From Thermococcus barophilus MP (GTDB taxonomy: Archaea; Methanobacteriota_B; Thermococci; Thermococcales; Thermococcaceae), in the NCBI RefSeq assembly GCF_000151105.2, contig NC_014804.1, positions 124,001 through 188,000 on the forward strand: a stretch of 64,000 bases of DNA, in the 5' to 3' direction. Below are positions 1 to 64,000 of the stretch, piece after piece. Made by a program: the position numbers and the translations under genes. The notes under the pieces are model-generated. The model ran no database searches. It was not told where the DNA came from and saw nothing but the letters and a program-made list of their open reading frames with translations. The number at the start of each line of letters is the position of its first letter. Positions within the stretch are counted from its first letter, which is position 1.

Positions 1-2
1 AA

Positions 3-512
3 GTCAAAAACAAAAATAAGAAAGCTGAGCTTCTCAACATCTTCAGAACGAAGGGATATATCTATGTGTATGATGTTGATGATTTTAAAGGTTTTCCTGC
101 CTTCAAATTATGGAAACACTCGAGCTTAATAATTTACACCAACGAGTCTATTTTTCTTTTCAACTCTACTCATGTCCTAAATCTGCTGACAAACGAGAGA
201 ATAGAGCTTTCCGAGGGTTTGAAGAATATGGAATACTATGTAGCCTATTGTTGCAATGGATGGATTCTTTTTACTAAAAGTGGAGCTTACAGCCTTAAGA
301 ATGATAAATTTGAAAACCTAACTCCAAAGCTCATAACTTTTCTTGAAAATGTCTCACTTGATTATTCTAAAGAATCTGTAAAATTGCCATCAACACTAGA
401 AAATATAAAAAATGGTAGCATTTTCTTTCCCATAAACAAGATCTTCACAGTGATAATCATTGGAATTACTACAGTACTTATTATAATGATATTGCGGAGA
501 AATCGCCGATGA
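3..512 (+). CDS. C-terminal part of a membrane-anchored protein of unknown function (cut by window start)
   Basis: The reading frame is open to the left edge, so this is the 3' end of a longer gene; a GTG at 66 is internal rather than a convincing start. The visible part is a soluble domain with many Tyr, Asn and Phe residues, then one hydrophobic helix (about the last 25 residues, rich in Ile and Val) and a short basic tail ending RRNRR. This suggests an extracytoplasmic domain held by a C-terminal anchor, as in many thermococcal surface proteins. No family is recognised. The next gene starts more than 200 bases downstream, so it is not obviously in the same operon. Confidence 0.6.
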   Translation, partial: VKNKNKKAELLNIFRTKGYIYVYDVDDFKGFPAFKLWKHSSLIIYTNESIFLFNSTHVLNLLTNERIELSEGLKNMEYYVAYCCNGWILFTKSGAYSLKNDKFENLTPKLITFLENVSLDYSKESVKLPSTLENIKNGSIFFPINKIFTVIIIGITTVLIIMILRRNRR

Positions 513-738
513 CCTTTTTAGAGGTTTTTGGTAGTTAAAAGCTTTTAAACCTTAACTCCACCCAATCTTTAAGTTAGTGGCAAAACTTTAAGCTTGCTGT
601 GCTGTTAGTGCAAAATTATGCCTACCTTGCCTATGTTTCGATTTAGGGAGTGTTTTACAGCCGTTTTTTAGAAATGCTTAAATTTCATGAGCGACATATT
701 TTAAAGTGAGAGAGTGAAAAGTGTTTGAGGTGAGAGCT

Positions 739-1194
739 ATGGCAAAGCTTCAAGCTCATAGTGTAAAAATTAGAACGTTCATTCATGCAACTGAAGACCC
801 TGAGAAAGTGCTGGAGGCTTTGGAAACTCTATTTCCGGAGGATTTGTCACCTCAAGATGTAGACTTCGAGATAATTGAAACAGAGGGTTACTTTGGAAAC
901 CCGATCCTCGTCATGGATGCAGAAATTAGGAAAAGCAAAAATGTAAGAAGATTCCTTGAAAACCTCAAAGCGCTGCTCAGTGAGGAGGACAAAGCCTACC
1001 TCATGGAGCATGCTGAAGAGAAAGTTGACGAGACTGGAACCCTTTACATTCGCTTTGATAAGCAGAGAGCATACTTAGGGGAGGTTAAAGTAACTGAGGG
1101 AGAAGATGTAATACATGTGAGAATTAAGGTCAAAGCTTTTCCAATGAAGAAGGAAAGCGTTGTAAAATCAGTTAAGGAGTGGCTGAGCGAATGA
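739..1194 (+). CDS. RNA-binding protein, archaeal COG1325 type (predicted exosome-associated)
   Basis: A 151-residue protein of the archaeal family annotated as RNA-binding or predicted exosome subunit (related to PH1010). The start is the ATG preceded by GAGGTGAG; a GTG 18 bases upstream would put that ribosome-binding site inside the gene. Its TGA overlaps the ATG of the RNase P protein 3 gene, so the two are translationally coupled. The sequence is small, alpha/beta and highly charged, with a long acidic and basic helix in the middle. Position at the head of the RNase P/exosome superoperon supports an RNA-processing role; the exact activity is inferred only. Confidence 0.8.
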
Positions 1195-1826
1195 AGTTCA
1201 TTGAGATGGATATCAGGGACGAGAAAGCTTACGAATTAGCTGAGGAATGGTATGATGAGGTTGTCTTTACAAAAAAGCTCCCATTAAACGGCAGTCCAGA
1301 CTATGAAAAACTGAAAGAAGAAATCAGAGAGCTCAAGAAAAAATACGGCAAAGTTGCTCTTCTCGTGATTACAAATAAACCCTCACTAATTAGAGAACTT
1401 AAAAACCGTAATCTTAGGGCTTTAATTTATGTCCAGGGGGGCAATATGAAAGTTAACCGCTTTGCTCTTGAGATTGGTGTTGATGCCCTCATAAGTCCGG
1501 AATTTGGGAGAAAAGATAACGGATTTGATCATGTTCTTGCGAAAATTGCCGCTAAGAATGATGTTGCAATTGGCTTTTCTATATCCCAGCTTTTGAAGGC
1601 AAATCCATATGGGAGGGCTAATATTTTGAAGTTTATGATGAAGAACTGGCAGCTCGTTGAGAAGTACAAAGTGCCAAGATTCATTACATCCTCGGCAGAG
1701 AGTAAATGGGAAGTTAGGGCTCCAAGGGATTTAATGAGCCTTGGAGTTGCTATAGGGATGGAGATTTCTCAAGCAAAGGCTTCAGTTGGTTTTTATCCCG
1801 AAAAAATTGTAAAAAGAGCATATTAA
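1191..1826 (+). CDS. rnp3: Ribonuclease P protein component 3 (Rpp30 homologue)
   Basis: A 211-residue homologue of eukaryotic Rpp30, one of the protein subunits that with the RNase P RNA removes 5' leaders from pre-tRNA. The family folds as a TIM barrel, and the alternating strand/helix pattern here ([48 protein letters not shown]) fits. The ATG at 1191 shares ATGA with the upstream gene. A start 12 bases earlier without a good ribosome-binding site is less likely. It faces trpB2 tail to tail with a 4-base overlap of stop regions. Its usual partner, the Pop5 homologue rnp2, lies beyond trpB2. Confidence 0.93.
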
Positions 1827-3163
1827 GAGCCTTCTAAAATTGGAAACTCCTTGGGTTCGTAGTCATTAAGTCTTCCTTCAAGGAAGTCCTCGTATCCTTT
1901 AAGGTCAAGCAATCCATGTCCGCTTAGATTGAATAGGATAACTTTCTTCTCTCCATTTTCTTTTGCTTTTAATGCTAAGTCAATTACGCCTTTCACCGCA
2001 TGGGCACTTTCTGGTGCTGGAACGATACCTTCGGTTCTTGCAAATAGAACTGCCGCCTCAAATATCTCCGTTTGATGATACGCCTTAGGCTTTACTATAC
2101 CGTGGTTTATTAGAATGCTCAGTGTTGGAGCTAAGCCGTGATATCTCAGCCCTCCAGCATGAATTGGGGGAACATAATAGGTGTGTCCCAAGGTGTGCAT
2201 CTTTATCTTCGGCGTTAGCCTTCCGCTGTCTCCATAGTCGTAAGTGTAAACTCCTCTTGTCATTGAGGGTGCTGCTCTCGGCTCTATCGCATAGAACTCA
2301 TATCCTGCTTTGCCTTTCAAAACATCTCTAACGAACGGATAAGCTAAGCCAGCAAAGTTGCTTCCACCTCCAACACAGCCGACTATTGTTGTTGGCTCTT
2401 CATCAAGCAGCTCCATTTGAAGCCTTGCTTCCTCTCCAATAATTGTCTGATGCATTAAAACGTGATTTAAAACACTACCAAGTGAGTAGCGGGCATTTTC
2501 GTCATTCAAAACATCTTCTATAGCTTCACTTATTGCTATCCCCAATCCCCCTGGATGATTGGGGTCTTGAGCTAAAAACTTCCTTCCAATGCTTGTTCTG
2601 TCGCTTGGTGATGGATAAATCTCTGCTCCATAGGTTTGCATTAGTATTTTTCTGTAAGGCTTCTGCTGATAGCTTGCCCTTGCCATGTACACCCTAATTT
2701 TCAGCCCAAACAGAGCTCCCGCTAAAGATAGAGCTGTTCCCCACTGACCTGCACCAGTTTCAGTGACTAACCTCTCAATACCTTGATTTTTAGCATAATA
2801 AGCTTGGGCTAAGGCAGTGTTTATTTTGTGACTTCCTGTTATCGTTGCTCCTTCATACTTGAAGTAAATCCTTGCTGGTGTTTTGAGAGCTTTTTCCAAG
2901 TGTGTTGCCCTGAAAAGCGGGGTTGGTCTTCCAATCTTAATATACACCTCTAAAATTTCCTCCGGTATTTCAATGAACCTTTTACTGCTCATTTCCTGCT
3001 TAACTAACTCTTCAGCAAAAATTCTCTTCAGCTTCTCTGGATTTATTGGCTTATCTGTTTCTTGGTCTAATGGCGGAGCCAGCGGCTCTGGCAAATCGGG
3101 CAAAATGTTGTACCACTTCTTTGGCATTTCTTCTGGCTTCAAAACGGCTTTAACCTTTTCCAT
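1823..3163 (-). CDS. trpB: Tryptophan synthase beta chain, TrpB2 type
   Basis: A 446-residue PLP enzyme of the TrpB2 (long, stand-alone) branch, longer than the about 390 residues of operon-type TrpB1. TrpB2 enzymes condense indole with serine, sometimes without a stable TrpA. Visible signatures are the PLP lysine at about residue 113 in [10 protein letters not shown], the ETGAGQWG segment near 136, and the phosphate-binding glycine loop GCVGGGSN. The start is an ATG behind a GGAGGTGGTTTAA-type site. No trpA or other tryptophan gene is near; the gene sits on the opposite strand inside the RNase P/exosome superoperon. A role in indole salvage is inferred. Confidence 0.93.
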
Positions 3164-3581
3164 TTAAACCACCTCCGTAGTTTTTGTTCAAAAAAGTCCC
3201 AAAGGTGAGGGAATAAGAGTTGGGGGAATTAATTCCTTTAATTGTGCAGGGATGGACAGAACAGACTAACCCTGAATTATTAGATCCAAATAAGGACTCT
3301 CCAAAAATCCTCCCCCCAGATCACACTAAAGAACGAGCCAAAAACAATCCCGCCCTTCAGCTATAAGGCTAACCGAGAAACCTAAGAAACCTTCATTTTT
3401 AGCTCCAAAAACAATCACTCCTGATTACCATGGTACATCAACGCATAAAGATGCCCTTGCGTCTTAAATGCTTTTTGCTCATAGATTCAGCAGAATGCCA
3501 AAAATCACTTGGTTTTGATAGCAATTTTTGATATTATGCCAAAGGATAAAGCTTTAATACAGTTTTCCCAAGTTTTTAAAC
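3164..3581. other. 418-base gene-free stretch between trpB2 and rnp2
   Basis: No convincing reading frame, RNA gene or strong repeat is seen. It must hold the divergent promoters of trpB2 and rnp2. A TATA-like GCTTTAATAC at about 3550-3559 would start transcription almost at the rnp2 ATG, suggesting a leaderless or very short leader mRNA. Confidence 0.4.
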
Positions 3582-3941
3582 ATGAAAGAGAGACCAAAAA
3601 CTTTACCCCCAACGCTTCGCGATAAACACCGCTACATTGCTTTTCAGGTAATTGGGGAGAGGAACTTCAAAAAAGATGAAATCAAAAAAGCGATTTGGGA
3701 TGCCGCCCTAAGAGTCCTTGGAGAATTAGGAACTTCAAGGGCAAAACCTTGGTTCATTAAGTTTAACGAAAGAACTCAAACCGGAATCCTCAGATGTGAT
3801 AGAAAGCATGTGGAAGAAGTTCGTTTTGCTTTGGCTATGCTAACTGAAATTAATGGGTCAAAAGCTATAATAAGGACACTTGGGGTTTCTGGGACGATAA
3901 AGCGTTTGAGACTGAAGTTTTTGAAGGAATTTGGATGGTAA
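3582..3941 (+). CDS. rnp2: Ribonuclease P protein component 2 (Pop5 homologue)
   Basis: A 119-residue Pop5-like subunit of archaeal RNase P. The opening [15 protein letters not shown] is characteristic of the family, and length is normal. Pop5 forms a complex with Rpp30 (rnp3, encoded just before trpB2) that stimulates the catalytic RNA. There is no ribosome-binding site directly before the ATG, but a TATA-like element lies about 25-30 bases upstream, consistent with a leaderless transcript. In many archaea this gene directly joins rnp3 and psmA; here trpB2 and a 418-base spacer intervene upstream and a promoter separates it from psmA. Confidence 0.92.
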
Positions 3942-4022
3942 AACAACAAAGGGGAGAATCCTTTCCTTTTGTCCTTATAGAAAAGCTTAATTATCAACTC
4001 CAATAACTTATCAATCGGAGAG

Positions 4023-4030
4023 TATATAAA
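4023..4030 (+). promoter_or_regulatory. TATA box of the psmA-exosome operon
   Basis: TATATAAA preceded by a purine-rich BRE-like GGAGAG. It predicts a transcript start near 4050 and a leader of about 40 bases carrying GAGGTGATGTAAA before the psmA ATG. Confidence 0.6.
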
Positions 4031-4088
4031 GCAAGGAACGCAAGTTTAACTTAATCAAAAATTACGATAACTCATGAGGTGATGTAAA

Positions 4089-4871
4089 ATGGCGTTTGTA
4101 CCACCACAAGCCGGGTATGATAGGGCTATAACTGTTTTCAGCCCTGATGGAAGGCTTTTCCAAGTACAATACGCAAGAGAAGCCGTTAAAAGAGGTGCAA
4201 CAGCTGTAGGAGTAAAATGCAAAGAAGGTGTGGTTTTAGCTGTGGAAAAAAGGGTAACAAGCAGGTTAATTGAGCCAGAAAGTTATGAAAAGATTTTCCA
4301 GATTGACGACCACATAGCGGCTGCATCAAGTGGTATAATAGCGGATGCAAGGGTTTTGGTTGATAGAGCACGTTTAGAGGCTCAGATTTATCGCCTAACA
4401 TATGGTGAACCAGTTCCCCTCACCGTTTTGGTAAAGAAGATTTGTGACCTCAAGCAGATGCACACCCAATATGGTGGTGTTAGACCATTTGGTGCTGCTC
4501 TTTTAATGGCAGGCGTTAATGAAAAGCCTGAACTCTTTGAAACAGATCCAAGCGGAGCATACTTTGAGTGGAAGGCAGTAGCAATTGGCAGTGGAAGGAA
4601 CACAGCTATGGCAATCTTTGAAGAGAAATACAGGGATGATATGACCCTTGAGGATGCGATAAAATTGGCAGTGCTGGCTTTGGCAAAAACAATGGAAGAA
4701 CCTTCCCCAGAGAACATAGAGGTTGCAGTGATCACAGTTAAGGAAAAGAAGTTCAAGAAGATAAGCAAAGAGAAAGTCGCAAAGTGCCTCGAGGAGGCAA
4801 TAAAAGAGGCGGAAGAAGAGGAAGTTGCTGAGAAAGAAGAAGACTACACCGAATTAGACAGCAACTACTGA
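4089..4871 (+). CDS. psmA: Proteasome subunit alpha
   Basis: A 260-residue alpha subunit of the archaeal 20S proteasome; its rings form the gated outer layers of the barrel. The N-terminal proteasome-A signature ([20 protein letters not shown], residues about 9-28) is intact, followed by the proteasome fold and a highly charged Glu/Lys C-terminal tail ending LDSNY that is typical of thermococcal alpha subunits. The start is the ATG after GAGGTGATGTAAA. It is the first gene after a clear TATA box and is followed within 10 bases by the SBDS gene, the gene order conserved across archaea. Confidence 0.97.
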
Positions 4872-4881
4872 GGTGGTGGCT

Positions 4882-5592
4882 ATGCCAATAAGTGTTGATA
4901 AGGCAGTGATTGCAAGGTTAAAGACACATGGGGAAACATTTGAAATTCTGGTTGACCCTTATCTTGCCAGAGATTTCAAAGAGGGTAAAGATGTACCAAT
5001 AGAGGAAATTCTTGCCACTCCTTATGTTTTTAAAGATGCACACAAAGGGGATAAAGCAAGCGAGCATGAGATGGAAAAAATCTTTGGAACAAGTGACCCA
5101 TACGAAGTCGCAAAGATAATTCTCAAGAAGGGAGAAGTCCAGCTTACAGCCCAGCAGAGAAGGGAGATGCTCGAAGAAAAGAAAAAGCAAATAGCTACAA
5201 TAATTCACAAGCATGCAGTTGACCCAAGGACTGGTTATCCTCATCCTGTTGATAGAATCCTGAGGGCTATGGAGGAGGCAGGAGTCAGGGTTGACGTATT
5301 TAAGGATGCCGAAGCCCAAGTTCCAGACGTCATAAAGGCTATTCGAAGGTTCTTGCCGCTTAAGATTGAGGTCAAGGTGATAGCTGTAAAGATACCTTCT
5401 GATTATGTAGGAAAAGCTTATGGAGAAGTTAGAAAATTTGGAACAATTAAAAGAGAAGAATGGGCAAGCGACGGCTCATGGATGTTTCTTATTGAGATTC
5501 CAGGTGGAGTTGAAGAGGAATTTTATGAAAAACTTAACGCCCTTACAAAGGGCAATGTTGTGACTAAACTTATAGAGAGGAAGGGACTATGA
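4882..5592 (+). CDS. Ribosome maturation protein SBDS (Sdo1 homologue)
   Basis: A 236-residue archaeal SBDS protein, which in eukaryotes acts with an EF-2-like GTPase to release eIF6 from 60S subunits; archaea carry both SBDS and aIF6. The order is the N-terminal SBDS domain (about 1-90), a helical middle ([16 protein letters not shown]) and a ferredoxin-like C-terminal domain. The ATG after GAGGTGGTGGCT is preferred to the GTG three codons earlier, which is part of the ribosome-binding site. Its stop overlaps the rrp4 start (ATGA), consistent with coupled expression with the exosome. Confidence 0.95.
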
Positions 5593-6356
5593 GAAGGGTT
5601 TTTGTACAAAATAGAGAATTGGTGGTTCCAGGAACGCTGTTGGCACAGGGGCCGTTCAAGAACGGCAGAGGCACTTTCAAGGAAGGAAACAGAATTTACT
5701 CAACGGTTGTTGGTCTTGTGGACATAAGGAATGACTTCATAAGGGTCATTCCGCTTGAAGGACCATACATCCCAGAAGTCGGAGACAATGTCATTGGGAA
5801 GATAGTGGATGTAAAATTCTCAAGCTGGACTGTAGACATTGGAGCACCTTATCAGGCGACACTGAGAATACAGGATGCTGTTGAAGAAAAAATTGATCTC
5901 CTAAAAACAGATTTAAGGAAAATATTTGATATTGGAGACATAATTTATGCGAAAGTGAAAGCCTTCAATGAAGTGAATCAGATTGATTTAACAACAAAGG
6001 GAATGCCTTTTAACGGCGGTCCATTGAAAGGTGGGCAGATTGTAAAGATAACCCCCTCTAAAGTGCCCCGTTTGATTGGTAAAGGCGGTTCTATGATAAA
6101 TCTAATCAAAAAAATGACCCAGACAAGAATTATAGTCGGGCAAAACGGATGGGTATGGGTCAGTGGGAGAAAAGAGGAGCTTGAGAGAGTAGCAATTGAG
6201 GCAATACTTAAGGTTGATAGAGAAAGTCACACACAAGGACTGACTGATAGAGTAAAAGAGCTGCTTTTGACAAGATTAAAGGAGCTTAAAGAGCAGGGAA
6301 TTATTGGGGAAATACCTCAAATAGAAGAGGGTGAAGGAAATGATGGGAAAGCCTGA
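5589..6356 (+). CDS. rrp4: Exosome complex RNA-binding protein Rrp4
   Basis: A 255-residue cap subunit of the archaeal RNA exosome. Three parts are visible: an N-terminal beta domain (to about 55), an S1 domain (about 60-135, [21 protein letters not shown]), and a KH domain with the [10 protein letters not shown] loop near residues 160-170. Rrp4 trimers sit on the Rrp41/Rrp42 hexamer and guide substrate RNA into the pore. The ATG overlaps the stop of SBDS, and the gene runs into rrp41 with an overlap. Confidence 0.96.
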
Positions 6357-7083
6357 AGATATAAAGCTTATTGATGAGAATGGAAGAAGAATTGATGGCA
6401 GAAAAAAGTATGAGCTCAGACCAATTAAAATGGAAGTTGGTGTTTTGAAGAATGCTGATGGTTCTGCTTATATAGAATGGGGGAAGAACAAAATTCTCGC
6501 CGCGGTTTATGGGCCAAGAGAAATTCATCCAAAGCACTTACAGAGACCAGATAGAGCAATATTAAGAGTTAGATACAACATGGCTCCCTTTAGTGTTGAA
6601 GAAAGAAAAAAGCCCGGACCAGACAGGAGGAGTGTTGAAATAAGCAAAGTCATCAGAGGGGCATTGGAGCCGGCAATCATACTGGAGCTTTTCCCAAGAA
6701 CTGCAATTGATGTTTTCATTGAGGTTCTCCAGGCAGATGCAGGAACGAGAGTTGCTGGAATTACTGCCGCTTCTTTGGCACTGGCAGATGCGGGAATTCC
6801 TATGAAAGACTTAGTTTCCGCATGTGCTGCTGGAAAGATCGAGGGACAGATTGTCCTTGACTTGAACAAGGAGGAGGACAACTACGGAGAGGCTGATGTC
6901 CCAGTTGCAATAATGCCGATAAAGAACGATATAACCCTTCTGCAGATGGACGGTTACTTGACAAGAGAGGAGTTCCTTGAGGCTGTGAGGCTTGCAATAA
7001 AAGGTGCAAAGGCAGTCTATCAAAAACAGAGAGAGGCATTGAAAGAAAAATACATCAAGATAGCCCAGGAGGTAGGTGAGTAA
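6340..7083 (+). CDS. rrp41: Exosome catalytic subunit Rrp41
   Basis: A 247-residue RNase PH-type subunit carrying the phosphorolytic 3'-5' exonuclease site of the archaeal exosome. The opening [20 protein letters not shown], the [14 protein letters not shown] segment and the [15 protein letters not shown] phosphate and metal region are typical. I chose the ATG at 6340 (second ATG at 6343) behind GAGGGTGAAGG; a GTG nine bases earlier lies in that ribosome-binding site. The first codons overlap the 3' end of rrp4. Rrp41 pairs with the non-catalytic Rrp42 encoded next. Confidence 0.96.
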
Positions 7084-7084
7084 A

Positions 7085-7897
7085 ATGGAAGTTATGGCTT
7101 CAATTATGAAAGATCACATCGTTGAGCTCTTAAAAGAGAAAAAAAGAATTGATGGAAGGAGTCTGGAAGATTTAAGACCTCTTGAAGTGAAGGTAAATGT
7201 CATCGAAAAAGCGGAAGGTTCAGCATGGGTCAAGCTCGGCAATACTCAGGTTCTTGTTGGAATAAAGCTTGATTTGGGTGAGCCATTCCCAGACCTGCCG
7301 GATAAAGGTGTTATGACAACGAACGTTGAGCTCGTTCCGTTGGCTTCCCCGACATTTGAGCCTGGTCCTCCAGATGAGAGAGCAATTGAGCTGGCAAGAG
7401 TTGTTGACAGAGGAATAAGGGAAAGCCAAGCAATTGACTTGGAGAAGCTTGTCATTATCCCCGGAAAGCTCGTTAGGGTTGTTTTCATTGACGTCCATGT
7501 CCTTGACCACGATGGGAACCTTGTAGATGCCACTGGAATTGGGGCAATAGCAGCTCTCTTGAGCACAAAGATGCCAAAAATTGAGTACAACGAGGAGACT
7601 GGCGAAGTTATGATGCTTGATGAGTATGAGCCATTGCCCGTAACTAAGATTCCAATTCCAGTGAGCTTTGCTAAGATTGGGGGAACAATAGTCGTTGACC
7701 CAAATCTTGAAGAGGAGCATGTAATGGATGGAAAATTAACAATAACAACAGATGAGAATGGTTACATATCAGCAGTGCAGAAGAGTGAGGGTGGAAGCTT
7801 TAAGCTTGAAGAAGTCATGTATGCAGTTGATGTTGCATTCAAGAAAGCTCAGGAGATTAGAGAGAAGATCCTTGAGGCTGTAGGAAAGAAGGAGTAG
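7085..7897 (+). CDS. rrp42: Exosome subunit Rrp42
   Basis: A 270-residue RNase PH-fold subunit that alternates with Rrp41 in the exosome hexamer; the family has lost catalytic residues but shapes the RNA path. KKRIDGRSLEDLRPLEV and FIDVHVLDHDGNLVDATG are characteristic. The ATG at 7085 follows GGAGGTAGGTGAGTAAA, where the rrp41 stop also lies; a GTG at 7076 sits within the ribosome-binding region. A T-rich stretch after the stop suggests a terminator and a new promoter precedes L37Ae. Confidence 0.96.
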   Translation: MEVMASIMKDHIVELLKEKKRIDGRSLEDLRPLEVKVNVIEKAEGSAWVKLGNTQVLVGIKLDLGEPFPDLPDKGVMTTNVELVPLASPTFEPGPPDERAIELARVVDRGIRESQAIDLEKLVIIPGKLVRVVFIDVHVLDHDGNLVDATGIGAIAALLSTKMPKIEYNEETGEVMMLDEYEPLPVTKIPIPVSFAKIGGTIVVDPNLEEEHVMDGKLTITTDENGYISAVQKSEGGSFKLEEVMYAVDVAFKKAQEIREKILEAVGKKE

Positions 7898-7920
7898 TAT
7901 TTTTGTCTTCTTTTCCTTTT
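7898..7920 (+). terminator. T-rich terminator after rrp42
   Basis: TATTTTTGTCTTCTTTTCC follows the stop codon directly: several T runs of 4-5 bases, the usual archaeal intrinsic termination signal. TATA-like elements for the next unit follow (about 7941 and 7990). Confidence 0.4.
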
Positions 7921-8044
7921 CAGACGAAAAATGCAAGAAAGATTTATAAACTAAATTTTTGTTCTCTATTTGGGTTTTAGGAAAAGCCTTTTAAATAAAA
8001 CTCTGCTATACCCTTCAGCTTAAAGATCATTAGAGGTGATGCTC

Positions 8045-8299
8045 ATGGCAACTAAAAAGGTTGGTTCAGCTGGAAGATTTGGCCCAAGGTACGGTCTCAA
8101 GATCAGAAGAAGGGTAGCTGCTGTAGAAGCAAAGATGAAGCAGAAGCACACATGCCCAGTCTGTGGAAGGAAGGCTGTAAGGAGAATAAGCACCGGAATT
8201 TGGCAGTGTCAGAAGTGCGGTGCAACCTTTGCCGGTGGTGCTTATCTGCCAGTAACACCAGCTGGAAAAGTCGCTAAAAGGATAGTTTCAAGGGCTTGA
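8045..8299 (+). CDS. rpl37ae: 50S ribosomal protein L37Ae (eL43)
   Basis: An 84-residue zinc-binding large-subunit ribosomal protein. The first half is basic ([18 protein letters not shown]), the second holds the CPVC...CQKC zinc ribbon (about residues 37-60). The ATG after AGAGGTGATGCTC is the start; an earlier in-frame GTG/ATG belongs to the ribosome-binding site. Neighbours are rrp42 upstream and rpoP 30 bases downstream, the conserved archaeal order. Confidence 0.95.
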
Positions 8300-8329
8300 G
8301 CCCTGATAAATCTTTTTTTGGTGGGAAAA

Positions 8330-8479
8330 ATGGTTGAAGTTGTTTATAGATGTGCAAAATGTGGAAAAGAGGTTAAGCTTGATTTAGCGATTACAAGGGA
8401 AGTCCGCTGTACATACTGCGGAAGCAAGATACTCTACAAACCGAGACCTAAAGTCGCAAGAAGAGTAAAAGCGATCTGA
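8330..8479 (+). CDS. rpoP: RNA polymerase subunit P (Rpo12)
   Basis: A 49-residue protein read from the sequence: it begins MVEVVYRCAKCGKEV and ends KVARRVKAI. It has the CAKC and CTYC pairs of the Rpo12/Rpb12 zinc ribbon. In RNA polymerase this small subunit bridges Rpo3 and Rpo2. A GGTGGGAAAA site precedes the ATG. It lies between L37Ae and the Brix gene, as expected. It is short enough to be missed by automatic calling. Confidence 0.95.
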   Translation: MVEVVYRCAKCGKEVKLDLAITREVRCTYCGSKILYKPRPKVARRVKAI

Positions 8480-8546
8480 ACTCTTTTGAAAGTTTCGATT
8501 TTTCAAAAAGCTTTTAATTGCTTTGCATTACTTATGAGTGATAGCG

Positions 8547-9185
8547 ATGATGCTGATAACCACCTCCCACAGACCTACAAGAAGAACGAGGAGTTTTGGA
8601 CATGATCTGGAGAGGGTGTTCCCCAACTCCACGTATTTAACAAGAGGAAAGAAGACAATCCAAGACCTGCTTATGGAGGCTTACGACAGGGGTTATGAGA
8701 GACTTTTGATAATAAATGTCTGGAAAGGAAATCCGCTTAAAATGACTTTCATCAAAGTTTCTCCTGACGATTGGGGATATCTCGGCTATCTCTACCTTCA
8801 TGGAATTAAACTCCAGAGAGAGATTGGTTTTAGGAATATAAGGCCGATTCGTGAGGAGATGCCGTTTATTGTCACAACTGCAAAGAGGGTTGGTCTCGAT
8901 CATATAGCCTTTGCCCAAGCTTTTGCTGAACTTACAAACGGAAAATTCATCCCAAGAGGGGATAAGAGCTTAACCTATATAGCGGACAAATACAATACTG
9001 ATGTCCTTGGTGTTATTGAAAGACATCCGAGAGGGATGGCAATCAATTTCTACCGCTTAGATATAACAAAAGAAAGACCAGTTGGACCTTTAATCAGTGT
9101 AAAAATTTGGATCATGGAAGATGGAAGGAGATGGGACTATAAAGAGGCACTGGGCATTAAAGTCAAAAGGAGAGAGGGTGAATGA
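8547..9185 (+). CDS. Brix domain ribosome-biogenesis protein
   Basis: About 212 residues of the archaeal Brix (Imp4-like) family, thought to act in pre-rRNA processing and 50S/30S assembly. The TTSHRPTRRTRSFGHDLERVFPNS opening is a hallmark: conserved Ser and Arg residues that contact RNA. The start could be the ATG at 8547 or at 8550; both follow GAGTGATAGCG. The gene overlaps pcc1 by ATGA, linking rRNA maturation with tRNA modification in one transcript. Confidence 0.9.
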   Translation: MMLITTSHRPTRRTRSFGHDLERVFPNSTYLTRGKKTIQDLLMEAYDRGYERLLIINVWKGNPLKMTFIKVSPDDWGYLGYLYLHGIKLQREIGFRNIRPIREEMPFIVTTAKRVGLDHIAFAQAFAELTNGKFIPRGDKSLTYIADKYNTDVLGVIERHPRGMAINFYRLDITKERPVGPLISVKIWIMEDGRRWDYKEALGIKVKRREGE

Positions 9186-9424
9186 ATAAGATAAGGGGAA
9201 CCATAGAGATTGAGTTCCCAAGTGAGGAGATTGCGAAAATTGTTTACGAGAGCGTCCTTTTTGAGCATTTAAGTGTCCCCTATCGGAGAAGTGAAATTGA
9301 GTTTAAGAGGGAAGGGAATAGAATTATTTTGCACTTCACGGCTCAAGATAACTCAGCTCTAAGGGGAACTCTCAATTCCTATCTAAGATGGATTAAAGTT
9401 GCTATGGATGTTGCAGAGCTTTAG
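9182..9424 (+). CDS. pcc1: KEOPS complex subunit Pcc1
   Basis: An 80-residue Pcc1 homologue, the dimerisation subunit of KEOPS, which makes the universal t6A37 modification with Kae1, Bud32 and Cgi121. The IRGTIEIEFPSEEIAKIVYESV opening and the HFTAQDNSALRGTLNSYLRWI segment match the family. The ATG overlaps the Brix stop. Other KEOPS subunits are not in this window. Confidence 0.92.
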   Translation: MNKIRGTIEIEFPSEEIAKIVYESVLFEHLSVPYRRSEIEFKREGNRIILHFTAQDNSALRGTLNSYLRWIKVAMDVAEL

Positions 9425-9488
9425 CAAAACCTTCTTAAATGTTCTCACTGATTTTTGGTTGGATTAACGATTATGGAGGTGTGTTGAA

Positions 9489-9839
9489 ATGCAGAACATT
9501 CCACCGCAAGTTCAGGCTTTATTGGGGCAGCTTGAGAGCTATCAACAGCAATTACAACTTGTTATCCAGCAGAAACAGAAAGTTCAGGTTGATTTGAATG
9601 ACGCTAAGAAAGCTCTTGAGGAGATTGAAAAGGTTGAGGAGAATACTCCGATCTACAAGACTGTTGGGACCCTAATAGTGAAAACCAGCAAGAATAAAGC
9701 CGTTGAAGAACTTAAAGAGAAAATCGAGACCCTTGAAGTTAGACTGAATGCCCTTAACAGACAGGAGCAGAAGCTCAATGAAAAAATCAAGGAGCTGACT
9801 CAAAAAATACAGTCAATGCTCAGACCAACAGCCGGCTGA
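9489..9839 (+). CDS. pfdB: Prefoldin subunit beta
   Basis: A 116-residue beta subunit of the archaeal prefoldin hexamer, which holds unfolded proteins for the thermosome. It is almost all coiled coil: helix about 5-50, a beta hairpin in the middle (TPIYKTVGTLIVK), then helix about 70-112. The ATG follows GGAGGTGTTGAA. It closes the superoperon and is followed by a DUF3194 protein, a common thermococcal neighbour. Confidence 0.95.
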   Translation: MQNIPPQVQALLGQLESYQQQLQLVIQQKQKVQVDLNDAKKALEEIEKVEENTPIYKTVGTLIVKTSKNKAVEELKEKIETLEVRLNALNRQEQKLNEKIKELTQKIQSMLRPTAG

Positions 9840-9883
9840 TTCTCTGCCTAATTTTAATCTTTAATCCTTGTATGGTGATTGGA

Positions 9884-10204
9884 ATGACAAAAAGAGTTAT
9901 TCACATCGGACTACCAGAGCTCAGTGAAGATGAGCTCATTGCTTTAGGGGAGTTAGCTCAAGAGACTGCAATTGAATATATATTTGAGCACCTAACAAGA
10001 AGTGAAGTGAAGGACATAGAGGTTACAGCCAGAATAAACAAGGAAGAGACGCTTGATTTGGAGCTTGAGATATACCTTGAGGTACCAATATTTGTGAAGG
10101 TTGATGTTGATAAGCTGGTTGAGGAGGCTTTAGAATTAGCCTATGAAAAAGTTGAGGAAAGGTTGAGGGAGATAGCTCATGAAGGATTACAAAAAAATAG
10201 CTGA
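9884..10204 (+). CDS. DUF3194 protein, prefoldin-linked
   Basis: A 106-residue acidic protein matching the archaeal DUF3194 family, which commonly follows prefoldin beta. It is rich in Glu and predicted alpha/beta, with no catalytic motif. The ATG behind GGTGATTGG is preferred to an ATG 12 bases upstream that overlaps that site. The last 26 bases overlap the nucleotidyltransferase gene. Function is unknown. Confidence 0.75.
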   Translation: MTKRVIHIGLPELSEDELIALGELAQETAIEYIFEHLTRSEVKDIEVTARINKEETLDLELEIYLEVPIFVKVDVDKLVEEALELAYEKVEERLREIAHEGLQKNS

Positions 10205-10502
10205 GGAATTTGGGAGAGAGGTTTCAAAGCTTCTGGGAGATCAGTTGGTGAAGGTTATTCTCTTTGGGTCTGTAGCAAGAGGGAAGGAGAGGGAGAACTC
10301 AGATATTGATGTTCTAATTATAGTAAGGGATAATTCATGGAAAATCCAGCAAGATGTAAGCGGGATTGTTCTCAAGTATCTTATTAAATATGGTGTTTAT
10401 ATATCTGTCAAGGTCGTAACCGAAGAGGAATTTGAAATAATGAGGGATATGCACTCCTCATTTTATCATGAGGTTTTCAGGGAGGGTATAAGGATTGCAT
10501 GA
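10179..10502 (+). CDS. Minimal nucleotidyltransferase (MNT), antitoxin-type partner of HEPN
   Basis: A 107-residue MNT-domain protein. The nucleotidyltransferase signature GSVARGKERENSDID (Gly-Ser, ten residues, Asp-x-Asp) is intact near residues 31-45, so metal binding is likely possible. In studied MNT/HEPN systems the MNT protein neutralises HEPN by adding nucleotides to it; that is family knowledge, not shown here. The start ATG lies inside the end of the DUF3194 gene, after GAGGGAG. The HEPN partner starts within its last codons. A fused homologue of this pair occurs at 57165-57845. Confidence 0.88.
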   Translation: MKDYKKIAEEFGREVSKLLGDQLVKVILFGSVARGKERENSDIDVLIIVRDNSWKIQQDVSGIVLKYLIKYGVYISVKVVTEEEFEIMRDMHSSFYHEVFREGIRIA

Positions 10503-10902
10503 GTTTGAGGAATACCTTCAAAAGGCTCATGAGAAGCTAAAAGCTACAGAAATTTTATTGAGCAATGGTTTCTATGAGGATGCCATAAGTAGAGCATACT
10601 ATGCAATGTTTTATGCAGCTCGAGCACTTTTATCTACTAAAAACATTTATCCAAAAACACATAGGGGTATAGTTCAGAAATTTGGGCTTGAATTTGTAAG
10701 CAAAGGGTTAATAGAGGGGTTTTATGCAAAGGCACTTATCGCAGTTCAGGAGAGAAGGGAAAGAGCTGATTATGACATATACTACATTCCAACTTTTGAG
10801 GAAGCAAAAGAAATCTTCGAAACTGCTCAACGTTTTGTGAAGAGAGTTGAACAAGCAATTTCGGAAATGGTGAAAAACAATGAGAGGCAAAATAAAACTT
10901 AA
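10495..10902 (+). CDS. HEPN domain protein, partner of MNT
   Basis: A 135-residue four-helix HEPN protein with the signature DAISRAYYAMFYAARALL (about 30-47) and RADYDIYY near 89-96. The classical RX4-6H ribonuclease motif is not visible, so RNase activity is uncertain. The only in-frame start that keeps the first helix is TTG at 10495, placed after GGAGGGT at 10481-10487; it overlaps the MNT stop. The 3' end overlaps the DHH gene by 23 bases. With the MNT gene it forms a toxin-antitoxin-type pair. Confidence 0.85.
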   Translation: MHEFEEYLQKAHEKLKATEILLSNGFYEDAISRAYYAMFYAARALLSTKNIYPKTHRGIVQKFGLEFVSKGLIEGFYAKALIAVQERRERADYDIYYIPTFEEAKEIFETAQRFVKRVEQAISEMVKNNERQNKT

Positions 10903-11857
10903 GCGATTTTTGGGGGAGGCAAAAGAAAAGGAATATTCTTTTCTGCTCTTATGTCACCACAATGCTGATCCAGATTCATTGGGTAGTGCAATTGCTTTTT
11001 CTCGATATCTCAACAGTATGGGTTTAAATAATCGAATTGGTGTTGCCCAAAGTGTCTCTTCTTATGCGAAGCGTTTGTTATCCTTTGCAAAAGTAGAAAA
11101 AGACCCTGAAGTTAAAGAAGATGTAGTTATCATATTCGATACTTCATCAATTGAACAGCTTGAACCAGTTGAAATTCCAAAAGATAAGTTTGTAATTGTA
11201 ATTGACCATCACATCGAGAAAGAAAATCCAATAAAAGCTCACATAAGAATTGTTGATTCTTCAAGAACATCCACAGCTGAAATAGTGTGGGAGCTTTTAA
11301 AGTACTTCAACTTTTATGATGAAATTGCAGCAAAAGCAATACTTGCGGGAATAGCAACAGACACGGCTAATTTCAGATACGCAAATGCAAAGACATTTAA
11401 AACCGTAAGCGAAATTCTTGAGAGATTTCCAATCCAGATGGGGGAAATCTACAACTTAACAGCCCCGGTAAGTGATGAGAACATTGACCAAGCGAAGAGG
11501 ATGGCTATTTTAAAGGCATGCCAGAGGATGGAAATTAAAAAATTCAGGAAATACATAATAGTGACATCCAAAGTCTCTGCTTATGAATCTTTAGCGTGTA
11601 AAGTCTTTCTCCAGCTTGGAGCGGACGTTGCAATAGTGGGGAGTGAAAAGAAGGGTGTTAGGATTTCTGCAAGAGCAAAGGAGCATTTAGTAAAGAGAGG
11701 ACTTCACTTAGGCAAAATAATGGAAAAAGTTGGTCCAATCATTGAAGGTTCAGGAGGAGGTCATGCCGGAGCTGCTGGGGCAAATGGTAAGAGAAATCTT
11801 GATGAAGCCATTAAGTTTTTAGTGAAAGAGATTGAAAAATTCTTGAGGGGGATTTAA
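10880..11857 (+). CDS. DHH-family phosphoesterase (NrnA/RecJ-like)
   Basis: A 325-residue DHH/DHHA1 protein. HHNADPDSLGSAIAF (about 26-40), the DTSS motif, and the DHH motif in VIDHHIEKENP (about 109-120) form the metal site; GSGGGHAGAAGA near 294-305 is the DHHA1 substrate-binding loop. Such proteins hydrolyse short RNA or DNA (nanoRNase), cyclic dinucleotides or pAp; the substrate here is unknown. The ATG lies inside the HEPN gene end, and the next gene follows with no gap. Confidence 0.85.
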   Translation: MRGKIKLKRFLGEAKEKEYSFLLLCHHNADPDSLGSAIAFSRYLNSMGLNNRIGVAQSVSSYAKRLLSFAKVEKDPEVKEDVVIIFDTSSIEQLEPVEIPKDKFVIVIDHHIEKENPIKAHIRIVDSSRTSTAEIVWELLKYFNFYDEIAAKAILAGIATDTANFRYANAKTFKTVSEILERFPIQMGEIYNLTAPVSDENIDQAKRMAILKACQRMEIKKFRKYIIVTSKVSAYESLACKVFLQLGADVAIVGSEKKGVRISARAKEHLVKRGLHLGKIMEKVGPIIEGSGGGHAGAAGANGKRNLDEAIKFLVKEIEKFLRGI

Positions 11858-12184
11858 ATGGCACGATGCCCAATATGTGGTGAGGCATTAAAATGGGAAG
11901 AGCTAATTGAGCAGATGCTCACGCTTGAGAACTTTAGTGAGTTGCTGACTGATAAGGGAGCATTTATTTCTGCATTTGAGGAATTTATTTTTATGTGTCC
12001 ACATTGCAAAGAGGAATTTTATGGTAGGCACCTTGAAATGAAAGAAGCAGAAAAGGTCTTTGAGTTGTTGAATGATTTTAAAGGTGGGATAGATTACGAA
12101 AACAAAAAAGTTAAGCTGAAGCTAACCAACTTGCTTGCCCTTGATATGATGCTTGAGGAGTGGGATAAGAGGGTTAAGCGGTGA
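11858..12184 (+). CDS. Small zinc-ribbon protein of unknown function
   Basis: A 108-residue protein with two CxxC pairs, CPIC at 4-7 and CPHC at 47-50, separated by a helical stretch; the C-terminal half is a charged helix. The start ATG follows GAGGGGGATTTAA and directly abuts the DHH stop. The zinc-ribbon arrangement hints at nucleic-acid or protein binding, but no family is recognised. Tight packing with the DHH and helical-repeat genes suggests a common process. Confidence 0.65.
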   Translation: MARCPICGEALKWEELIEQMLTLENFSELLTDKGAFISAFEEFIFMCPHCKEEFYGRHLEMKEAEKVFELLNDFKGGIDYENKKVKLKLTNLLALDMMLEEWDKRVKR

Positions 12185-12189
12185 ACTCG

Positions 12190-13260
12190 ATGAGGGAAAT
12201 TGAAAAGCTCATTAAGGAAAGGAAAATAAAGGATGCCATAGAAGTTGCCCTCAAGATGGAGAACACAATTTTAAAGCTTGAAGTTCTGGCGTATATTCTG
12301 CGGTCTGTTGATAATAGAGATCATCAGGAGTTCATTTTTTCTCAGATGTTTGAGGTTGCTGAATCTTTAGATCGCCCTCAGGACAAAGCTGTTGCTCATG
12401 CAATACTGGCATATTCCGCATATGTTATGGGAAAAGAGAAAGTTGATGAGCATCTTTTTCAGAAGGCTGTTGATGTTGCAAAATCTTTGCCCCATCCATC
12501 TTGGAAAGCAGATGCCCTGGCTGACATTGCATATTATATGGCAAAAGCTGATTTGTTTGAAGAGAGCTTTAAAACTTTCCTTTTAGCTTACAATACAATA
12601 AAAAGCTCAAAAGAGCCTTATTCAATTACAGTCTCTGTTCTTTCAAATATTGCAAAGCGATTAGTTAGGGCTGGGGATAGCATTCCAAACAGCCTCTCAA
12701 TTCAATTTTACAGCCTTGCAAAAGAGATTTATCAGTCCATTCGCTTCATGACGCAGGCAAAACTGGTCAATGAAAAGATAGAATTTGTCCAAAATGTTCT
12801 CAAGCGGAAGAACTTGGCCATTGCTGAATTTCTTGGAAAAGGTGACATTGAAAAAGCAATTACCTCAATAAGGTACCTTGATCCAAAAGAACGAGTGCTG
12901 GGACTCTTAGAGATCTCTTATTGGCTGATTCTTCATGATAAACCGGAGCTTGCAAGAAAAATCTTGACTGATGCTTTCAACATGATGCTGACAGGCAAGT
13001 TCAAGCCCAATGACATGGAGTTGGTGAGAGTTGCCCAAAAGTTCATGAAAATAGGACTTCTTGAAGATGCGTTGATATTGGCAGGGATAATTGAAGATAG
13101 AGTCAAAGCCTCAGAAGTTCTGGGTGATATAGCCTTAACATATGCTCGCTTTGGAAAAAAGGAGAAAGCTCTTTCAATAGCTGAGGGCATTCAAAACGAA
13201 ACTGTTAAGAGTAGAGTTCTAAAAGCTCTGAAAGGTGAGGGGAATGTGGGACACGAGTAA
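12190..13260 (+). CDS. Helical-repeat (TPR-like) protein of unknown function
   Basis: A 356-residue, all-helical protein with repeated alpha hairpins of about 35 residues (for example [59 protein letters not shown]), resembling TPR repeats. Such proteins usually act as scaffolds. I prefer the ATG at 12190 after GCGGTGAACTCG; a GTG at 12181 overlaps the previous stop and is the likely ribosome-binding site. It overlaps the next gene by 17 bases. Confidence 0.65.
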
Positions 13261-13969
13261 GGATTACCGCTTACTCACCGCAGAAAAAGCGGTTGAGCTA
13301 TTCTTAAAGACAATTGAACATGCCAAATTTAAAGGCAGATGGGACAAGAAAAAGGCGATAAAGTTGGCCAAGGAGATGATTCCCGAGTTGCAGGCAATGA
13401 GATACTCATATCTTGATCCCAAGGAACTCATTGATACTCCACAAATGGAGGCTCTTAAAGAGAAAGCCCAAGGGATAATTGAGGCATTAGGTGGAGAGGA
13501 GTGGCATCACAAGTTCTTAAGCTTGGCCGACAAGAGTGAAAAAGAGAAAGTAGAGGAAGCAGTTGCTAAAGTTAGATTTTTCCTCAACACAATACTTAAT
13601 TTGGACAAGAGATTGGCTTTAGGAAAAATCAATGACCCAGTAATTGCCGTGGATATAAAAGTTGGTGAGGTCATGAGCGTAGGAAAGCATCCAAATGCTG
13701 ATAGACTTTTGGTTTGTAATGTGAACATTGGGGATAGAGCGATAACAGTTGTCACAAATGATTTAACAGTCAAAGAAGGGAACAGAGTAGCTGTTGCTTT
13801 GTTACCGCCAGCAAACTTCAGAGGAATTGTCAGCGAAGGAATGTTCCTCGGCGCTGGAGATGGAGTGCTGAAAGATGTGAAAGGAGAAATTGGAGGATTA
13901 CCTAAGGGGATTCCGCTCGATGCCTTGAAGGAGACGAGGAACTTAGTGGAGGCATTCTTAAAAAGCTAA
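13244..13969 (+). CDS. tRNA-binding (EMAP II/MetG C-terminal-like) domain protein
   Basis: A 241-residue protein whose C-terminal half (about 130-235) is the OB-fold tRNA-binding domain of EMAP II, Arc1p and the MetRS C-terminus: [29 protein letters not shown], then [13 protein letters not shown]. The N-terminal about 125 residues are helical with a WHHKF patch, unlike bacterial stand-alone Trbp111. It may deliver tRNA to a partner enzyme. The ATG after GGTGAGGGGA is chosen. It ends tail to tail with the aldo/keto reductase gene, sharing four bases. Confidence 0.8.
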
Positions 13970-14802
13970 ACACATTCTCTCGCTCTCTTTAAATCCTCTT
14001 CACTTAAACGCCAGCCCATAGCACCGAAGTTCTCCTTTAAATGTTCCTTATTGATTGCCTTGGGGATTGCAATTACATTTTCGTGCCAAATTAAATAGTT
14101 CAGTGCAACTTGAGCAGCCGTTTTGCTGTATTTTTCCCCTATTTTGGCTAAGCATGGATTTCGAGCCAACTGTCCCTTTTCCAGCGGTGTGTATGCTATC
14201 AGAGCTATATTCTCCTTTTTCATATATTCAAGAAGGCCTGTTCTTTCAACTCGTCTATCCATGAGGGAATACTTCACTTGGTTTGCTACAATTTCATGTT
14301 TCCTCATAACCTCTTGACTTCTCTTCAAGAGCTCCAAATCAAAGTTGCTGACACCAATGTAGCGTATAATCCCTTCATCAACCAAATCCTCCAGTGCCCA
14401 TAATGTCTCTTTGATCCTCTCAAAATCATCAATTGGCCAGTGGAGCAAATAAAGATCAATATATGTTCCAAGCCTCTTTGCACTGTTCCGAGCAGCTTTC
14501 TTTGCTTTTTCATAACCAAAATTGGTGGGCCAAACTTTGCTGATGATGAAAATGCTATCCCTTTCATATTCCTTAATGGCATTTCCGACTATTTCTTCGC
14601 TATGTCCAGCACCATAGAATTCGGCAGTGTCAATTAGGTTAATTCCTAAATCCAGGCCGTAGCGTAAAGCTTCAACACTCTCTTTGTCTCTTGAATAATC
14701 TGCTCTTTCTCTTCCACCTATTCCCCATGTGCCCATCCCCACCGCTGTAACCTTGTCATCCCCGATTTTCTTTAAGTCGTTAAACGGAATTACCCTCTTC
14801 AC
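13966..14802 (-). CDS. Aldo/keto reductase
   Basis: A roughly 278-residue NAD(P)H-dependent oxidoreductase with a TIM-barrel fold. Catalytic tetrad elements are visible: the Asp in LIDTAEFYG with its Tyr, the Lys in IISKVWP and the His in LYLLHWPID. The cofactor region is [13 protein letters not shown]. The GTG at 14802 sits 5-6 bases after GGGTGA and is preferred to the GTG at 14811, which overlaps that site. The gene is monocistronic and convergent with the tRNA-binding gene. The substrate cannot be told from sequence. Confidence 0.85.
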
Positions 14803-14864
14803 GTCATTCACCCGAAATTAATTTTGTGTTAACATTTATTAATTCAATGATGGAGGTCTCATTG

Positions 14865-14914
14865 ATGATGAATACGGGGCCACCTGAGTGATGATGAAAT
14901 TTCCCCAATGCTGA
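14865..14914 (+). ncRNA. C/D-box sRNA (2'-O-methylation guide)
   Basis: Canonical order is C box ATGATGA (14865-14871), 12-base guide, D' box CTGA (14884-14887), 3-base linker, C' box ATGATGA (14891-14897), 13-base guide, D box CTGA (14911-14914). The overall 50-nt size is typical of thermococcal sRNAs. The D' guide would pair with GTGGCCCCGTAT and the D guide with CATTGGGGAAATT; by the N+5 rule the modified bases would be a C and a G respectively. It lies between the aldo/keto reductase promoter and the RNA ligase gene. The rRNA or tRNA target is not identified here. Confidence 0.82.
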
Positions 14915-14925
14915 TATTCCAAAAA

Positions 14926-14933
14926 TCTATATA
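14926..14933 (+). promoter_or_regulatory. TATA box of the RNA ligase gene
   Basis: TCTATATA lies about 30 bases before the ATG at 14961, predicting a start site near 14955 and a leaderless or nearly leaderless mRNA; no purine-rich ribosome-binding site precedes the ATG. Confidence 0.5.
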
Positions 14934-14960
14934 CTCTCACATCCCTAATTTTATTGTGGG

Positions 14961-16109
14961 ATGGAAATGGTAAGCTTGCACTTCAAACATATTCTCCTCA
15001 AGCTTGGGCTTGACAAAGAGAGGATAGAGATCTTGGAAATGAAAGGTGGCATAGTTGAGGATGAATTTGAGGGTTTACGCTATCTTAGGTTTAAAGACTC
15101 AGCGAAAGGCCTAAGAAGAGGAACTGTTGTTTTTAATGAATCCGACATTATTCTTGGGTTTCCTCACATAAAGAGAGTTGTCCATCTAAGAAATGGTGTA
15201 AAGCGAATTTTCAAAAGCAAGCCCTTCTATGTGGAGGAGAAAGTCGATGGGTATAACGTTAGAGTTGCTAAGGTTGGAGAGAAAATTTTAGCTCTAACAA
15301 GAGGCGGTTTTGTTTGTCCGTTTACCACTGAAAGAATTGGGGACTTCATAAACGAGCAGTTCTTCAAAGATCATCCTAATTTAATTCTCTGCGGTGAGAT
15401 GGCAGGTCCAGAGAGCCCATATTTAGTAGAAGGCCCGCCATATGTTGAGGAGGACATTCAGTTTTTCCTCTTCGATATTCAAGAAAAAAGAACTGGAAGG
15501 AGCATACCAGTTGAGGAAAGGATAAAGCTGGCTGAAGAATACGGTATTCAGAGCGTTGAAATCTTTGGTCTTTATAGCTATGAAAAAATTGATGAGCTTT
15601 ATGAGCTGATTGAGAGGCTCAGCAAAGAGGGGCGAGAAGGAGTAGTCATGAAAAGTCCGGATATGAAGAAAATCGTGAAGTATGTAACGCCCTATGCAAA
15701 TGTTAACGACATAAAGATTGGCTCAAGGATTTTCTTTGATTTGCCTCATGGCTACTTCATGCAGCGCATAAAGAGGTTGGCATTTTATATTGCAGAGAAG
15801 CGCATAAGGAGAGAAGACTTTGATGAGTATGCAAAAGCCCTTGGAAAAGCTTTGCTCCAGCCCTTTGTGGAGTCAATATGGGACGTTGCAGCTGGTGAGA
15901 TGATTGCTGAGATTTTCACGGTTAGGGTAAAGAAGATTGAAACCGCTTATAAGATGGTATCCCATTTCGAAAGGATGGGGCTTAACATCCATATTGATGA
16001 TATTGAGGAACTTGGCAACGGCTATTGGAAGATTACATTCAAGAGGGTTTATGACGATGCAACTAAGGAAATCAGAGAGCTTTGGAACGGGCATGCTTTT
16101 GTGGACTAA
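14961..16109 (+). CDS. ATP-dependent RNA ligase, archaeal Rnl3 (Pab1020-like) family
   Basis: A 382-residue RNA ligase like the Pyrococcus abyssi Pab1020 and Methanothermobacter enzymes, which adenylylate a lysine and join or circularise RNA ends. The nucleotidyltransferase motif I EEKVDGYNVRV places the reactive Lys at residue 94; further motifs include LCGEMAGPESPY, FFLFDIQ and EGVVMKSPDMKKIVKYV (motif V). The C-terminal about 130 residues form the helical dimerisation part. The Pab1020 enzyme has been linked to circular RNAs including C/D sRNAs in Pyrococcus, and such an sRNA lies 46 bases upstream here. A second start at 14967 is possible. Confidence 0.93.
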   Translation: MEMVSLHFKHILLKLGLDKERIEILEMKGGIVEDEFEGLRYLRFKDSAKGLRRGTVVFNESDIILGFPHIKRVVHLRNGVKRIFKSKPFYVEEKVDGYNVRVAKVGEKILALTRGGFVCPFTTERIGDFINEQFFKDHPNLILCGEMAGPESPYLVEGPPYVEEDIQFFLFDIQEKRTGRSIPVEERIKLAEEYGIQSVEIFGLYSYEKIDELYELIERLSKEGREGVVMKSPDMKKIVKYVTPYANVNDIKIGSRIFFDLPHGYFMQRIKRLAFYIAEKRIRREDFDEYAKALGKALLQPFVESIWDVAAGEMIAEIFTVRVKKIETAYKMVSHFERMGLNIHIDDIEELGNGYWKITFKRVYDDATKEIRELWNGHAFVD

Positions 16110-16137
16110 TGCTGAGGGAGAAGAGAAATTTCAATTT

Positions 16138-16731
16138 TTAACTCTTTCCAACTTTCTCCACAAGCTCATCCAGCACTTCTTTGAACTTGGCAGCGTCTAC
16201 CCATTTAATTCCCATTTTCTCGGCCCATGTTAGAATACCAACATCGGCTGAAACTATTATTGCATCGAGCTCTTTAGCCAATAAAATCAGCTCAAAATCC
16301 TCCTTGCTGTCCACTATTCCCTCTCTTAGAGCTTTTCTGTAGTTTCTACGAAGCTTTTGGATTATCTTGTCAACATTATCGGTATCGAGGACGCTCTCCC
16401 TAACAGCTTTCTCCGCAACTCTTAACCCTTTATCAATTCTCCGTCTAATGTCTTCAATCAGCTCATAGACTACAAAAGCCGGAATTTTGATGTCATGAAC
16501 GTTTGGAGGCTTCTTTATTATGTAAAGCTCAACATCAGGAGAAACCTCGCTCTCATCAACGAAGTGCATAATCTCCCTATAAATTCCGGGAGACATATAA
16601 AATTCCACCTTACCAAACAGATTTTCAGCGTATTCTAAAAATTTTTTCATAGCTTCAGTTGGTGTTTTGCCAAATTTTGCCCTGACATCTGGATTGACAA
16701 AAATGCTGGTATCAAGGACAAAGCGAATCAT
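16138..16731 (-). CDS. RNA ligase partner protein (PIN-like, MJ0950 family)
   Basis: A 197-residue protein of the family named for co-occurrence with archaeal RNA ligase. It has a PIN-like fold: N-terminal FVLDTSIFVNPD (acidic residue 1), an EDFELILLAKEL helix and SADVGILTWAEKMGIKWVDA at the C-terminus. Acidic residues of a PIN metal site are present, so nuclease activity is plausible but unproven. The ATG at 16731 is chosen over upstream GTG codons. It converges on the RNA ligase gene with 28 bases between stops. Confidence 0.88.
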   Translation of the reverse strand: MIRFVLDTSIFVNPDVRAKFGKTPTEAMKKFLEYAENLFGKVEFYMSPGIYREIMHFVDESEVSPDVELYIIKKPPNVHDIKIPAFVVYELIEDIRRRIDKGLRVAEKAVRESVLDTDNVDKIIQKLRRNYRKALREGIVDSKEDFELILLAKELDAIIVSADVGILTWAEKMGIKWVDAAKFKEVLDELVEKVGKS

Positions 16732-16814
16732 TGCAACCACAAGTTTATTTAGTTCTTTTGGTTTAAAACGCTAACCTTAAATAAATTCGATCAAATTAAA
16801 TAACAGGTGGAATT

Positions 16815-17084
16815 ATGGAGGTCATAAAAATATCAGTAAAGCGGGACATAATTGAGAGCCTCAAGTTTTACAACAAAGACTTGAAGGATTTGGAGAGAGA
16901 AGCTAAGGTTCTCCTAGCTATTGAGCTCTTTAAAGAGGGTGTTTTATCTCTTGAACAGGCTGCAGAATTTGCCGAATTGCCCCTGCAGAAGTTCATAGAT
17001 GAGCTTAAAGCTCATAATGTTCCGATTCTTGAATATGACGAAAGTGAGCTTGAGGAGGAGCTTGCAAGTGTCAATAGTCTCTAA
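16815..17084 (+). CDS. UPF0175 family antitoxin
   Basis: An 89-residue UPF0175 (COG2886) protein, usually the antitoxin upstream of a PIN-like DUF3368 toxin. The helix-turn-helix-like stretch KEGVLSLEQAAEFAELPLQKFIDEL (about 40-64) and the acidic end DESELEEELASV are typical. The start ATG follows GGTGGAATT. Its last 17 bases overlap the toxin start. Confidence 0.85.
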   Translation: MEVIKISVKRDIIESLKFYNKDLKDLEREAKVLLAIELFKEGVLSLEQAAEFAELPLQKFIDELKAHNVPILEYDESELEEELASVNSL

Positions 17085-17541
17085 CTCCTCCCCACTCATA
17101 CTTCTCGCAAAAATAGGGAGGTTTAACCTCTTGAAGCAATATGAAAATGTGTTTATTCCCAATGCCGTATATATAGAAGTATGTATCCACGGTAAAAGCT
17201 TGCCGGGAAGTGATGAGGTAAAAAGAGCTATACATGAAGGCTGGATCCAGATAAGAAAAGTCAAAACTCTCCCTGAATTGGAGTTTCTATTGGGTAGGGG
17301 AGAAGCTGAAGCAATAACTCTGGCAAAATCCCTCAACTTTCCTATTTTAATTGATGACCGGAAAGGTAGGATATTGGCAAGAAAGATGAATTTAACTGTT
17401 TTTGGAACGTTAGGAGTTTTAGTTAACGCTTATAATCATGGATTGATCGAAGATTTAGAGTCCGAAGTTCAAAAGCTGGTTAATGCTGGTATCAGAATAA
17501 GCCCCGTTTTATTAAGAAAACTGATGGAGGAAATAAAATGA
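17068..17541 (+). CDS. DUF3368 PIN-like toxin
   Basis: A 157-residue DUF3368 (COG2405) protein. The family opening SIVSNSSPLILLAKIGRFNLL and the GRGEAEAITLAKSL and LIDDRKGRILARKMN segments carry the conserved acidic residues of a PIN-type RNase. The GTG at 17068, about 8 bases after GAGGAGGAG, is the likely start; earlier in-frame ATGs lie deep inside the antitoxin gene and precede no family sequence. It overlaps the next gene by ATGA. Confidence 0.85.
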   Translation: MSIVSNSSPLILLAKIGRFNLLKQYENVFIPNAVYIEVCIHGKSLPGSDEVKRAIHEGWIQIRKVKTLPELEFLLGRGEAEAITLAKSLNFPILIDDRKGRILARKMNLTVFGTLGVLVNAYNHGLIEDLESEVQKLVNAGIRISPVLLRKLMEEIK

Positions 17542-18746
17542 AAGTAGGGGTTGTCTTTGGAGTTAGCGAAATTGCAGATCCAAAAAGGTTTGAGAAAAAA
17601 GCATCGCAGTTTTTAACAAAGCTTTCTGAGGAGTTTGAAGTTGTTGGTGGAACATTTATTTCGACAAAAAAGGAGTTCAAAGACCTTAAGGAGGAAATAG
17701 ACTTCAATAAGGTTGATGCGATTGTTTTATACCCATTAACTGGGGGAACCGAAAATCCGCTGAAGGAGTTTGCTATCTACAGAAAGCCGGTGATTCTCTT
17801 TGGGGATTCCTTCAACAACTCAATAGCAGCTGCTGTAGAGATCAGGGAGTATCTAAGAGACAGGCTTATACCGTCAACACTGGTTACAAGTTATGAAGAG
17901 CTTAAAGCAGCCCTTCTTGGCTATGATGATATGAAAGAGATACTCGATAAGTTCCTAAACTTGAGACTTGGGTTAATTGGCAGAATTTCCCCATGGCTCA
18001 TTAACGAGAAGTTTGAGCTGCCTTATGTTCATATAAGTCTGAAGAAGTTTTATGAATATTATGAATCTGTAACTGAGGCAGAAGGATGGAAGGTCATTGA
18101 GGATGTGATAGCAAAGGCAAGGGAAATCAAAGAGCCCAACAGGGAAGACCTTGTAAAAGCTGGCAGAATTTATGTTGCACTAAAGAGAATCATTGAGGAC
18201 TATAAACTTGATGGCTTTACAATAGGTTGCTTTGATCTTATTGGAAAGATTAAAGCAACACCATGCTTGGCATTGGCATTGTTCAATGCCGAAGGAATAC
18301 CGGCGGCATGCGAGGGGGAGCTTAACTCCCTGCTTGGAATGGCAATAATTAGAAAATTCTTCAATAAACCAGCATTTATGGGCAATATAGCCGATTACGG
18401 AGAGGATTATATCATCTTAGCTCACTGTACTGCTCCCTTAATCGCTGGCTATACTTTAAGATCCCACTTTGAAAGCGGTATGGGGGTTGGAGTTGAGGTA
18501 GATTTGCCTCGGAAAAAAGCATCGCTCCTTAAGATAAGAGGAAGAAAAGCTGTTGTAGCCAGTGTTATGGTAGCTGAAAGAGAAAAAAGTGAGCAGAGAT
18601 GCAGAACCCAGCTTAAGCTCAAAATTGAGGACGCTAAAGACTTCGTGGATGGCACATTAGGAAATCATCATCTTTTGGTCTATGCTGACAGCGAAGAGCT
18701 GGCCGATCTGTTAAGTGAGCTTGGGTTTGAGGTCATGCTTTACTAA
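17538..18746 (+). CDS. L-fucose/L-arabinose isomerase-like protein (COG2407)
   Basis: A 402-residue protein related to the fucose isomerase superfamily, with the central TIGCFDLIGKIKATPCLALALFNAEGIPAACEGELNSLL region, a likely metal-binding segment where Glu and Asp are conserved. The role in Thermococcales is not established; it may act on a sugar or sugar acid. The ATG overlaps the DUF3368 toxin stop, so it may be read through from the toxin-antitoxin promoter, an odd pairing. Confidence 0.75.
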   Translation: MKVGVVFGVSEIADPKRFEKKASQFLTKLSEEFEVVGGTFISTKKEFKDLKEEIDFNKVDAIVLYPLTGGTENPLKEFAIYRKPVILFGDSFNNSIAAAVEIREYLRDRLIPSTLVTSYEELKAALLGYDDMKEILDKFLNLRLGLIGRISPWLINEKFELPYVHISLKKFYEYYESVTEAEGWKVIEDVIAKAREIKEPNREDLVKAGRIYVALKRIIEDYKLDGFTIGCFDLIGKIKATPCLALALFNAEGIPAACEGELNSLLGMAIIRKFFNKPAFMGNIADYGEDYIILAHCTAPLIAGYTLRSHFESGMGVGVEVDLPRKKASLLKIRGRKAVVASVMVAEREKSEQRCRTQLKLKIEDAKDFVDGTLGNHHLLVYADSEELADLLSELGFEVMLY

Positions 18747-19093
18747 CTTTTATTTTCCAAATCTCTTTGTGAAGAATCTTTTTATTTTTGAAAAAATTGA
18801 TTCATGCTCGCTGTTTTCAAAGGTAGCATTTTGTTGGTATTTTCTTGCCTATAACTCGGCATCTTTTCTCTTCATTTCGTAACGTGATGTTGTATCTTTT
18901 ACTCCCCACTTATGCTGGGACTCAGGATTACCACCGGGGATTATTACCATTGCATCCTATTTAAGTTTTTACTCATATCACGTAAACTGGCACAAGTTTT
19001 ATAAATTCTCGATCTTTATTATACTTTGGTAATTAAAACTGAAAAAGATTAAGCTCTATAGTTATAGTGTTATAGTGTTAGTGAGGTGAGAAT
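18747..19093. other. Gene-free stretch before the pilin-like micro-operon
   Basis: About 350 bases, very AT-rich. A TATA-like TTTATAAATT is at about 18999-19008, with a second AT-rich block TTTATTATAC just after it. Three short near-direct repeats (TTATAGTG, TTATAGTG, TTAGTG) at 19062-19083 sit just before the ribosome-binding site. No reading frame or RNA gene is evident. Confidence 0.4.
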
Positions 19094-19234
19094 GTGGAGG
19101 AAAAGACAAAGAAAGTGGTTATCTGGTTAATAGACAAGTTTGTAGATTTTATCATTATAACAGCCGGTGTTGCTTTAGGCATAATAATTGCTGCAGGGTT
19201 TATCGCAAAGCACATGATTGCAGCACTTCCATAG
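19094..19234 (+). CDS. Small single-pass membrane protein (46 aa), pilin-linked
   Basis: A 46-residue frame starting at GTG after GAGGTGAGAAT: a charged N-terminus MEEKTKK, an amphipathic stretch VVIWLIDKFVDF, then a hydrophobic helix IIITAGVALGIIIAAGFIA. No family is recognised. The 11-base gap to the class III signal peptide gene, which has its own strong ribosome-binding site, indicates one transcript. It could be a second small pilus or membrane component. The alternative ATG at 19092 gives only a very short frame. Confidence 0.6.
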   Translation: MEEKTKKVVIWLIDKFVDFIIITAGVALGIIIAAGFIAKHMIAALP

Positions 19235-19245
19235 GGGGGAGTAAA

Positions 19246-19422
19246 TTGAGAGGACAAGCGGCAATTGAATATTTGTTCATGATTTTACTGGCCCTGCTCA
19301 TAGTAAGCTTAGTTATACGATACATAAAGAACATAGCCAATGAAGCTGGTCAGACAATAGAAAATGCCACAAGGGTATTATTGAGGGAGCTTCAGAGTTC
19401 TTATTCAAATATTGGAAAATAA
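19246..19422 (+). CDS. Class III signal peptide (pilin-like) protein, 58 aa
   Basis: A 58-residue protein starting at TTG after AGGGGGGAGTAAA. It opens MRGQAAIEYLFMILLALLIVSLV: a short basic leader, then Q-x3-E-x3-L and a hydrophobic helix, the pattern of archaeal class III signal peptides cut by an EppA-type prepilin peptidase just before Gln. The mature protein would be about 55 residues with a charged tail RYIKNIANEAGQTIENATRVLLRELQ, the size of small archaeal pilins. It is preceded by a 46-residue membrane protein and faces the TRAP permease gene tail to tail. Confidence 0.75.
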   Translation: MRGQAAIEYLFMILLALLIVSLVIRYIKNIANEAGQTIENATRVLLRELQSSYSNIGK

Positions 19423-19430
19423 AAGAAATG

Positions 19431-21722
19431 TCAAGATTTTCTTGCATATAGTATAACACCCATAATTGAAAGCACAACCAAGGCTATTGGAATTGGGTGT
19501 AATGTCGCTCCTACTAGTCCAAGTGCACCAAAGATAACCCTGAGTTCTTTTCTTATTGGTTTCTTATAGTAACCCGTGATAGCTATTGATAGGAGATACA
19601 TTATGAGTATTGTTGCTATGAAGTAGTAGAGTACTCTGAGTGCAACTTCTGGTGTCCACTGCTGAACTGTTATCAGGAACATTTCTGGATGGGTAAAGTA
19701 TATGTATGGTCCAATGTAGCCGGCTAAGGCATATTTAACCGAATTAGTTGCGGTTTTCCAGAAGTCTCCTCCAGCTAATGCTGAACCCGCGTATGCTGCC
19801 AGGGCAACAGGAGGTGTTAGATCAGCAAGTATTCCAAAGTAAAACACGAAGAAGTGAGCTGCTAACAGCGCGATTGGGGTTGCATACCCTGGAACCGATG
19901 CAGAGTAAATTGGATTGTTTGCCACAGCGTTAAAGACTGCTGGAGCTGCTACCAATGACGTGATAACGTAGTTTGCGGTTGTTGGCACACCCATACCAAG
20001 TATTAGGCTGAATATCATTGCCATCATTAAGAGCAACAGTAGGTTTCCTCCGGCTAAGTCAACAAGTCTGTATCCAAGAGACGTTACCAGCCCTGTCATT
20101 GTAAGGACACCTTGAATTAAACCAGCACTTGCCGCTGCAAGCATAACTGTTGTGCTTGTTTTACCTGCACTTATCATGGACTCATAAGTTGCCGAATACA
20201 TTGCTTTGCCGCCTTCTGTTTTGGATTTGTATCCAACTATTAGAGAGAAAATTATTCCAAAAACACCGCTCATTAAAAGGATTTCTTCTTTTCTCATATA
20301 AAGAAACTTCCCGAGTGCCACAAGGAATATGAACAGCATGCTTATGTAGAATTTTTCATTGAACTCTACTTTGTCTGTTGTAATTGCCATGATGATTAGT
20401 GCCAGTCCAATTATCAGGAGAATAATTCCCACAGGTTTTGCATGTTGTCTTCCTGTGAACATTAGGAGGGTTGTAATAAGAACTGTTGCCACATAAAGTG
20501 GTTCATGTCCAGGAATTTCATCTTTTGAAACCCATGCAACCCAGATTGCAATACCCAGTGAGGAAACTGCTGCAATATGTGGGGCAATACCCCATACCAA
20601 CGCAACAGTAATTACAAGTATTGGCAACAATATGTACAGTTTCCTCAGAAAATACCTTATTGGTTTAAAGTGTTCTCTTGGCATTCCCTTCAAACCTAAG
20701 CGTTTAGTCTCAAGATCAATGAACAGATAGACCCCTGAGTAATAGATTAATGCCGGCAGTACTGCTGCAATGATAAGCTTATTATATGGGACACCAAGAA
20801 ACTGTGCCATGATAAATGCAGCCGCACCCATTACTGGAGGCATCAGCTGACCTCCAGTTGAAGCCACGGGTTCAACGGCACCGGCGATCTCTGGCGGATA
20901 ACCTGCTTTTTTCATAAGTGGGATTGTGAATGTTCCTGTTGTTAGAACGTTGGCAACTGAACTTCCGCTTACTGTTCCCATCATACCACTTGAGATAACA
21001 GCTGCCTTTGCAGGGCCTCCAGGTCTTGGGCCAAATATTGATATCATGAATTCGGTGATGTAGTCACTTACTCCAATTTTCAGCAAGAATGCCCCAAAGA
21101 ATACGAATGCAAAGACGTAGATTGTCATGACGTAGAATGGAATGCCAAAAATACCCTGATCGAGGTAGAGATACTGAGCTATGCGTGTCCAGTTGAAACC
21201 CGCATCTTTTATACCATAGAGAAGGAATACAGTGACTATTGTTGGCAGGATCCATCCTATCGCTCTTCTGGTGGCTTCTAAGACCAGGATTATGGCGAGG
21301 AAACCAAATATAACATCTGTCTGGTTAACGTCATAGTACACCATATATGTCGGCCATCTCCAGAATTTATACAGTGCGGCTGCTAATCCAAGAAGTATTA
21401 AGATGTAGTCTATTAGCTGCACTTTCTTGAGGTACTTGTCCTTCTTTATTATTGGGTATCTAAGGAATGCTATAACAAATATCATGCCCAAAACAAACGC
21501 CATTACCTGCTGATCCTGAAAATCAAGCTTTAAAATTTCGATTCTTATGCCCAATCTGTCGAATAGGGAATATACTGTAAATGTAAAGTTAAATATAAAC
21601 AGTATCTCGAAGATACCTATGAGTATTGCTGCAGCCTTTACTACATTTTCCAGCTTTGGTGGTAGTGTTCTCGTTTTTTCGAGTGCTATTTTCTTTTCAA
21701 TTTTTTCAAGGTTCTCTCCCAT
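19431..21722 (-). CDS. TRAP transporter permease, fused 4TM/12TM (TAXI type)
   Basis: A 763-residue fused small and large membrane subunit of a TRAP transporter, the form that works with TAXI binding proteins. More than 15 hydrophobic segments are seen; the family regions GGQLMPPVMGAAAFIMAQFL and GMGVPTTANYVITSLVAAP are present. It couples substrate uptake to an ion gradient. The ATG at 21722 follows GGAGGTG, which lies in the last codons of the DUF1850 gene. It is the last gene of the operon TAXI protein, DUF1850, permease. Confidence 0.93.
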   Translation of the reverse strand: MGENLEKIEKKIALEKTRTLPPKLENVVKAAAILIGIFEILFIFNFTFTVYSLFDRLGIRIEILKLDFQDQQVMAFVLGMIFVIAFLRYPIIKKDKYLKKVQLIDYILILLGLAAALYKFWRWPTYMVYYDVNQTDVIFGFLAIILVLEATRRAIGWILPTIVTVFLLYGIKDAGFNWTRIAQYLYLDQGIFGIPFYVMTIYVFAFVFFGAFLLKIGVSDYITEFMISIFGPRPGGPAKAAVISSGMMGTVSGSSVANVLTTGTFTIPLMKKAGYPPEIAGAVEPVASTGGQLMPPVMGAAAFIMAQFLGVPYNKLIIAAVLPALIYYSGVYLFIDLETKRLGLKGMPREHFKPIRYFLRKLYILLPILVITVALVWGIAPHIAAVSSLGIAIWVAWVSKDEIPGHEPLYVATVLITTLLMFTGRQHAKPVGIILLIIGLALIIMAITTDKVEFNEKFYISMLFIFLVALGKFLYMRKEEILLMSGVFGIIFSLIVGYKSKTEGGKAMYSATYESMISAGKTSTTVMLAAASAGLIQGVLTMTGLVTSLGYRLVDLAGGNLLLLLMMAMIFSLILGMGVPTTANYVITSLVAAPAVFNAVANNPIYSASVPGYATPIALLAAHFFVFYFGILADLTPPVALAAYAGSALAGGDFWKTATNSVKYALAGYIGPYIYFTHPEMFLITVQQWTPEVALRVLYYFIATILIMYLLSIAITGYYKKPIRKELRVIFGALGLVGATLHPIPIALVVLSIMGVILYARKS

Positions 21723-21724
21723 AA

Positions 21725-22186
21725 TCAACACCTCCTACTTATTATCAACAAGATTGGAACCCTCCTAATCTCAATTTTCATGATGCCGTCCTCTTTTGGC
21801 TGGACAAAAACAATTTTGTCATTGATTTTTATGGTAGCGTTGTTAATGGGAATGAACCAATACTCCCATTTCTTTCCAAGAAATTTGTTCATCTTTTTTA
21901 CATAGAAACTCCCAGCTCGATAGTTAAAGTCCAGTGGTTGTCCTGCAAGAAACTCCTGCCATCGTTCCTCCACGGCAAAAATACCTCGCTTTGAAACACG
22001 ATACACATCCACGACTTTGGTTAGCGATACGCTGTGAGTATAACTAATTTCGAGTGTGGAATTTGAGCCAAGGAAATAATAACATGCGGTATTCTCAAAT
22101 TCTATTCTAATTACGGAAACCGGGACAAGCATTACAACTGCAATTAAAAGCAAGAAAAAAAGAAAAAATTTCTTCAAAAAGTTCAC
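21725..22186 (-). CDS. DUF1850 protein, TRAP-TAXI accessory
   Basis: A 153-residue protein with an N-terminal transmembrane or signal segment (FFLFFLLLIAVVMLVPVSV) and an extracytoplasmic beta-rich domain with LEISYTHSVSLTKVVDVYRV and a conserved ERWQEF patch, as in DUF1850, a family found almost only next to TAXI-TRAP genes. A GTG at 22186 is reported as the start; a TTG nine bases downstream, about 5 bases after GGGGTGA, is equally possible. It stands between the binding protein and permease genes, so a role in transport is inferred. Confidence 0.78.
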   Translation of the reverse strand: MNFLKKFFLFFLLLIAVVMLVPVSVIRIEFENTACYYFLGSNSTLEISYTHSVSLTKVVDVYRVSKRGIFAVEERWQEFLAGQPLDFNYRAGSFYVKKMNKFLGKKWEYWFIPINNATIKINDKIVFVQPKEDGIMKIEIRRVPILLIISRRC

Positions 22187-22190
22187 CCCA

Positions 22191-23225
22191 TCATCCCTTA
22201 AGGTTGTCTGGAACTTTTATGCCGTGCTCTTCATAATATTTGACGGCTCCTGGGTGGAGTGGTATCATAAGACCATCAAAGGCATGCTTCATGTCGATCT
22301 GCTTTGCAACTTGGTGAGCCTTGGCTAATTCATCAATGTTCTCGTAGAGTATCTTAGTAATCTCATAAACAACTTCATCTGGCAAGTCTTTGTGAACGAC
22401 AAGTGTTGCTTTGACTGCAATTGTCTGTGTGTCCTCGGTCATTCCTTTGTATGTTCCTTTTGGAATAATTACCTTAACATAGAAGGGATATCCTTGGTCA
22501 TGAAGCTTTTTAATGACATCGTCCGGGATTGGAATTAATCTAACTGGGACCTTAACTGCAATCTGGTCAATTGCTGGTGCAGGATATGCAATAACTGTGA
22601 ACTCAGCATCTACCTGTCCGAGGACTAAGCTTTGAGCAGCTTCCTCGAAGGTCTGGTAAACTGGTTCAATTTTGTCCCAGACTCCAGCTGCCTTGAGGAC
22701 TCTCTCGGCTGTTGCAGCAACACCGCTACCTGCGGCACCAACAACAACCTTCTTACCGGCCAGGTCTTGGAGCGTCTTGATGTCGCTGTCGGCTCTTACA
22801 ACAATCTGGACGGGTTCTGGATAGAGGGTTCCTATGCCTCTGAGAACCTTAATTGGATTGCCCTCGAACTGGTATTTTCCTTCCCAAGCATACCAGGTAA
22901 CATCATTCTGAGCTATAGCAACTTGGGCTTCTCCTTTTCCTATTGCTTTACAGTTAGCAACACTTGCTCCACTTGTGACGGCTTTTGCGGCAATTAGGTT
23001 ACTCTTTTTGTTTATAACTTTTGCAAGCATTGAACCAATTGCAAAATAGACGCTACCAGGACCAGAGCCGGTATATATTGTAATCTCATACTTGCCTTCC
23101 TCATTCTTTGTCACAATCGGTGCTTGAGTTTGTGTGCCGGTTGTAGTCGTTTTTTGGGTACATCCTGCGGCTACTAAGGCCAACACCAAAACAAAAACCA
23201 AACCTAAGGCTTTCCACCTTCTCAT
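22191..23225 (-). CDS. TAXI family TRAP solute-binding lipoprotein
   Basis: A 344-residue extracytoplasmic receptor. The N-terminus MRRWKALGLVFVLVLALVAAGCTQK has a lipobox, followed by a Thr-rich linker. The TAXI domain is seen in ITIYTGSGPGSVYFAIGSMLAKVIN and SGASVANCKAIGKGEAQVAIAQNDVTW. Known TAXI proteins bind glutamate, glutamine or other carboxylates, so an acidic ligand is plausible. The ATG after GAGGTGGCTAAAA is the start; earlier in-frame codons lie in that site. First gene of its operon. Confidence 0.92.
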   Translation of the reverse strand: MRRWKALGLVFVLVLALVAAGCTQKTTTTGTQTQAPIVTKNEEGKYEITIYTGSGPGSVYFAIGSMLAKVINKKSNLIAAKAVTSGASVANCKAIGKGEAQVAIAQNDVTWYAWEGKYQFEGNPIKVLRGIGTLYPEPVQIVVRADSDIKTLQDLAGKKVVVGAAGSGVAATAERVLKAAGVWDKIEPVYQTFEEAAQSLVLGQVDAEFTVIAYPAPAIDQIAVKVPVRLIPIPDDVIKKLHDQGYPFYVKVIIPKGTYKGMTEDTQTIAVKATLVVHKDLPDEVVYEITKILYENIDELAKAHQVAKQIDMKHAFDGLMIPLHPGAVKYYEEHGIKVPDNLKG

Positions 23226-23274
23226 TTTTAGCCACCTCAAGGAAGTGGGGGACTATGTCCCCCAGCATCTTAAT

Positions 23275-23335
23275 TGTTTACAAACTTAAACATTATATAT
23301 TTTTTGTTTTTTTGGAAGATTTACATACAAGTAAA
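23275..23335 (-). promoter_or_regulatory. Promoter of the TAXI-TRAP operon with inverted repeats
   Basis: On the minus strand a TATA element AATATATAAT lies at 23292-23301. An inverted repeat TGTTTA-N6-TAAACA (23275-23292) is just downstream of it and TTTACATACAAGTAAA (23320-23335, arms TTTAC/GTAAA with a 6-base centre) is upstream. The latter pattern, TTTAC-N6-GTAAA, recurs at the kamA-like promoter, suggesting one regulator for both units. Confidence 0.45.
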
Positions 23336-23365
23336 CAAAGGAAATGGTAGAGAGGCGAAAATTTT

Positions 23366-25279
23366 TCAGTAGTAGTACCAGATTGTCCAGTAGTCATTGG
23401 GGTCTTCTCCTATACTTTCAAGATACTCAAGGTATTCTTTGATTGGGACATCTGGATATGTATAGAGCTTGGTCTCGCTGATACCCTTCTCCCATGGGTG
23501 CATGAGATAAATCCTGCTTCCATCCGGTCTGATTCCAACTAACTCTCTATCCTGCCATGCTCTCAGATGGTTCTTACCCATTCTTGGGACATTAAAGACA
23601 GGCTCGTCTGGTCTGAACTGTCCGGGTAATAGTCTTGCTTCCTCTTTTCTCTCCTGGACAACCCTTGCTATTGGCACGAGGTAATCTTTCTGCTCAATCT
23701 TGCCCTTTGGATAGAATGTATAGTATGGATCAATCCCTACTTTTCTCAGAGCAATTCTCAATGCAACATTTTCGAATCTCCTGCTAACATTTCTCTGGTA
23801 AACCAGCTGATTGTAGATGTAAATTCCTTGTCTTCTAATCTTGTATGTTGCTTCTGCTACTTCCGGGGTTACTTCATAGGCAGTTTCAAAGTGAGTTGAA
23901 ATTGAGACATTTCTCTTTCCTGGCTCAATATAGCTTCCGAGAATTTCTGCCAAACTGTTGGTGATTCTCATTGGAACTGTTACAAAAATCCTGCTTCCCC
24001 ACCTGATGTTGACAACATGGTCAAACTCCGAGAGCCTGCTCATAATCTTGTCAATAATCTTGTCACTTAGTGCTAAAGGATCCCCACCGGTGATTAGGAC
24101 GTCAAGCATCGACTCATGTTCACCAAACCACTCTATCGCTGCTTCAATCTTGTCCCATCCTGGGAATGAACCTGCCATAAATGGCTCAAGAACTTCCCAG
24201 TTTCTCTGACAGTAAACACATATTTGTGGACATGTGTCGTAAGCTTTGAGAATAGCTATTGTGACATATCTCCTTGTAATAAGGTCAAGTGGTGAAGTGT
24301 CGTGTTCTCCCATGAAGTCGAAGTAGTATTCTCTATCCTCCCTATGCTGGAGCATGTTTGAGACATACCATGTGGGTGGCATTACTTGCCTTCTTACATG
24401 TCTGTCTTCTTTATATGGGTTCTCAAAGTCCCAGAGGTGCAAATAGTACGGAGTAATTCCCCAAGGTATGCCATACTTCACAGCGATTTCTACTTGTTTC
24501 AAATCTTCTTCTGGAACTTTTACTATCCCAAGTTCATTCAGTTCTCTAAGGGTTTCAAGACCTTTTTCTCTCTTTAGCACGTGGGAGAACTGCCATCTAT
24601 AGTCAAACCACTCGTCTTCAGTTATGCCCCAGTATTCCATAAGTTTTTCTCTCTGTCTCTTTCTCTTTTCAATAATATGCTTGTCAAGACCGCTCGGATA
24701 CTTTTTGAGATAGCTCTTAATGTATTCCCATACTTTGTCAAGATACTCCGATCTCATAAGGGCAGCTTTTCTTCCTTTTATTTTGCTGAAATCAACAAAT
24801 TTAACTCCAGCAGCTTCCAGTTTTGGTCCAAGCCATCCTTTTGAATATCCTGTTACTCCAGCCATTGCCTTGAAGAGGTGCTTGAACTCTTCCACAAAAC
24901 CTTCTGTGATTATGCTTAGAACCCTTTTGTCGCCTTTCGTAGCTTTCCAGAGATACTCCAATGTAGAAAATCCAGCAGCTTTTTCGCCATATTCAGAGAT
25001 TATGTTTAAGAACACATTTATAGCCTCGATGGCAAGCCATCTGTCCATTGCATCGACATCAATGTCCCCATTCTTGTACTTCCACAGCAAATCTTCAGCG
25101 AATCTTCTTAGCTTGTCTCTTGCTTCCTCAACATTTTCGCTGGTGAGTAGGATCTCTTTAATTTCAGGAAGAGGATCAAAAATTTTCAAAAAATCTTCAT
25201 GATTAATTCCCTGTTTTAATCCCCAGGGGGACTCTTCAATGTTAAACGTTGAAACTGCGCTTTCCATTTGCTTTTCCAT
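23366..25279 (-). CDS. KamA-like radical SAM aminomutase with long N-terminal extension
   Basis: A 637-residue protein whose C-terminal half resembles lysine 2,3-aminomutase: the radical SAM cluster CPQICVYC (Cys at about 350, 354 and 357), the ITGGDPLALSD SAM motif, and a YNQLVYQR segment. The enzyme class shifts an alpha-amino group to the beta position using PLP and SAM. The about 340-residue N-terminal part, helical and charged, is absent from ordinary 400-460-residue KamA. After the conserved NQ the family's YQCDL-like segment reads YPKGK, so the substrate may not be lysine. The ATG follows GGGGTGATAGGT. The TAXI operon lies directly downstream. Confidence 0.82.
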   Translation of the reverse strand: MEKQMESAVSTFNIEESPWGLKQGINHEDFLKIFDPLPEIKEILLTSENVEEARDKLRRFAEDLLWKYKNGDIDVDAMDRWLAIEAINVFLNIISEYGEKAAGFSTLEYLWKATKGDKRVLSIITEGFVEEFKHLFKAMAGVTGYSKGWLGPKLEAAGVKFVDFSKIKGRKAALMRSEYLDKVWEYIKSYLKKYPSGLDKHIIEKRKRQREKLMEYWGITEDEWFDYRWQFSHVLKREKGLETLRELNELGIVKVPEEDLKQVEIAVKYGIPWGITPYYLHLWDFENPYKEDRHVRRQVMPPTWYVSNMLQHREDREYYFDFMGEHDTSPLDLITRRYVTIAILKAYDTCPQICVYCQRNWEVLEPFMAGSFPGWDKIEAAIEWFGEHESMLDVLITGGDPLALSDKIIDKIMSRLSEFDHVVNIRWGSRIFVTVPMRITNSLAEILGSYIEPGKRNVSISTHFETAYEVTPEVAEATYKIRRQGIYIYNQLVYQRNVSRRFENVALRIALRKVGIDPYYTFYPKGKIEQKDYLVPIARVVQERKEEARLLPGQFRPDEPVFNVPRMGKNHLRAWQDRELVGIRPDGSRIYLMHPWEKGISETKLYTYPDVPIKEYLEYLESIGEDPNDYWTIWYYY

Positions 25280-25714
25280 ACCTATCACCCCATGCCCATA
25301 TTTGGGCATTAGTGCCCCTCAGATGCATAAGTGTACTTATCACATCATTGGGGCTATTTTACAGATGTTAATGGATATATGTAGTGTTATATATTTTGCG
25401 TTTACAAGCATGTAAAACATTACAAAATTCAAATTTATCAGTTAATATAATGAAAAAATTTTACATAATTGGTCATTTCTTTCTAAAATTTTGCTGAACA
25501 TTTCTAAATACATGGCTTATAATCCAGATTGTCTTGATAAATGTAAATAATTGTTGAAAGAGTTGAAATGTTAAGGATATTGGTGTTGCTTGCTTGGATA
25601 TATTGTCCATCATAAAGTAATCTAAACATTGTATTAAGAACATAAAACTTCACTGAGCTTTTACAAAAAGCCTTTTAATAATTTAAACACTTGTGGTCAT
25701 TTGGGGATGATTGT
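25280..25714. other. Divergent intergenic region between kamA-like gene and dtdA
   Basis: 435 bases, strongly AT-rich, with no reading frame or RNA gene seen. It holds the kamA-like promoter described separately (25388-25416) and the dtdA promoter, probably near the AT-rich stretch before GGGGATGATTGT. Several partial TTTAC half-sites (for example around 25360 and 25460) are scattered in it. Confidence 0.4.
25388..25416 (-). promoter_or_regulatory. kamA-like gene promoter with TTTAC-N6-GTAAA repeat
   Basis: Minus-strand TATA element at about 25388-25396 is bordered upstream by TTTACAAGCATGTAAA (25401-25416), a 6-bp inverted repeat TTTACA/TGTAAA. It matches the pattern at the TAXI operon promoter. 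A site just upstream of TATA is typical of archaeal activators. Confidence 0.45.
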
Positions 25715-26533
25715 ATGAAAATCATAATGACGACTAAAATTGATTTGGCTTCAGCGAATATAAAGCAAAAACTAATTGAAAACTTTGGGTTTAAAGAAAG
25801 TGATGCCAAATTTGATAGTAACGTAGTGTACAAGAAGGGAGACATTCTGATTCTTACAACAAATCAAGAGATGATATATTATGATTATTTAGACAAAGAA
25901 ATCGAAAGGCAACTAAGTATCAGACCAGAACTTATCATTTTTGCTTCAAGACATTCAAGCAAACAGAAACTGCCTACTTTGACAACTCATGTTACTGGAA
26001 ACTGGGGTAAATCAATGTACGGTGGCAGAGATAACAGCTTGGCTATAGCCCAACCAACTGCAATGAAGCTGGCATTATTGAAAATGAGTGAGCTCAATGA
26101 TTTGGGATGGATGGTCTGTTATGAGGCAACACATCATGGACCAAGTGAAGTTAATGTCCCCTCGCTTTTCATTGAAATCGGTTCAAGCGAAAAAGAGTGG
26201 GTTAATGACAGAGCTGGAGAGATCTTGGCAGAGACAATAATGTATGTCATCAGCAATTACTTAAAGAAGGACTTTAAAGTTGCTATTGGAATTGGTGGAG
26301 GGCACTATGCCCCAAAGCAAACAAAAGTTGCACTGAGTTCAGAGCTTGCTTTTTCTCATATTGCAGCAAAGTATGCTCACCCTGTATCCAGAGAGATGCT
26401 GCTAAAGTCTATTGAAAGAACAGCCGAACAAGTTGAGGCAATATACGTAGATTGGAAGGGCAGTAAAGGTGAAACAAGGCAGTTAGCAAGATCCTTGGCA
26501 GAGGAACTTGGCTTGGAGTTTATCAAAGATTAG
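25715..26533 (+). CDS. dtdA: D-aminoacyl-tRNA deacylase, archaeal DtdA (GEK1-like)
   Basis: A 272-residue enzyme that removes D-amino acids mischarged onto tRNA. Family landmarks are [46 protein letters not shown] and [10 protein letters not shown], with conserved His and Glu residues for zinc and substrate binding. The start is the ATG after GGGGATGATTGT; a GTG 24 bases upstream would add non-family residues. It stands alone with its own promoter, before ftsZ. Confidence 0.92.
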
Positions 26534-26599
26534 CTGGACAAAATCTTTAAAGCATTTCACCTTCAAATTTAAGAATTAGCTGTGTAATCTTAGCTAAAA

Positions 26600-26608
26600 T
26601 TTATATAT
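26600..26608 (+). promoter_or_regulatory. TATA box of the ftsZ operon
   Basis: TTTATATAT preceded by CTAAAA (BRE-like) about 65 bases before the ftsZ ATG; GGAGGGTGAAGAA then precedes the start codon, giving a leader of about 40 bases. Confidence 0.55.
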
Positions 26609-26665
26609 TGCTTTAAACTACAGAATTTACCAGATGTTAAATTGTTTCCATAGGAGGGTGAAGAA

Positions 26666-27787
26666 ATGTTAAAGTTAATTGAAAGTGCAATAGAAAGAAC
26701 ATCCCAAGAGGCGGGCAAGGTGAATGAAGTACAAGTTCCTCAAAGCGATGTTGATGAAGAGCTTAGAAGAATTTTAGAGCAGATACAGGCTAAGATCTAT
26801 GTCGTTGGTGTCGGCGGTGCTGGTTGTAATACAATAAATAGAATGATGGAAGTTGGTATTCAGGGTGCTAAGGTTATTGCAATTAACACTGATGCTCAGG
26901 ATTTGCTCAAGGTTAGAGCTCATAAAAAGATACTCATTGGTAAAGATCTCACAAGGGGGTTAGGAGCTGGAAACAATCCAAAAATCGGTGAAGAAGCAGC
27001 AAAAGAAAGTGAAAAAGATATCAGAGATGCTCTTGAAGGGGCGGATATGGTCTTCATCACCTGCGGCCTTGGTGGAGGTACTGGAACGGGTGCAGCTCCA
27101 ATTGTTGCTGAACTGGCAAAGAAGATGGGAGCTCTAACAGTTTCCGTCGTTACACTTCCTTTCACAGTTGAAGGCATTAGGAGAATCAAAAACGCTGAGT
27201 ATGGTCTTGAAAGGCTCAGAAAGAACAGTGATACTGTTATTGTAATACCAAATGATAAACTCATGGAAGTTGCTCCAAACTTGCCAATCCACTTAGCATT
27301 CAAAGTCGCCGATGAAATACTTGTCCAAGCAGTTAAGGGAATCACCGAACTCATAACGAAACCTGGCTTAGTTAACCTTGATTTCGCTGATGTTAGGGCA
27401 GTCATGAAAGATGGCGGTGTTGCAATGATCGGTATTGGTGAGAGTGACAGTGAGAAGAGAGCACTTGAAGCTGCAACACAGGCTTTAAACAGCCCATTGC
27501 TTGATGTTGATATCAGCGGTGCCAAAGGTGCGTTGATAAGCATTGCTGGAAGTGATGTAAAGCTTGAGGAAGCACAGCAGATAATTGAGCTTGTTACAAG
27601 CAAGCTTGATCCTGAGGCGCAGGTAATCTGGGGAATTCAGCTTGATGAGGAGCTTGGTAAGACTATAAGAGTTATGGTTGTAGTTACAGGTGTAAGCTCT
27701 CCATATGCTGTTGTTGAGGAGGAGGCAACATATTTCTCTGAAGAGGGTGAGAGAAAAGTCATTCACCTCGATCTGGAGGAACTTTGA
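26666..27787 (+). CDS. ftsZ: Cell division protein FtsZ
   Basis: A 373-residue tubulin-like GTPase that forms the division ring. The GTP-binding tubulin signature [12 protein letters not shown] (near residues 133-144) and the early [13 protein letters not shown] loop are intact. It has an N-terminal extension of about 38 residues typical of archaeal FtsZ1. Placement right before secE, spt5 and the L11/L1/P0/P1 genes is conserved across Euryarchaeota. The start follows GGAGGGTGAAGAA. Confidence 0.96.
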
Positions 27788-27802
27788 TCTTCTCTTTTTA
27801 CC
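27788..27802 (+). terminator. Pyrimidine-rich signal after ftsZ
   Basis: TCTTCTCTTTTTACC directly follows the stop codon, with a T5 run. It may reduce read-through into secE, which has its own AT-rich leader (TTTTAAAACCC, then AAAGACTTAAAAAG). Confidence 0.35.
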
Positions 27803-27872
27803 CCAAACTTTTAAAACCCAAACCCGTACCTAAGATTAACAAAAGACTTAAAAAGCTACTGGGGTGTTAGAT

Positions 27873-28064
27873 GTGCCAACAAGAGGATACATGGAAAAAC
27901 TTAAAAACTTCTTATCAGAGTCCAAAAGGGTTTTATTAGTCACAAAAAAACCAAGCGGCAAGGAGTATAAAATGGCCGCAAAAATAACAGGCCTTGGAAT
28001 AATCCTTATAGGTCTAATAGGCATGATTATCCGTATTATAGGTACTTTAATTACAGGTCAATGA
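27873..28064 (+). CDS. secE: Protein translocase subunit SecE (Sec61 gamma)
   Basis: A 63-residue single-helix subunit that clamps SecY. An amphipathic helix ([33 protein letters not shown]) precedes one transmembrane helix [19 protein letters not shown]. The GTG at 27873 after GGGGTGTTAGAT is chosen; a GTG three codons earlier is part of the ribosome-binding site and an ATG at 27891 is also possible. Next is spt5, the conserved order. Confidence 0.9.
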
Positions 28065-28083
28065 CGGCATTTTGGTGATGAAG

Positions 28084-28542
28084 ATGAGCGACAGCAAGAT
28101 ATTCGCAGTAAGGGTTACAGTGGGGCAGGAAGAAACAACCGCCAGATTAGTTTATAGTAAAGCAAAAACATACAACTTGCCAATCTACGCTATACTAACC
28201 CCCTCAAAAGTTAAGGGATACATCTTTATTGAAGCGCCGAGTAAGAGCGCGGTTGATGAAGCTATAAGAGGAATAAGACACGCGAGAGGGACCCTCCCGG
28301 GAGAGGTTGCATTCAGCGAGATTGAGCACTTCCTTGAAGAGAAGCCAGCTGTCAGTGGCTTCGAGCCAGGAGATATAGTTGAGCTCATTGCTGGACCTTT
28401 CAAAGGCGAAAAAGCCAAGGTCATTAGGGTGGATGAGGCGAAGGATGAAATCGTCGTTGAGCTCATCGGTGCAATAGTTCCAATCCCCGTTACAGTTAGG
28501 GGTGAATACGTTAGGCTTATAAGCAAACGGTCAAAGGAGTAG
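28084..28542 (+). CDS. spt5: Transcription elongation factor Spt5 (NusG family)
   Basis: A 152-residue archaeal Spt5 with an NGN domain (about 1-85, [21 protein letters not shown]) and a KOW domain (about 95-145, [25 protein letters not shown]). With Spt4 it encircles DNA on RNA polymerase and promotes processivity. The ATG after GGTGATGAAG is preferred to upstream in-frame TTG/GTG/ATG codons in that site. Confidence 0.95.
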
Positions 28543-28555
28543 AGGGGTGAAGAGA

Positions 28556-29050
28556 ATGCCAAAGCAAGTTGTTGAGGTTTTAGTTGAGGGTGGTAAGGCC
28601 ACTCCTGGCCCTCCCCTTGGCCCTGCTATCGGTCCACTTGGGTTAAATGTTAAGCTCGTCGTTGACAAAATAAACGAAGCAACAAAAGACTTTGCGGGAA
28701 TGCAGGTGCCAGTGAAAATTATCGTTGATCCAGCAACAAAGCAGTTTGAGATTGAAGTGGGTACACCACCAGTTAGCCAGCTTATCAAGAAGGAGCTTGG
28801 ACTTGAAAAGGGTTCAAGCGAACCAGTGAGAAACATTGTTGGTAATCTGACAATGGAGCAGGTCATAAAGATAGCAAAGGCTAAGAAGCACCAAATGCTT
28901 GCTGCTGATCTTAAAGCAGCTGCAAAAGAGGTCATTGGAACAGCATTGAGCATGGGAGTTACAGTTGAGGGCAAAGACCCAAGGGTTGTGCAGAAAGAAA
29001 TTGATGAAGGAGTTTACGACGAGATATTTGCAAAGGCTGAGGAGAGCTGA
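28556..29050 (+). CDS. rpl11: 50S ribosomal protein L11
   Basis: A 164-residue L11 (uL11). The N-terminal domain contains [26 protein letters not shown]; the C-terminal domain binds the 23S GTPase-centre RNA. The ATG after GAGGGGTGAAGAGA is the start; the GTG at 28547 belongs to the ribosome-binding site. After the stop a T-rich segment (CTCTTCTTTTTACG) could partly terminate before L1. Confidence 0.96.
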
Positions 29051-29136
29051 TTTAGGGAAAAGTTTAAAAGCTCTTCTTTTTACGAAATTTTGATTTTTCA
29101 ATTTAGCTTAAATAAAAAAGATTGGAGGTCAGAAAA

Positions 29137-29790
29137 ATGGCCTTTGACAGGCAAAAAATCGTGGAAGCGGTGAAGGAGGCTAAAGCCCGGGCTAAGCCGC
29201 GTAACTTCACACAGACCGTCGAAGTGGCAGTGAACCTCAAGGATATTGACCTCAGGAAGCCTGAGAATAGGTTCAAGCTTGAGGTTGTTCTGCCACATGG
29301 TAGAGGGAAAGATGTGAAGATCGCGGTCATCGCTGATGGTGCCGTTGCTGAAGCGGCTAAAAAGCTCGGGCTTGATGTTATTAGTGGTGAGCAGCTTGAG
29401 GAAATAGCTAAGAGCCCAAGGGAAGCAAGGAAGTTAGCTAAGAAGTATGACTTCTTCATTGCCGCAGCACCACTGATGCCGAAAATTGGTAGATATTTGG
29501 GTAGATATTTAGGTCCAAGAAACAAGATGCCGGTGGTTGTTCCACCGACACTGACAAACTTAGAGCCAATTGTCAACAAGCTCAAGAAGACAGTAAGAAT
29601 ACAGCTCAAGAACAATCCAGTCGTCCATGCTCCGGTGGGAACAGAGACCATGGAGGATGAAAAGATTGCAGAGAATATAGAAACGGTTCTCAATGCAATC
29701 ATTGGTAAGCTTGAGAGGGGAGAGAACCAAGTCAAGTCAGTGTACGTTAAGACAACAATGGGTCCAGCTGTAAAGGTGGAGGTGAGATAA
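29137..29790 (+). CDS. rpl1: 50S ribosomal protein L1
   Basis: A 217-residue L1 (uL1) of the ribosomal stalk; family features are [23 protein letters not shown], the [11 protein letters not shown] region and [12 protein letters not shown] at the end. The start is the ATG after TTGGAGGTCAGAAAA. In some archaea L1 represses its own operon by binding an rRNA-like site in the mRNA; no such site was identified with confidence here. It overlaps the P0 start. Confidence 0.96.
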
Positions 29791-30809
29791 TGGCTCACGT
29801 CGCTGAATGGAAGAAGAAAGAAGTAGAAAGACTTGCCGAGATTATCAAAAGCCACCCAGTAGTAGCGTTGGTAGATGTCGCTGGGGTACCAGCTTATCCT
29901 CTCTCAAAGATGAGAGAGAAGCTCAGAGGAAAAGCATTGCTCAGAGTCTCAAGGAACACACTCATCGAACTTGCAATCAAGAAGGCAGCAAAAGAGCTTG
30001 GAAAGCCAGAGCTGGAAAAGTTAGTTGACTATATCCAAGGCGGAGCTGCAATCCTTGCAACTGAAATGAACCCCTTCAAGCTCTACAAGCTCCTCGAAGA
30101 AAGCAAAACACCCGCACCTGCCAAGCCCGGCGTTCCAGTTCCGAGAGATGTTGTTGTCCCCGCTGGTCCAACTCCACTGTCACCGGGTCCAGTTGTCGGT
30201 GAGATGCAGGCTTTAGGAATTCCAGCCAGGATTGAGAGAGGTAAGGTTACAATCCAAAAGGACACAGTTGTTTTAAAGGCTGGGGAGATTATCACCCCAC
30301 AGCTTGCAAACATCCTTAACAAGCTTGGCATTGAGCCCCTTGAAGTTGGACTTAACCTGTTGGCAGCTTACGAGGATGGAATCATTTATACACCAGAAGT
30401 CCTTGCAATTGATGAGGAAGAGTACATAAACATGCTCCAACAGGCTTACATGCATGCATTCAATTTGTCAGTCAACATAGCATATCCAACAGCCCAGACA
30501 ATCGAAGCGATAATACAAAAAGCATTCCTCAATGCAAAGAGCGTTGCTGTGGAGGCTGGATACATCACAAAAGAGACTGCTGGAGACATATTTGGCAAGG
30601 CATTCAGGGTTGCTCTGCTCATAGCACAGCAGTTGCCAGAGGAGTTGCTTGATGAGAAGACCAAAGAGCTTTTAAACCAACAAGCTCAATTAGCAGTTGC
30701 CGCTCAACCTCAGCCAGAAGAGGAGAAAGTCGAAGAGGTTGAGGAGGAAGAAGAGGAGGAAGCATCTGAGGAAGAAGCCCTCGCTGGATTGGGGGCATTG
30801 TTTGGTTGA
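29790..30809 (+). CDS. rpl10: Acidic ribosomal protein P0 (L10)
   Basis: A 339-residue P0, base of the ribosomal stalk that anchors P1 dimers and recruits elongation factors. The N-terminal RNA-binding domain (to about 100) is followed by the insertion domain and P1-binding helices, then a poly-Glu tail ending [15 protein letters not shown]. The same tail ends P1, as expected for proteins that contact translational GTPases. GAGGTGAGATA precedes the ATG, which overlaps the L1 stop by one base. Confidence 0.96.
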
Positions 30810-30857
30810 CGCGCATCTAATAATTGAAAACTAAAGCTAATTTGGAGGTGTAAGGAG

Positions 30858-31172
30858 ATGGAGTATGTATACGCTGCTTTATTGTTACACGCCGCTGGAA
30901 AGGAGATAACTGAGGAGAACCTTAAGGCTGTATTGGAGGCTGCTGGAGTTACTCCAGACGAAGCAAGGATCAAGGCATTGGTTGCTGCACTTGAGGGAGT
31001 TAACATCGATGAAGTCATTGAGAAGGCTGCAATGCCAGTTGCAGTTGCCGCTGCTCCAGCTGCTGCTCCAGCCCCAGCTGAGGAAGCTCCAGCTCAGGAA
31101 GAAGAGGAAGAGGAGGAAGAAGAGGCAAGCGAAGAAGAGGCTCTCGCTGGACTTGGAGCCCTCTTCGGCTGA
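30858..31172 (+). CDS. rpl12: Ribosomal stalk protein P1 (archaeal L12)
   Basis: A 104-residue P1. The N-terminal dimerisation helices begin [22 protein letters not shown]; an Ala/Pro hinge (about 58-78) and an acidic tail follow, ending in the same [13 protein letters not shown] as P0. The ATG follows GGAGGTGTAAGGAG. It is the last gene of the stalk operon. Confidence 0.96.
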
Positions 31173-31190
31173 AGTCTCTCTTTTTCCCCC
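31173..31190 (+). terminator. T-rich terminator after the stalk operon
   Basis: AGTCTCTCTTTTTCCCCC after the P1 stop contains a T5 run in a pyrimidine tract, a likely archaeal termination signal. Confidence 0.4.
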
Positions 31191-31258
31191 ATTCTATTCC
31201 TTCATTTCGAATTTTCTGTTCGGCATAAAGCTTATCTTTTTGAAATCCAACTCACTCA

Positions 31259-32032
31259 ATGGTGGCATACGTGAATGAAGTGTTGCCTCCCGATATTCAA
31301 AAAGGGGAGGGAAAAAGCGTTGATGAGTATCTTTCAGAAGGGTTTAATTTAATCATTTCAAATCCTAAAATTCTATTCCCGTTTGTAATACCCCTGATAG
31401 TTAATGTCCTTTATGGAGTTTATCTCCTTGAGCATTTCTTTAGAGGATTGCATTTCACTTCAATACAGCTTTTTAAAGTCTCTATTCCGAATTGGGGACA
31501 TTTTTTGATGATATCAATATTGGCCGTCATAATAATTGTGGTTTTTATGCTGTGGGGAATTGAAAGCATTGCTTATTTTGTAATAAAAGAGCAAAATATA
31601 TCTAAAGCAATTAGTTTTGGAGTAAAACGGCTGCCAGTAGCTTTTGTTAACTACATAATTGTCTTGTTAATTATCTCTGCTCTCTTTGTTCCTGTTGTCG
31701 TTGTCCACTCTCTGTGGCTTATCATCCCCTACAGCTTTTTAATTGCCATTTTAGTTTCTCCTCTGATTTTTCTTTTGTCACCGGTGATAATCGAGAAAAC
31801 TTTTGGGATAGTTGATACCTTTGTACTTTACAAACGCACCTTCAAAAGGAGTCTGATTCTTGGGCTTCTTTACTCCCTTGTCTCATCTGCAGTTAGCTCT
31901 TTAATCCCAATAGTTGGAGGAGCGTTGAATGTTTTGCTCGTCATACCTGGGTTTGTTGCAACGTATTCTCTTCTCTATAGAGATTACAGAGAGAAGGGGA
32001 ATAAGGAATCAGGGTTTATTTCTTCTCTTTGA
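31259..32032 (+). CDS. Multi-pass membrane protein, DUF4013-like
   Basis: A 257-residue protein with about six hydrophobic segments (for example ILFPFVIPLIVNVLYGVYLL, FLMISILAVIIIVVFMLW, YIIVLLIISALFVPVVVV, FLIAILVSPLIFLLSPVII) and a charged N-terminus. It resembles the archaeal and bacterial DUF4013 membrane family of unknown role. No ribosome-binding site precedes the ATG, but an AT-rich CATAAAGCTTATC about 30 bases upstream may make it leaderless. The 3' end overlaps the convergent dCTP deaminase gene by 24 bases. Confidence 0.6.
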   Translation: MVAYVNEVLPPDIQKGEGKSVDEYLSEGFNLIISNPKILFPFVIPLIVNVLYGVYLLEHFFRGLHFTSIQLFKVSIPNWGHFLMISILAVIIIVVFMLWGIESIAYFVIKEQNISKAISFGVKRLPVAFVNYIIVLLIISALFVPVVVVHSLWLIIPYSFLIAILVSPLIFLLSPVIIEKTFGIVDTFVLYKRTFKRSLILGLLYSLVSSAVSSLIPIVGGALNVLLVIPGFVATYSLLYRDYREKGNKESGFISSL

Positions 32033-32482
32033 TAAAGCCAAGTGCTGGCTTCCTTGATAATTTCCTCTATATGGCTTTGATGTTGGTTCTTCTAAGCGAT
32101 GGAATATTATTTGGACAAATCTCTCGCCGTATTCAAGTTCAATTTCCTCGTTTGAGCCGTTAAAAATTCCCAGAGTCAAATTTCCATCCCAGCCCGGGTC
32201 TACCCATGCAAAGCTTCCAATGAGTCCTTCCCGTGCTAATGAGCTTCTTAGTCTCATCTCACCCATAACATCATCTGGTAGCTTAATCCTCTCCAAGGTC
32301 AGAATTAAGGCATATCCTTTAGGTGGAATAACGACTTTCCCATCTTCTTTGACATTAATGAACTTTCCATTAACCATAGCTTCACTGCCGACCCTTAAGT
32401 CATATCCTGCAGGCTGAAGGGATTTTTCACTGAATGGTTCAATTAAAATTTCCTTCACAATTTTATGGTCTGGCAGTATCAT
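32009..32482 (-). CDS. dcd: dCTP deaminase
   Basis: A 157-residue trimeric dUTPase-fold enzyme. LRLRSSLAREG-type motif (MRLRSSLAREGLIGSFAWVDPGWDGNLTLGIFN) contains the catalytic Glu/Arg/Ser region of dCTP deaminase, and QPAGYDLRVG is the nucleotide loop. It converts dCTP to dUTP for thymidylate synthesis; thermococcal versions may be bifunctional with dUTPase, which cannot be decided here. Its promoter region is shared with the divergent tRNA-Arg gene. Confidence 0.9.
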   Translation of the reverse strand: MILPDHKIVKEILIEPFSEKSLQPAGYDLRVGSEAMVNGKFINVKEDGKVVIPPKGYALILTLERIKLPDDVMGEMRLRSSLAREGLIGSFAWVDPGWDGNLTLGIFNGSNEEIELEYGERFVQIIFHRLEEPTSKPYRGNYQGSQHLALSKRRNKP

Positions 32483-32529
32483 TTAATCACCGTAAGCTTT
32501 ATGTAAAGCGCAAATTAAAATCTTTCTGA

Positions 32530-32605
32530 GGGCCCGTGGCCTAGGGGATAGGGCGTCGGCCTTCGGAGCCGAAGGTCGCGGGTTCAAATCCCGCCGGGCC
32601 CGCCA
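32530..32605 (+). tRNA. tRNA-Arg (anticodon TCG), CCA encoded
   Basis: A complete cloverleaf: acceptor GGGCCCG/CGGGCCC, D arm GCC...GGC with AGGGGAT loop, anticodon stem TCGGC/GCCGA, loop CTTCGGA giving anticodon TCG, T arm GCGGG-TTCAAAT-CCCGC, discriminator G and encoded CCA. A TATA element CTTTATGTA about 26-33 bases upstream is well placed. No intron is present. Confidence 0.97.
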
Positions 32606-33202
32606 ACAAACTTTCCGATGAAAAGGATCAAAATTATTTGTCCTATTTTAATTGCTGTTCTTTTAGGTATTCCACTTAATTGGCAGTTCTTTAAAGGGTC
32701 ATTCGAAAAGTGCCCTAAAGAATTTATAAGTTTCAACTAAACTTTGGGAAAAGTTTAAAACTGCATCCCCGTGTTTTTCCCGGCTCTCCTCAACTATTGG
32801 GGATAATGCTTTCTTAACGTCTTCTACTTCCTTCATTCCCATAGGCTACAGGTATGTCTTAGCCTCTGAAATCTATTAATTCTGAGCAGTTAGTTTTTCT
32901 TAAAAAGCATGCTTGTGTCTTTGTTGCTTAATGTTGCTGTCAAGTGTTGAGAGGGGACTCCCTATCTCATGGTGGAATCTGCTTTTGTGTCTTTTTTCGA
33001 CCAATGAGAGTCGTGAGATTTATACCTCCATGTATCCCTATATTTGAATAGAAGGCACTACCCAGGTGGTGCCTTATATTTCGCTGATTGTCTATATATC
33101 GGGGTATATCAAATCCAGCATATCTAAAAATTTTCAGTTGGGGATTTACATGTGATATATTAACGTACAGCTGATTAAAAGCCATGAGATTGCTCTATTT
33201 AC
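32606..33202. other. Gene-free stretch between tRNA-Arg and the histone gene
   Basis: About 600 bases without a convincing gene. A 72-codon frame on the minus strand (32967-33185) has no ribosome-binding site or recognisable domain. The stretch holds a strong hairpin (33052-33075) and AT-rich blocks. It could be decayed coding DNA or hold an unrecognised RNA. Confidence 0.4.
33052..33075. repeat. Perfect-stem hairpin in the tRNA-histone spacer
   Basis: AAGGCACTAC-CCAG-GTGGTGCCTT forms a 10-bp stem with one G-T pair and a 4-base loop. No T run follows, so it is not a typical terminator; the tRNA gene is 450 bases away. Confidence 0.5.
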
Positions 33203-33217
33203 CGAAAGGTTTATATA
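33203..33217 (+). promoter_or_regulatory. Strong BRE/TATA promoter of the histone gene
   Basis: CGAAAGGTTTATATA matches the archaeal BRE (CGAAA) plus TATA consensus closely. The predicted start near 33240 leaves about 30 bases of leader carrying AGGAGGTGTTGTGA. Confidence 0.7.
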
Positions 33218-33267
33218 TCTTTAAACGCAGAAAGAATATTGAAGAACCCTTTAAGGAGGTGTTGTGA

Positions 33268-33471
33268 ATGGCTGAGTTGCCAATTGCCCCAATTGACAGA
33301 CTTATTAGGAAGGCTGGTGCTGAGAGAGTCAGCGAAGAAGCAGCCAAGGTTCTTGCCGAGTACCTTGAGGAGTACGCAATTGAGCTTTCAAAGAAGGCCG
33401 TTGAGTTTGCCAGACACGCTGGCAGAAAGACAGTCAAGGCTGAGGACATCAAGCTCGCTATTAAGGCTTGA
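33268..33471 (+). CDS. Archaeal histone
   Basis: A 67-residue HMf-type histone fold: [63 protein letters not shown]. The three helices and the RKTVKAEDI loop that binds DNA are present. It forms dimers and hypernucleosomes that wrap genomic DNA. A strong promoter and an AGGAGGTG ribosome-binding site fit high expression. Single gene. Confidence 0.96.
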
Positions 33472-33550
33472 GGATATTGCCCTTGCTTCTTAGCTTTTCT
33501 ATTTTGATTTTTGGGCAATTTTTAAAAATCCATTCTGAAAGTTTTTTATC

Positions 33551-34825
33551 ATGCATGAAATAGCAATCCGCATGACAAAAAGGAATCATAATGCTTTTGT
33601 TCACCTCCTTGGGGCATTAGAGAGCCAGGGATTTGACATTAGTGGTTTTTTAATAACTAAAGACTTCAACGAAATCCTCAAAGCGAAGCCCAAAGTTGTT
33701 CTGTATTCTTTCTTCACTGAGGAAATCTGGGAAGTTGAGAAGGAAGTTAAAATCCTGAAGGAAAAATTTAGCCCTCTCTTAATTGCCGGAGGTTATCATG
33801 CTACCGCAATGCCAAAGCACACTTTGAATGTTTTGGGCTTTGATATTGCTGTAATTGGAGAAGGAGAAGAGGTTCTCTATCAACTTCTGACAACTCTAAA
33901 ACGAACCAAATTTAAAATTACAAAGGAGCTATTGTCTATTCGCGGTCTGGCATTCTATTTAAATGGAGAATTTGTATTCACAGGATTTGCCAAAGTTGAT
34001 GATTTTGCTAAGTTTCCTCCCTTTGCGGAAAGCTCTTTTTTAATAGCACCTATTGAGATAAGCAGGGGCTGTCCCTTTGGGTGCTACTACTGCCAGACTC
34101 CCTACATTAAGGGATTTAAGATGAGACATAGGCCAATAGACCAGATTGTGAAGTATTCAAAAAGAATGAGGGATATGCGTTACATCACTCCAAACGCCTT
34201 TGCTTACGGAAGTCCAGGAGCAATTTTAAAACTTGATAAACTTGAAGCCCTTCTAAAAGCTCTTCAACCGTTAAGAAAAGAAGGACGGCGTTTATTTTAC
34301 GGAACGTTCCCGAGTGAAGTGAGGCCAGAATTTGTAAAACCCGAAACCCTTGAGCTTCTCATCAAATATGCAGATAACAGAAGACTCGCCATTGGAGCAC
34401 AGAGCGGAGATGATGTCATGCTTAAGGCTATGCACCGCTTACATACAGTTCGTTATGTGATGGAAGCTGTTGAGTATATGATTGAATACGGGATTGAGCC
34501 GGTTGTTGACTTCATTGTCGGCTTGCCTAATGAAAGTGAAGAAAGCCAGAGAAAGAGCATTGAGCTGATGAAGTGGATTATGCGTAAGGGCGGAAAGGTT
34601 AGGGCGCACTACTTCATGCCTCTACCAGGAACCCCTTGGGCGAGATGTAAACCCTCACCATTAAGCGAGGAGATGAAGAAGTTTTTGGGCAGGATGGCAG
34701 CAAAGGGCAAAATCGAAGGAGCATGGGGCATTCAGATTCAGCTTTCCAAAAAACTGCAGAAGTTGATTGAAGAATTTTATGAGGAACCTATGAGCTATGT
34801 TGGGAAAGTCAATGAGATTTGCTGA
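33551..34825 (+). CDS. B12-binding domain/radical SAM protein (TIGR04013-like)
   Basis: A 424-residue protein with an N-terminal cobalamin-binding-like domain (about 1-140, with LLIAGGYHATAMPKHTL) and a radical SAM domain whose cluster is CPFGCYYC near residue 180. This corresponds to an archaeal and thermophile family of unknown substrate, often called methyltransferase-like. The ATG has no clear ribosome-binding site. It precedes the Toprim and dnaG genes by an intergenic promoter region. Confidence 0.8.
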   Translation: MHEIAIRMTKRNHNAFVHLLGALESQGFDISGFLITKDFNEILKAKPKVVLYSFFTEEIWEVEKEVKILKEKFSPLLIAGGYHATAMPKHTLNVLGFDIAVIGEGEEVLYQLLTTLKRTKFKITKELLSIRGLAFYLNGEFVFTGFAKVDDFAKFPPFAESSFLIAPIEISRGCPFGCYYCQTPYIKGFKMRHRPIDQIVKYSKRMRDMRYITPNAFAYGSPGAILKLDKLEALLKALQPLRKEGRRLFYGTFPSEVRPEFVKPETLELLIKYADNRRLAIGAQSGDDVMLKAMHRLHTVRYVMEAVEYMIEYGIEPVVDFIVGLPNESEESQRKSIELMKWIMRKGGKVRAHYFMPLPGTPWARCKPSPLSEEMKKFLGRMAAKGKIEGAWGIQIQLSKKLQKLIEEFYEEPMSYVGKVNEIC

Positions 34826-34902
34826 GTAAGATTGTCATATTTATGCAACCTTCTTCCCAAAAATTTATAACCTCATAAACTTCTCATCAACACGACGGCA
34901 AA

Positions 34903-35280
34903 ATGTATGCCGAAAACTATAAAAGATTCGAACTGCTGATAGATAAATTGCGAGAGTTTGATGGTGCTATCATCGTGGAAGGTTTGCGAGACGAGGTGGC
35001 TTTAAGGAAATTGGGGGTCAGAGCGGAGATAATAAGGCTCTCACGCTTACCGCTCTCAGAAGTGGCTTTAATTGCTTCACAGTATCATGAGGTCATGATA
35101 TTAACTGATTTGGACAGAAAAGGTGAAGAGTTGGCGAAAAAGCTGACTCAGTATTTGGAAGGCTATAAATGCAGAGTAGATACAGAGACAAGAAAAGAAC
35201 TCAAAATGATTGCAAAAAAGGACATTAAGGGCATTGAGGACTTGTATGGGCTCTACACTAAAGTCACTCTCCGTTTCTGA
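34903..35280 (+). CDS. Small Toprim domain protein
   Basis: A 125-residue single-domain Toprim protein. GAIIVEGLRDEVALRKLG (about 20-37) gives the catalytic-type Glu, and VMILTDLDRKGEELAKKL (about 65-82) gives the DxD-like motif. Bacterial relatives (RNase M5) process 5S rRNA; archaeal ones are uncharacterised. It lies just upstream of dnaG, another Toprim protein, so the two may be co-transcribed. Confidence 0.82.
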   Translation: MYAENYKRFELLIDKLREFDGAIIVEGLRDEVALRKLGVRAEIIRLSRLPLSEVALIASQYHEVMILTDLDRKGEELAKKLTQYLEGYKCRVDTETRKELKMIAKKDIKGIEDLYGLYTKVTLRF

Positions 35281-35380
35281 CCCCCTTAAGGAGGGGATTT
35301 CCTTGAAAAGAAAAAGGACAGTGCTCCAACATATTTTGTCGGAAAAGCAAAAGTTTGAAAAAAGAAAGGTAGGTGGGAAC

Positions 35381-36682
35381 ATGTCAGCAAAGGACGATTT
35401 TGGAACAACTAAATATGTGATCTATGCTGAATTTGAGGCAAATGGAGTTGTTGAAAGACCTGACGTTGTTGGGGCTATTTTTGGTCAAACTGAGGGGCTA
35501 CTTGGAGACGATTTAGATTTAAGAGAGCTCCAAAAGACTGGTAGAATTGGAAGGATAAAAGTTGAAGTTCACACAAAGGCTGGAAAAACATACGGAACAA
35601 TTACAGTGCCATCAAGTCTTGATAGAGTCGAGACAGCAATCTTAGCGGCTGCACTGGAAACAATAGATAGGGTTGGGCCATGTGAGGCAAGGATTAAAGT
35701 GATAAAAATCGAAGATGTTAGGGCAACAAAGAGGAAATACATCATTGAGAGAGCTAAGGAAATACTTGAAACGCTCATGGAGGAGGAAATTCCGGAGAGC
35801 CAAGAGCTCACTGAAGAAGTCAAAAAGGCAGTCAGGGCAAAGGAGCTCATTGAATATGGTCCCGAAAAATTACCAGCTGGGCCTCATGTGCCGTTCTCAG
35901 ACTCAATTATCGTCGTTGAGGGAAGAGCTGATGTGCTTAACCTTCTCAAGCACGGAATAAAGAATGCCATTGCCGTTGAGGGAACTTCAGTTCCAGAGAC
36001 AATTATCAGACTGAGCAAGGAAAGAATTGTAACGGCATTTACAGATGGAGACAGAGGTGGAGAGCTTATCCTTAAGGAGTTGCTGCAAGTTGCCGATATT
36101 GATTACGTAGCAAGAGCGCCAGAGGGAAAGGAAGTTGAGGAGCTTACAAAGAAAGAGATAATAAAAGCTTTGAGGAGCAAAGTACCAGCAGAGCAGGTTA
36201 TAAATGAGCTGTTCTACAAAGGCAAAAGCTTCTATGATTTAATCAAGGAAAAAGAGAGAGAAAAGTCTGAAGAAACAAGAAAGGAGGAAGTTAGAGTAGA
36301 GAAGCCCCCTGTTGCAGTTAAAGAGGAGGGAAAAGAAGCAAGAGTCGAACAAAAGAGGGAAGAGAGATTTATAAAGCCGATTCAGGTTCCAAAAGCAGCA
36401 GAACTTGAGAAATTCAAGGAATTCGTCGAAAAAGTGAAAAACAATTCAATGGCTATCTTGCTGGATGAGGATAGAAACGTCATTGCGGAAATACCGGTTA
36501 GAGATCTACTTAGCTCTTTAAATGACAAAGAGGGGATACATGCAATAATATTCAACGGCATAATAACGCAGAGGTTAATTGACATTGTAAGTGAAAAGGG
36601 TGTCAAATACTTAATTGGGGCAAGAAAGGCAAATGTAGTCAGAAGACCAGTTGATTTGAAGATCATTACCTTTGCTGAGTGA
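35381..36682 (+). CDS. dnaG: DnaG-type primase/exosome-associated protein
   Basis: A 433-residue archaeal DnaG. The conserved N-terminal domain (GTTKYVIYAEFEANGVVERPDVVGAIFGQTEGLLG) is followed by the Toprim domain (SIIVVEGRADVLNLLKHG, TDGDRGGELILKELL) and a variable Glu/Lys linker, then a C-terminal VNL-like domain. In archaea DnaG binds the exosome and supplies poly(A) specificity as well as primase-like activity. The ATG after GGTAGGTGGGAAC is used; an in-frame TTG at 35303 behind GGAGGGG would add 26 basic residues and cannot be excluded. Confidence 0.93.
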   Translation: MSAKDDFGTTKYVIYAEFEANGVVERPDVVGAIFGQTEGLLGDDLDLRELQKTGRIGRIKVEVHTKAGKTYGTITVPSSLDRVETAILAAALETIDRVGPCEARIKVIKIEDVRATKRKYIIERAKEILETLMEEEIPESQELTEEVKKAVRAKELIEYGPEKLPAGPHVPFSDSIIVVEGRADVLNLLKHGIKNAIAVEGTSVPETIIRLSKERIVTAFTDGDRGGELILKELLQVADIDYVARAPEGKEVEELTKKEIIKALRSKVPAEQVINELFYKGKSFYDLIKEKEREKSEETRKEEVRVEKPPVAVKEEGKEARVEQKREERFIKPIQVPKAAELEKFKEFVEKVKNNSMAILLDEDRNVIAEIPVRDLLSSLNDKEGIHAIIFNGIITQRLIDIVSEKGVKYLIGARKANVVRRPVDLKIITFAE

Positions 36683-36699
36683 TTTTTATTTATTTCGCC

Positions 36700-36749
36700 T
36701 CAGCTAACCCTCTTTTCTTCATCAATTCAGAGTGGCTAACGATCATCAT
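36700..36749 (-). ncRNA. C/D-box sRNA, minus strand
   Basis: Read on the minus strand: C box ATGATGA (36749-36743), 12-base guide TCGTTAGCCACT, D' box CTGA (36730-36727), a 1-base gap, C' TTGATGA (36725-36719), 15-base guide, D box CTGA (36703-36700). Predicted target complements are AGTGGCTAACGA (D') and CTAACCCTCTTTTCT (D). The C' box has one deviation, which is common. It lies between dnaG and tmk, divergent from the next sRNA. Confidence 0.75.
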
Positions 36750-36791
36750 TGGCTAAGAGTTTTTAAAGAAAAGAGAATTAAAAGCTTTGGG

Positions 36792-36840
36792 ATGATGTGC
36801 GTTTACCGGTCTGAGCTGTGATGATATCGGCACTGTCTGA
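36792..36840 (+). ncRNA. C/D-box sRNA, plus strand
   Basis: C box ATGATGT (36792-36798, last base off consensus), 12-base guide GCGTTTACCGGT, D' box CTGA (36811-36814), 3-base linker, C' GTGATGA (36818-36824), 12-base guide TATCGGCACTGT, D box CTGA (36837-36840). The two exact 12-base guides are the archaeal standard. Target complements would be ACCGGTAAACGC and ACAGTGCCGATA. It ends at the 3' end of tmk, which runs toward it. Confidence 0.82.
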
Positions 36841-36841
36841 C

Positions 36842-37471
36842 CTATTCTTTTTTGTTTAAAATTTCATGTTCAACTAACGCAACTATATCATTGTGTATGT
36901 CCTCAATTGATGCAAGAGCATTTACAATTTTCATTTCTGGGAACATTTCAACGAGTTTAAGGTAGTTCTCTCTGACCTTTTTTTGTAGCTCTGCTATTCT
37001 ATCAAACTCAGATTTTAGCTGTCTTCCATTTATCCTTTTCATACTCTCTTTAACAGGTAAGTCAAGGAGGATCACCAAATCTGGTCTGATTGCAAATTTG
37101 TTCAGATTTATAAGCCATTCCAAATCTAAACCACGGGCCCATTGATAAGCAAGGGAGGAATAGAAATATCTATCTGAGATTACAACTTTTCCAGTCCTAA
37201 GGGAGGGTTCTATTAATTTCTTCACATGCTCGGCCCTGTCAGCAGCGAACAAAAGGGCTTCAGCCTCATGGCTTATCTTTGCCCCATCTATAATACCCTC
37301 CCTGCCCCCTGTCAGAACGAGTTTTCGTATCAGTTTTCCAAATGCCGTATCTGTTGGTTCTTTTGTTAATACCACGTTATATCCTCTCTTTTCAAACCAT
37401 TTTGCCAGTAATTTTGCTTGTGTTGACTTGCCTGCACCATCAATGCCTTCTATCACGATGAAAATACCCAC
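36842..37471 (-). CDS. tmk: Thymidylate kinase
   Basis: A 209-residue dTMP kinase with Walker [11 protein letters not shown] (residues about 8-17), the DR motif in [13 protein letters not shown] and a lid region following. It makes dTDP for DNA synthesis. The GTG at 37471 stands 6 bases after GGAGGTG, and an ATG 18 bases upstream would overlap that site, so GTG is chosen. The 3' end almost touches the plus-strand sRNA. Confidence 0.93.
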
Positions 37472-37578
37472 AGCTGACACCTCCATGATCAAAACAACTG
37501 CATATGCTTAAATCTTAAAGTGAACATTTTGTTTTTAATCCTTTTTGCCAAGGTAAGAAATTAAATAGAACCAGGATA

Positions 37579-38283
37579 TTACAATCTCTTTAAATATTCG
37601 AGAAACTTCCACATACTTCCAAAGGATTTTTCTTCCCCTGCCTTGTATAGCTCAATAATGCCTTCTGGCTTAAAGCGTAGCCCAAAGTCGTACTCTCCTT
37701 TCTTGAGTTTTTGCAGAAAGACCTCTTTTGGTTTCGGTGGCAAATAGCTTGTCATCATGTCATTTATCAAATCTGCCTCGAATCCAAAGTGTTCATTGAG
37801 TCTTGGGAACAAAAGCACTGCTGGGGTATTCATGCAGTCCACAAGGGCTTTTCCCTCCACTCTAAAGTTGTGATGCTTGAATATTTCATGCAGAAAGTCA
37901 TCAAGGGCATTTGGATAATACACGGTTGCTCCGATATCATTTGGAGGAGCCTCGATGAAGTTCTTACTTTCAACTATTGCTTTAATTTCATCAACGTCAA
38001 GTCCGCTAACTTCAACCCGTACTCCCCCGTGGTAATAGACGTATGCCAATGGAAGCCCCTTCCTATGGGCAAAATCCTTTAGTGCAATCAACGGGATAAG
38101 CCTAACATCCATAATCGTTGAGCCAGTGCTTACGATACCAACAACAAGTGCTCTCTTTCCATACCTTGATATTGCCCTTCCATCCCTTCCCACTATTATG
38201 GTTCCTTGGGCAACAGTCCCGATTGCTCTACCCAGCAAAGCTAACTCTTCAGGATTAAATTTTTCCGAACGATAAATCTCCAT
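37579..38283 (-). CDS. Shortened phosphohexomutase-like protein
   Basis: A 234-residue protein with the phosphohexomutase N-terminal pattern: IIVGRDGRAISRYGKRALVVGIVSTGSTIMDVRLIPLI. It ends after about half the normal 450 residues, lacking the sugar-binding domain III and C-terminal domain IV. The usual phosphoserine loop reads STGST rather than TASHN/PSG. Thus it may not be an active mutase; a regulatory or partner role is possible. The ATG after GAGGTGATACAA is the start. It directly follows the nucleotidyltransferase gene. Confidence 0.75.
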   Translation of the reverse strand: MEIYRSEKFNPEELALLGRAIGTVAQGTIIVGRDGRAISRYGKRALVVGIVSTGSTIMDVRLIPLIALKDFAHRKGLPLAYVYYHGGVRVEVSGLDVDEIKAIVESKNFIEAPPNDIGATVYYPNALDDFLHEIFKHHNFRVEGKALVDCMNTPAVLLFPRLNEHFGFEADLINDMMTSYLPPKPKEVFLQKLKKGEYDFGLRFKPEGIIELYKAGEEKSFGSMWKFLEYLKRL

Positions 38284-38293
38284 TTGTATCACC

Positions 38294-39379
38294 TCAATCT
38301 GGCAGGATTATGCTTTCTTTTCCAATTCTTGACTCAACCCAAATCTTGACATTCGCACCAACTTTGCTGAACTCTTCTATTACGGTATTATCACCAATAA
38401 CGCTTCCTGCCTCTATTTCAACACCTTTACCTATATACACATTTTCCCCGATTATCGCCTCCCTTATCTCGGCGCCTTCCTCGATCGTAACATTTGAGAA
38501 TATTACTGAACGTTCTATTTTAACATTTCTGCCAATTTCGACATTATTTCCCAGCACGGCAAAACCCCTGACTTCAAATTTTCTGAGCTTGCATCTTCTT
38601 CCAGTGACTATAGCCCCTCCATATTCCAAGTTTCCTTTTAATGTGTCCACTCTAATCTCTGGCAATCTTAGCTTTCCGAGGAAAACATCTTCCGTTGCCT
38701 GAAGATAACTTGATGGTCTCCCTACATCGTTCCAGTATTCTTTAAAGGGAAATCCATAGAGAGGCAAATTCTCTTCAAGCATTTTGGGGAATAAGTGGAG
38801 AGAATAGTCAAAATTTGTTTTAGGTGGTATTAAATCAAAGACTTCTGGTTCAAATACATAAATCCCAGCATTAACAAGGTTGCTGAATGCTTCCTCTGGC
38901 TTGGGTTTCTCTTTAAAGCGAATTATCCTATTTTCGTTATCAACAATTGCAATGCCGTATTGGGTTGGGTCTTCTACTTCGCTGAGAGCTATTGTTGCCA
39001 ATGCTTTTTTCTTTTTGTGATACTCATAGAGTGCCTTTATGTCAAGGTTCGTTAGTACATCGCTTGATGCAACTATGAAGGTGTCCTCAATTTTGTCCAC
39101 TACTTTTTTTGTGGCTCCAGCAGTTCCGAGTTTTATGTTCTCCCCATTAGAATAATGGATTTCAACACCAAATTCACTACCATCTCCGAAGTAATCCATT
39201 ATCCTTTCTTTTAAGTATCCAACGAGAACAAAGATTTCATCAACACCAGCATCTATAAGGCTCCTAAGTATGTACTCCATCAGCGGTTTATTGAAAAACG
39301 GTATCATTGGCTTTGGTCTGTAAACGGTGAGCGGTAACAAACGCGTTCCTTTGCCTCCTGCCATTATTACTGCTTGCAT
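38294..39379 (-). CDS. Sugar-1-phosphate nucleotidyltransferase with hexapeptide-repeat C-terminus
   Basis: A 361-residue enzyme: the NTP-transferase domain begins MQAVIMAGGKGTRLLPLTVYRPKPMIPFFNKPLMEYIL (GGxGTRL and the Lys in PKPM), followed from about residue 230 by left-handed beta-helix repeats (VEIGRNVKIERSVIFSNVTIEEGAEI). It activates a hexose phosphate, probably mannose-1-P or glucose-1-P, for glycan or solute synthesis. The partner shortened phosphomutase follows with 10 bases between. ATG chosen from the family start. Confidence 0.88.
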   Translation of the reverse strand: MQAVIMAGGKGTRLLPLTVYRPKPMIPFFNKPLMEYILRSLIDAGVDEIFVLVGYLKERIMDYFGDGSEFGVEIHYSNGENIKLGTAGATKKVVDKIEDTFIVASSDVLTNLDIKALYEYHKKKKALATIALSEVEDPTQYGIAIVDNENRIIRFKEKPKPEEAFSNLVNAGIYVFEPEVFDLIPPKTNFDYSLHLFPKMLEENLPLYGFPFKEYWNDVGRPSSYLQATEDVFLGKLRLPEIRVDTLKGNLEYGGAIVTGRRCKLRKFEVRGFAVLGNNVEIGRNVKIERSVIFSNVTIEEGAEIREAIIGENVYIGKGVEIEAGSVIGDNTVIEEFSKVGANVKIWVESRIGKESIILPD

Positions 39380-39538
39380 ATTTAACACCTAAGAATTAGT
39401 TAAGTAAGGAGATATTTAATATACTTTTTGCTGCATTCCTTATAAATCAAAAGCTTTTATGGAAAACCTGGACTCATAAGGAAAAAGCTTGTGTGAAACT
39501 TTTTAAGATGCTCATTTAAACTTATGATGGTGATATTA

Positions 39539-41425
39539 ATGGAGATCACACCCATTGAATATCTGAAAGAAAGACTTGAGCCAGAGCAGTTTAAGAAAAT
39601 TGCTGCGATAAATAACCCTGAACTCCACGAGTTTCTCGCAAAATACATAAAGCTTCTCAACCCTTCAAAAATCTTTGTTGCTACGGACAGCAAAGAAGAT
39701 GAGGAGTATATAAAGAAAAAGGCAATTGAATATGGGGAGGAGAAGCCATTAGCGACTCCGGGACATACAGTGCACTTTGACAACTATTACGATCAAGCGA
39801 GAGATAAAGCGAATACAAAAATCCTTGTTCCAAGGGGCGTTGATTTAGGACCATTCATCAATACTAAAGATAGAGAAGAAGGCTTAAGGGAAATTCACGA
39901 ACTTATGAAGGACATAATGGTTGGAAAGGAGCTGTTCATATTGTTCTTCGTTCTTGGTCCAAAAAATTCAGTGTTCACTATTCCGGCTGTTCAGCTTACA
40001 GATTCAGCTTACGTAGCTCACAGTGAGTTTCTCCTTTACAGAAAGGGTTATGAAGAGTTCAAGCGTTTAGGAAGGGAAGCTAAGTTTCTTAAGTTTGTCC
40101 ACTCTGCTGGCGAGCTTGATGAAAGAAAGACAAGTAAAAATCTTGACAAGAGGAGAATTTACATTGACTTAGAAAGTGAGACTGTTTATTCCGTAAATAC
40201 ACAATATGGCGGAAACACAATCGGTTTGAAGAAGTTAGCCTTCCGTTTGACTATAAGGAGAGCAGTTAAAGAGGGCTGGCTTTCAGAGCATATGTTCCTT
40301 ATGAGGGTAAACGGTCCAGAGGGAAGGAAAACCTACTTTACTGGAGCATTTCCATCAATGTGCGGCAAAACATCAACAAGCATGATTCCGTGGGAGAACA
40401 TAGTCGGCGATGATTTGGCATTTATAGTTGACATGAAAGGCGAGGCAAGGGGAGCAAATGTTGAGGCTGGAGTCTTTGGAATTATCCATGGGATAAACAA
40501 GGAAGATGATCCAATAATCTGGGAAGTTCTCCACTCACCTAATGAGATAATATTCTCGAACGTCCTAATTAAGGATGGAAAGCCCTACTGGACGGGAATG
40601 GGGGAGGAAATCCCAAATGAAGGCGAAAATCACAGTGGAAAATGGTGGAAAGGGAAGAAAGATGCTGAGGGGAACGAGATCCCACCAAGTCACAAGAATG
40701 CACGTTTTACAGTTAGACTTGATGCCTTCCCAAATCTTGATAAAGAAGCCTTAGATGCTCCCTGTGGAGTTAAAATAGGTGGAATGATCTATGGAGGAAG
40801 GGATAAAGATACTTGGCCTCCAGTGAGGGAGGCATTTGACTGGACTCATGGAGTAATAACTATGGGAGCAGCACTTGAAAGTGAGACAACCGCTGCAACC
40901 CTTGGCAAGGAGGGAGTTAGACAGTTTAATCCAATGTCGATCCTTGATTTCCTTTCAGTTCCAATTGGTGAATACATACAAAACTACATCCGCTTTGGAG
41001 AGAGGCTTAGGGAGAAGCCAAAGATATTTGCAGTAAACTACTTCCTTAGAGATGAGAATGGAAACTGGCTGAACGACAAGCTTGACAAAGCAGTCTGGCT
41101 AAAGTGGATGGAGCTTAGAGTTCATGGGGATGTGGATGCTATAGAGACACCAATTGGCTATATTCCTAAGTATGAAGACCTCAAGCGCTTATTCAAACAG
41201 GTACTCAACAAAGAATACAAAAGAGAGGACTATGAGAAGCAGTTCATGATAAGGGTTCCAGAGCTTTTAGCAAAGATTGATAGAATAGAGAAGATATACC
41301 GTGAGAAAGTCAAAGATGCCCCCGAGGTTCTTTTCAGGGTGCTTGAAGAGGAGAGGAAGAGACTTCTCGAGGCAAGAAAGAAATATGGTGACTACATCTC
41401 TCCATTCCAGTTTGAGAGGGCTTAA
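39539..41425 (+). CDS. pckG: Phosphoenolpyruvate carboxykinase (GTP)
   Basis: A 628-residue GTP-dependent PEPCK. The P-loop-like kinase-1a motif is seen in FPSMCGKTSTSMIPWEN (about residue 280), and NGPEGRKTYF, GGNTIGLKKLAFR and KFVHSAGELDERKT are family regions. It converts oxaloacetate to PEP in gluconeogenesis. The ATG follows GGTGATATTA. No TGM sugar-regulon operator was found before it. Confidence 0.96.
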   Translation: MEITPIEYLKERLEPEQFKKIAAINNPELHEFLAKYIKLLNPSKIFVATDSKEDEEYIKKKAIEYGEEKPLATPGHTVHFDNYYDQARDKANTKILVPRGVDLGPFINTKDREEGLREIHELMKDIMVGKELFILFFVLGPKNSVFTIPAVQLTDSAYVAHSEFLLYRKGYEEFKRLGREAKFLKFVHSAGELDERKTSKNLDKRRIYIDLESETVYSVNTQYGGNTIGLKKLAFRLTIRRAVKEGWLSEHMFLMRVNGPEGRKTYFTGAFPSMCGKTSTSMIPWENIVGDDLAFIVDMKGEARGANVEAGVFGIIHGINKEDDPIIWEVLHSPNEIIFSNVLIKDGKPYWTGMGEEIPNEGENHSGKWWKGKKDAEGNEIPPSHKNARFTVRLDAFPNLDKEALDAPCGVKIGGMIYGGRDKDTWPPVREAFDWTHGVITMGAALESETTAATLGKEGVRQFNPMSILDFLSVPIGEYIQNYIRFGERLREKPKIFAVNYFLRDENGNWLNDKLDKAVWLKWMELRVHGDVDAIETPIGYIPKYEDLKRLFKQVLNKEYKREDYEKQFMIRVPELLAKIDRIEKIYREKVKDAPEVLFRVLEEERKRLLEARKKYGDYISPFQFERA

Positions 41426-41505
41426 AATTTTCAGCATTTTTTCAACCTTTTTATGGAAAAACCTAAAAACGGGATATGCATACTGACCTTTGGTGAGGAT
41501 AAAGG

Positions 41506-42123
41506 ATGGAGGATATGGAAGAGTTTGAATATCAGCCAAGGAGTGTTAAAGATCTCTTTATTGAGATGAAGAACATTGCTGAACTCATGGTCGATCTGGC
41601 ATATACCTCTATTCTGTTTGGTGATAAGGAAATTGCTGAGGAAGTTGTGGATTTGGAAGAGAGGATGGATTTACTTAACTACCAGATGACACTTCATGCT
41701 GTTTTAGCAGCAAGAAACGTAAAAGAAGCCGAAAAAGTGACATCAATTCTCCAAATGGCGAATGCTATAGAAGACATCTCCAACGCAGCTGGGGACTTAG
41801 CAAAAATGGTTCTTGAGGGCCTTGAACTGCATCCAGTTATAAAAGAAGCTATTCTTGAGAGCGAAGAAGTCATTGCAAAAATTGTTGTCAGTCCAGATTC
41901 AGTTCTTGTTGGAAAAACACTTGGAGAGCTTGACTTAGCAACGAATACAGGGGTTTGGGTTATAGCAGTTAGAAGAGGCAGAAGGTGGATTTTTGGTCCA
42001 GATAAGGATTTCAAGATAAAACCTCACGACGTTCTCATAGGAAGAGGAACCCATACTTCGGTTGAGCACCTAAAGGAAATAGCGAGAGGGGTCATTAGGG
42101 TGGTCGGCAATGAAAGAGCTTGA
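41506..42123 (+). CDS. PhoU/TrkA-C (RCK_C) domain protein, first of a tandem pair
   Basis: A 205-residue protein: an N-terminal PhoU-like helical domain (about 10-115, KDLFIEMKNIAELMVDLAYTSILFG) and a C-terminal TrkA-C domain (about 120-195, VLVGKTLGELDLATNTGVWVIAVRRG) that in channels binds cations or nucleotides. Likely a cytosolic regulator of a cation transporter, but no transporter is adjacent. GGTGAGGATAAAGG precedes the ATG. It overlaps the paralogue by 14 bases. Confidence 0.83.
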   Translation: MEDMEEFEYQPRSVKDLFIEMKNIAELMVDLAYTSILFGDKEIAEEVVDLEERMDLLNYQMTLHAVLAARNVKEAEKVTSILQMANAIEDISNAAGDLAKMVLEGLELHPVIKEAILESEEVIAKIVVSPDSVLVGKTLGELDLATNTGVWVIAVRRGRRWIFGPDKDFKIKPHDVLIGRGTHTSVEHLKEIARGVIRVVGNERA

Positions 42124-42703
42124 GGAGATTAAAGATTGTTTAGTTGAAATGAAGAACCTCTCATCTCTTATGGTAGATCTGGCATTTTCTTCCGTTATGT
42201 ATAACAGTGAGGACATAGCTGATGAAGTGTATATTCTTGAAGAAAAAATGGATGAGCTAACTCTGAAGGTGAAAAAACTCGCGTTAAGGGCAGCAAAAAA
42301 TGAAAGCGATCCAGAAAAGCTTTTGAGTATTATAGAGATGGCAACAATAAATGAGCAGATATCAGATTCAGCATATGAAATAGCGGATTTAATTTTAAGG
42401 GATGTAGAGCCGCATCCTATAATACGAAAAATAATGCACGATGTCGAAGAAGAGATTGGGCGTGTTAAAGTCAATAAAGGGTCGATTTTGATTGGCAAGA
42501 GCTTAAAACAGTTGAAATTGCCGACGAAGATAGGTGTCAGACTAATAGCTATAAAACGCGGAAGCAAGTATATATACAACCCTAATAAGGATGAGGAGAT
42601 AAAAGAAGGGGATATTCTCATAGCGGTTGGTTCTGGAATTGATCGGTTGAGGGAACTTTCCAATGAAAAAGGCGAAGAAGGAGAAAGGATAGAGGAAGAA
42701 TAA
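42110..42703 (+). CDS. PhoU/TrkA-C domain protein, second of a tandem pair
   Basis: A 197-residue paralogue of the preceding gene with the same PhoU plus TrkA-C layout (LIGKSLKQLKLPTKIGVRLIAIKRG) and an acidic tail. The start ATG lies inside the upstream gene, indicating coupling; the two subunits may form a hetero-oligomer. Such pairs in archaea are predicted regulators of potassium or magnesium transport, which is an inference from the domains. Confidence 0.83.
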   Translation: MKELEEIKDCLVEMKNLSSLMVDLAFSSVMYNSEDIADEVYILEEKMDELTLKVKKLALRAAKNESDPEKLLSIIEMATINEQISDSAYEIADLILRDVEPHPIIRKIMHDVEEEIGRVKVNKGSILIGKSLKQLKLPTKIGVRLIAIKRGSKYIYNPNKDEEIKEGDILIAVGSGIDRLRELSNEKGEEGERIEEE

Positions 42704-42750
42704 CTTCTAATTTTTGTTTTTATCATGATGCTTTTCTTTTTCCAAAATAC

Positions 42751-42774
42751 TTTTATGTATCACTGTCAATGAGT
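42751..42774 (+). promoter_or_regulatory. malP promoter with TGM-like operator
   Basis: TATA-like TTTTATGT (42751-42758) is followed by TATCAC-TGTCA-ATGAGT (42758-42774). It resembles the thermococcal TGM site (TATCAC-N5-GTGATA), bound by TrmBL1/Tgr, with an intact left half and a weak right half. The site lies between TATA and the expected start, the position for repression when sugars are absent. The match is imperfect. Confidence 0.4.
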
Positions 42775-42812
42775 ATGGTAGTAGGGAGTATAAAACTACG
42801 GGGTGTTGAAGA

Positions 42813-45314
42813 ATGGTGGTCGAATCAACGATTAAAGAGAAGCTTCCTGAAAATATTAGGGGCTTGGCAAAGCTTGCTTATAACTATTGGTGGAGCTGGG
42901 ATCACAAAGCCACAAAAATGTGGATGTATATCGATGAAGAGCACTGGAGGGAGTATAAAAATCCAGTGAAGCTTCTCCTCGATGTAGATAAGGAAAGATT
43001 AAAAGAGCTTGCAAGAGATGAATTCTTTCTTGATTTATATGAGCTTGTAATGAGCAATTTTGAAAGATACATGAGTGAGAAGAACACCTGGTTCTCTATT
43101 AATTATCCAAAGTGGGACAAGCCGATAGTGTATCTGTGCATGGAATATGGTATCGGAAAAAGTCTGCCCATTTATTCTGGTGGTCTTGGTATCCTTGCTG
43201 GGGATCATATAAAGACGGCAAGTGATTTGGGTTTGCCCCTTATTGCAGTGGGTCTTCTCTATAAGCATGGCTATTTCAAGCAGGAAATAGATGAAAACGG
43301 TAGACAAATTGAGGAGTTTCCAAGTTATGATCCAAAAGAAATGCCCATAAAGCAGATTCTCAAGGAGAATGGGGAGCCACTCCTAATTTCAGTTCCAATT
43401 GAGGATAGAGAGGTATATGCAAGGGTGTTTGAGGTAAACGTTGGGAGGATCAAGCTGTATCTACTTGACACCGATGTAGAACAGAATGAGGAGGACGACA
43501 GAAGAATATGTGACTACCTTTACAATGCTGAGCTTGACAAAAGAATTAAACAGGAAATTCTGCTTGGGATTGGAGGAATGAGGCTTTTAAAAGCTCTTAA
43601 AATTGAACCTGGGGTCATACATTTAAACGAAGGCCATCCGGCTTTTGCAAACTTTGAAAGGATTGTATGGTATATGGAGGAAGGACTAAGCTTTGAGGAA
43701 GCATTAGAAGTCGTTAGGGGAACGAGTGTTTTCACAACTCACACACCTGTTCCTGCTGGACATGATGTTTTTCCAGTCTGGTTTGTTGAGGAGAAGCTTG
43801 GAAAGTTCTTTGAGGGTTTACCCAAGGAAAAATTCTTGGCTTTAGGTAAGGTTGAGGAAAAAGATCCCAACTTTAATATGAGCCTTTTGGCTATAAAAAC
43901 CTCTAACTTTATAAACGGCGTCAGTAAGCTTCATGCAGAAGTCACAAAGAAAATGTGGCTTAATCTTTGGAAAGGAGTCCCTATTGACGAGATTCCAATT
44001 GAGGGAATAACAAACGGGATTCATACACCAACATGGGTTCATGAAAAGCTTGCTCGTTTGTATGACAGATACATGGGGAAGGTCTGGAGAGAACATGTGA
44101 ACTTGGAGGGTATCTGGTATGCCATCGAAAGAATTCCAGACAAAGAGCTCTGGGAAGCGCATCTAAAAGCCAAAAGAGAACTGATTGAACTAATCAAGAG
44201 AAAAATCAGGGAGAGAAATGCCCGTTTAGGTATTGAGGAGCCAGTTCCAGAAATTGATGAAAATGCTTTGATAATAGGATTTGCAAGGAGATTTGCAACA
44301 TATAAGAGGGCAACTCTAATTCTGAGCGATCTTGAGCGCCTAAGGAGGATAATGAACAATCCGGAGATGCCTGTGTATCTAATCTTTGCAGGAAAAGCCC
44401 ATCCAAGGGACGAAGCTGGAAAGGAATTCTTGAAGAAAGTTTACGAAGTTTCCCAAATGCCCGAGTTTAAAGGTAAAATACTCATTATAGAAAACTATGA
44501 CATGGGTTCTGCCCGTTTAATGGTTGCTGGTGTTGATGTGTGGCTCAACAACCCAAGGAGACCTCTTGAGGCAAGTGGAACGAGCGGCATGAAGGCTGGA
44601 CTTAACGGCGTCCTTAATTTAAGCATCTATGATGGATGGTGGGTTGAAGGATACAACGGAAGAAACGGCTGGGTCATAGGGGAGGAGACAACAGAACCAG
44701 AGACCGAAGAAGATGATATAAGGGATGCTCAGAGTTTATATGATATTCTCGAAAATGAAGTAATCCCCCTTTATTATGAGAACAAAGAAGCTTGGATAAG
44801 CATGATGAAGGAGAGCATAAAGAGCATAGCGCCAAGGTTCAGCACCCACAGGATGGTCAAGGAGTACATGACAAAATTCTATACAAAGGCTATGGAGCAT
44901 GGAATCTGGCTTGTGAGAGATAACTTCCGCTGGGCAAGAGAGATAGCAGCTTGGAAAAAGAAAGTGCTTGAAAATTGGGGGAATGTAAGCATTGAAAAAA
45001 TAATTACAGAGGATGCTAAGGCAATGGAAGTTGTCATAAACCTTGGAAATCTGAGTCCTGAGGATGTAAAAGTTGAGCTCTACTATGGAGTGAAGGTCAG
45101 GGACTACATAATTGAGAAGCCCCACATAGTTGAACTAAAGAGGCCCGAATCTCTGGGGAATGGAAAATACAGATACAGATATGAAGGAAACGCTTTGAGG
45201 AATATAATCAATCCATGCTGGCACTATGCTGTGAGAGTTTATCCCTACCATTCAAAGTTGCCATACAGATTCCTGATGGGGGGCATAATAAAGTGGCGTG
45301 GATTGCTTGAGTGA
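42813..45314 (+). CDS. malP: Alpha-glucan (maltodextrin) phosphorylase
   Basis: An 833-residue phosphorylase of the GT35 alpha-glucan type found in Thermococcales. It releases glucose-1-phosphate from glucans using PLP as cofactor. Key regions are GGLGILAGDHIKTASDLGLPLIAVGLLY, the HTPVPAGHDVFP segment, and the PLP-lysine region EASGTSGMKAGLNGVLNLSIYDGWWVEGY. The ATG follows GGGGTGTTGAAGA. It supports starch or glycogen use and is expected to be sugar-controlled (see the upstream operator). Confidence 0.95.
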   Translation: MVVESTIKEKLPENIRGLAKLAYNYWWSWDHKATKMWMYIDEEHWREYKNPVKLLLDVDKERLKELARDEFFLDLYELVMSNFERYMSEKNTWFSINYPKWDKPIVYLCMEYGIGKSLPIYSGGLGILAGDHIKTASDLGLPLIAVGLLYKHGYFKQEIDENGRQIEEFPSYDPKEMPIKQILKENGEPLLISVPIEDREVYARVFEVNVGRIKLYLLDTDVEQNEEDDRRICDYLYNAELDKRIKQEILLGIGGMRLLKALKIEPGVIHLNEGHPAFANFERIVWYMEEGLSFEEALEVVRGTSVFTTHTPVPAGHDVFPVWFVEEKLGKFFEGLPKEKFLALGKVEEKDPNFNMSLLAIKTSNFINGVSKLHAEVTKKMWLNLWKGVPIDEIPIEGITNGIHTPTWVHEKLARLYDRYMGKVWREHVNLEGIWYAIERIPDKELWEAHLKAKRELIELIKRKIRERNARLGIEEPVPEIDENALIIGFARRFATYKRATLILSDLERLRRIMNNPEMPVYLIFAGKAHPRDEAGKEFLKKVYEVSQMPEFKGKILIIENYDMGSARLMVAGVDVWLNNPRRPLEASGTSGMKAGLNGVLNLSIYDGWWVEGYNGRNGWVIGEETTEPETEEDDIRDAQSLYDILENEVIPLYYENKEAWISMMKESIKSIAPRFSTHRMVKEYMTKFYTKAMEHGIWLVRDNFRWAREIAAWKKKVLENWGNVSIEKIITEDAKAMEVVINLGNLSPEDVKVELYYGVKVRDYIIEKPHIVELKRPESLGNGKYRYRYEGNALRNIINPCWHYAVRVYPYHSKLPYRFLMGGIIKWRGLLE

Positions 45315-45353
45315 CTCTTTTCTTTCTATTTAATTTCCTGATCCTCAAGAAAT

Positions 45354-45361
45354 TTTATATA
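45354..45361 (+). promoter_or_regulatory. TATA box of the sodium-dependent transporter gene
   Basis: TTTATATA (after GAAAT) about 50 bases before the ATG at 45411, which is itself preceded by GGGGTGATTAA. Confidence 0.5.
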
Positions 45362-45410
45362 CCTGTCCCAATTGAAATTATGATTAAATCAAGCAGCCTG
45401 GGGTGATTAA

Positions 45411-46700
45411 ATGGAGGAGAGGACAAAATGGACTATTTACTTGACATTTTTAGTGGCGGGATTTGCTACAGGGATAGGCACCATGGGTCTGTTTCCCCAG
45501 TTTTGGCTTCAGTACGGGATAACAGGACTGACAGTGTACTTGATCTTCACACTATTCTTCACGTATCTTGCTATACTTGAGGCAGAATCAACTCAGAAAA
45601 CGGCATATCACTTTGTAGAGCTTTATACAAAGCTCACAAGAACATCTGGTATGATCATTGCGATTTTACTTGCGATCATGGTGTTCTTATCCTACTACAC
45701 AGCAAACACAGCCCTTATACTGCTGTCCCCATTCCTTGGAACTGGAGCTCTCGGAAGGCTTATTGCAAAGCTTATTTTGTTAGCTGTAACATTTATAATA
45801 ATCACAAGGGCCAAAGAGAAAACATTCCTCATAATGGCTGGTGGTTCAGCACTTTTCGTGATCTTTGCTGTGATAACAGCAATAGCATTCAAGACAAAAA
45901 TACCAGCTGAAAACTTTTATCTGGACCTTGTTAAGGGAATGATATTTGCAAGACAACCACTTTCATTAGCTTTGTTAAGGGATGCTGCTATTAGGGCTTT
46001 ATATGGTGTCGGTTTGGGCTTTGCGTTCTACTTGATGATTGGAAGCTTTATGGGGAGAAACTTTAACTCTAAGGTAATTATTGGAACTGGCGTAGCTATC
46101 CAAGTATTTATTGGAATCATTGCAACGTTTACCGTGATATACTCAGTTGCTCCCGGAACTCCAGGGTTGCTTCTTACATATGCAACAGGTGGAGAAGAAG
46201 GTTCAATTAAATTCATGGAGGCTTTGCCTCATGTATTGGCTAATTATCAAATTTTGCTACTCATGATTGCGATGTCGCTCTTTTTTGCAGGTCTTACAAG
46301 CATTGTTCCAACAGCTGAAATTGGACTTCAGATTACCCAAATGCTAACTGGCCTAAGCAGAGAAAAGGCTGCAACATATTTTATCAGCTTTGTGGTTCTG
46401 CTTGGAATCATTGACTCATACCCTCCAGTTGCCGACATGATGCTTCAGGCAATAAATGTTTTTATCTTCATTGGGGCGATATTTGAGATATATCCCATAC
46501 TAACAAAACTGAGAAGACAAAAAAGCCCAGTAGAGCATGCAATAGCGACTGTGGGAGCAGTAGTTTTTGCATTATTGGGCATATATGTCATGATTTCGGA
46601 GATCAGGATTGGAGGATACAGGGTGGTTTCAACAGTAATAGCCATCGTCCTTTTGATCATAGGAATTGCAATAAAGGAATTCGGAAAGGCTTCGAGATAA
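45411..46700 (+). CDS. Sodium-dependent transporter, NSS/SNF-like
   Basis: A 429-residue membrane protein with about 11 hydrophobic helices. FVAGFATGIGTMGLFPQFWLQYG near residues 14-38 resembles the first, unwound helix of the neurotransmitter:sodium symporter family. TSIVPTAEIGLQITQM and the late YPPVADMMLQAINVF are further conserved-looking stretches. Substrate is probably an amino acid or related solute. Single gene with its own promoter. Confidence 0.75.
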   Translation: MEERTKWTIYLTFLVAGFATGIGTMGLFPQFWLQYGITGLTVYLIFTLFFTYLAILEAESTQKTAYHFVELYTKLTRTSGMIIAILLAIMVFLSYYTANTALILLSPFLGTGALGRLIAKLILLAVTFIIITRAKEKTFLIMAGGSALFVIFAVITAIAFKTKIPAENFYLDLVKGMIFARQPLSLALLRDAAIRALYGVGLGFAFYLMIGSFMGRNFNSKVIIGTGVAIQVFIGIIATFTVIYSVAPGTPGLLLTYATGGEEGSIKFMEALPHVLANYQILLLMIAMSLFFAGLTSIVPTAEIGLQITQMLTGLSREKAATYFISFVVLLGIIDSYPPVADMMLQAINVFIFIGAIFEIYPILTKLRRQKSPVEHAIATVGAVVFALLGIYVMISEIRIGGYRVVSTVIAIVLLIIGIAIKEFGKASR

Positions 46701-46704
46701 CTTT

Positions 46705-47508
46705 TCACTCTTTTGCTTTTATCCACCCCACTGGAGGATGCTCTTCCCCATATTTTTGGAGTTTTTCGCAAGCACTCTCCCACTTTTTGAGTAATATTTC
46801 TCGCTTTCTTGTGTCTCTGATCTTCTCAGCATATTTTCTTGGAATATAAGCTAAGAAGTGCGGCAAATTTGGTTCAAAAGTTCCACATTCTTTTATTTTT
46901 CCGCCTGCTCTTTCCACAAACTCAATCAACTTTTCAAGCTGGAAATAATGCAGGTCATCCTTCCTACCATAAAGTGCTTCGAATATCTCCTCTCTAAGGT
47001 TGTACATCTCCAAGTGAGTCTCTTGTCCCTTTGTTCTGGCTATTGGCAAACTTTCAGCAATAAAAATTTCATCAGCAACGCGGAGCATCTCGCTAATTAC
47101 TTTAACAATTGTCTCCTCATTTCTTAGACTTCTAATCCCATGAATTAAAACTGCCAAATCAAAGCTCTTGAAGGGAAATGGTAAATTTTGGGCATCAATT
47201 TTCATAGGAATGACTCTCCTCCAAAGCCCAGCGCTCTTAATAATCTCTTTAAAATACGTCCACCTTGCTAAATCCACAGCAACGACTCTTCCAGTTTCCC
47301 CAACCATGTAAGCTAACGGCACTGTTGATATGGCATGAGCTCCGCAGCCTATCTCAAGAATGTTCATTCCTTCTTTAATCCCAGCAAATTGCAAAACTTT
47401 AAAACGTTCGAGCATCTCAATCTGGAGCCAGTTATTTGGGAGGGGAGGCTCATTCCTCAATGGAATTTTTGGAAGGATTTCATTTTTGAACTTTTCTTCA
47501 GAATTCAC
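46705..47508 (-). CDS. Class I SAM-dependent methyltransferase
   Basis: A 267-residue methyltransferase. Motif I is MNILEIGCGAHAISTVPLAY (about 48-67) and the post-I acidic residue is in VVAVDLARW; motif IV FDLAVLIHGIRSL follows. The substrate is unknown; a C-terminal helical tail (about 60 residues) is extra. A GTG at 47508 after GGTGTTCAGCT is the start. It converges on the transporter gene with 4 bases between stops. Confidence 0.8.
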   Translation of the reverse strand: MNSEEKFKNEILPKIPLRNEPPLPNNWLQIEMLERFKVLQFAGIKEGMNILEIGCGAHAISTVPLAYMVGETGRVVAVDLARWTYFKEIIKSAGLWRRVIPMKIDAQNLPFPFKSFDLAVLIHGIRSLRNEETIVKVISEMLRVADEIFIAESLPIARTKGQETHLEMYNLREEIFEALYGRKDDLHYFQLEKLIEFVERAGGKIKECGTFEPNLPHFLAYIPRKYAEKIRDTRKREILLKKWESACEKLQKYGEEHPPVGWIKAKE

Positions 47509-47790
47509 AGCTGAACACCAATTGTATTGTAAAAACAGCTCTCTTTAAAGCTCTTTTGCAGAAAAAGATTTAAAAGCTGAAGTTGATATTTATGCAGACA
47601 AAAATTTTAACTTGCGATTGTTTAATTTTATGTTTGGGTGCTATGGCATAGAAATTATCTTTTAGAGCAATGAGGCAAAAAAGATTTAACTCTTCTTAAA
47701 GTATTTCTCCAAAATCAAATTACCAATTCATTCACAATTTTTTCACCAAATTTTTAAACGATTAATGCAAAGGTTAGAGTGGTGAGTTTG

Positions 47791-48087
47791 GTGGCTACAA
47801 AGATAAAGAACTCGGAAGGTGTTAAGCTTCTCATTAATGAAGTTGCAAAGGCTGTTGGTGTTTCGCCTAAAGAGCTTATAGAATATTATGAATGGAAGGC
47901 TAACTTAAAGAAGCTCAAGACCAAGAAAATAACCAGAAAGGAGATCCAACAAGTGTTGAACGAGTGGAAGAGCAAAAGGACTGGTATAAGCGAGGAAAAA
48001 GCAATTGAGATTTATTATGAGGCTGAGGAGGAAATTAAAAGATGGAAAGAAATCGAAAGAAAGCTCAAAAAGCTCGGTTTAGAGTAG
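47791..48087 (+). CDS. Predicted antitoxin, partner of PIN toxin
   Basis: A 98-residue helical, Lys/Glu-rich protein. Its N-terminal region resembles a DNA-binding helix bundle (VKLLINEVAKAVGVSPKELIEYYEWKANLK) and the C-terminal half is a charged coil. The family is not firmly recognised; placement just before a PIN gene with a 46-base overlap indicates an antitoxin. The GTG at 47791 after GGTGAGTTTG is chosen; earlier in-frame starts lie in that site. Confidence 0.65.
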   Translation: MATKIKNSEGVKLLINEVAKAVGVSPKELIEYYEWKANLKKLKTKKITRKEIQQVLNEWKSKRTGISEEKAIEIYYEAEEEIKRWKEIERKLKKLGLE

Positions 48088-48545
48088 TCGTTGATACTTC
48101 AGTTTTAATTGCCGCTCTGATGTCTTCTCAAGGATATGCCTTTGAAGTTATTGAAAAAGTCCTAACTGGTCAGATAACTAACTATTACTCTCGAAAAACA
48201 CTCCAGGAATACAAGACTGTGGTGGCATATCCAAAAATAATAAAGAAGATTTCAGCTGAAGTTGCAATGTTAAGAGTTAGTGCTTTTGTAGCTTCTTCTA
48301 AGCTCATATCAATTAAGAAGAGCCTCCAAAAGAGTAAGCGCATTAAGGAGCTTGTGAAAGATGAAATGGATATTCCGTTTCTTGACGTTGTTTACAATGC
48401 TAAAGCTGAGTTTTTGATAACCTATGACAGGAAGCATTTGCTTAAAATCAGAGATAAAGCGAGAAAGTTTAAGCTGAACTCTCATGAGTTCTATATCCTA
48501 ACACCAAAAGAATTCATCAAGGAATTTTATGAAGTAAAAAGTTAA
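48042..48545 (+). CDS. PIN domain toxin (COG1569-like)
   Basis: A 167-residue PIN nuclease. Acidic triad positions are visible: VVVDTSVLIAALM (Asp about 18), ELVKDEMDIPFLDVVYNAKAEFLITYDRKHLL (Asp residues in the centre and ITYD). A basic start MERNRKKAQKARF precedes the fold. It overlaps the antitoxin gene. Predicted to cut RNA; substrate unknown. Confidence 0.85.
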   Translation: MERNRKKAQKARFRVVVDTSVLIAALMSSQGYAFEVIEKVLTGQITNYYSRKTLQEYKTVVAYPKIIKKISAEVAMLRVSAFVASSKLISIKKSLQKSKRIKELVKDEMDIPFLDVVYNAKAEFLITYDRKHLLKIRDKARKFKLNSHEFYILTPKEFIKEFYEVKS

Positions 48546-48560
48546 AGTTGAAAACAAAAA
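48546..48560. terminator. Convergent T/A-rich terminator between PIN toxin and gltX
   Basis: AAGTTGAAAACAAAAATC gives T runs (TTTTTGTTTTC) on the minus strand just after the gltX stop and A-rich sequence after the toxin stop. It likely serves gltX. Confidence 0.3.
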
Positions 48561-50276
48561 TCACTTGTGGGCAAATATTGCCTTAACGACTCCATTTTCA
48601 ATGGTATCGATTCTGACAAAGCCGAACCTTTCGAACTGCACTATGTCGTCAACTTTAACATCTGCATCTTTCTCAAGCAGACCTTTCTTGACTATGAGCT
48701 CATCTCCTTCCGGAATTATAACTTCACACTCTTTTCCTTCTGGAACCCAGTGAATCATGTGCCATCTGTGTTCTCTCGCTTTTTCATATTCGATGCTGTC
48801 AAACTCTGCAACTATCTTCTCTTCGCTAACTTCAAGGAGTTTGACGTTGAAGAGATCTTTGAGCCTTATGTATTCGCTCTTCTTGAGCAGTTCTAAATCG
48901 TCTTTTGATACATAAACCGGCTTTTCTGGTGTGAATTTTAGCTCTCTGTACCCTTTCTCCGGATGATCTGGATGGAGCGGAACTTTTGCGGTGAATTCTT
49001 CCTCAAATCCTTTAATGTACATTGGAATTGGGTCGGCAACGAAGAAATAGCGGTTTGCTACCGGGTCAATCAGCTTTCTGTTTATCGCAGCCAAGTTGTC
49101 CCAGCTTATGGTTGTGTCACTCCTCTTGAGCCCAACGCTTATAATCAGTTCTCTTATTGCTTCTGGGAGAATTCCTCTTCTCTTTAAAGCTCTTATTGTT
49201 CCTAATCTTGGATCATCCCAGCCTAAGTATTTGCCCTCTTGAATTCCTTTTCTCGTTTTTGATTTGCTCAGAATTACCCCCTCAATTGACAATCTACCGT
49301 GATGAACAGTCACTGGATACTCCCAGCCGAAATAGTTGTAAATATAGCGCTGCCTTGTCTCATTCTCAGCATGCTCCTGTCCCCTGAAGATGTGAGTTAC
49401 GCCAAGGTCATGGTCATCAATGGCTGATGCAAAGTTGTAGAGTGGCCAAACTCTGTATTTGTCCCCAGTTCTGGGATGATCTGGATTGTCAATTATTCTT
49501 AAAGCAGGCCAGTCCCTCACAGCTGGGTTCGGATGGTTTAAATCGGTTTTTATCCTAACAACAGCTTCTCCTTCTTTGTAAGTACCGTCAAGCATCTTCT
49601 CCCATCTTTCAAGCTGAATTTCAACGGGTTCATCACGGTGAGGGCATGGCTTTCCTGCATCTCTGAGCTTTCTGAATTCTTCTGGCTTGCAGGTACAAAC
49701 ATAGGCTTTTCCCATCTTTATTAGCTCTTCAGCATACTTGTAATAAATCTCAAGTCTGTCGCTGGCGTAATGAATCTCATCAATCCTGAAGCCGAGCCAT
49801 TTCAAATCCTCGATTATCCACTCATAAAAGATGAGCTCGGGTCTCTTCACCTTTGGATCAGTGTCGTCAAATCTCAGTATGAACTTGCCATCATATATTC
49901 TCGCATACTCGTGGCTTAAAATAGCTGCACGAGCATTTCCCAAGTGGAAAGCTCCATCAGGGTTTGGAGCAAACCTTGTAACCACTTTGCCCTTTTCAGC
50001 TTTGGGAAGAGGAGGCAACCCTTTCTTTTCTTCATGTTTCTCTTCTTTTTTCTCAAAGAACTCCGGATAAATCTCCCTGAGCTTTGCCTCTTGCTCCTTT
50101 ATACCCATCTTGTTGACTTCTTCAACTATCTTATTCACGAGAGGGACTATTTCCCTGGCTTTTGGTCTCAGCTCCGGATGACTGCCGAGAACTTTGCCTA
50201 TGACTGCCTTGGGGTTAGCTTTTCCATTGTGCTGTATTGCATTGATGAGCGCGTACTTTAAAATCAACTCTTCCAT
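48561..50276 (-). CDS. gltX: Glutamyl-tRNA synthetase (archaeal, discriminating type)
   Basis: A 571-residue class I synthetase. The HIGH-like FAPNPDGAFHLGNARAA (about 103-119) and KMSKS-like LSKSKTRKG (about 342-350) motifs are present, with a helical N-terminal appendix typical of archaea and a GlnRS-like beta-barrel C-terminal end. Archaeal organisms use it plus GatDE to make Gln-tRNA. The ATG follows AGAGGTGATAAC; a TATA-like AGATTTATAAC lies further upstream. Confidence 0.95.
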   Translation of the reverse strand: MEELILKYALINAIQHNGKANPKAVIGKVLGSHPELRPKAREIVPLVNKIVEEVNKMGIKEQEAKLREIYPEFFEKKEEKHEEKKGLPPLPKAEKGKVVTRFAPNPDGAFHLGNARAAILSHEYARIYDGKFILRFDDTDPKVKRPELIFYEWIIEDLKWLGFRIDEIHYASDRLEIYYKYAEELIKMGKAYVCTCKPEEFRKLRDAGKPCPHRDEPVEIQLERWEKMLDGTYKEGEAVVRIKTDLNHPNPAVRDWPALRIIDNPDHPRTGDKYRVWPLYNFASAIDDHDLGVTHIFRGQEHAENETRQRYIYNYFGWEYPVTVHHGRLSIEGVILSKSKTRKGIQEGKYLGWDDPRLGTIRALKRRGILPEAIRELIISVGLKRSDTTISWDNLAAINRKLIDPVANRYFFVADPIPMYIKGFEEEFTAKVPLHPDHPEKGYRELKFTPEKPVYVSKDDLELLKKSEYIRLKDLFNVKLLEVSEEKIVAEFDSIEYEKAREHRWHMIHWVPEGKECEVIIPEGDELIVKKGLLEKDADVKVDDIVQFERFGFVRIDTIENGVVKAIFAHK

Positions 50277-50359
50277 GTTATCACCTCTAAGAGAGTGAGC
50301 GTTGAGAGAGTTATAAATCTTCTGAAATCATCCATGATAAAAATAGTGGAAGGTAAAGA

Positions 50360-51220
50360 TCATTTTCTGTAGTTATCGGAGAATCTCAAAAATGCCGATG
50401 GAACCAGGAATACCATCGTAAATGTTGATATGGCAAATGTCGGTAATCCGGGAGCTCCAGATTTCCAGACAACATAGCCAGCCCCACTGACAAATAGACC
50501 AATAGCTGTCATTATCATTCTCTTTTTGAAGGGAATCTCCGATGTATCTGGTAAGTTAAATTGTTTAAATGATGAATATCCAACAACTGCGCCAATCAGG
50601 GAGCCCTCAACTATTGAGAATGTCTCATTGGCATATCCAATGCTTCTTGATATCACTGGAAGCAGAAGGCTTAGGATAATTCCTAATAAAGCAACTTTTG
50701 GCGTGTATTTGACTTTATTCTTTAGGTATACCCCCAGAGAAATAACTGCTGTTCCCAGTACAATTCCACCAAATATATCCCTCCAGTAATGGACTCTCAG
50801 AACTATCCTTGAAAGGGAAATCAAGGCTATCATAGTCAGGCAGAAAACTCTAAATCCAATTCCTTCCCTTGTGTAGGCAAAGTAACCAAAGACCATGCTC
50901 GAGCCTTGAGCATGTCCGCTTGGAAATCCATATCCTTCAGCTTCAACTATCCTAAGATTTTCTGGAGGTCTCGGCAGCTTGAAGAAGTTTTTAAGGAACA
51001 AATTGAGCCACATGCCAAGGATGAAGGGAATGAAGAGTGCTATTCCATATGATGAACTGTAGCCGAGATATATCACTGGGATTAAAACCATGTAAAATTT
51101 CTCGTATCCGAGGAATGTTATAGCCTTCCAAAATGCATAAACTTGAAAGTGGATAGCTAAAACGGAAGAAAGCATGAGAAAAATTGAAACTATAAGTAAG
51201 GCCTTGTCGAGTTTCCTCAT
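50360..51220 (-). CDS. PAP2 family phosphatase (membrane)
   Basis: A 286-residue multi-pass membrane protein of the lipid phosphatase family. The three catalytic motifs are complete: KX6RP (KNFFKLPRP), PSGH, and SRX5HX3D (SRIVLRVHYWRD). It would dephosphorylate phosphatidate-like, isoprenoid or glycerol phosphates. It follows the hydrolase gene with about 11 bases between, in the operon MFS, hydrolase, PAP2. Confidence 0.87.
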   Translation of the reverse strand: MRKLDKALLIVSIFLMLSSVLAIHFQVYAFWKAITFLGYEKFYMVLIPVIYLGYSSSYGIALFIPFILGMWLNLFLKNFFKLPRPPENLRIVEAEGYGFPSGHAQGSSMVFGYFAYTREGIGFRVFCLTMIALISLSRIVLRVHYWRDIFGGIVLGTAVISLGVYLKNKVKYTPKVALLGIILSLLLPVISRSIGYANETFSIVEGSLIGAVVGYSSFKQFNLPDTSEIPFKKRMIMTAIGLFVSGAGYVVWKSGAPGLPTFAISTFTMVFLVPSAFLRFSDNYRK

Positions 51221-51231
51221 GTCTGTACACC

Positions 51232-52095
51232 TTAGAGATGTCTCTCGAAAAACTCCAGAATTCTCTTCTTGTATTCATCCTTTGCTATGAGTATTGTCCT
51301 GACATGAGGAGCTTCTGTAACCCAAAGCTCAACGTTTGGATTGATTTTCTTGTTCCTTTCGTAGAACTCCTGAATTTCTTCAACTTTAACGAGCGGGTCT
51401 TTCTTTCCAGCTATTAGTAATAGGGGCTTCTTCACTTTGTCTGCATATTCTAATGGGTGAACAACTTTTCCCCCACTTATTATCAGTGTAAATGGCTTCA
51501 CAAATATATACAGCCACTCTGGGAGCTTTGCAAAATACTTTAAACCACGTGCCCCGGTCTTATCAAGGTGCATTGGTGGAGAATCAGCAACTCCACAGCA
51601 AACTCTTTCGTCTTCAGCCAGAGCCCTTATAGTGACCATTGCACCCATTGAGAAACCTATAAGTCCGATCTTCTTAGCTTTCTCCGGATGATTCTCCTTA
51701 AGCCAGTCAATCGCTGAGATTAAATCAATCAGCTCTTTGTCTCCAACCGTCGTGTATTTTCCTTCACTCTTCCCATGTGCCCTGAAATCAAATGCAAGGA
51801 CGTTGTATCCGGCGTTCAGCAGAATTTCCATTGTCGGCTTTATGTAGAGGTCGTTCCACTTGCTTGAGGTGTAGCCGTGAAGGGGAATTACAGTTTTTTC
51901 ATTCCCTTGGTCAATCCACCATCCGTGAAGATTTAAGCCGTCTTTTGTTTGTATCGTTACTTCCTCGTAGTCATAACCCAAGTCTTTTGGTGTCCATCCT
52001 TTGATCTCTCTCGGCGGCTTAACCATTTTGTACGCTACAAAGACTACGAAGAGAAAAAACAGAATTAAAAAGAGGATTAAGATTTTTATAATCAT
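51232..52095 (-). CDS. Membrane-anchored alpha/beta hydrolase
   Basis: A 287-residue hydrolase beginning with one transmembrane helix (IIKILILFLILFFLFVVFVAYKMV). Oxyanion region PLHGYTSSKWND, nucleophile elbow GFSMGAM (Ser), Asp in GKKDPLVK and His in TEAPHVRT complete the triad. It may be an esterase or lipase on the cell surface. Its ATG overlaps the MFS stop (ATGA). Confidence 0.85.
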   Translation of the reverse strand: MIIKILILFLILFFLFVVFVAYKMVKPPREIKGWTPKDLGYDYEEVTIQTKDGLNLHGWWIDQGNEKTVIPLHGYTSSKWNDLYIKPTMEILLNAGYNVLAFDFRAHGKSEGKYTTVGDKELIDLISAIDWLKENHPEKAKKIGLIGFSMGAMVTIRALAEDERVCCGVADSPPMHLDKTGARGLKYFAKLPEWLYIFVKPFTLIISGGKVVHPLEYADKVKKPLLLIAGKKDPLVKVEEIQEFYERNKKINPNVELWVTEAPHVRTILIAKDEYKKRILEFFERHL

Positions 52096-53396
52096 TGCTT
52101 CTCACCCGGCTCAAGGTTTTTCATGCGCCATATCATGGGCATTGCCAACAGCACAAGCAATGCACCGATTGGGAACAGAATGCGGTAATTTTCACCGGCT
52201 AAGTCAACTATTGCACCACCAATTGTTCCTGCCAAGAGCACTGGTAGTGAGCGAGTAGCCTCAAAGAATCCATAGTATCTGCCTGTAAATGCTTCTCTTT
52301 CATAGTGCGTCAGTAGGTCTCCGATAACTGGATAGGATGCTGCCATTAGTATTCCCCATCCTATTCCAGCCAATCCGAGGGCTATCACTATCTCTGTTTG
52401 CGTACTTATGAACCATCCCCAGAGCTGTGGCAGGGCAAAGATGATGCCTCCAAGGATTATGCTGAGCCTTCTTCCAAGTTTGTCATAAATTATTCCACCA
52501 GGTAATGCTCCAAGCAACACCGTGATGTTAAAGAGTGCCATTAGGTACAGGCCGAGGGATGTTACGGCTTTAACGTTCTCTTCAGTGGCTGCGCCATGGA
52601 GGATAAACGCTAAGATTCCATATAGGAAGATCGCTATGAACTCAAAGCTCATCCACCAGAGAGTCTGGGCTGCATAAAACTTTAAGAAGTCCCTGTTTTC
52701 AACTATGCTCTTTAAATACCCTATGAGGCTTTCATCCTCTTCAATTTCTGGGGCTTTCGGCTCTTTAACTATGAAATACACGAACAATGCTGCACCAATG
52801 AGAAAGACAGCAGTTATTATGAAGGGTATCTTAAGGTAAGGGGTTTGGGCTAAGGCTTTTATGCCCTCAGCTTCTCCTGTTTCGGCTACAGCTTTGGCTA
52901 TTAGAAATCCAGCCAACCCAAAGAGGAAAAGGTTACCTGCCCACTCCAAAAGCGTAATTACACCACTTGCTTTTCCCCTCTCACCGCTTTCTATTGTATC
53001 TGGCATTAATGCCCTAAACTGTGCGGTGTATAGGTGCATCGAGAAGTAGAAGAATGCTAAGGTTAGTGCAAAACCTGCCAGTGGGATTCCAAGTGCATAG
53101 GCAGTGTAAATCATCAGTGCTGCTATTCCTGCCAGAAATCCTCCAATCATTATGAAAGGTCTCCTCCTTCCGTGTTTTGATTTTAGTGTATCGCTGTAAT
53201 ACCCCAAAAGTGGTGGGATTAACAACCCTATGATCCCTTCAAGGGCTAAGATAGTACCCTTGACAAATGCAGACTGGGTATAGCTGGAAAGCAGTGGGAA
53301 TGAAAGTCCTTTATTTAATGCCCACCCTACACTTCTGCTAAACCCAAGAAGTGCTAATCCCAAGACTATTCCCCAGCTAAACTTCTTGCGTTCCAT
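52092..53396 (-). CDS. MFS transporter, GPH/SLC45-like
   Basis: A 434-residue carrier with about 12 membrane helices. The loop GYYSDTLKSKHGRRRPFIMIGGF between helices 2 and 3 matches the family that moves sugars and glycosides with protons or sodium; YDKLGRRLSIILGG repeats the motif in the second half. Substrate is unknown. It starts the operon with the hydrolase and PAP2 genes. The ATG follows GGGGGTGCTGAG. Confidence 0.85.
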   Translation of the reverse strand: MERKKFSWGIVLGLALLGFSRSVGWALNKGLSFPLLSSYTQSAFVKGTILALEGIIGLLIPPLLGYYSDTLKSKHGRRRPFIMIGGFLAGIAALMIYTAYALGIPLAGFALTLAFFYFSMHLYTAQFRALMPDTIESGERGKASGVITLLEWAGNLFLFGLAGFLIAKAVAETGEAEGIKALAQTPYLKIPFIITAVFLIGAALFVYFIVKEPKAPEIEEDESLIGYLKSIVENRDFLKFYAAQTLWWMSFEFIAIFLYGILAFILHGAATEENVKAVTSLGLYLMALFNITVLLGALPGGIIYDKLGRRLSIILGGIIFALPQLWGWFISTQTEIVIALGLAGIGWGILMAASYPVIGDLLTHYEREAFTGRYYGFFEATRSLPVLLAGTIGGAIVDLAGENYRILFPIGALLVLLAMPMIWRMKNLEPGEKQ

Positions 53397-53488
53397 CTCA
53401 GCACCCCCTTATTGCTAAATAAAGATTAACGCTCGGAAAGTTTTATGCTTTATGGTAAACGGAGAACAAGAAAAAAGCAAAAAGAAAG

Positions 53489-54817
53489 TCAATCCATATC
53501 TGGGATTAGCTCGTATATGTCCTGCGGTTTTTGTCCTACAATGTCTCCCCTTCTGACAAACTGCACTGCAATCAGTGCCAAGACAAAGAACATTGTAGCA
53601 AAGATGAGCAACGACTGATATCCGAAGTGGTCTATTGCTATTCCAGAGAGGGGAGGTGCAAATATGTTCGCTGCCATTGAGAAGAAGTAGTAGAGACCAG
53701 TGTATCCCCCAACTTTTTCCTCTGTTGTCATGTCAACGACCATTGGGAGTGAGTTTACGTTCACCATTCCCCATCCAAAGCCTCCGAGAAGGAATAGTGC
53801 GGCAAACGCCTTTACTACAAAGTTTACTTCAATTTTTCCGCTTGCGGCTTGGGTTCCGAGATATAAGGCAATAAGCATTACAGCTATTATCACAAATAGC
53901 CCGAGTGTTATTGTTTTCTTTCTCCCGATTCTTCCTCCTATAAATCCTGCAGGGATTGAGAACACCATAAATCCTAAGGCAAAGAGCCCAAGCAAGAATG
54001 CCCCAGTGCTTTCCTTTATTCCGAGCTCAAACTTGGCATAGCTCGTGAAGAATGTTTCAAGGGAATTGAATGCTATGAACCACAAGAATATTGCCAGCAA
54101 AATGAATAGAAGGCTCTTTTCTTGGCTTGCAAAGACATCTTTGAGGTTCTCTTTCAGCTCCCCAAAGCTCTCGTGGCTCGTTTTCTTGAGCAGCTCCCAT
54201 AAGTTGACCTTTTTCTTTGAGGGCTTTCTGTATTCCTCCGGCTCTTTTATAAATATAACAACCAGCAAGTTGGCAATCAGCATCATTGCGGCTCCAACAT
54301 AGAAAGGCAGGGCATAGTTAATATCATAGAGAGCTTTTCCTCCAAAGTAAGCGAAGAGTGCTCCTAATCCGCCCATGAAGTTTATTATTCCGTTTGCTTG
54401 GCTTCTAAATCTTGAAGGAGTTATATCCGGCATCAGGGCAATTACTGGAGACCTAAAGACTGCCATGAAGAAGTTCATCAAGATTATCGTTCCCATCATC
54501 AAAGCCAAGTTCTTATGCGCCCTTGCAACTGGTATCAAAGCAAAGAATATTGCTGCGGATGGTGCACCGATTAAGATGTAGGGCATTCTTCTTCCCAATC
54601 TTGTCCTTGTTTTATCACTTAGTGCTCCAAGGTATGGGAGCATAACTATTGCAAAGACATTGTCTATAACCATTACGATTCCAATTATAAACGAGCTGAG
54701 TGCAAAATCCTTTAGAAAAATTGGCACATATGCGTTGTACAATGCCCAGATGATGCTTATCCCAAAAAATCCAAATCCCAGAATGAATATCCTCTTATAG
54801 CTGAACTTCTCGTTCAT
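53489..54817 (-). CDS. MFS transporter, GPH/SLC45-like, second copy
   Basis: A 442-residue paralogue-type MFS carrier with about 12 helices; LSDKTRTRLGRRMPYILIGAP is the family loop. A cytosolic loop of about 60 charged residues (KKKVNLWELLKKTSHESFGELKENLK) separates the halves. The ATG follows GGAGGTGTACAATA. The short divergent gap to the first glycerophosphodiesterase gene contains palindromes, so the two may be co-regulated; a substrate related to glycerol compounds is inferred. Confidence 0.85.
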   Translation of the reverse strand: MNEKFSYKRIFILGFGFFGISIIWALYNAYVPIFLKDFALSSFIIGIVMVIDNVFAIVMLPYLGALSDKTRTRLGRRMPYILIGAPSAAIFFALIPVARAHKNLALMMGTIILMNFFMAVFRSPVIALMPDITPSRFRSQANGIINFMGGLGALFAYFGGKALYDINYALPFYVGAAMMLIANLLVVIFIKEPEEYRKPSKKKVNLWELLKKTSHESFGELKENLKDVFASQEKSLLFILLAIFLWFIAFNSLETFFTSYAKFELGIKESTGAFLLGLFALGFMVFSIPAGFIGGRIGRKKTITLGLFVIIAVMLIALYLGTQAASGKIEVNFVVKAFAALFLLGGFGWGMVNVNSLPMVVDMTTEEKVGGYTGLYYFFSMAANIFAPPLSGIAIDHFGYQSLLIFATMFFVLALIAVQFVRRGDIVGQKPQDIYELIPDMD

Positions 54818-54831
54818 TATTGTACACCTCC

Positions 54832-54864
54832 TGCATTTGATGCATATTTTTGTCTAAGTGACAA
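54832..54864. promoter_or_regulatory. Palindromes in the divergent MFS/GDPD promoter
   Basis: TTGTCTAAGTGACAA (54850-54864; arms TTGTC/GACAA, centre of 5) lies in the gap between the MFS and GDPD genes, beside TGCATTTGATGCA (54832-54844; arms TGCAT/ATGCA). Both could be regulator sites, though the second overlaps the MFS ribosome-binding region. Confidence 0.35.
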
Positions 54865-54908
54865 GACATTTTTAAGTTTTGAGTATGTGTATTGGAACAG
54901 TGATAAGC

Positions 54909-55628
54909 ATGTCTCAAACCATAGTCCTTGGACACGGCGGGTTTAGGGATGTGTATCCGGAAAATACCATAATAGCCTTTGAAAAGGCGATTGAAGCTGG
55001 AGCGGATGGAATTGAGTTCGATGTTTGGCTCACAAAAGATGGAAAGCTGGTTACGCTTCATGACGGCAAATTTAGGACAAATGATGAAGTGTACTATATT
55101 AAAGAATTGAGCCTAAAGAGCCTCAGAAAATTTCATCCTTATGGCAAATTTATCCCCACCGTCGATGAGCTTTTTGAAATGTTCCCCAACTTGATTTTCA
55201 ATATTGACGTGAAGGATAAAGAGGCTGTAAAGCCTCTTTTAAAGCTTGTTGAGGAGTTTGACAGCTTTGATAGGGTTATATTCTCATCTCCAAGCCCTGA
55301 GACGCTTAGACTTATTAGGAAACATTCCAAAGAAGCTAAACTTGGATTTTCTATAATCACTGAAACGGGAATAGTCAAGGTAGCATTGCTTAAAAGAAAC
55401 TTGAAGTTATATTCTCTTCACGTGCCGTTAGATGGCATCAGCTATGTCGGATTTCCTATGTTTGTTGCCCTCTTAAAGTGGGTGAGAGGATTGGGAATTA
55501 AGATCTTTATGTGGAACTATGAAATGGATGAGCTCTTCTGGTTGCCCAGATTAAAGGGATTATATGACGGGATTATTGCAGATAATGCCGTAAAAGTGCT
55601 TAATCTCATAGAATTGGGTGTTCTTTAG
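54909..55628 (+). CDS. Glycerophosphodiester phosphodiesterase-like protein, divergent copy
   Basis: A 239-residue GDPD-family TIM barrel. [47 protein letters not shown] keeps the His, Glu and Asp positions but the usual HRG reads HGG, and the NIEIK segment reads NIDVK. Activity may be altered. The ATG at 54909 is chosen as the family start; the earlier ATG (54879) would add 10 residues without a site. It is head to head with an MFS gene and followed by a standard paralogue. Confidence 0.8.
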   Translation: MSQTIVLGHGGFRDVYPENTIIAFEKAIEAGADGIEFDVWLTKDGKLVTLHDGKFRTNDEVYYIKELSLKSLRKFHPYGKFIPTVDELFEMFPNLIFNIDVKDKEAVKPLLKLVEEFDSFDRVIFSSPSPETLRLIRKHSKEAKLGFSIITETGIVKVALLKRNLKLYSLHVPLDGISYVGFPMFVALLKWVRGLGIKIFMWNYEMDELFWLPRLKGLYDGIIADNAVKVLNLIELGVL

Positions 55629-55676
55629 GCAAAAAGTTTTTAAACTGCTGAAGATGCTTCTTTTGAGGCGATGAGT

Positions 55677-56432
55677 ATGCCAAGCTGGGAAGAAAACAGA
55701 GTTTTAATCCTTGGGCATAGAGGTTTCATGTCGAAATACCCCGAAAACAGCATTTTGGCATTTGTTGAGGCAATTAGTGCAGGTGCAGATGGTATTGAGC
55801 TTGATGTCTGGCTGACCAAAGATGGAAAAGCGATAATAATGCACGATGAAACCTTAGAGAGAACTGCAAAGATAAAGAAAAAGACCAAAGACGTTACCCT
55901 TGAAGAAATAAAATCAGCTGATTTGGGAATGGGGCAGAGGGTTCCAACCCTTGAGGAAGTTTTTCAGGTCATTCCAGAGGACTCTCTCATTAACATTGAA
56001 ATAAAGGATGTAGATGCTGCAGAAGAGAGCATTAAAATTGTCAAAAAATTTGATGCCTGCGATAGAGTTATGATTTCTTCATTCAACATCGATGCCCTCA
56101 GGAAAGTTAGAGAATACAGTAAAGATGTTAGGCTTGGTCTTTTAATTGATAATGAGCAGATAGTCCCACAGATTCCCAAGCTGAAGGAAGAGCTTAATTT
56201 ATGGTCGATAAATGCACCTATGGAAGGAATCCCAATCATTGGATTCGAGAAGTTCAAGCAAGCCTTGGCGTGGGCTAAGAGCCTGGGATTAAAAGTTGTT
56301 CTCTGGACTGAAAATGATGAGCTGTTCTACGTAAATGACAACTTAAAGCGCTTAGTAGGTTTTTTTGATGTCGTCATTGTCAACGATGTTGTGAGAATGA
56401 TTGACTATTTAAGGAGTTTGGGTTTGAGGTGA
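55677..56432 (+). CDS. Glycerophosphodiester phosphodiesterase
   Basis: A 251-residue GDPD with a complete site: [53 protein letters not shown] and NIEIKD. It hydrolyses glycerophosphodiesters to glycerol-3-phosphate and an alcohol, feeding the glycerol enzymes downstream. The ATG at 55677 after GAGGCGATGAGT is preferred to the ATG six bases earlier. The paralogue lies upstream. Confidence 0.9.
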
Positions 56433-56450
56433 TTCTTTTTCTCTCTTCAT

Positions 56451-56511
56451 GCTTGAGCGAGCGAAGGAATTATATATTGCCGTCCTGACGATGTTCTTAT
56501 ATCGCTCAAGC
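56451..56511. repeat. 10-bp perfect inverted repeat around a TATA-like block
   Basis: GCTTGAGCGA (56451-56460) and TCGCTCAAGC (56502-56511) are exact inverted copies, 41 bases apart, flanking TTATATATT. They bracket the start region of the antitoxin remnant; the arrangement could be an operator or a stem. Confidence 0.55.
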
Positions 56512-56714
56512 TTCCCAGAAAGGAGCTTGAAAGGGAGCTTAAGCTTGAGTTAGCGGTTATTTTTTATCAGCGGGGAGCATTGTCACTTGGGAAAGCCGCT
56601 AAACTTGCGGACATTACAAAAAGGGAGTTTTTAAAGGAGCTTGCAAAAAGAGGGATTCCAAGACACTACACAGAAAAAGAGCTGAAGGAGGATTTGGAGT
56701 TTGCCTGTGGTTAA
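56469..56714 (+). pseudogene. UPF0175-type antitoxin remnant lacking a start codon and a toxin partner
   Basis: The frame reads LKLPRKELERELKLELAVIFYQRGALSLGKAAKLADITKREFLKELAKRGIPRHYTEKELKEDLEFACG, clearly related to the UPF0175 antitoxin at 16815 (compare ALSLGKAAKLADITKREFLKEL with VLSLEQAAEFAELPLQKFIDEL). From the stop at 56454 up to the conserved start there is no ATG, GTG or TTG in frame; an ATG at 56491 is out of frame, as if one base was lost after it. No PIN gene follows; the next gene points the other way. It may be a decayed toxin-antitoxin locus, or use a rare start. Confidence 0.6.
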
Positions 56715-57103
56715 GTTTCTTTTGCCTTCAATCCCTTAACCCTCGACTCGCCAAGCTTTTCACCCATCTTTTCTGCGAGCTTTTCGAGCATCTCCTCCTG
56801 CTCGAAGCGCTTAAGACGGTGATAGGATATTACCGTTGCTACCGTGGCGATTAAAGAGGCAACGGATGCCAATTTGACTACCCAAGCAGAGTCTTCCATC
56901 ACTTTCATGAGCGCTTCTGGGTCTGAGTATAGGAGCATTGAGCCCCCTATAATTCCTAAGAGAATTATCAAACACCGTTTAAAGTCCTCATCCGCTTCTT
57001 TTTTATCTTTAGGGTTCTCAATTAAGATGGCTAAAGCATAAAAGCCTCCCGCCATTATCGAAAACATCAATACCACTACACCAAGAGCACCTACCGAGCC
57101 CAT
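56711..57103 (-). CDS. Small membrane protein of unknown function
   Basis: A 130-residue protein with three hydrophobic stretches (LGVVVLMFSIMAGGFYALAILI, CLIILLGIIGGSMLLY, WVVKLASVASLIATVATVIS) and a long charged helix at the end (RFEQEEMLEKLAEKMGEKLGESRVKGLKAKET). No family recognised. The ATG follows GGAGAAGGGAA. It shares four bases with the end of the antitoxin remnant and is divergent from the HEPN-MNT fusion gene. Confidence 0.55.
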   Translation of the reverse strand: MGSVGALGVVVLMFSIMAGGFYALAILIENPKDKKEADEDFKRCLIILLGIIGGSMLLYSDPEALMKVMEDSAWVVKLASVASLIATVATVISYHRLKRFEQEEMLEKLAEKMGEKLGESRVKGLKAKET

Positions 57104-57113
57104 TTCCCTTCTC

Positions 57114-57130
57114 CCGAAGGGTTAATATAT
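57114..57130 (+). promoter_or_regulatory. BRE/TATA promoter of the HEPN-MNT gene
   Basis: CCGAAGGGTTAATATAT, nearly the same as the glpK promoter at 57898-57914, gives a strong BRE plus TATA; expected start is near 57150, about 15 bases before the ATG, with little leader. Confidence 0.6.
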
Positions 57131-57164
57131 AAGCTCTACAACATCCATAATTAGAGGGCTTACA

Positions 57165-57845
57165 ATGAGCATTAGCGAGGAGATTAAGCTCCATATTAAG
57201 CTTGCCGAGGAAGAGCTTGCCCCAGCCAATGCGCTGCTTGAGCTTGGATATTATAGAGATGCCATAAGCAGGGCATATTATTCCATGTTCCATGCGGCGA
57301 AAGCTCTCCTTCTAACAAAAGGCATCAATCCAAAAAAGCATTCTGGAGTTGTCAAGATGTTTGGGTTGCATTTTGTAACGGAAGGGTTTGTTGAGGAAAC
57401 ATATGCCAAGGCTTTTAACCGTGCATTTGCCTTGAGGTCGAGGGCTGACTATGACATCTACTATTCCCCAGCAAATGAAGAAGCCAGAGAAATCGTTGAG
57501 AGTGCCGAGGCATTTTTGGAAAGGGTTAAAAGTGCATTGGAGATGATCAGCGATGAAGAAAAAGCTCTTGAAGCCTTTTTAGAAGAACTGAAGGGTAAGT
57601 TTGGGGATAGAATTGAGGAAATTATTATTTTTGGTTCCTATGTAAGAGGAGACTATGACGAGGAAAGCGACATTGATGTCATGATAGTTGGCAATGTATC
57701 GTTTGATGAAATTATAAATATCTCAACAAAAGTGCTCCTTAAGTATGGTGAGCTCATAAGCCCGATAATTATCAGTCCCGAAGAATTTAGAAGAAGAAAT
57801 GATTCCTTTATAAAAACTGTTAAGAGGGAAGGAATAAAGGTTTAG
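57165..57845 (+). CDS. HEPN-MNT fusion protein
   Basis: A 226-residue single chain: HEPN helices at about 1-125 (DAISRAYYSMFHAAKALLLTKG, RSRADYDIYYSPANEEA), then an MNT domain at about 135-226 with the full signature GSYVRGDYDEESDID. The HEPN half is closely similar to the separate HEPN protein at 10495; the split pair has the order MNT then HEPN, reversed here. The usual RX4-6H RNase motif is not seen in either. A toxin with built-in antitoxin, or a fused nucleotidyltransferase with another role, is possible. Confidence 0.85.
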   Translation: MSISEEIKLHIKLAEEELAPANALLELGYYRDAISRAYYSMFHAAKALLLTKGINPKKHSGVVKMFGLHFVTEGFVEETYAKAFNRAFALRSRADYDIYYSPANEEAREIVESAEAFLERVKSALEMISDEEKALEAFLEELKGKFGDRIEEIIIFGSYVRGDYDEESDIDVMIVGNVSFDEIINISTKVLLKYGELISPIIISPEEFRRRNDSFIKTVKREGIKV

Positions 57846-57897
57846 GTCTCTTTTATTTGTTTAGAATTAAAGGTAAATGAAGATAAGTCGTCTCTCA

Positions 57898-57914
57898 CCG
57901 AAGGATTAATATAT
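57898..57914 (+). promoter_or_regulatory. BRE/TATA promoter of glpK
   Basis: CCGAAGGATTAATATAT is a near-consensus BRE/TATA, and the ATG of glpK lies about 35 bases after it, with TTTTGGTGGACATCA as leader containing the GGTGG site. Confidence 0.6.
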
Positions 57915-57948
57915 CTACCTTGGTAATTTTTCATTTTGGTGGACATCA

Positions 57949-59430
57949 ATGGGCAAGTTTATACTTTCTCTTGATGAAGGAACTACGAGTGCAAGGGCGA
58001 TAATCTTCGACAGGGAAAGTAGCATCTTGGGGGTTGGACAGTATGAGTTTCCTCAGTATTACCCAAAGCCCGGCTGGGTTGAACATAATCCTGAAGAAAT
58101 CTGGGATGCTCAGCTTAGGGCCATAAAAACAGCCTTAAAAAATGCCAAAATTACTCCAGAGCAGATAGCGGCAATTGGAGTAACAAATCAGAGGGAAACA
58201 ACGATAATCTGGGACAAAAATGGAAAGCCCGTTTACAACGCTATTGTCTGGCAGTGCAGAAGAACCGCGGAGATGATTGAAGACATTAAGAGAAATTATG
58301 GAGAGATGATAAGGGAAAAAACCGGTTTAGTTCCAGATGCATACTTCTCAGCATCAAAGATAAAGTGGCTCCTTGACAACGTTCCGGGTTTAAGAGAAAA
58401 AGCTCAGAAAGGAGAAGTGATGTTTGGAACAGTTGACACTTTCTTGATTTACAAGCTTACAGGGAAGCATGTTACTGACTATTCAAATGCCTCAAGAACT
58501 ATGCTCTTCAACATCAAGAAGCTTGAGTGGGATGAGGAGCTTTTGGAAATCTTCGGAATTCCAGATGCAATTCTGCCCGAGGTTAAGGAATCAAGTGAGA
58601 TTTATGGTTATACTAAAAAAGAGCTGTTTGGTGTTGAGATTCCAGTAAGCGGAGATGCTGGGGATCAGCAGGCAGCTCTTTTCGGTCAGGCATGTTTTGA
58701 TGAAGGGATGGTGAAAGCAACATATGGCACTGGGAACTTCATACTCGTAAATACGGGAGACAAAATAAAGTATTCCCAAAACCTTCTCACGACCATAGCT
58801 TGGGGATTGAATGGGAACATCAGCTATGCCCTTGAGGGAAGCGTTTTTATAACCGGCGCAGCTGTCCAGTGGCTTAGGGATGGGTTAAAAATTATCAATA
58901 GTGCAGCTGAAACTGAGGAACTTGCATCAAAGTTAGCATCAAATGATGGAGTTTACTTTGTGCCAGCCTTTGTCGGTCTCGGTGCTCCTTACTGGGATCA
59001 GTTTGCAAGGGGTTTGATAATTGGTATAACAAGAGGCACTACAAGGGAGCACTTTGCGAGGGCTACGCTTGAGGCGATAGCGTATCTCACGAAAGATGTG
59101 ATAGGTGAGATGGAGAAGGAAGTTCCAATCAAAGAGCTTAGGGTTGATGGGGGAGCAACCAAGAACAACTTCCTCATGCAGTTCCAAGCTGATATCTTGG
59201 GAAAGACAGTCATAAGACCTGTTGTTCAAGAGACAACCGCTTTGGGAGCTGCATATCTGGCTGGTTTGGCGGTGGGTTACTGGGAAAGCTTAGAGGAAAT
59301 TGGGGAACTTTGGAAAGTTGAAAAAGTGTTTGAGCCGAAGATGAATGAGAAAGAGAGGGAAAAGCTCTATAGAGGCTGGAAAGAAGCCGTAAAGAGAGCC
59401 TTAGGGTGGGCGAGGATTCTGGGAGTCTAA
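57949..59430 (+). CDS. glpK: Glycerol kinase
   Basis: A 493-residue kinase of the FGGY family: [21 protein letters not shown] phosphate loop, [30 protein letters not shown], and the second FGGY region [23 protein letters not shown]. It makes glycerol-3-phosphate for both catabolism and archaeal lipid glycerol metabolism. It stands upstream of the G3P dehydrogenase genes with a short gap and its own promoter. Confidence 0.96.
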
Positions 59431-59571
59431 ATTCCAAATAGTTTAAATTTTTTAATTTTAGGATGTCGTTGAAACTATTTTCACATTTAGAGCCTGTTTG
59501 AAGCAGAAAATATTTAAATTAATTCAATCTAAACTCTAAGATCTTTAACTGAAAGCCATGGAGGGGTATTC

Positions 59572-61062
59572 ATGAAGACAAAAGTTGCTATTATCGGTGC
59601 GGGGATTGTTGGTGCGAGCATTGCCAGAGTTCTCAGCAAGTATGAGAACCTTGAAGTTCATCTCATTGAGAAGGAAGCTGATGTTGGTTGGGGAGTCAGC
59701 AAGGCGAATACAGCTTTAATCCATGGAGGTTACGACGATGACCCAGACAAATACCCAATGAGGGCAAAGCTGTGCATAAAGGGAAATCGCTTATGGCACC
59801 AATGGGTTAAGGAGCTTGAGATTCCCCACATATGGAATGGGGCATTGATTGTTGCCCTTAAAGATGAAGACTTTGATGAGCTTGAGCGGTTGTTAGAGAG
59901 AGGACAGAGAAATGGCGTTCCAGAAATGAGGATAATTGATAGAGAGGAACTGTTTCATCTCGAACCCAATGTGAATCCAAACGCCTTGGGCGCTCTTTAT
60001 GTTCCAATAGTTGGTCAGATAGGGCCAATACCAGCTGTAATTGCAATTGTTGAGAATGCTGTTGCTAACGGGGTAAAGGTTCACTTAGAGACAGAAGTTA
60101 GAAGGATAAAAGTAGAGAATGGGGAAGTTAGAGGTGTTGAGACAAACAATGGCTTCATTGAAGCTGATATTGTAATAAATGCTGCTGGTCTCTATGCCGA
60201 TGAAATATCAAAGATGGCTGGAATTGATTACTTCGAAATTCACCCGAGAAAAGGTGAATACTGGATTTTTGATGAAGGAATTCCAGGTCCAAATCATGTT
60301 CTCTTTCCAACACCGACTCCAATAAGCAAAGGTGTTGTTGTCACAACTGAAATTTCTGGTCATCTAATGATTGGGCCAAACGCTCAAGACCTGCCTAAGG
60401 ACTACAAGGAGGACACAAGCACAACGAGGGAGGGTCTTGAGGAAGTTTGGCAAAAAGCTCAGGAAATCTGGCCGAATTTACCTCCGAGATGGAAGGTCAT
60501 CAGGACTTTTGCTGGGTTGAGACCAGAACCTACTGGAGGAGACTTTATAATTAAGGCTGAGGAAGAGGTTCAAGGCTTCATAAATGTTGCTGGAATCAGG
60601 TCGCCTGGCTTAACTTCAGCTCCAGCAATAGGATACGAGGTTAGGGACATCATTGAGAGGGATCTGGGGATCAGGCTTAAGGAAAAGGAGAAGTGGAATC
60701 CATATCGCAGAGAAATCACTCACTTCTTCATGCTTCAGCCTAATCAAATCAATGAACTCGTAAAGAAGAACCCAGCTTATGGCAGAATTGTCTGCCGCTG
60801 TAACAAAGTTAGCGAAGGGGATGTTTTAGAGGCAATTGATAGGATGAAGTTCATTGGGGTTAAAACGCCAAGTGTTGATTCGGTTAAGTTCAGAACAAAA
60901 GCCACAACAGGAACTTGTCAAGGCTCATTCTGTAAGGTGGTGATAGTCAATTTGCTTGCTAAAGAATACGGTATTCCTCCGTGGAAGGTTACCCTCAAGG
61001 GCAAAGGCAGTGAGATTGGTATTGGGGATGTTAAAGTCCTCCTTAGGGGTGAGGCACAATGA
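59572..61062 (+). CDS. glpA: FAD-dependent glycerol-3-phosphate dehydrogenase, GlpA-like, with C-terminal iron-sulfur domain
   Basis: A 496-residue enzyme. The FAD Rossmann site is VAIIGAGIVGASIARVLSKYENLEVHLIEKE. The C-terminal part (about 390-496) is a BFD-like [2Fe-2S] domain with CRCNKVSEGDVLEAI and GTCQGSFC, so electrons can be passed to the following subunits. It oxidises glycerol-3-phosphate to dihydroxyacetone phosphate. The ATG follows GGAGGGGTATTC; the next gene overlaps by ATGA. Confidence 0.92.
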   Translation: MKTKVAIIGAGIVGASIARVLSKYENLEVHLIEKEADVGWGVSKANTALIHGGYDDDPDKYPMRAKLCIKGNRLWHQWVKELEIPHIWNGALIVALKDEDFDELERLLERGQRNGVPEMRIIDREELFHLEPNVNPNALGALYVPIVGQIGPIPAVIAIVENAVANGVKVHLETEVRRIKVENGEVRGVETNNGFIEADIVINAAGLYADEISKMAGIDYFEIHPRKGEYWIFDEGIPGPNHVLFPTPTPISKGVVVTTEISGHLMIGPNAQDLPKDYKEDTSTTREGLEEVWQKAQEIWPNLPPRWKVIRTFAGLRPEPTGGDFIIKAEEEVQGFINVAGIRSPGLTSAPAIGYEVRDIIERDLGIRLKEKEKWNPYRREITHFFMLQPNQINELVKKNPAYGRIVCRCNKVSEGDVLEAIDRMKFIGVKTPSVDSVKFRTKATTGTCQGSFCKVVIVNLLAKEYGIPPWKVTLKGKGSEIGIGDVKVLLRGEAQ

Positions 61063-62312
61063 ATTCAACCATGCTCCAGTATGATGTTGTCGTTATCGGT
61101 GGTGGTCCAGCGGGTTTAGCTGCTGCTGTTAAAGCTAAAGAGTATGGATTAAATGTCCTTCTCCTCGATGAGAACGATTATCTGGGCGGAATTTTGCCCC
61201 AGTGCATTCATCCAGGCTTTGGGATTCACTATTTCAGGGAAGAGCTTACTGGACCGGAGTTCTCTCACAGATTCGTGCAGAGGGTTAAAGATCTTAAGAT
61301 TGACTACTTTGTGAAGGCAAGAGTTCTTGAGATTAAGAACTATTCCGACTTGGAAAAGGTCGTTGTATTTACATCTCCTAAGGGTGTTTTTGAGGTGTGG
61401 ACTAAGGCAATCATCTATGCCACTGGAGCAAGAGAGAGGCATGCATTTGAGATTGGCATTGTTGGGGATAGAGTGGCCGGGATTTACACAGCTGGAGAAG
61501 CTCAGACGCTCATGGACATTTACGGTGTCATGCCGGGAAAAGAAGTTGTGATAGTTGGCTCTGGAGATGTTGGCTTGATAATGGCTCGCCGCTTTGCACT
61601 TGAAGGAGCAAAAGTCAAGGCAGTGATTGAGCTGATGCCCTATCCTGGGGGTTTGGCGAGAAATGTGATGATTCTGAGGGATTTCAACATTCCACTATAC
61701 TTGAGCCATAAAGTTGTTGAGGTCAGAGGGAAGAAGAGGGTTGAGAAGGTTAAAATCATGAAAGTTGATGAAAACCTAAGGGAAATTCCAGGAACTGAGT
61801 TCTGGATTGATTGTGACACTGTTGTGATTTCAGCTGGTTTGATTCCACAAGTGAAGCTCTTAACAGAGATAGGTGTTGAAATAGACCCAACCACTGGAGG
61901 TCCTGTGGTCAATGATCTCTTAGAAACCACAGTTCCTGGAATATTTGTCGCTGGAAATTCCCTGCTCATAAATGACCTGGTGGATTATGTCGCTGAGCAA
62001 GGTGAATTAGCTGCCTATGGAGCAAAGCTGTTCATTGAAAACAGGGGAATTCCAGCTGAAAAGTGGATAAAACTTGAAAAAGGCAACAACGTCCGCTTAG
62101 CTGTTCCTCATTACTTAAGCGGCAAGAGAGATGTTTACATTTATGCAAGAGTTAGAAAGCCAATGGAGAATGTTGTACTTAACTTTCCAGAGATTGACAA
62201 AAAGATAAGGCTGCCTGTTGTGAGACCCGCAGAGATGCTCAGAATTAGGCTCAGGAAAGAGGAGATAGCGAAAGCTAAAGACAAGATTACAATGGAGGTG
62301 GTTCAGCAATGA
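61059..62312 (+). CDS. NAD(P)/FAD-dependent oxidoreductase, partner of GlpA
   Basis: A 417-residue two-dinucleotide-domain flavoprotein. VVIGGGPAGLAAAVKAKEYGLNVLLLDEND (FAD) and VVIVGSGDVGLIMARRFALEG (NAD(P)) are complete, as in pyridine-nucleotide oxidoreductases. It resembles subunits of hcnB/sarcosine-oxidase type and probably passes electrons from GlpA to NAD(P). The ATG after GGGGTGAGGCACA overlaps the glpA stop. Confidence 0.85.
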   Translation: MNSTMLQYDVVVIGGGPAGLAAAVKAKEYGLNVLLLDENDYLGGILPQCIHPGFGIHYFREELTGPEFSHRFVQRVKDLKIDYFVKARVLEIKNYSDLEKVVVFTSPKGVFEVWTKAIIYATGARERHAFEIGIVGDRVAGIYTAGEAQTLMDIYGVMPGKEVVIVGSGDVGLIMARRFALEGAKVKAVIELMPYPGGLARNVMILRDFNIPLYLSHKVVEVRGKKRVEKVKIMKVDENLREIPGTEFWIDCDTVVISAGLIPQVKLLTEIGVEIDPTTGGPVVNDLLETTVPGIFVAGNSLLINDLVDYVAEQGELAAYGAKLFIENRGIPAEKWIKLEKGNNVRLAVPHYLSGKRDVYIYARVRKPMENVVLNFPEIDKKIRLPVVRPAEMLRIRLRKEEIAKAKDKITMEVVQQ

Positions 62313-62674
62313 CCGTCTATAAGTTTACGTGCATCATCTGCCCGCTTAGCTGTGATATTGAAGTGAAGGTAGAGAACGGGGAGATTAAGGAAATCAAAGG
62401 TTACACATGCCCAAGGGGGAAAGAATGGGCTATCGAGGAGATTAAAAATCCCAAACGTGTAGTTATGAGCGTAATTAAAGTCAAGAACGGCAATATGCCA
62501 ACGGTTTCTGTCAAAACCACCAAGCCAATTCCGAAAACAAAGATTCCAGAACTCATGAAGCTTTTGGCAGAGATTGAAGTTGAAGCACCGATAAAAGTTG
62601 GACAGATAATTCTTGAAAATCCTCTCGGCTTGGATACAAAGATAGTTGCGACAAGAGAGGTTGAGAGGGCTTAG
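62309..62674 (+). CDS. DUF1667 iron-sulfur-type protein of the GlpA complex
   Basis: A 121-residue DUF1667 (COG3862) protein with CIICPLSCDI near 7-16 and a further Cys in GYTCPRGKEWA, four Cys able to hold an iron-sulfur cluster or zinc. It is a standard third gene after the GlpA-like and FAD/NAD(P) genes in Thermococcales and anaerobes. The start overlaps the previous stop. It is likely a small electron-transfer or assembly subunit. Confidence 0.87.
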   Translation: MTVYKFTCIICPLSCDIEVKVENGEIKEIKGYTCPRGKEWAIEEIKNPKRVVMSVIKVKNGNMPTVSVKTTKPIPKTKIPELMKLLAEIEVEAPIKVGQIILENPLGLDTKIVATREVERA

Positions 62675-62704
62675 CCCTCCTTATGGACAAAAGTACCTGT
62701 GCCT

Positions 62705-63535
62705 TTACTTCTTTATCCTTTTAAGATCTTCGGCCCATTTTGGAGGGTTATATTCGTAGGAGAATTTTATCGTATAGTCTCCTGTTGCATCTATGGTTTC
62801 ATTGGAATATAGGTATGTTATCTTTGCATTGCTTTTCATTTTCAGCAGCAGTGGCTTTCCGTCCTTGTCTACTAAGAGAACGCCAGCTATGTTTTCCCTC
62901 ACGAGCTTCCTCATCACGTTCATATATTCCTGAACTTCACTTGCATTGCCGGGATATGACTGCAATATGCTTGGTGTTGAAATGTATTGCCTGTATAGAA
63001 CAAATTTAATCTCATACCTGTCCCCTTTTTTTGTTATCTCTGTGATGTTTGCCTTTGAAAGCAGATCCTTAACATTGAGGATTTCATCTCTGCTCTCGAT
63101 GAATTTATTGAGTACTTGATCTCTGGGTAGATCCGGGTAATACTGTTCATATGCCTTGTAAATGTCATTAATGGTGAATGCCCATGCTCCATTGGTTTCC
63201 TTTCCGTTCTCGTTGGTTTCCATCTTTACATAGTTTTTTGATCCATCGAAATATTGCAGCATTTTTGTTCTTTGAAATTGACCATTGGAGTACGTTGCAT
63301 TTATCTCTAACAGCTCAAAGAACTGCTTTTCTTGTCTGTTTATCCCCGAGTATATATAAACCACCCTTGTCAGCGATGGGTATCTCATTATCATCTTTTT
63401 CTCATATGTGTAGGTATCAACACTGTCAATTGCCTGTAAAATTGTTTCTTTGGTTGGTGGCTTTGAACCTTGGAGGCATCCTGAAAAACTCATGATCAAA
63501 ATGACTGCAACAAGCAGCCCGAGTACTTTCTTCAT
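62705..63535 (-). CDS. Lipoprotein of unknown function (tandem paralogue 1)
   Basis: A 276-residue secreted lipoprotein: signal MKKVLGLLVAVILIMSFSGC with a lipobox Cys at residue 20, then beta-rich repeats (VDTYTYEKKMIMRYPSLTRVVYIYSG, FQRTKMLQYFDGSKNYVKM) recalling outer-layer carrier-type domains that wrap hydrophobic ligands. No enzyme motif. It overlaps the upstream paralogue by ATGA, so they are co-transcribed. Confidence 0.7.
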   Translation of the reverse strand: MKKVLGLLVAVILIMSFSGCLQGSKPPTKETILQAIDSVDTYTYEKKMIMRYPSLTRVVYIYSGINRQEKQFFELLEINATYSNGQFQRTKMLQYFDGSKNYVKMETNENGKETNGAWAFTINDIYKAYEQYYPDLPRDQVLNKFIESRDEILNVKDLLSKANITEITKKGDRYEIKFVLYRQYISTPSILQSYPGNASEVQEYMNVMRKLVRENIAGVLLVDKDGKPLLLKMKSNAKITYLYSNETIDATGDYTIKFSYEYNPPKWAEDLKRIKK

Positions 63536-64000
63536 TTTTTCTCAACCTCATAAACCCATTCCGGAAGCTGGTATTTATAGGTGACGGTTACGTTGTATTC
63601 AACATGTCTATGCATTGTAACATTTGCCGCCCGATATTTCTCAATAATTGACTTTTCCACCTTGAATTTTACAGGTAGAGATTTGTTATTAACCCACACA
63701 ATGCCCGTTATGTTCTCTGTAACGTTTCTTCTCAGTGTATTTATGTAACCTTGTATTGCTTCGGAATTTTCTGCATTTGTGTTCAGAAATGTTGGGGCTT
63801 TCTCATAGTGTCTGGTAAGTGTGAACGTGATTTTGTAAAGCTCTCCATCATTTTCGATTGAGGTTATGGTCGCATTTTCAATCATTTTTTTCAAATTGTT
63901 CAGCACATCTTTAGTCTTCACAGTCATTTCAATAAACTCTTCTCTGCTCATATTCTTATAGTATATGCTCATATTTTTGTAAATCTCATCAATTGAGGCT
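63532..64000 (-). CDS. C-terminal part of a lipoprotein-like paralogue (cut by window end)
   Basis: The frame stays open to the right edge (upstream residues ASIDEIYKN precede the first in-frame ATG at 63972), so the start lies outside. It is a paralogue of the neighbouring lipoprotein: compare ASIDEIYKNMSIYYKNMSREEF with FTINDIYKAYEQYYPDLPRDQV, and ENITGIVWVNNKSLPVKFKVEKS with ENIAGVLLVDKDGKPLLLKMKSN. Many Asn-x-Ser/Thr sites suggest an extracytoplasmic glycoprotein. Confidence 0.7.
   Translation of the reverse strand, partial: ASIDEIYKNMSIYYKNMSREEFIEMTVKTKDVLNNLKKMIENATITSIENDGELYKITFTLTRHYEKAPTFLNTNAENSEAIQGYINTLRRNVTENITGIVWVNNKSLPVKFKVEKSIIEKYRAANVTMHRHVEYNVTVTYKYQLPEWVYEVEKK

Follow-up and report, generated by a model that had tools for sequence, protein, structure and literature searches.

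Genes and RNAs at the locus

The window is the whole stretch of DNA that was analysed, 64,000 nt in length. It contains two C/D sRNA genes between dnaG and tmk. The first is sR34 (RF01273), which lies on the minus strand at 36698-36753. It was recovered by an Rfam scan with 66.9 bits (E 2.3e-10; gathering threshold 40). The second is sR12 (RF01147), which lies on the plus strand at 36790-36841. It scored 60 bits (E 7.6e-10; gathering threshold 38) and 45.9 bits under the settings of the whole-genome scan. Both matches span the full length of their models and exceed the curated thresholds.

Both RNAs encode C (RUGAUGA), D', C', and D (CUGA) boxes in that order and are of the size of the class (about 50-70 nt). 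sR34 has its C box at 36749-36743, followed by the D' guide TCGTTAGCCACT, the D' and C' boxes, the D guide AAAGAGGGTTAG, and the D box at 36703-36700. sR12 has its C box at 36792-36798, the D' guide GCGTTTACCGGT, the D guide TATCGGCACTGT, and the D box at 36837-36840. A strict C-D'-C'-D pattern matched three times in the window, compared with a mean of 0 in 20 simulated first-order Markov windows. The matches were sR34, sR12, and a third RNA at 14865-14914. This third RNA is sR35 in the Rfam scan (14861-14916, plus strand, 74.6 bits). It sits between divergent ORFs, one on the minus strand at 13966-14811 and one on the plus strand at 14961-16109; the latter begins about 45 bases downstream of sR35.

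The neighbours on both sides are convergent with the RNAs. The dnaG gene is on the plus strand at 35210-36682 and faces sR34; its ORF is given as listed from the first start, and the DnaG profile NF003108 covers residues 68-487. The tmk gene (thymidylate kinase; PF02223, TIGR00041) is on the minus strand at 36842-37492 and faces sR12. Because the 3' ends of the RNAs adjoin the ends of these neighbours, the interval from dnaG to tmk is taken up by sR34 and sR12.

An earlier sequence-only reading had proposed two divergent C/D sRNAs with 12-nt D' guides here, separated by 42 bases. Rfam confirms the place and the strands, the strict pattern recovers the four boxes in both RNAs, and the D' guides are 12 nt long. 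The 42 bases (36750-36791) are exact between the C boxes, with the sR34 box reaching to 36749 and the sR12 box starting at 36792. The gap between the two Rfam matches is 36 bases.

Guides and predicted targets

Guides were scored against the 16S and 23S rRNA located in the same genome, with 300 shuffled guides each as controls. The sR12 D' guide forms 11 contiguous Watson-Crick pairs with 23S rRNA and places N+5 at G2004 (8 of 300 shuffled guides equalled its score). The sR34 D guide forms 10 contiguous pairs and places N+5 at C2027 (15/300). The sR12 D guide scores 10.5 of 12 and places N+5 at U1963 (26/300). Single-guide scores are modestly above those of shuffled guides, and each single assignment is made with moderate confidence from the pairing. 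The three predicted sites all lie in domain IV, within 65 nt of one another. Of the target strings named by the sequence-only reading, ACCGGTAAACGC and ACAGTGCCGATA match 23S rRNA; AGTGGCTAACGA has no rRNA or tRNA match. That reading omitted the D guide of sR34, the only guide of this RNA with a target.

C/D sRNPs consist of L7Ae, Nop5, and fibrillarin on a C/D RNA. Each of the two RNAs would assemble into such a particle and direct 2'-O-methylation by the N+5 rule. Judged from pairing, sR12 would modify U1963 and G2004 and sR34 would modify C2027 of 23S rRNA, in helices 68 and 69 of domain IV. An alignment to the 2906-nt E. coli 23S gene places these residues at 1843, 1899, and 1922. In standard E. 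coli numbering they would be approximately U1841, G1897, and C1920. C1920 is presumably the position methylated by TlyA in some bacteria. The standard numbers are two lower because the accessible part of PMC4644070 has A1912, which it places in helix 69, and local position 1912 is a G. The accessible parts of PMC4644070 and PMC7994747 count helices 68, 69, and 71 as hotspots of methylation in archaea.

Complementarity to rRNA or tRNA is expected of archaeal C/D guides. It was found in three of the four guides and not in the sR34 D' guide. Against 16S and 23S rRNA of the same genome, the latter reached at best 9.0 over 12 nt, below the shuffled mean of 9.57, and 294 of 300 shuffled guides were as good. 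It had no good match among 45 distinct tRNA sequences, a few of which may be flanking or repeated predictions because the loci overlap. Its perfect 10-mer target GTGGCTAACG occurs a single time in the genome, in sR34 itself on the other strand. A G-U-tolerant search of the genome retrieved 36 sites, compared with 61 for a reversed control pattern. None of the other 35 sites lies in a known RNA family; at L167, a snoR9 match (292-401) is off the site (about 193-202). This guide may have an mRNA target. Its core CGTTAGCCAC is present in all 61 sR34 loci, of which 25 had been fetched with a pattern containing CGTTAGCCAC; the unbiased count is 36 of the 36 genomes found via Rfam.

Internal pairing of the sR34 guides was considered as a cause of the D' conservation and is unsupported. 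The duplex has -8.5 kcal/mol (92 of 1000 shuffled as good), and the whole-RNA fold has a z of -1.58.

We also retrieved sR34-like sRNAs from five loci (L066, L067, L068, L069, and L071, each near position 1500), and four of the five reach the Rfam sR34 threshold. A few bases separate them from the start codon of a downstream gene beginning MERYVLLLK or similar. They were considered as additional copies of the same guide. They share the sR34 boxes but encode other guides and are thus distinct sRNAs.

Predicted promoters in the window

The gap was scanned with a 16-nt BRE/TATA matrix trained on the upstream stretches of 34 tRNA genes from the same genome, 10 of which themselves score 9.0 or less. 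The candidate element for sR12, CTAAGAGTTTTTAAAG, is on the plus strand at 36753-36768 and ends 21 nt before sR12. Its score is 9.0, which corresponds to 5e-4 per position with the rest of the window as background. The candidate element for sR34, CCCAAAGCTTTTAATT, is on the minus strand at 36776-36791, in a cluster at 36791-36775, and ends 22 nt before sR34. It scores 10.8 (2.5e-4 per position). Between 36690 and 36850, no elements were found at P<0.005 per position beyond this one plus site and one minus cluster. The spacings of 21-22 nt agree with the median TATA distance of 23 nt given for T. kodakarensis in the available text of PMC4247193.

The two TATAs are 16 nt apart and interleaved, and the promoters together take up about 39 bp. 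The BRE of each promoter falls on the first bases of the opposite sRNA gene; in the sR34 element, it is the BRE half that overlaps sR12.

The orthologous pair in T. kodakarensis is known from RNA. The available part of PMC9014305 (Table 1) gives two of its C/D RNAs as circular, sR41 (1226838-1226899) and sR42 (1226948-1227017), together with their predicted starts, 1226903 and 1226948, which are taken from Jager et al. 2014. In genome G030, we matched sR34 at 1226844-1226898 (minus) and the sR12 core at 1226962-1226974 (plus). Since these matches fall on the published sR41 and sR42 positions, G030 is on T. kodakarensis coordinates. The expectation of the sequence-only reading that both promoters lie within the gap is thus borne out by an element on each strand and by the predicted starts and circular RNAs of this pair (PMC9014305, as available).

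sR34 and sR12 very probably are guide RNA genes that diverge from two interleaved BRE/TATA promoters and direct 2'-O-methylation of 23S domain IV. The RNAs would be transcribed outward from these promoters, and their 3' ends would adjoin the ends of the convergent neighbours. Because each BRE overlaps the start of the other gene, the geometry suggests that the two initiation complexes are mutually exclusive, so that sR34 and sR12 would fire alternately. A literature search, mostly of papers open without subscription and of their main texts, retrieved no paper on the promoter of the divergent sR34/sR12 pair. The interleaved promoters had escaped the sequence-only reading, as had the convergence of both RNAs on one rRNA region and the other layouts in relatives.

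Distribution in relatives

We examined 61 genomes, 37 from the same family and 24 from outside it. sR34 was recovered with Rfam from 36 of them, all within the family (36/37, against 0/24 outside). The sole family genome with no match is G035, which is 77% complete. The sR12 core is present in 28 of the 61 genomes, all within the family, and adjoins sR34 head to head in each. Searched for in the 37 family genomes, it was absent from nine (G009, G010, G014, G018, G022, G025, G031, G034, and G035). G022, G025, G031, and G034 have lost sR12 and retain the gap sequence.

With 25 loci from MAGs added to the 36 genomes, the set contained 61 sR34 loci, of which 49 encode both genes. At least five of the MAG loci (L086, L087, L092, L099, and L100) appear to copy genomes already counted. 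Box loss in close relatives, which the sequence-only reading had named as evidence against itself, was looked for, and boxes and guides are kept. The boxes are present in the 61 sR34 loci, with CCGA as the D box in 29 of them, and in the 45 of 49 sR12 loci that could be parsed. The other four fell outside the parsing pattern and were excluded from the box counts; their boxes show the GAATGA start.

The left neighbour is dnaG in genus g1 only. The right neighbour is tmk in most rows of g1, g3, and g6 and a different gene in g2 and some others; in g2 we take it to be glycine dehydrogenase subunit 2. In g4 and two g5 genomes, tmk adjoins sR34 instead. Because the neighbours change, the sR34-sR12 pair is seen to travel as a unit.

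Gap-length classes and alternative transcription models

The gap lengths of the 49 loci with both genes fall into four classes: 35-37 nt (n = 18), 50-53 nt (n = 26), 80 nt (n = 2), and 2 nt (n = 3). None of the 49 has a gap of 38-49 nt.

(a) 35-37 nt. Both matrix elements are present at the same spacing in 16 of the 18 loci; three of the 18 are MAG copies of counted genomes. The exceptions are G007 and G028.

(b) 50-53 nt. The 26 loci contain one central TATA, with a plus-strand match in all of them. The minus-strand element is weak (P 0.0016-0.017, with P<0.002 in 2 of 26), and the sR34 promoter in this class therefore depends on the published start site.

(c) 80 nt. The gaps of G026 and G029 contain CGCCCTGAAGGGCGAGGTTTTC or a one-mismatch copy of it, a dispersed repeat with 5 and 6 sites in those genomes. 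The repeat CGCCCTRAAGGGYGAGG (G026:C1:532326-532347; G029:C1:1336350-1336371) shifts one promoter away from sR34. We assume that it resembles the ends of IS200/IS605 elements. The G007 gap has ends similar to those of G026 and G029 and does not contain the repeat.

(d) 2 nt. G012, G020, and G023 have intact boxes and guides. In G012, two convergent protein genes are 108 nt apart, and sR34, the 2-nt gap, and sR12 take up all of that distance. In this class, the sRNAs themselves contain no matrix match, and there is none in the 260 nt on the minus-strand side. G020 and G023, and not G012, have a plus-strand match inside the end of the left gene. Because no promoter fits a 2-nt gap, the plus precursor would cross sR34 in antisense and the minus precursor would cross sR12 in antisense. 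The precursors may come from read-through of the convergent mRNA or from a start inside the left gene.

The layout in (b) bears on an alternative in which a single TATA is read both ways, in the manner of the P. furiosus BRE-TATA-BRE promoters, with one of the two RNAs originally a by-product. The accessible text of PMC6640164 describes paired P. furiosus TSSs that lie about 49-50 bp from each other and share one TATA; one such promoter was confirmed in vitro. T. kodakarensis has the same arrangement: 44 bases separate its predicted starts (45 bp apart), and the centre of a single TTTTAAAA lies 21.5 and 23.5 nt from them. The 26 of 49 loci in (b) also have their one central TATA. Starts 45-50 bp apart are expected of such a promoter and are found in T. 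kodakarensis, but those predicted for the window are about 32-36 nt apart, and one TATA could not be about 23 nt from both. The matrix also shows two elements in the window, 16 nt apart. The single-TATA arrangement thus suits the 50-53 nt class, and for the window we consider it improbable.

We give still less credence to the possibility that sR12 or sR34 is freed from longer transcripts, by read-through of dnaG or tmk, with the elements in the gap unused. According to the available part of PMC4247193, T. kodakarensis frees several of its snoRNAs from 5' UTRs, from coding sequence, or from a transcript shared with a tRNA. The three related genomes with a 2-nt gap seem bound to depend on read-through or on a promoter outside the gap. 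However, two well-placed elements are kept in 16 of the 18 short-gap loci, and the starts published for T. kodakarensis lie at the edges of the gap (PMC9014305, as available).

With two interleaved promoters retained as the reading for the window, the classes may form a series in promoter evolution. It would run from interleaved TATAs (35-37 nt) to a single palindromic TATA used by both genes (50-53 nt), then to a gap interrupted by a dispersed-repeat element (80 nt), and finally to the promoter being lost altogether (2 nt). In the last class, the guides would be cut from precursors that carry the full antisense of the other guide. We propose this series tentatively and think it somewhat more likely to be wrong than right. 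If it is true, two essential-looking rRNA guides are made from mutually complementary precursors in the 2-nt genomes.

The 3' end of sR12

The D box of sR12 ends at 36840, and positions 36842-36844 are complementary to the tmk stop codon. The sR42 circle of T. kodakarensis extends 8 nt beyond its D box, and its final base is complementary to the third stop-codon base of the neighbouring gene. By the same distance, the 3' tail of mature sR12 is predicted to overlap the end of tmk at 36842-36848, a few bases in all (about 3-7 nt). The sequence-only reading had suggested that the sR12 3' end is antisense to tmk. By the T. kodakarensis analogy this is plausible, and its size would be tiny, the stop codon and a few bases. 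For several g2 rows, distances from the D box to the stop codon of the neighbour were read straight from sequence.

A T-rich run, TTCTTTTTTG, is present at 36845-36855, just past sR12 and within the last tmk codons of the opposite strand. It is a possible sR12 terminator.

sR12 almost certainly does not act chiefly as an antisense regulator of tmk: it adjoins tmk in most genera, but the predicted overlap is about 3-7 nt, and where a cluster 1 gene is the neighbour instead, as it is in some genomes and in the Pyrococcus-like genus g2, the guides stay the same.

Significance

The locus contains ordinary members of known sRNA families with an informative promoter architecture. The RNAs were already catalogued, and the functional addition is little beyond their assignment to 23S helices 68-69. 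The paired layout of the RNAs is conserved across the family, and the useful part is the arrangement of the promoters. An always-needed RNA pair shows discrete, repeated solutions for two archaeal promoters in 35-53 bp, and one lineage has no promoter left between sR34 and sR12. What makes the locus interesting is the way relatives share the sR34/sR12 promoter, space it differently, or lose it. Genetically tractable Thermococcales offer a way to test promoter exclusion, TATA sharing, and processing from antisense precursors. The invariant sR34 D' guide, with no target found in the searches above, is a second, small question.

Comparison with known systems

The window RNAs differ in no way from the Rfam families RF01273 and RF01147. 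These families are defined per RNA and are silent on the paired layout.

The closest counterpart is the Tko-sR41/Tko-sR42 pair. It is orthologous and divergent, as in the window, and adds published circular RNAs. In T. kodakarensis, the genes are 52 nt apart and a single TATA lies in the middle, whereas the window has a 36-nt gap with two interleaved TATAs.

The bidirectional promoters of P. furiosus, as described in the accessible part of PMC6640164, resemble the T. kodakarensis pair and the 50-53 nt class in geometry. One of their products is read there as a non-functional antisense RNA. In the window, both products are conserved guide RNAs, and there are two TATAs.

Follow-up and report, generated by a model that had tools for sequence, protein, structure and literature searches.

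The open reading frame that joins a HEPN and an MNT domain in the analyzed DNA (64,000 nucleotides from Thermococcus barophilus MP, hereafter the window) is very probably an ordinary archaeal class II HEPN/MNT pair, whose overlapping genes were joined by the loss of one A from a run of six, whether by recent mutation or by a slip in sequencing. The joining may be recent, i.e. a mutation of the strain, or unreal, i.e. a homopolymer slip, and the two stand at roughly even chances. The module itself is of a known kind and belongs to a described class. The features discussed are collected in Table 1.

Table 1. Features of the joined HEPN-MNT locus and of the paralogous pair (window coordinates)
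Feature	Position	Strand	Basis
ORF as read: class II HEPN joined to MNT, 226 aa, ATG start	57165..57845	+	ORF, Pfam
HEPN half, PF05168	57165..57548	+	Pfam match, conservation alignment
MNT half, PF01909, GSX10DXD intact at 57633-57677	57564..57845	+	Pfam match, translation
TATA-like element TTAATATATA upstream of the HEPN start, conserved in G092 and G091	57122..57131	+	DNA alignment
GGAG within the HEPN 3' end, likely ribosome-binding site of MNT when it was a gene of its own	57539..57542	+	Junction sequences, putative
ATG out of frame in the window; in relatives, the start codon of a separate MNT gene	57553..57555	+	Alignment
A5 run, A6 in G092, G091, G082, and G075; the missing base joins two frames	57559..57563	+	DNA alignment
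Small membrane-like protein, divergent, sharing the intergenic promoter region with HEPN	56711..57103	-	ORF, neighborhood comparison
MNT of the paralogous pair, GSX10DXD at 10266-10310	10179..10502	+	Pfam
HEPN of the paralogous pair, MNT-first clade	10495..10902	+	Pfam, tree

A preliminary description of the window had read the ORF as HEPN followed by MNT in one chain, and profile searches confirmed both domains. Residues 9-122 matched Pfam HEPN (E 2.7e-24) and residues 136-219 matched NTP_transf_2 (E 3.5e-12), both well over the curated cut-offs; the HEPN half scored 86 bits with PF05168 against a cut-off of 22 bits. As that description also stated, the GSX10DXD site is intact in both MNTs of the window, being formed by Gly157, Ser158, Asp169, and Asp171 in the fused ORF and by Gly30, Ser31, Asp42, and Asp44 in the MNT of the second pair. 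The disrupted site that it had named as an objection to its own reading was thus not found in the sequence as given. The HEPN half carries the class-conserved residues Arg36, Tyr38, Tyr39, His59, Arg91, Asp95, and Tyr96. In an alignment of 39 class II HEPNs, Tyr38, Tyr39, Ala47, His59, and Arg91 were invariant and Arg36, Asp95, and Tyr96 nearly so, Tyr96 being kept in 38 of the 39. It lies five residues past Arg91, in the place of the class I HEPN histidine.

According to Yao et al. 2020 (PMC7641770), class II modules are pairs of PF05168 and PF01909 proteins in which GSX10DXD and a conserved tyrosine are present and RX4HXY is missing. The window protein did not behave as a class I member: RX4HXY is absent from the fused HEPN (R91-SRAD-Y96-D97-I98), and the NCBIfam MntA_antitoxin cut-off of 60 was not reached (24 and 34.9 bits). 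The absence of an RX4-6H motif from the two HEPNs, as previously claimed, holds for the canonical place in both, which in the fused protein reads R91-SRAD-Y96; neither window protein has a histidine at +5 from this arginine. It does not hold literally, because the fused HEPN contains an R-X6-H string (R36-AYYSMF-H43) in helix 2, away from the catalytic position; the HEPN at 10495 has a tyrosine where His43 stands. Since the lack of RX4-6H is a published feature of class II (PMC7641770), it says nothing special about the fused protein. One class II HEPN (L064:1667-2047) was seen to carry a histidine in place of the conserved tyrosine (REESDHGIF), which gives an RX4H pattern.

The junction was examined by DNA alignment with five relatives that are co-linear with the window. 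The sole frame-changing difference was one missing A: the window reads GATGAAG-AAAAAGC, whereas G092 and G091 read GATGAAGAAAAAAGC. The run is AAAAAA in four of the five relatives and GAAAAA in the fifth (L015). With six A residues, the HEPN frame terminates after a few more codons, and MNT starts from the equivalent of the ATG at 57553. With five, as in the window, the HEPN stop is lost and the HEPN frame continues into MNT, whereas the ATG opens only a 9-codon peptide followed by TAG. Thus, the absence of one A in the overlap both removed the HEPN stop and shifted the former MNT start into another frame. The gene layout of the locus, one ORF as against two in all near relatives, hinges on this base.

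The closest relatives, G092 and G091 from the same genus, encode proteins identical to the window halves at 94% (HEPN) and 81-85% (MNT) of positions. They have the same gene order and the same TATA-like promoter, where CCCGAAGGGTTAATATATAAGCTC is identical across the three genomes, but two overlapping ORFs. Among 24 HEPN-first loci of the Thermococcales, HEPN and MNT were separate genes in 20, the HEPN was broken in two, and the genes were joined in two, namely the window and locus L026 of G027. The latter owes its joining to an 82-nt deletion that removed the last HEPN helix and connected the remainder to MNT. In intact loci of this group, two ORFs either overlap or directly adjoin where HEPN meets MNT. 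In L011 and L049 the HEPN genes are frameshifted, which indicates that the module decays repeatedly in the Thermococcales; L011 also has a stop within the MNT region. A widespread fused family was rejected: no fusion occurred in a set of 80 related loci retrieved from GTDB genomes, some of which repeat Thermococcales loci, and no other uninterrupted full-length match to the fused query was present among the matches listed from 115 genomes of the phylum, in scans that could miss distant fusions. Plasmid-borne relatives were set aside, as no plasmid record covered 80% of the query. The preliminary description had taken the protein for a fusion that locks toxin and antitoxin at 1:1 and so may not act as an addiction module. 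An evolved fusion with such a role was not supported, the joining being private to one genome, due to one base, and surrounded by near relatives that all have two genes.

The same description had called the pair at 10179-10902 the split homologue of the fused gene. Its reversed order, MNT then HEPN, was verified by Pfam matches to both domains (E 2.2e-11 and 4.9e-21, respectively), and the likeness of the two HEPNs was borne out by about 50% identity with RADYDIYY common to both. The term itself, however, does not apply. In a tree of 88 class II HEPNs, the fused HEPN fell among HEPN-first Thermococcales loci beside G092 and G091 (support 98/98), and the HEPN at 10495 fell among MNT-first loci that include other Thermococcales. 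Support is weak at some inner forks, yet the separation of the two window genes is clear. The pair is a paralogue from the MNT-first clade. True two-gene counterparts of the fused gene were found in other Thermococcales, in G092 at the same locus. A reversal of order through rearrangement in the window genome was rejected, since order tracks the paralogous clades in the tree. In G092 the pair is exactly absent, the DUF3194 gene running directly into the DHH phosphoesterase gene, and it looks like a two-gene cassette that was cleanly inserted or cleanly lost. The HEPN of the pair has a 3' end (RQNKT*) similar to that of the G092 DUF3194 gene (GQNKT*).

The surroundings of the loci offered further observations. 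The small protein divergent from the fused ORF matched no Pfam family, and homologues or look-alikes of it are found in divergent orientation next to HEPN-first loci of G092, G091, G006, G078, and G059, several of them ending in KAKET, KARET, or similar. A gene resembling RtcA (RNA 3'-phosphate cyclase; recognized by eye from IDGSYGEGGGQ) stands directly upstream of the HEPN-MNT pair on the same strand in six loci from two genera (L012, L016, L018, L019, L020, and L026), which hints at a link of HEPN-MNT to RNA repair. In G092 (locus L009), a VapBC-like pair, again recognized by eye, is located downstream of the MNT, between HEPN-MNT and the next shared gene, and is absent from the window, suggesting that small toxin-antitoxin modules have a hot spot here.

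Real mutation and artifact were weighed by selection and by assembly quality. Compared with G092, the halves had dN/dS values of 0.10 (HEPN) and 0.14 (MNT). Both halves are under purifying selection and neither is an old pseudogene; the joining, if real, is therefore recent, and otherwise a sequencing error. The window genome (G000) and G092 are syntenic with about 95% identity over 351 kb aligned. After compensated indels and start-site differences were set aside, the fused-ORF junction was the only homopolymer coding frameshift attributable to G000 in these 351 kb; the G092 stretch holds about 450 coding homopolymer runs of six or more. One non-homopolymer frameshift was seen in G000, at chromosome position 286001. 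Coding homopolymer frameshifts are very rare, and the G000 assembly is thus not obviously error-prone. Such events do occur in complete genomes, as an aminopeptidase-like gene, intact in G000, seems to be frameshifted at a homopolymer in G092, so that error and mutation could both account for the missing base. We give an even chance to a homopolymer sequencing or assembly error, with the organism having the ordinary two overlapping genes: a run of six A residues read as five is a classic error and the aminopeptidase-like gene provides a precedent, but the junction would be the single instance of its kind in the aligned 351 kb. The preliminary description had itself named an assembly frameshift joining two genes as what would speak against it. 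One A is indeed missing from a homopolymer, which comes near to that objection, with assembly error and real mutation about equally likely. If the five-A reading is an error, the entry is not to be cited as a natural fusion.

A real mutation could mark a stage in the module's decay, as suggested by the frameshifted HEPNs of L011 and L049 and by the deletion in L026, but all conserved residues of both halves survive in the window and this explanation seems improbable. Programmed slippage on the A-run, yielding separate and fused products in the relatives, would fit the six A residues in the overlap of four of them. A-rich slippery sites typically cause a -1 shift, however, and the shift needed here is +1. 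Moreover, the run is poorly kept across the clade (L015, GGAAAAAG; L012, GAGAAAGG; L016, GAAGAAAG), which makes a programmed slip so unlikely that it was rejected. There is a minor chance that the five-A run is real and the strain has a working single chain, whose MNT would modify Tyr96 of the HEPN in the same chain or in a partner chain. The intact halves under purifying selection and the rarity of such assembly errors in G000 are in its favor, as is PDB entry 9xbd, which contains as many HEPN as MNT chains. Also in its favor, AlphaFold2 confidently predicted two domains for the fused protein (pLDDT 92, pTM 0.77), and the best structural matches of the model were the HEPN 2hsb and chains of HEPN-MNT complexes. 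In the same model, the final helix of HEPN merges with the opening helix of MNT into one (residues 104-149), a long rigid element that may hold the MNT site off Tyr96 of the same chain. Also against it, the joining comes from one base in one genome and the near relatives are all split, and no free MNT is expected from a start that is out of frame. With a working single chain, the toxin would be permanently coupled to its neutralizer and the module tamed, or turned into a sensor instead of an addiction system. Only tentatively, then, might the strain be said to make a self-neutralizing class II HEPN-MNT chain, a natural one-base experiment turning a toxin-antitoxin pair into a covalently coupled enzyme and substrate. 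Should the five A residues be confirmed, the strain could be matched with its six-A relatives to ask whether only a separate, diffusible MNT protein can neutralize HEPN.

For the ordinary two-gene module that we favor as the ancestral state, a mechanism can be proposed by analogy with class I HepT/MntA. HEPN would be the toxin, possibly of RNase type, and MNT, with ATP and its GSX10DXD site, would transfer AMP to a conserved tyrosine of the toxin and so neutralize it. The putative AMP acceptor in the window HEPN is Tyr96 of R91-SRAD-Y96, and Arg36, His59, and Arg91 may contribute to the toxic site. Yao et al. 2020 (PMC7641770) stated that class II had not been studied biochemically, and our literature search found no demonstration of AMPylation or toxicity for this class.

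Compared with known systems, the locus is closest to the class II modules (PMC7641770), which are abundant in archaea and share its Pfam pair, GSX10DXD, HEPN tyrosine, and lack of RX4HXY, but have separate genes where the window, as read, has one chain. Type VII HepT/MntA systems (class I; Shewanella, Aphanizomenon, Legionella, and Thermococcus cleftensis) likewise combine HEPN with a GSX10DXD MNT. Their HEPNs, however, are PF01934 or PF08780 proteins with RX4HXY, whereas the window HEPN has Tyr96 at the histidine place, and AMPylation of a HEPN tyrosine, shown there, is only proposed here. Single chains have precedents. A HEPN-MNT fusion on the Agrobacterium plasmid pAgK84 was mentioned in Makarova 2009 (PMC2701414), so that one-chain HEPN and MNT had been reported earlier. 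L026 is a single chain of the same clade as the window protein but arose by a deletion that also cost a HEPN helix. The closest solved HEPN sequences are those of PDB entries 9xbc and 9xbd, with a nucleotidyltransferase partner, and of 2hsb (AF0298), with E values of 5e-14 to 3e-17; an MNT is present in 9xbd as well (E 1.6e-7). The four HEPN and four MNT of 9xbd are separate chains, unlike the fused protein, and because they are present in equal number, a 1:1 ratio is in itself not abnormal.
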